This document shows positions 1 through 11,306 of a stretch of DNA of 11,306 bases, one piece after another. How positions within the stretch are numbered: position 1 is the first letter of the stretch; the number at the start of each line of letters is the position of its first letter. The notes beneath the pieces were generated by a model. That model saw only the letters and a program-made list of their open reading frames with translations, searched no databases and was not told the origin of the DNA. Origin of the DNA: Pirellulaceae bacterium (lineage in GTDB: Bacteria; Planctomycetota; Planctomycetia; Pirellulales; Pirellulaceae); assembly GCA_020846515.1 (NCBI GenBank), contig JADLDX010000843.1:1-11306 (forward strand), in the 5' to 3' direction. Position numbers and translations under genes: made by a program.

Positions 1-1
1 G

Positions 2-1492
2 ACCGAACTAAAAGAAATTCAACGCCCCGTCATCTCGCCGTCGCACACCAAACGCTGGGTGCCTTTGGGGTTTGCGGTCGTGCATTCTTCATCCCCGGGC
101 ACTGGCCTCTCACAAGGCTGTCCCACTGTGGGCGGTGATAACGAATCGTTGGCCCCCAAAGCTGTGATCGATTGGTTGTGCGGTCGCGCCAATGGATACA
201 CCACTATCGATGGCGAAGAGAGGGTCACTGCCGCCTGGTGTTCGGGGAAAGTCGGCATGACCGGCACTTCTTACAACGGCACATTGCCATTGGCGGCGGC
301 GACCACCGGTGTGGCGGGGCTGGAAGCGATCATCCCGATCGCGCCCAACACTTCTTACTACCATTACTATCGATCCAACGGACTTGTCCGTCATCCCGGC
401 GGCTACATGGGTGAGGATATCGATGTGCTGTATGATTTTATTCATAGCGGTAACCCAGACTATCGCCAGCACTGCGATTGTGAAGTTCGCGACAAACTGA
501 TGCTCAGCCAACATGATCGAGTCACGGGCGACTACAACGATTTCTGGGCCAGCCGCGATTATCTGAACGACATGGGGCCCATGAAAGCTGCTCTGTTGAT
601 GGCCCATGGCTTTAACGATTGGAACGTAGTGCCGGAGCACAGCGTACGCATCTATCTAGCCGCCAAAGCCAAAGGTTTACCAGTCCAGTTCTATTGCCAT
701 CAAGGTGGCCATGGCGGTGAACCACCCTTTGAAATGATGAATCGCTGGTTCACCAAGTACCTGTACGGCATTGACAACGGAGTCGAAAAGGAGCCCAAGT
801 CCCACATAGTCCGCGAAGGGGATAAACGCGACCAGCCAACCGCCTACGCTGACTATCCACATCCTGACGCACGGCCCATCACTTTCCATCTGGGAAGCGG
901 CGGCAGAAAGCAAGGTGCCTTATCCATTCGCATCTCTCAAACTTTAAAGCACGATGCTTCCCAGAAAGAAACTTCTCAGAAAGATGCATCCCAGAAAGAG
1001 TCGCTGATTGATGATGCCTCGTTCACCGGTGCGCAGTTAGTCCAGCTAGCCGAGTCTGAGCACCGCTTACTGTATGTCACACCTGAGCTAAAGGAGCCAT
1101 TGCATATTTCAGGCTATCCTCAGATCAACGTGCGTCTGGCCTCGAGCAAACCAGCGGCCAACTTGTCCGTCTGGTTAGTCTCACTGCCGTGGAATCCCGA
1201 CCCGAAAGCCAAGATAACGGACAACATCGTTACGCGTGGCTGGGCCGATCCACAGAATCATCAATCACTGACCAAGAGCGAGTCGTTAGTGCCCGGCCGC
1301 TTCTACGACGTCAAGTTCGCGTTGCAACCAGACGACCAGATCATTCCTGCGGGCAAGAAACTGGGACTGATCATCATGTCCAGCGACCCAGAGTTCACCT
1401 TGCAGCCCCCACCGGGCACCGAACTGACCATCGATCTCGGTGCCACGGCGCTTGAATTACCTATCGTTGGTGGTCAACCCTTATTCAATTGA
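2..1492 (+). CDS. Peptidase S15 family (Xaa-Pro dipeptidyl-peptidase/CocE-like) protein, 5' end missing
   Basis: The reading frame is open from base 2, so the gene starts upstream of the window; the first in-frame ATG-like position (59) lies inside the conserved domain and is not the real start. About 496 residues are visible. The segment SQGCPTVGGDN followed by AVIDWLCGRANGYT, and then GMTGTSYNGTLP, closely resembles the PepX/S15 alpha/beta-hydrolase core. The likely nucleophile Ser is codon 269-271 (GTSYNG), the acid Asp is codon 617-619 (HGFNDWNV), and the His is codon 710-712 (QGGHGG). The Ser-Asp and Asp-His spacings (116 and 31 residues) are what PepX-type enzymes show. The C-terminal part from about 1030 on fits the beta-sandwich domain of this family (ISGYPQINVRL). 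The family cleaves Xaa-Pro dipeptides or acyl esters; the substrate here is unknown. The gene converges with the next one, leaving a 51-bp gap. N-terminal signal and length cannot be judged. Confidence 0.85.
   Translation, partial: TELKEIQRPVISPSHTKRWVPLGFAVVHSSSPGTGLSQGCPTVGGDNESLAPKAVIDWLCGRANGYTTIDGEERVTAAWCSGKVGMTGTSYNGTLPLAAATTGVAGLEAIIPIAPNTSYYHYYRSNGLVRHPGGYMGEDIDVLYDFIHSGNPDYRQHCDCEVRDKLMLSQHDRVTGDYNDFWASRDYLNDMGPMKAALLMAHGFNDWNVVPEHSVRIYLAAKAKGLPVQFYCHQGGHGGEPPFEMMNRWFTKYLYGIDNGVEKEPKSHIVREGDKRDQPTAYADYPHPDARPITFHLGSGGRKQGALSIRISQTLKHDASQKETSQKDASQKESLIDDASFTGAQLVQLAESEHRLLYVTPELKEPLHISGYPQINVRLASSKPAANLSVWLVSLPWNPDPKAKITDNIVTRGWADPQNHQSLTKSESLVPGRFYDVKFALQPDDQIIPAGKKLGLIIMSSDPEFTLQPPPGTELTIDLGATALELPIVGGQPLFN
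953..997 (+). repeat. Three in-frame 15-nt tandem repeats inside the S15 peptidase gene
   Basis: Three consecutive 15-nt units encode DASQK, ETSQK and DASQK, followed by ES. Units one and three differ at a single third-position base. The tract lies between the catalytic core and the C-terminal beta-sandwich domain, so it probably forms a hydrophilic linker whose length can change by slippage without shifting the frame. Confidence 0.8.
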
Positions 1493-1543
1493 CCCGAGGA
1501 TACGCAGAGGTGACCAGCGGAAACCCGAAAGCCTTGAGCAATC

Positions 1544-2713
1544 TTATTTGCTCAGAGCTTGGCGAAGCACTGGTTCAAAGATTGTAGCTTGGCGCATAAA
1601 GCCCAGATCGTTGGCATGCGATGCATCGGTCGCACCTTCGGTGTCTTCTCCGTACAGTTTGTCGCCTTCGATGTAATACAATTTTTTAACGCCAGCCTTC
1701 GTCAAGGCGTCATAAGCGGCGCGCAGGGCAGCATGATTTTCGGTATGAAACGCTTGCTTGGCCGGAGTGATCCAATCATTGGTAAAGCGTCGATCTTCAA
1801 CCAGAATAATGGGCGTTTCCGGTTTAGCGCTTCGCAATAGATTGACCAGTGGAACACACTTGGCTCTCACATCCGCCGGTTGCATGTTCGGTAAACAGTC
1901 GATGACATAAGCGGCCGCGTCGATCTGGGTTAAGTACGCACCCACGGCCTGGTCCATGCGACCGTTACCAGAAAAGCCCAAATTGACCACGGGCATATCT
2001 AGCCAGCGACCTAAGATGGCCGTATGCAACATGCCTGGCCGACTGGCGCAAGCACCGTGTGTAATGCTAGTGCCATAAAACACGATCGGACGATCGCGCG
2101 GCGTCATCGGCTCGAAGCGACTGCCAGGTTCCACGCCAATACTCATAAATTCGACACCATTGTACAGCGGCAGGTAAGCGGCATATTCGCGAAAGCCTGG
2201 AGCCAAGCCTTTTATAATCTCGGCCTTGACCTCTTGAACTGCTGGCCGAGTCACTTGCACCCACTTCCACTTACCAGCCTCATCGCGCGCATAAAGATCC
2301 ACGCCGCTGACACCGGTGGCAGGCATATGCGGCAGCCCCAAAGTACTCTTGCGGAGCTTGTAGTGCACATGCAGTGAGGGCGAGTCGGATTTGAAGCGGA
2401 CCATCATGCCCGCGCTATCGCGGCTCAAATTCCAAACGGCATCAGTCACTTTACCTTTGGCTGAGGCCGGCAAGCGATCGAACCACTTCTCGCGTTTTTG
2501 GTCGGGCAATATGCGACCTTCCAAACCCCAACTAGTGACACCATGCCATTGCAGGTTATCTGCCGCCTGCTTATTGACTGCCAAGGCAGGATCAAGCTTG
2601 GTGACATCCGGTGCCTTCTGAGCCAGCAGTTCACCGGCGTTCATAGACCAACCGGTAATCAAGGATAAACTTAGAACCAACGTCAGACGATACGTGTGCA
2701 ACGGTAAGTACAT
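1544..2713 (-). CDS. Exported SGNH/GDSL-type hydrolase with N-terminal GxDLY domain
   Basis: The 389-residue product is a probable secreted esterase. Residues 1-31 look like a signal peptide (R9, then a hydrophobic run TLVLSLSLITGW). The GVDLY motif at 137-141 is the signature of the GxDLY domain that precedes the GDSL_3-type SGNH domain. SGNH blocks are all present: nucleophile S216 in GTSITHG, glycine block GFSGNG (246-251), N276 in LPN, and the D363-x-x-H366 pair in DASH. The family hydrolyses ester bonds, often acetyl groups on carbohydrates; the substrate here is not known. The ATG at 2713 is chosen because it begins directly at the signal peptide. The frame extends to a GTG at 2806, but that stretch is translated palindromic repeat. 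No clear Shine-Dalgarno is seen. It is the last gene of the minus-strand run. Confidence 0.85.
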   Translation of the reverse strand: MYLPLHTYRLTLVLSLSLITGWSMNAGELLAQKAPDVTKLDPALAVNKQAADNLQWHGVTSWGLEGRILPDQKREKWFDRLPASAKGKVTDAVWNLSRDSAGMMVRFKSDSPSLHVHYKLRKSTLGLPHMPATGVSGVDLYARDEAGKWKWVQVTRPAVQEVKAEIIKGLAPGFREYAAYLPLYNGVEFMSIGVEPGSRFEPMTPRDRPIVFYGTSITHGACASRPGMLHTAILGRWLDMPVVNLGFSGNGRMDQAVGAYLTQIDAAAYVIDCLPNMQPADVRAKCVPLVNLLRSAKPETPIILVEDRRFTNDWITPAKQAFHTENHAALRAAYDALTKAGVKKLYYIEGDKLYGEDTEGATDASHANDLGFMRQATIFEPVLRQALSK

Positions 2714-2743
2714 GATGAAGTCAACTCGAAAGGGTTTAAGGGT

Positions 2744-2826
2744 GTAGCCACCGTCACCCGACGGTGGACTTGTAGCCACCGTCGCCAGACGGTGGATTGT
2801 AGCCACCCGTCGCCAGACGGTGGACT
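2744..2826 (+). repeat. Three tandem REP-like elements, GTAG head plus CCACCGTC palindrome
   Basis: Three copies start with GTAG at 2744, 2772 and 2799. Each continues with the arm CCACCGTC, a 4-nt loop, and the arm GACGGTGG, giving an 8-bp stem. The loops are ACCC in copy 1 and GCCA in copies 2 and 3. Copy 3 has one extra C in its left arm. A GTAG head next to an imperfect hairpin is the known form of REP elements mobilised by REP-associated tyrosine transposases (RAYTs). The copies sit in the gap between the ceramidase-like and SGNH genes, where transcripts would carry several strong hairpins. No transposase is present in the window. Confidence 0.85.
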
Positions 2827-2840
2827 AGTCCGCAAGCGAA

Positions 2841-2866
2841 ATCCACCGCTTGGCAGCGGTGGCTAC
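2841..2866 (-). repeat. Inverted REP-like element with compensatory stem change
   Basis: Read on the minus strand, GTAG (2866-2863) is followed by the arm CCACCGCT, the loop GCCA and the arm AGCGGTGG. Compared with the three plus-strand copies nearby, two adjacent positions of the left arm changed together with their partners in the right arm, so pairing is kept. It faces those copies with the GTAG heads outward, like a REP doublet. Its TAG is also the stop codon of the ceramidase-like gene. Confidence 0.85.
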
Positions 2867-4230
2867 TTTTCAAGCAATCGCGAAATGGCGGTCATCAACG
2901 GGCCTTCGACGTTTGGAGCCACGTTGCTGGCCGTGGGTCCAGTTTCATAGCCACCTTGAGCATACGCGGCTTCCGTACCGATGTAGCCCGGTCCGTAGTC
3001 GCCGTAGGCAGCCATGGCTACTTTTAAATCGGGTCTGAGCTTCTTGGCACCCAATTGATACTCGACAAACAATTCCCCAGGCATCCATAACACGCGGGCA
3101 TCGCCCACGGATAAACAAGCGATATCGATCTTGTGTCCAGCCTCACAGCGTTGGGTCCAGGCTAGTTGAGCCGCCAGGGAGACTAGTTTTTGTCCAGGGT
3201 TTGCTTTCAGTTGGTCGAGTAGTGGTTGTTGCGTCAAGTGTGGAGACAAAGGCAAGCTGGTGGGTTCAACTTGCCATTTCACCATCTCAGCCGTCACAGG
3301 GTAACGTTGTGTTGCCGCCATCGCGGCTTGCATGCCATCGGCCATGCGCTGCGCCAGGGCCATGCGATTTTCTGGCGAGCCATCGTTGTATTTGCCTGCT
3401 CCGATGTTCCCGCCAGCACCGTTGAAGTGTACGTGCAGCGTCTGAGGCATGGCTTGTCCGCGAATAAAGCGTGCAATGCCTGGCACATCAGGACTGGGAA
3501 CACCCGTTCGATAGTAGCTCTGTGGATGACACGCATAGAAGCTGAGCACCGCGAGCGGTTTGTCTCCGTTCCAGAAGGACAACTCTGAGAGTTCAGGATC
3601 GATGACGCCCTCGGGCTCGGCGCGCATTTTTGGGTCGCGCGTCGCCGTATAACGGACAGCCCGCACTTTGCCATCGGGACCTAAGATGCGGCGGTTGGAG
3701 GCAACTTGTTGAACTTGGGCTATCCCGTAGCCGTAGTGGGTAACCGTTTGCGGAGCGGCGATAGCCAGCTTGGCCGCAGCCGCAGCCCGTTGGATAACCT
3801 CGCGATGAAAATCGCCTTGAAACCGACCATACTCGGTGAGTCCCAACTCGCGAATGATTCGCTCCGCCGTAAAATCGCAGCCCGGCGCATCGTGTTGATG
3901 CAACGTATGCACGGCCACTCGTTGGCGAGTCGTCCCCAGCGCGTCGGCCAGCGCCTGACGAAAGCGATCGTTTCCTTCGTTGGCAATACCAATCCAATCG
4001 ACGGCACACAATACGATGGGTTGCCCCGCCCCAAGTAGCACGATGCCGCGACAACGCAACGTGAGCTCATCCACGCGTTTGACTGGATCGTAGGCCATCG
4101 GCATACCAAGCGACGGCGTCGCATCGACATCAAACATGGCCACCTTGAGTTCTGTGGCTTGGCACTGGCCCGTCCATGGCAGACCCAACGTCATCAAGAT
4201 CAAAAGTACTGACCGGGCACATGAGTTCAT
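2863..4230 (-). CDS. Exported neutral/alkaline ceramidase-like zinc hydrolase, short form
   Basis: The 455-residue product has a signal peptide (residues 1-25, cleavage likely after CQA). It resembles the N-terminal catalytic domain of neutral/alkaline non-lysosomal ceramidases, zinc amidases that release the fatty acid from an amide. Candidate zinc ligands line up by motif: H111 and H113 in HQHDAPG (matching HTHSGPG of true ceramidases), H235 in YACHPQS, E386 in MPGELF, and Y416 in [12 protein letters not shown]. True bacterial ceramidases are about 650-670 residues with a C-terminal Ig-like domain; that part is absent here. Many planctomycete relatives share this short form, and their substrate is unproven, so a role on ceramide should not be assumed. 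The start is supported by AGAGG six bases upstream. The stop TAG belongs to a REP-like element. Confidence 0.75.
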
Positions 4231-4236
4231 GATATA

Positions 4237-4241
4237 CCTCT
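4237..4241 (-). promoter_or_regulatory. Shine-Dalgarno site of the ceramidase-like gene
   Basis: On the minus strand AGAGG lies six bases before the ATG at 4230. It fixes that ATG as the start. Confidence 0.6.
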
Positions 4242-4260
4242 AAGAACGAGCGAAATCCCC

Positions 4261-4334
4261 GTAGACGAATCGCTCCGCGACTCGTCACTCTCTTCACGTA
4301 GACGAATCGCTCCGCGACTCGTCATTCTCTTCAA
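4261..4334 (+). repeat. Two tandem 37-bp REP-like elements, GTAG head plus ACGAATCGC palindrome
   Basis: The units 4261-4297 and 4298-4334 differ at only two of 37 positions. Each begins with GTAG, then the arm ACGAATCGC, loop TCC and arm GCGACTCGT, a 9-bp stem with one A-C mismatch, followed by an 11-nt tail (CACTCTCTTCA in the first copy). This is a different sequence family from the one at 2744-2826 but has the same GTAG-plus-hairpin layout. It lies in the 151-bp gap between the alpha/beta hydrolase and the ceramidase-like gene. Confidence 0.85.
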
Positions 4335-4348
4335 CTATCCAGCCCAAA

Positions 4349-4373
4349 CCCCGGCACGGAGTGACGGGGCTAC
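4349..4373 (-). repeat. REP-like element, GTAG head plus CCCCG palindrome
   Basis: On the minus strand GTAG (4373-4370) is followed by CCCCGTCAC, loop TCC, and GTGCCGGGG: a 9-bp stem with one mismatch, then TTTGGG. It lies eight bases after the stop codon of the alpha/beta hydrolase gene, so it could act as a transcription terminator or 3'-end stabiliser for that gene. It is a third sequence family and again points its GTAG head outward relative to its plus-strand neighbours. Confidence 0.75.
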
Positions 4374-4381
4374 GAACTCCC

Positions 4382-5266
4382 TCAACGCCCTAACACTTCG
4401 TTTACGAACTGATCAAGCGCTTTAGTGTTGGGATCATCCGTCTTGCCGAGATTGTCATTGAGTTTCGAGTGATTGGTCTCGGTACCGCCCACTAACTTGG
4501 CATTGACCTCAGCCGACTTGAGCACGGACGCCAATCGTCTGGCCTGAGCCGTTGTGTCGGGATGCTCGGCTACGTACAGGATCAAAAAGGGAGGGATCCC
4601 TTTGCCTTTGGCCACGTGTGTAACGGCCGACAAGTCTTTATGCTTTTCAGCAGTATGGCCAAATTTTTCGCGATGCCCCACCTTGGCTTGTGGTTCACCG
4701 TGCGCGCGGCGGCGCGTTTCAGCCGTTTCAATGATGGCCGGAACGTCGTAGGTATCGCCATCAACCGGGACACAGCCCTTCAAACTACTGAAGTCCATGC
4801 CGGCTGCTTTCAGATAGCGATCATCGATACAGACCAAAGCGGCTAACTGGGCTCCGGCGGAATGACCACCGACCAGGATTCGCTTGGGGTCGCCACCATA
4901 TTCCGCGATATGCTTGTGCACCCAAGCCAGCGACGTAGCCACATCGCGCACAAGCACTTCCATTTCAACGCTGGGCAACAGTCGATAGTTGGTCGACACG
5001 AAGATCATCTTCTTGTCCACGAACATCTGCGGCTTGAGCTTCACATCCGACTTATCACCGACCTGCCACCCGCCACCATGAATCCAAAACACCACAGGTA
5101 GATCCTTGGCGCCTGGCGGTGCGTAGATATCCAATACTTGACGCTCGTGCGGTTGATCCACATAGGGAATGTTTGACTTGAGCACGTAATTAGACGTCTG
5201 AGCTCGAGCAGGGGTCAGACTGACGCAACTGGCCAGCATTACCAGAGCGATGACTCGGAGCAACAT
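4382..5266 (-). CDS. Exported alpha/beta hydrolase, BD-FAE/HSL-type esterase
   Basis: The 294-residue product is a probable exported carboxylesterase. The oxyanion-hole motif HGGGW is at 63-67, the nucleophile S136 is in GHSAG (134-138), and H266 in NHSKLN is the likely catalytic His. The acid is probably D237 in AEHPDTT, a divergent form of the usual strand-7 motif. These features are typical of bifunctional feruloyl/acetyl-xylan esterase-like and hormone-sensitive-lipase-like hydrolases, which cut small acyl esters. The N-terminus allows two export routes: a lipobox-like LASC ending at C14, or signal peptidase I cleavage after ARA (20-22). AGGAG eight bases upstream supports the start. It follows the transporter gene by 59 bp and probably shares its transcript. 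Substrate unknown. Confidence 0.85.
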
Positions 5267-5274
5267 GGGTCGGT

Positions 5275-5279
5275 CTCCT
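5275..5279 (-). promoter_or_regulatory. Shine-Dalgarno site of the alpha/beta hydrolase gene
   Basis: AGGAG on the minus strand, eight bases before the ATG at 5266. It is the best ribosome binding site in the window and fixes the start. Confidence 0.65.
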
Positions 5280-5325
5280 GAAGATTGAGGAAGGTAGGAA
5301 CAAATGGGCAGTTAGCAGTCGGAGT

Positions 5326-6606
5326 TTACTTGCGATAGCGACTCCAACATAAACATCCCAGCAATAGCACGCCCACATAAACATTGAACATGGGATCCCA
5401 TTGTGGGCGACCGCTCAGACCGCGACTGGCTTGGTAGTCAGCGAACACTCCTACGAAACCTTGCGAACTCAGCGCTCCGATCGTACCCATCATGTTCATC
5501 ATGCCAAACAAGGGACCGACATGTTGACCGCTCTGCTCGATGGCCGCTGACCACCATGAGGGTAATGTAAGCTGCACAAAAAAGCAGGACAATCCGGCCA
5601 AAGCGGCCAGCGTGGTCACCGACGGCGAACGTATGGCCATCCACAAAGTGAAAGCTGCCAAAAAACAAGCTGTGGCACAAAACAGCCGCCGTCGATTCAC
5701 CGGCGATTCGGAACCTTTAATGATACGATCAGCCACCACGCCACCTAACAACACGCCCAGCGCGGCTCCTACCAAGGCCATGGAAGTCAACTTGCCGGAG
5801 ACAGTATTGCTGACCCCGTGCGCATCCTCCAGGTAGGAAGGAAACCACGTAAAGTAGAAGTACGAGTTGAAGGAACTGCACATAATGATCAGGCATAAAA
5901 TGATAATGCCTCGGTCGGTCAATACGCTGCGCCATGGGATGGCAGCATGTTCCTTCGGTGGAGCCGTACCACCTCCGGCGCGAATCAACTCCACTTCACT
6001 GGCGTTAACGCTTGGGTGCTGATCTGGTGTATCTCGAAACCAGAACCAAAAACCGCTAGCCCAAATGACACCAAACGAGCCGAAGATAAAGAAGTTCCAC
6101 TTCCAGCCCACGGCTTCAATCAAGTAGGCAGCCAGCGTCGGCGCAATCGCTCCGCCAAACAACGAGACCGACAGCATGATGCCCTGAACGCGCCCGCGTT
6201 CGCTCGTCGGGAACCAGCGAGTCAGCACACGGGCAGCGTTTGGATAGGCCCCAGCTTCGCCTACTCCGAATAGAAAGCGAATGATCAGCAGCGAAGTAAA
6301 GCCTGTGGCGGCTCCGCTCAGCGCGGTGAAGGCTGACCACCATAAGGTGATCCTGGTCAGGACACGCCGCGCGCCGATGACTTCGCCCCATCGACCAGTC
6401 GGAATCTCAAAGAGCCCATAGGCTAACTGAAACGCCATGGCCAAGAGCGACATGTGCGTGTTAGAGAGCTGGAAGTCTTTCTGGATCAGCGGCGCAGCCT
6501 TAGCCCAGCAGACTCGATCCAGATACAAGATCGCCGCCATTGAACACAGCCAAAATGCAACCACAAAACGAGACCGCGTAGGTGCCGGGGTAGAGGTGGT
6601 CTGCAT
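5326..6606 (-). CDS. MFS transporter, anion:cation symporter (ACS)-like
   Basis: The 426-residue product is an inner-membrane major facilitator with about 12 hydrophobic segments. TM1 carries ILYLDRVCWAKAAPLI (26-41), the ACS-type pattern. A motif-A-like loop GRWGEVIGARR is at 71-81. The block RFLFGVGEAGAYPNAARVLT plus RWFPTSERGR (110-139) is characteristic of the ACS family, whose members import organic anions such as hexuronates, galactonate, glucarate or phthalate by symport with protons. A polar central loop lies near 192-228. The exact solute cannot be assigned. The start at 6606 has only a weak AAGAAG upstream. It lies 69 bp after the MLE-type gene and 59 bp before the esterase gene, a layout typical for a transporter next to the enzyme that uses its substrate. 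Confidence 0.85.
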   Translation of the reverse strand: MQTTSTPAPTRSRFVVAFWLCSMAAILYLDRVCWAKAAPLIQKDFQLSNTHMSLLAMAFQLAYGLFEIPTGRWGEVIGARRVLTRITLWWSAFTALSGAATGFTSLLIIRFLFGVGEAGAYPNAARVLTRWFPTSERGRVQGIMLSVSLFGGAIAPTLAAYLIEAVGWKWNFFIFGSFGVIWASGFWFWFRDTPDQHPSVNASEVELIRAGGGTAPPKEHAAIPWRSVLTDRGIIILCLIIMCSSFNSYFYFTWFPSYLEDAHGVSNTVSGKLTSMALVGAALGVLLGGVVADRIIKGSESPVNRRRLFCATACFLAAFTLWMAIRSPSVTTLAALAGLSCFFVQLTLPSWWSAAIEQSGQHVGPLFGMMNMMGTIGALSSQGFVGVFADYQASRGLSGRPQWDPMFNVYVGVLLLGCLCWSRYRK

Positions 6607-6642
6607 GGGCTAAGCTTCTTGTTGACGTATAAGATTTTCGAT

Positions 6643-6661
6643 AGACCCCGAAATGGGGTCT
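6643..6661. repeat. Inverted repeat AGACCCC/GGGGTCT
   Basis: Arms AGACCCC (6643-6649) and GGGGTCT (6655-6661) with a 5-nt loop form a perfect 7-bp stem. It lies 15 bp after the stop of the MLE-type gene and 36 bp before the transporter start. There is no real U-tract, so it is more likely a small palindromic repeat or attenuator than a full terminator. Confidence 0.5.
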
Positions 6662-6675
6662 GACCTTCTCCGTGA

Positions 6676-7791
6676 TTACCCAACTCGAAATTGCTTCAAC
6701 TGCTCTTCGTCTAACTGGACACCCAGACCAATGCCGGTGGGCACCTGCGCATAGGGTGGCCCCAGGTCGAGCGATTGAGTGATTAGATCGTGGTCGTGAT
6801 AGAACGGACCAATGGTATCAGCCGGGAAACTATCGGTATCGATTTCAGGAAAAGCGGCCGCCACGTGCAACATGGCCGCAGTCCCGATCCCCAGTTCCAG
6901 GTTACTGCCAATCGTGCAACGCAAGCCAGCGGCTTTGGCTACCGCCACAATCTCCGCTGTACCTGCCAGGCCACCATGTTTGCCTGGATAGATACTCAGT
7001 ATGTCCGCTGCGCGATGAGTGGTCAGATGCCAGGCATCCTGAAGTGTGAACACACTTTCGTCGGCCATGATCGGAATCGTCGTCGACTGACGAACTTCGG
7101 CCAGCCCTGCAGGATCGCCAGCCGGAATCGGTTGCTCAGCCAGCAGCAGGTTGCAATCAGCCAATTCGCGCAAACAATGCTTGGCTTGTTGGATCGTCCA
7201 GCCACAATTGGAATCGATCGTCAGTGGCATATCGGGGCCAATCGTCTCACGCACCGCCCGCACGCGCGCGATGTCGGTCAGCGGGTCTAAACCGGTCTTG
7301 ACCTTGATACATGACACACCCAAGGCCAAATGTTGTTGGGCCATCAAACGCGAGCCTTCGAGGTCGCGAGCCCAAACGACTAACTTGATCCGGATCGCAT
7401 CGCGAACCTTGCCGCCGAGCAGTTGATAGACGGGCACCTGCGCGGCCTTGCCCGCAATGTCCCACATCGCCATTTCAACGGCCGCTTTGGTAAACGGATT
7501 GAGTTTGATGACAAAGTCCATGGCGCGACGAATGGCCGATATATCGCGCGGGTCTTTACCCAGGATCGCCGGCTCGATGTAGTGATTGATCGCTGCCACC
7601 GAACCGGCTTGTGTCTCACCGGACCACAATCCCGAAATGGTCGCTTCGCCCAAGCCAACCAGCCCCTCATCGGTATGTACGCGGACGATTACGTAAGGCG
7701 AAGTAACGTGCTCACCATGCGCGGTCTTGGCAGTCATGCCCTTCTTTAGCGGTACGCAAACAGGAATCGTTTCAACGCGAGTTATTTTCAT
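6676..7791 (-). CDS. Enolase-superfamily enzyme, muconate-lactonizing (MLE) subgroup-like
   Basis: The 371-residue product has the normal length and layout of the superfamily: an N-terminal capping domain (about 1-125) and a (beta/alpha)7-beta barrel. The catalytic set of the MLE subgroup is visible: K163-V-K165 in CIKVKTG, metal ligands D193 (TIDSN), E219 (AEQP) and D244 (ADES), the second base K271 in GKHGG, and E299 in GSNLELGIG. This subgroup contains muconate cycloisomerases, dipeptide epimerases, o-succinylbenzoate synthases and N-succinylamino acid racemases, which cannot be separated by eye. No signal peptide, so it acts in the cytoplasm. The neighbouring ACS transporter suggests a carboxylate substrate. 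The start at 7791 has no clear Shine-Dalgarno but is followed directly by the conserved MKITRVETIPV opening. A 7-nt periodic tract lies directly upstream. Confidence 0.85.
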   Translation of the reverse strand: MKITRVETIPVCVPLKKGMTAKTAHGEHVTSPYVIVRVHTDEGLVGLGEATISGLWSGETQAGSVAAINHYIEPAILGKDPRDISAIRRAMDFVIKLNPFTKAAVEMAMWDIAGKAAQVPVYQLLGGKVRDAIRIKLVVWARDLEGSRLMAQQHLALGVSCIKVKTGLDPLTDIARVRAVRETIGPDMPLTIDSNCGWTIQQAKHCLRELADCNLLLAEQPIPAGDPAGLAEVRQSTTIPIMADESVFTLQDAWHLTTHRAADILSIYPGKHGGLAGTAEIVAVAKAAGLRCTIGSNLELGIGTAAMLHVAAAFPEIDTDSFPADTIGPFYHDHDLITQSLDLGPPYAQVPTGIGLGVQLDEEQLKQFRVG

Positions 7792-7800
7792 GTTTTAAAA

Positions 7801-7848
7801 GTTCTTTGTTCTTTGTTCTTTGTTCTGCTTACTGCTTACTGCTTACTG
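7801..7848. repeat. 7-nt periodic tandem tract upstream of the MLE-type gene
   Basis: Three units of GTTCTTT (7801-7821) plus GTTCT run straight into three units of GCTTACT (7827-7847) plus G. Both blocks have a 7-nt period and together span 48 bp. The tract ends 9 bp before the start codon of the gene at 7791 (minus strand), so on that strand it is AGTAAGC units followed by AAAGAAC units, in the likely leader or promoter. Confidence 0.9.
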
Positions 7849-7892
7849 ATGGCGTCGGTCTTTAGTCGGGCTAAACCGGACGCTAGCGCGCT

Positions 7893-7910
7893 TGCGGCTA
7901 ATTAGCCGCA
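7893..7910. repeat. Perfect 18-bp palindrome
   Basis: TGCGGCTAATTAGCCGCA is a perfect inverted repeat. It looks like the junction of two oppositely oriented TTAGCCGC repeat units. Confidence 0.75.
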
Positions 7911-7979
7911 CGGCGTTAGCCGCACGGCGTTAGCCGCGGTTTTCGGATTAGCCGCAGGGCGCTAGCCCACGGTTTTCGG
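7902..7979 (+). repeat. Cluster of TTAGCCGC-type interspersed repeats
   Basis: Two identical 14-nt units TTAGCCGCACGGCG (7902-7915, 7916-7929) are followed by a TTAGCCGC unit ending in GGTTTTCGGA (7930-7947), then TTAGCCGCAGGGCG (7948-7961) and CTAGCCCACGGTTTTCGG (7962-7979). The GGTTTTCGG ending occurs twice, giving a higher-order repeat. The bases 7861-7892 to the left contain a more degenerate version. It fills the gap between the DMFase-like and MLE-type genes together with the 7-nt tract. Confidence 0.75.
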
Positions 7980-7999
7980 TCCACATGAAGATCGACGCC

Positions 8000-9592
8000 T
8001 TACTCCAGCCAGCGGTTGAGAACATTTTTAGTTAGTTGCGAAACGTGAGGATCGATCGGCAGAGAGGCGCAATAGTTGATGGAGCCAACGGAAAATACAC
8101 CGCCGCCACTGGGCGTATCGAAGATCACCATATCAGCGCCACCATCGTCAATGTTCATGCCCTTGGCCAACCTGTGGACATTCTTGGGCGATGATGGTGA
8201 GATCTTATCCGTTTCATGGCCAGAGGCGCCGCCGGGACAGCGTCGGTGCAAACTGTGCTCGCCAAAGATGTCCCCCGTGGCCAATCCAGTGCCGTCGAAC
8301 ACCCAGTGCTGACCGTCGACCACTCGATAGGGAGCGCCGGTCATCGCGCCGGTGGGCGTGAAGACTACGCCTAGCAAATTCGCTTCAGATTCATGCCGCA
8401 TGGCAAAGCGACTATCGCGATTGCCCATGCCGCTCGCCCATAAACTTTCGATGGAACCGTTATGGCAAGTCATCACTGCTTGCGTATCGATTTCGACTTC
8501 GCAGTTTAAGCCGTTGCCCCCCAAGTAAAGCAGTTTACCGCCTTGTTCAAACACCCAGCGTTTGAGAGCGTCATACATGCGGCGCGTCCAATACTCGGGA
8601 TGGACGGCCGTAACCAATACCTTGTAGGCGCTCAAATCCAGCGTGCCATCATCAAATTGCGTCTCAGCATAGTAGTCATACTCAATATGCTCGCGTTCCA
8701 GCCAACCCAGCAGACGCCATTCCGCCGGCGCTAGGTGGCAAGCATGTCGGCCTTCGATCGGATCGGTGATGGCTTCGTCAAAGTCGATATGGTTGTTTAG
8801 TTCGGGTCGTTCAAACGACAAAGGGGCGTAATGTCCATAGCCCCACGTACCATGTTCAGGATCTTGATACCGCGGCAGTTCGTAGCGTGAATTCACCGTT
8901 GGAGTCGATGGCAACTGGTCCGCATGAATGTAATTGCTGCGTCCACCGAACGGGTTGTAAGCGTTCCAAGTAATGTTTGACGCCAGTACGGCCAGTTTGG
9001 CCGTGGGTTGCGCTGGCGCTACGATCCAGGGAAATGAAAAACGCGTTCCCGAGTTGGTGTTGGCTCGAAAATAGTAAAGACCGCTTTTCTCTGGCGCGCG
9101 GACATACTGACGATGAGTATCGCTCGAGTAACCCACCTTGTTCCACTGCACACCAATCTGAGTGTAGTCGCCATCGGGTGTGATCTGCATCATGGCACGC
9201 GGACCATGTTCGTCGTGCCAACCCAAATTTCGCACGAATTCAGGCTGCCATCCGTAGCGCCACAACTCTAGATGAAACTGCTCCACTGAATGCACGCGAA
9301 ATTCGGACTCTTCATTAGCCCGTACCCACTTGGGCCAGGCGTAGCCCAGCAGACCATCGCTCAACAGTCGAAACTGATGCGGCTGGGTGACCGGCAGTTC
9401 AATATCCGAGAACTTGGCTCCATAGCCTGGCTTTTGCAAGATGACGCGATAGCGTCCGGCCGGCAATTCCAAATGCACCGCTCCGCTAGCCCGCGAACGC
9501 GTCTCGTACGATCGACCAGAGGCACCAATGAATTCGATGCACACATCGGCCAGCGCCACATAACGTTCATCGCTAACATAGCCTAACAACAT
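8000..9592 (-). CDS. N,N-dimethylformamidase large-subunit-like protein with N-terminal beta-sandwich domain
   Basis: The 530-residue product resembles the C-terminal part of the large (beta) subunit of N,N-dimethylformamidase, an iron amidohydrolase. Family-like motifs are ITWNAYNPFGGRSNY (207-221), VTAVHPEYWTRRMYDAL (327-343), YLGGNGLNCE (356-365) and GASGHETD (455-462). Iron in the known enzyme is bound by Tyr and Glu residues; Y334 and E460 are candidates, but this was not aligned. Residues 3-65 look like a carboxypeptidase-regulatory/transthyretin-like beta-sandwich (SGAVHLELPAGRYRVILQKP). No signal peptide is visible. No gene for the small alpha subunit lies in the window. Most relatives have unproven substrates, so DMF hydrolysis is not implied. 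The ATG at 9592 is preferred; a TTG at 9643 would add 17 residues without family character. Confidence 0.75.
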   Translation of the reverse strand: MLLGYVSDERYVALADVCIEFIGASGRSYETRSRASGAVHLELPAGRYRVILQKPGYGAKFSDIELPVTQPHQFRLLSDGLLGYAWPKWVRANEESEFRVHSVEQFHLELWRYGWQPEFVRNLGWHDEHGPRAMMQITPDGDYTQIGVQWNKVGYSSDTHRQYVRAPEKSGLYYFRANTNSGTRFSFPWIVAPAQPTAKLAVLASNITWNAYNPFGGRSNYIHADQLPSTPTVNSRYELPRYQDPEHGTWGYGHYAPLSFERPELNNHIDFDEAITDPIEGRHACHLAPAEWRLLGWLEREHIEYDYYAETQFDDGTLDLSAYKVLVTAVHPEYWTRRMYDALKRWVFEQGGKLLYLGGNGLNCEVEIDTQAVMTCHNGSIESLWASGMGNRDSRFAMRHESEANLLGVVFTPTGAMTGAPYRVVDGQHWVFDGTGLATGDIFGEHSLHRRCPGGASGHETDKISPSSPKNVHRLAKGMNIDDGGADMVIFDTPSGGGVFSVGSINYCASLPIDPHVSQLTKNVLNRWLE

Positions 9593-9641
9593 AAGCAATT
9601 CGCCAGAATAAAACGTGGTTTTGAGGCAATCGCGGTATGAC

Positions 9642-9655
9642 AACCGATGTCGGTT
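9642..9655. promoter_or_regulatory. Inverted repeat AACCGATGTCGGTT, possible operator
   Basis: Perfect 6-bp arms AACCGA and TCGGTT flank a 2-bp centre. The site lies 50 bp upstream of the DMFase-like start codon in the divergent intergenic region. Size and symmetry suit a dimeric repressor, but no regulator gene is in the window and a chance palindrome is possible. Confidence 0.3.
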
Positions 9656-9668
9656 CGCATTACTTTAA

Positions 9669-9720
9669 TCGCGCTGTTTGATCGCGCTGTTTACATGCAG
9701 GGTTTGCTCGCGCTGTTTTC
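9669..9720. repeat. 13-bp tandem array in the divergent promoter region
   Basis: Four 13-bp units start at 9669, 9682, 9695 and 9708. Units 1, 2 and 4 share TCGCGCTGTTT exactly; unit 3 (ATGCAGGGTTTGC) is degenerate but keeps the phase. The array lies in the 273-bp gap between the two divergent genes, about 36 bp upstream of a TATAAT box. Confidence 0.75.
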
Positions 9721-9755
9721 GGCAGGGACAATGGCGCGAGCCAGGTGAGGATGTG

Positions 9756-9761
9756 TATAAT
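9756..9761 (+). promoter_or_regulatory. Possible -10 box (TATAAT) for the beta-propeller gene
   Basis: TATAAT matches the sigma-70 -10 consensus exactly. No good -35 hexamer is found 16-18 bp upstream, so activation by a factor bound at the nearby repeats, or chance, are both possible. Transcription would start near 9768, leaving a leader of about 98 nt. Confidence 0.35.
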
Positions 9762-9766
9762 AGCCA

Positions 9767-9782
9767 CGCGGTGAACGCCGCG
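9767..9782 (+). other. Small GC-rich stem-loop at the predicted 5' end of the leader
   Basis: Arms CGCGG and CCGCG enclose a 6-nt loop. It would sit at the extreme 5' end of a transcript started from the TATAAT box, where such stems often protect mRNA. The evidence is weak because the promoter is itself uncertain. Confidence 0.25.
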
Positions 9783-9865
9783 AAAGAACGCCGTCCATTG
9801 ACTTACCATTCAAATACCAAACTTCCAACATGCCGAAGTGGCCTTGGCCGCTTGGGTCAAAAAAC

Positions 9866-11188
9866 ATGAACACATTGCAACAAACGATCTGTGCCGGCCT
9901 ACTCTGCATCACTCTGGCTCTCCAACTCAGCCTGGCCTGCGCGGAGGATAGCCTGCAATGGCGAGGTACGGACGGTCAAGGCCATTCTAAGGCTACTAAT
10001 TTGCCAGTGACCTGGAGTGAGACCTCCAACGTCGCTTGGAAGACCGAGATACCTGGGCGCGGTTGGTCGACACCTGTGATCAGTGGAAATCAGATTTGGC
10101 TGACCACGGCCATTGAGACGGTGGCCAAACCCGAAGATGCTGAAAAAAGATTAAAGACCAACACGGGTGACCAGCCGCTGACGCTGCTGGAACGTGTTGA
10201 ATTGCGCGCGGTGTGTGTGGACCGCGAGAGTGGTCGAATTCTCCAGAACGTTTTGTTGATTGATAAACAATCGCCGCAGTGGGTTCACAAACTCAACAGC
10301 TATGCCTCGCCCTCGCCTGTCTTGGAAGGCCAGCGGCTGTTTTGTCATTTTGGATCGTATGGCAGTGCATGTCTCAATACGGCCAACGGTAAAGTTGTCT
10401 GGACCAATACTGAACTGGAAGTCATGCACGAGAATGGACCTGGCGGTTCGCCGATCGTCATCGGTGACCTGGTTATCATGCACATGGATGGCAGCGATAA
10501 GCAGTTCATCGCCGCTGTGGACAAGTACACTGGCCAGTTGCGTTGGCGGACGGACCGTTCAGGGGAAATGCATGCCAACCCACAATTGCGAAAGAGTTAT
10601 GGCACGCCGATTGTCATGACCATCGCCGGTCAGACGCAGATCGTCTCGCCTGCTTCCGATTGGCTGTATGGCTACGAGCCTGAAACGGGCAAAGAACTTT
10701 GGAAGATGCCCTATGGTGAGCTTGGGTTCTCACTAACTCCGCGGCCGGTGGTTGGCAATGGACGGCTGTATATGGCGACTGGTTTCGGTCGTTCGCAGAT
10801 GTTGGCCGTGCAAATGGACCAGGGAGAACCCAAGATTTTGTGGCGATACAAACAAGGTATCCCCACCATGCCTTCGCCCATCCTGATCGGTAATGAACTC
10901 TATTTCGTGAACGACTCAGGCGGCATCTTGACTTGCCTGGATGCAACCAGCGGCGAAGAGATCTACCGCCAGCGATTGGGTGGCAATTTCAGCTCTTCAC
11001 CCATGGCGGCAGAAGGTCGCATCTATTTGGGCAACCGCGATGGATCGGTGTTTGTCATCCAAGCTGGACGTGAGTACAAACTATTGAGCGAGAACAAGCT
11101 GCCCGGCGCCCTCTACGCCACGCCAGTGGCCATCGAGAACTCCCTGTATTTGCGCACCGACCTGGCGCTGTATCGCCTCGAGAACTAA
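9866..11188 (+). CDS. Exported PQQ-like beta-propeller repeat protein (BamB-like fold)
   Basis: The 440-residue product consists of PQQ/quinoprotein-type beta-propeller repeats. The opening WRGTDGQGHSKATNLPVTWS, the following NVAWKTEIPGRGWSTPVI, and later blades such as GSPIVIGDLVIMHMDG, AVDKYTGQLRWRT, GYEPETGKELWKM and CLDATSGEEIYRQ show the repeated A-x-D-x-x-T/S-G-x-x-x-W pattern. Such propellers are very common in planctomycetes. They are built like BamB but mostly have unknown ligands, and no catalytic dehydrogenase residues can be claimed. An N-terminal hydrophobic segment (about 8-26) ends in LACAED; cleavage after ACA, or lipid attachment at C25, are both conceivable. The ATG at 9866 places the signal at the very N-terminus; an in-frame ATG at 9830 would add 12 residues with two lysines and cannot be excluded. 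It is divergent from the DMFase-like gene. Confidence 0.85.
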   Translation: MNTLQQTICAGLLCITLALQLSLACAEDSLQWRGTDGQGHSKATNLPVTWSETSNVAWKTEIPGRGWSTPVISGNQIWLTTAIETVAKPEDAEKRLKTNTGDQPLTLLERVELRAVCVDRESGRILQNVLLIDKQSPQWVHKLNSYASPSPVLEGQRLFCHFGSYGSACLNTANGKVVWTNTELEVMHENGPGGSPIVIGDLVIMHMDGSDKQFIAAVDKYTGQLRWRTDRSGEMHANPQLRKSYGTPIVMTIAGQTQIVSPASDWLYGYEPETGKELWKMPYGELGFSLTPRPVVGNGRLYMATGFGRSQMLAVQMDQGEPKILWRYKQGIPTMPSPILIGNELYFVNDSGGILTCLDATSGEEIYRQRLGGNFSSSPMAAEGRIYLGNRDGSVFVIQAGREYKLLSENKLPGALYATPVAIENSLYLRTDLALYRLEN

Positions 11189-11306
11189 CCCTCCTGCTGC
11201 GTAGCAGCGGGAGGGTCGACTGGCGTCAGCTCAGTCGGGGAGGGGGCGTGCCTCGACTAACCCATGCGTGAAGTACTTCGCTGCGGACTTGCGGGAACTA
11301 ACCCTC
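11182..11306. repeat. Direct 12-mer repeat framing the 3' tail of the window
   Basis: GAACTAACCCTC occurs at 11182-11193, overlapping the stop codon and the hairpin, and again at 11295-11306, where the window ends. Between them lie a second imperfect stem (GTCGGGG at 11234-11240 with CCTCGAC at 11251-11257) and the palindrome GAAGTACTTC (11270-11279). The hairpin may therefore recur just beyond the window. No gene is seen here. Confidence 0.55.
11189..11215 (+). terminator. Strong hairpin directly after the beta-propeller gene
   Basis: It starts at the base after the TAA stop. Arms CCCTCCTGCTGC and GCAGCGGGAGGG pair over 12 bp with one G-T wobble and a GTA loop. There is no following T-run, so it is not a classical rho-independent terminator; it may be a repeated palindrome that also ends or stabilises the transcript. 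Confidence 0.55.

Follow-up and report, generated by a model that had tools for sequence, protein, structure and literature searches.

A short array of GTAG-headed hairpins lies between two likely minus-strand genes (ORF calls) at positions 2,744-2,866 of a Pirellulaceae contig and raises three questions: to what class of element it belongs, which enzyme spread it and why the two arms of its terminal inverted doublet are unlike. We regard it as very likely that the hairpins form an array of the GTAG class of REPs whose end is a REPIN with unlike arms, and that this is a non-autonomous mobile element of a RAYT from a divergent planctomycete clade; the hairpin repeat was probably spread by a transposase that adjoins the same repeat in related species. 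Coordinates refer to the window, i.e., the whole 11,306-nucleotide stretch of DNA that was analyzed.

The GTAG array and its copies in the genome

The array comprises three tandem plus-strand copies followed by an inverted copy, and the copies come in two forms that differ in the inner stem, A (TC/GA) and B (CT/AG). Copy 1 (2744..2767) is of form A with the loop ACCC, copy 2 (2772..2795) has the consensus sequence of form A with the loop GCCA, and copy 3 (2799..2823), also of form A and with a GCCA loop, reaches 25 nt through an additional C that stays unpaired in the left arm. After a 19-nt spacer (2824..2842, ACTAGTCCGCAAGCGAAAT) comes copy 4 (2843..2866), of form B with a GCCA loop on the minus strand, which reads GTAGCCACCGCTGCCAAGCGGTGG on its own strand; copies 3 and 4 constitute the left and right arms of a doublet (REPIN) around this spacer. 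A preliminary description had claimed three plus-strand copies and one inverted copy with GTAG heads, all four of which are borne out at these positions, and it was exact in giving a GCCA loop to three of the four and in noting that the inverted copy has changed two stem positions on both arms; the tandem copies are as it described them, save that the extra unpaired C of the 25-nt third copy had been missed. The exact 24-mer of copy 2 is also present in many Planctomycetota contigs among the matches listed, which further include metagenome-assembled contigs labelled Gammaproteobacteria (L137), Verrucomicrobia (L159) and Acidobacteriota (L161).

One of the flanking genes, on the minus strand, codes for a GDSL-type esterase; its longest ORF frame (1544-2806) overlaps the REP copies of the window and translation probably begins, judged by eye, at the ATG of position 2714. 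The other is a 455-aa ORF on the minus strand (2863-4230), for which a Pfam search gave no match and whose stop codon is the TAG of the GTAG head of the inverted copy (2863..2865, minus strand). Since a 70%-identical relative of this ORF in another genome (G163, locus L333) extends about six residues beyond it when compared by eye, the REP may have supplied the stop; a REP-head TAG likewise terminates ORFs of 130 aa or more at eight of the 163 copies sampled below. A second REP family is found in the window as two plus-strand copies of GTAGACGAATCGCTCCGCGACTCGT (4261-4285 and 4298-4322), with an inverted, minus-strand GTAG hairpin of differing sequence close by (4349-4373). The core of this second family, AATCGCTCCGCGACT, has 303 matches at no more than one mismatch in the same genome versus one for the reversed pattern, and it adjoins an HUH-type gene on contig C585 (L352).

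Across the 6.48 Mb genome to which the window belongs, the pattern GTAGCCACCG-N4..8-CGGTGG of the first family matches at 209 places (102 forward and 107 reverse), 72 of them with the B inner stem, so the repeat is not unique to this locus; the reversed pattern has no match on either strand, and a control by single-base shuffling of 20 of the 66 blocks described next had none. These blocks (195,448 bases) surround the first 100 of the 209 listed places and the window, and ungapped copies were counted within them only at five or fewer differences from form A or B. Among the resulting 163 ungapped copies, with a stem of 8 bp, the GTAG head is present in 150, and the inner pairs are TC..GA in 87, CT..AG in 64 and other combinations in 12. 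Copies with a one-base insertion make up 33 of the 196 sampled (29 of form A and four of form B); as 24 of them match the third copy of the window in all its 25 nucleotides, the form with the unpaired C has itself multiplied repeatedly. The repeat thus combines GTAG beside a short palindrome (stem within 6-13 bp) with a high copy number, as in the GTAG class of REPs, and forms inverted doublets of preferred spacing, as in REPINs.

The preserved pairing of the stem, which the preliminary description had emphasized, was checked without any demand for pairing by taking every GTAGCCACC as a left-arm anchor (n=177). A left arms are followed by A right arms in 69 cases and by a B right arm in one, and B left arms by B right arms in 48 cases and by an A right arm in none; 28 of the remaining anchors are the inserted-C form out of register, with the rest scattered. 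When the loop and right arm serve as anchors (n=175), 100 copies have TC|GA, 59 have CT|AG and none has a cross combination. The stem therefore covaries as expected, but an added C with no partner has spread to 33/196 copies, so pairing is not strict everywhere.

A crude ORF count around the 163 copies places 43 of them between convergent, five between divergent and 51 between co-directional ORFs, with 13 undecided, and crude calls on genes without proper annotation put 51 of the 163 within ORFs of at least 130 aa. The preponderance of convergent over divergent settings (43 vs 5), the folding of the repeat, which is also strong as RNA, and an assembly with no cognate RAYT detected (see below) would all suit relict copies that the host retains for a function at the RNA or chromosome level (e.g., protection of mRNA ends or a protein-binding site), with no present mobility by a RAYT. 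Against such a role, 93 of the 163 ungapped copies are identical to a consensus, which suggests recent spread, and the repeat tracks the RAYT lineage (see below); moreover, a search of Rfam with the repeat gave nothing at the gathering score, and the absence of a T-run or A-run from the 10 positions on each side of 145 copies eliminates an intrinsic terminator. Hence, we hold retention for the host to be unlikely and favor a mobile element.

The clade transposase and its flanking repeats

Which enzyme could mobilize this element? A PF01797 profile search of the same genome recovered two Y1 genes, namely C184, which NCBIfam identifies as a canonical RAYT (174 bits) and whose flanks (L031) carry four copies of a third REP family (GTAGGCCGGAAC...GTTCCGGC), and C334, which is truncated by a contig end or lies near it and beside which no GTAG hairpin was detected. 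A third HUH-type gene, C585, is a weak match of the profile of the clade discussed below (E 2.7e-7) and is flanked by REPs that have their core in common with the second REP family of the window. Being the only Y1-type genes found in this genome, these three are the candidates if another Y1 enzyme, and not that of the clade, moved the copies here; we consider this distinctly improbable, given the separate REP families of C184 and C585 and the lack of a detected hairpin at C334. Thus, the expectation that a Y1 gene of this genome would be flanked by the repeat of the array failed for all three, and searches with a clade sequence and a 13-row clade profile did not find the cognate RAYT in this 80.81%-complete assembly, or in five further genomes, each of which has 7 to 24 copies of the repeat (G163, G023, G150, G158 and G044). 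The RAYT-moved reading of the preliminary description is instead supported in part, from related species, where a Y1 transposase is flanked by the same REP (G218 and G108).

The route to this cognate clade was a locus (L149) at which copies of GTAGCCACCG lie directly upstream of a divergent Y1 ORF. Relatives of this piece are present in 11 of 38 genomes chosen as carrying the repeat or belonging to the same genus, including G108 of the same genus, with 92% identity over query positions 2-119; at this G108 locus, an exact A copy lies downstream along with further copies, and one of B type lies upstream. A clade RAYT adjoins the repeat at L149/L235, L236, L237 and L242. Within the family, the repeat pattern occurs in 36 of 199 genomes and the 13-row profile matches 91 of the 199 at E <=0.001, of which 50 score below 1e-40 and the others are weak matches to other Y1 families. 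PF01797 was tried as an alternative route and discarded, with no GTAGCCACCG-flanked gene at the loci inspected, which were 50 of the 68 matches in the genus and 30 loci of a further PF01797 search. Another of the 68 (G125 C80) is a clade member (L243), and the L149 piece scores 19.9 against the Pfam cut-off of 23; with some members above and this piece below, the clade stands near that cut-off. Separately, IS200-like Y1 genes in related genomes (L171, L178 and L214) have GTAGCC/GTAGCCC hairpins on both sides with GTAG outside.

The 13 aligned clade members conserve an HxH motif and the tyrosine of YIARNPER, with H72, H74, Y133, N137 and P138 invariant in 13/13, which fits the HUH motif and the single tyrosine in a YIxxNP setting of RAYTs; by analogy, these would be the catalytic residues of the clade protein. 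The structure that AlphaFold predicts for a homologue (P0003; pLDDT 91.9, pTM 0.87) finds its best fold match in 4ER8 (E 3.7e-7, TM 0.57/0.66), in which E. coli TnpA-REP is bound to a REP hairpin and which is also the best sequence match (E 0.0019), with 18% identity; the predicted fold is thus RAYT-like. A clade member scores 35.8 bits against the cut-off of 80 for the NCBIfam RAYT model NF047646, on account of which we term the clade divergent RAYT-like, the cut-off being a database threshold and no biological trait. To call clade members RAYTs is not new, as JGI already names some of them "REP element-mobilizing transposase RayT" (11 of the 120 listed among 1290 homologues), and among the homologues listed many are unnamed or hypothetical. 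The clade enzyme would cut and join its own single-stranded REP.

To what extent the clade and its repeats belong together is apparent from 62 clade loci, which encode 53 distinct proteins. Scanning 450 bases to each side, a hairpin finder located GTAG hairpins on both sides at 29/53, on at least one at 36/53 and on neither at 17/53; on shuffled sequence, it returned two hairpins in 140,230 bases, and it misses repeats in L245 and L247 that a looser rule detected. A recurrent GTAG 12-mer is present at 49/53 loci and one that pairs at 38/53; of the 102 such 12-mers, 65 pair at seven or more of eight positions and 37 do not, while 242 of 2000 arm swaps between members still pair. Nine clade loci (L245, L322, L324, L327, L329, L353, L360, L362 and L370) have a recurrent GTAGTGGACGAG that misfits the simple 8-bp hairpin and is possibly a differently shaped REP.

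The repeat and the enzyme diverge together. Over 36 loci, protein and REP distances correlate with a Mantel r of 0.63 (equalled in 0/5000 permutations), a value in which the shared ancestry of the hosts is left in, and the mean REP distance rises from 0.00 at protein distances below 0.1 through 0.04 (0.1-0.3) and 0.08 (0.3-0.4) to 0.33-0.34 (above 0.4). From the 38 distinct 24-nt REPs (76 distinct REPs of any length), we picked 19 by hand for alignment, omitting near-duplicates and damaged copies. All eight stem pairs change on both sides among these 19, with a score of 0.967 versus 0.297 when shuffled and at most 0.170 when slid, and 99.3% of positions are paired, a figure that holds partly by construction, as the 19 REPs came from the hairpin finder. 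None of them departs from GTAG, or from a G at the first and an A at the last loop position.

Taking these features together, we posit a mobile unit made of an A arm, the 19-nt spacer and an inverted B arm, with GTAG at both outer ends. When single-stranded, each arm would fold into an 8-bp hairpin beside an unpaired GTAG, and the Y1 HUH transposase of the clade (RAYT/TnpA-REP) would recognize GTAG, the loop and the outer stem shared by both arms, cut there and then insert the doublet elsewhere. The inner stem would need to pair without being read base by base, owing to which the arms may differ at just these positions. Along with this rule of recognition, the cutting and the insertion, we infer that the enzyme is, or formerly was, present in this species.

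Unlike arms of the doublet

When insertion forms are included (196 copies), 56 inverted neighbors in the genome have GTAG on the outside, 55 of which pair an A arm with a B arm and one an A arm with another A arm; tandem neighbors are of like form in 64/67 cases. The spacer measures 19 nt in 35 of the 55 unlike-arm doublets, and most such spacers approximate ACTCGTCTGGAGGCGAAAT oriented with the A arm on the left, a form that the spacer of the window fits and from which a few differ. For ungapped copies only (94 neighboring pairs, with 44/45 doublets unlike and 23 at 19 nt), the association of unlike arms was reached by none of 2000 label shuffles. Three or four apparent tail-to-tail pairs were set aside as artefacts of degenerate matches that overlap by 8 nt. 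Descent from a single founder doublet may produce the same A/B association within one genome. A comparison of filled and empty sites over 15 genomes of the genus found no syntenic empty site, the flanking genes matching relatives only apart or singly.

Unlike arms are also the rule in other genomes, where the B arm takes other forms. Of 66 GTAG-outside doublets at the RAYT loci, 54 have arms set apart by one or more compensated pairs, eight have arms that differ otherwise and four have identical arms, and the differing pairs vary by lineage (5+6, 7+8, 6+7, 6 or others). Sampled genomic doublets are unlike in 12/12 cases in G082, 5/5 in G150 (a spurious non-GTAG pair being dropped) and 2/2 in G158; in these three genomes the B arms differ from the B form described here and the A arms are the same or nearly so. 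The two arms of a doublet have GTAG, the loop and most outer-stem positions in common and diverge in the inner pairs.

This distribution admits drift within the same mobile element, such that the enzyme does not read the inner stem and the arms diverge freely while pairing with themselves, with no selection for unlikeness. That the arms are alike except at inner pairs, which themselves change from lineage to lineage, and that in the genome the A copies are uniform among themselves, as are the B copies, as if from one founder, is what drift would yield, and we consider it quite possible that nothing more is involved. It accounts less well for the rarity of like-armed doublets (1/56 in the genome, 4/66 at the RAYT loci and 0/19 in G082, G150 and G158 together), and folding offers a reason for selection. 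As single-stranded DNA, one long hairpin is favored over two small ones by 18.1 kcal/mol in an A-A and by 17.8 kcal/mol in a B-B doublet versus 5.0 kcal/mol in an A-B doublet; this is not decisive, as the long hairpin is still the more stable state in the A-B doublet. The unlike arms would then be kept because like arms collapse into one long perfect hairpin. Going further, we suggest, quite tentatively, that the arms are distinct left and right ends of a polar unit whose unlikeness is required for mobility and is re-created in each lineage by compensated changes, the inner pairs involved differing between lineages.

Relation to described REP systems

Planctomycete GTAG REPs, their heterodimers and their association with RAYTs are already published, and a search of the open-access literature with the terms used found no paper devoted to planctomycete REPs. 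The survey of GTAG REPs includes Planctomycetes and names R. baltica among the hosts, and it reports heterodimers whose preference had no obvious explanation and for which protection from hairpin cleavage was suggested (Di Nocera et al. 2013, PMC3733652). The repeats described here resemble those in the GTAG head, the short stem, the hundreds of copies, the inverted GTAG-outside dimers, the adjoining RAYT genes and the heterodimers with different stems; they may, when compared by description, be among its 24 families, and the difference is that unlike arms are here traced across RAYT lineages (PMC3733652). As the same survey records some REP-bearing species with no REPtrons (PMC3733652), the missing cognate RAYT does not exclude membership in the REPs.

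The inverted doublet, its fixed spacing and the specific adjoining RAYT are shared with the REPINs described from Pseudomonas fluorescens SBW25, the arms of which, however, are described as symmetrical and capable of forming one long hairpin, whereas here the inner stems differ and interrupt it (Bertels and Rainey 2011, PMC3116915). S. maltophilia and Marinomonas have perfect-stem TnpA-REP/REP pairs in which GTAG stands beside an unbulged stem, the loop G is essential, the stem must pair and is harmed by mismatches, and enzyme and REP co-evolve (Corneloup et al. 2021, PMC8266576). The planctomycete system resembles them in these respects, the loop G being invariant in the 19 REPs. It differs in that a one-base bulge is common and that its enzymes, known here by sequence and model, are distant, as their NF047646 score indicates. 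The palindrome of the E. coli REP is given as imperfect and bulged (PMC8266576).

In biological terms, planctomycetes offer a REP/RAYT system with numerous lineages, across which the co-divergence of repeat and enzyme is plain to see, and many clade proteins that are now unnamed or hypothetical can be annotated as RAYT-like. The natural enzyme/repeat pairs make the puzzle of the unlike arms testable. If a polar unit with required unlike arms is indeed at work, it would explain why GTAG heterodimers outnumber homodimers, and the recurrent unlike-arm rule is the part worth following.
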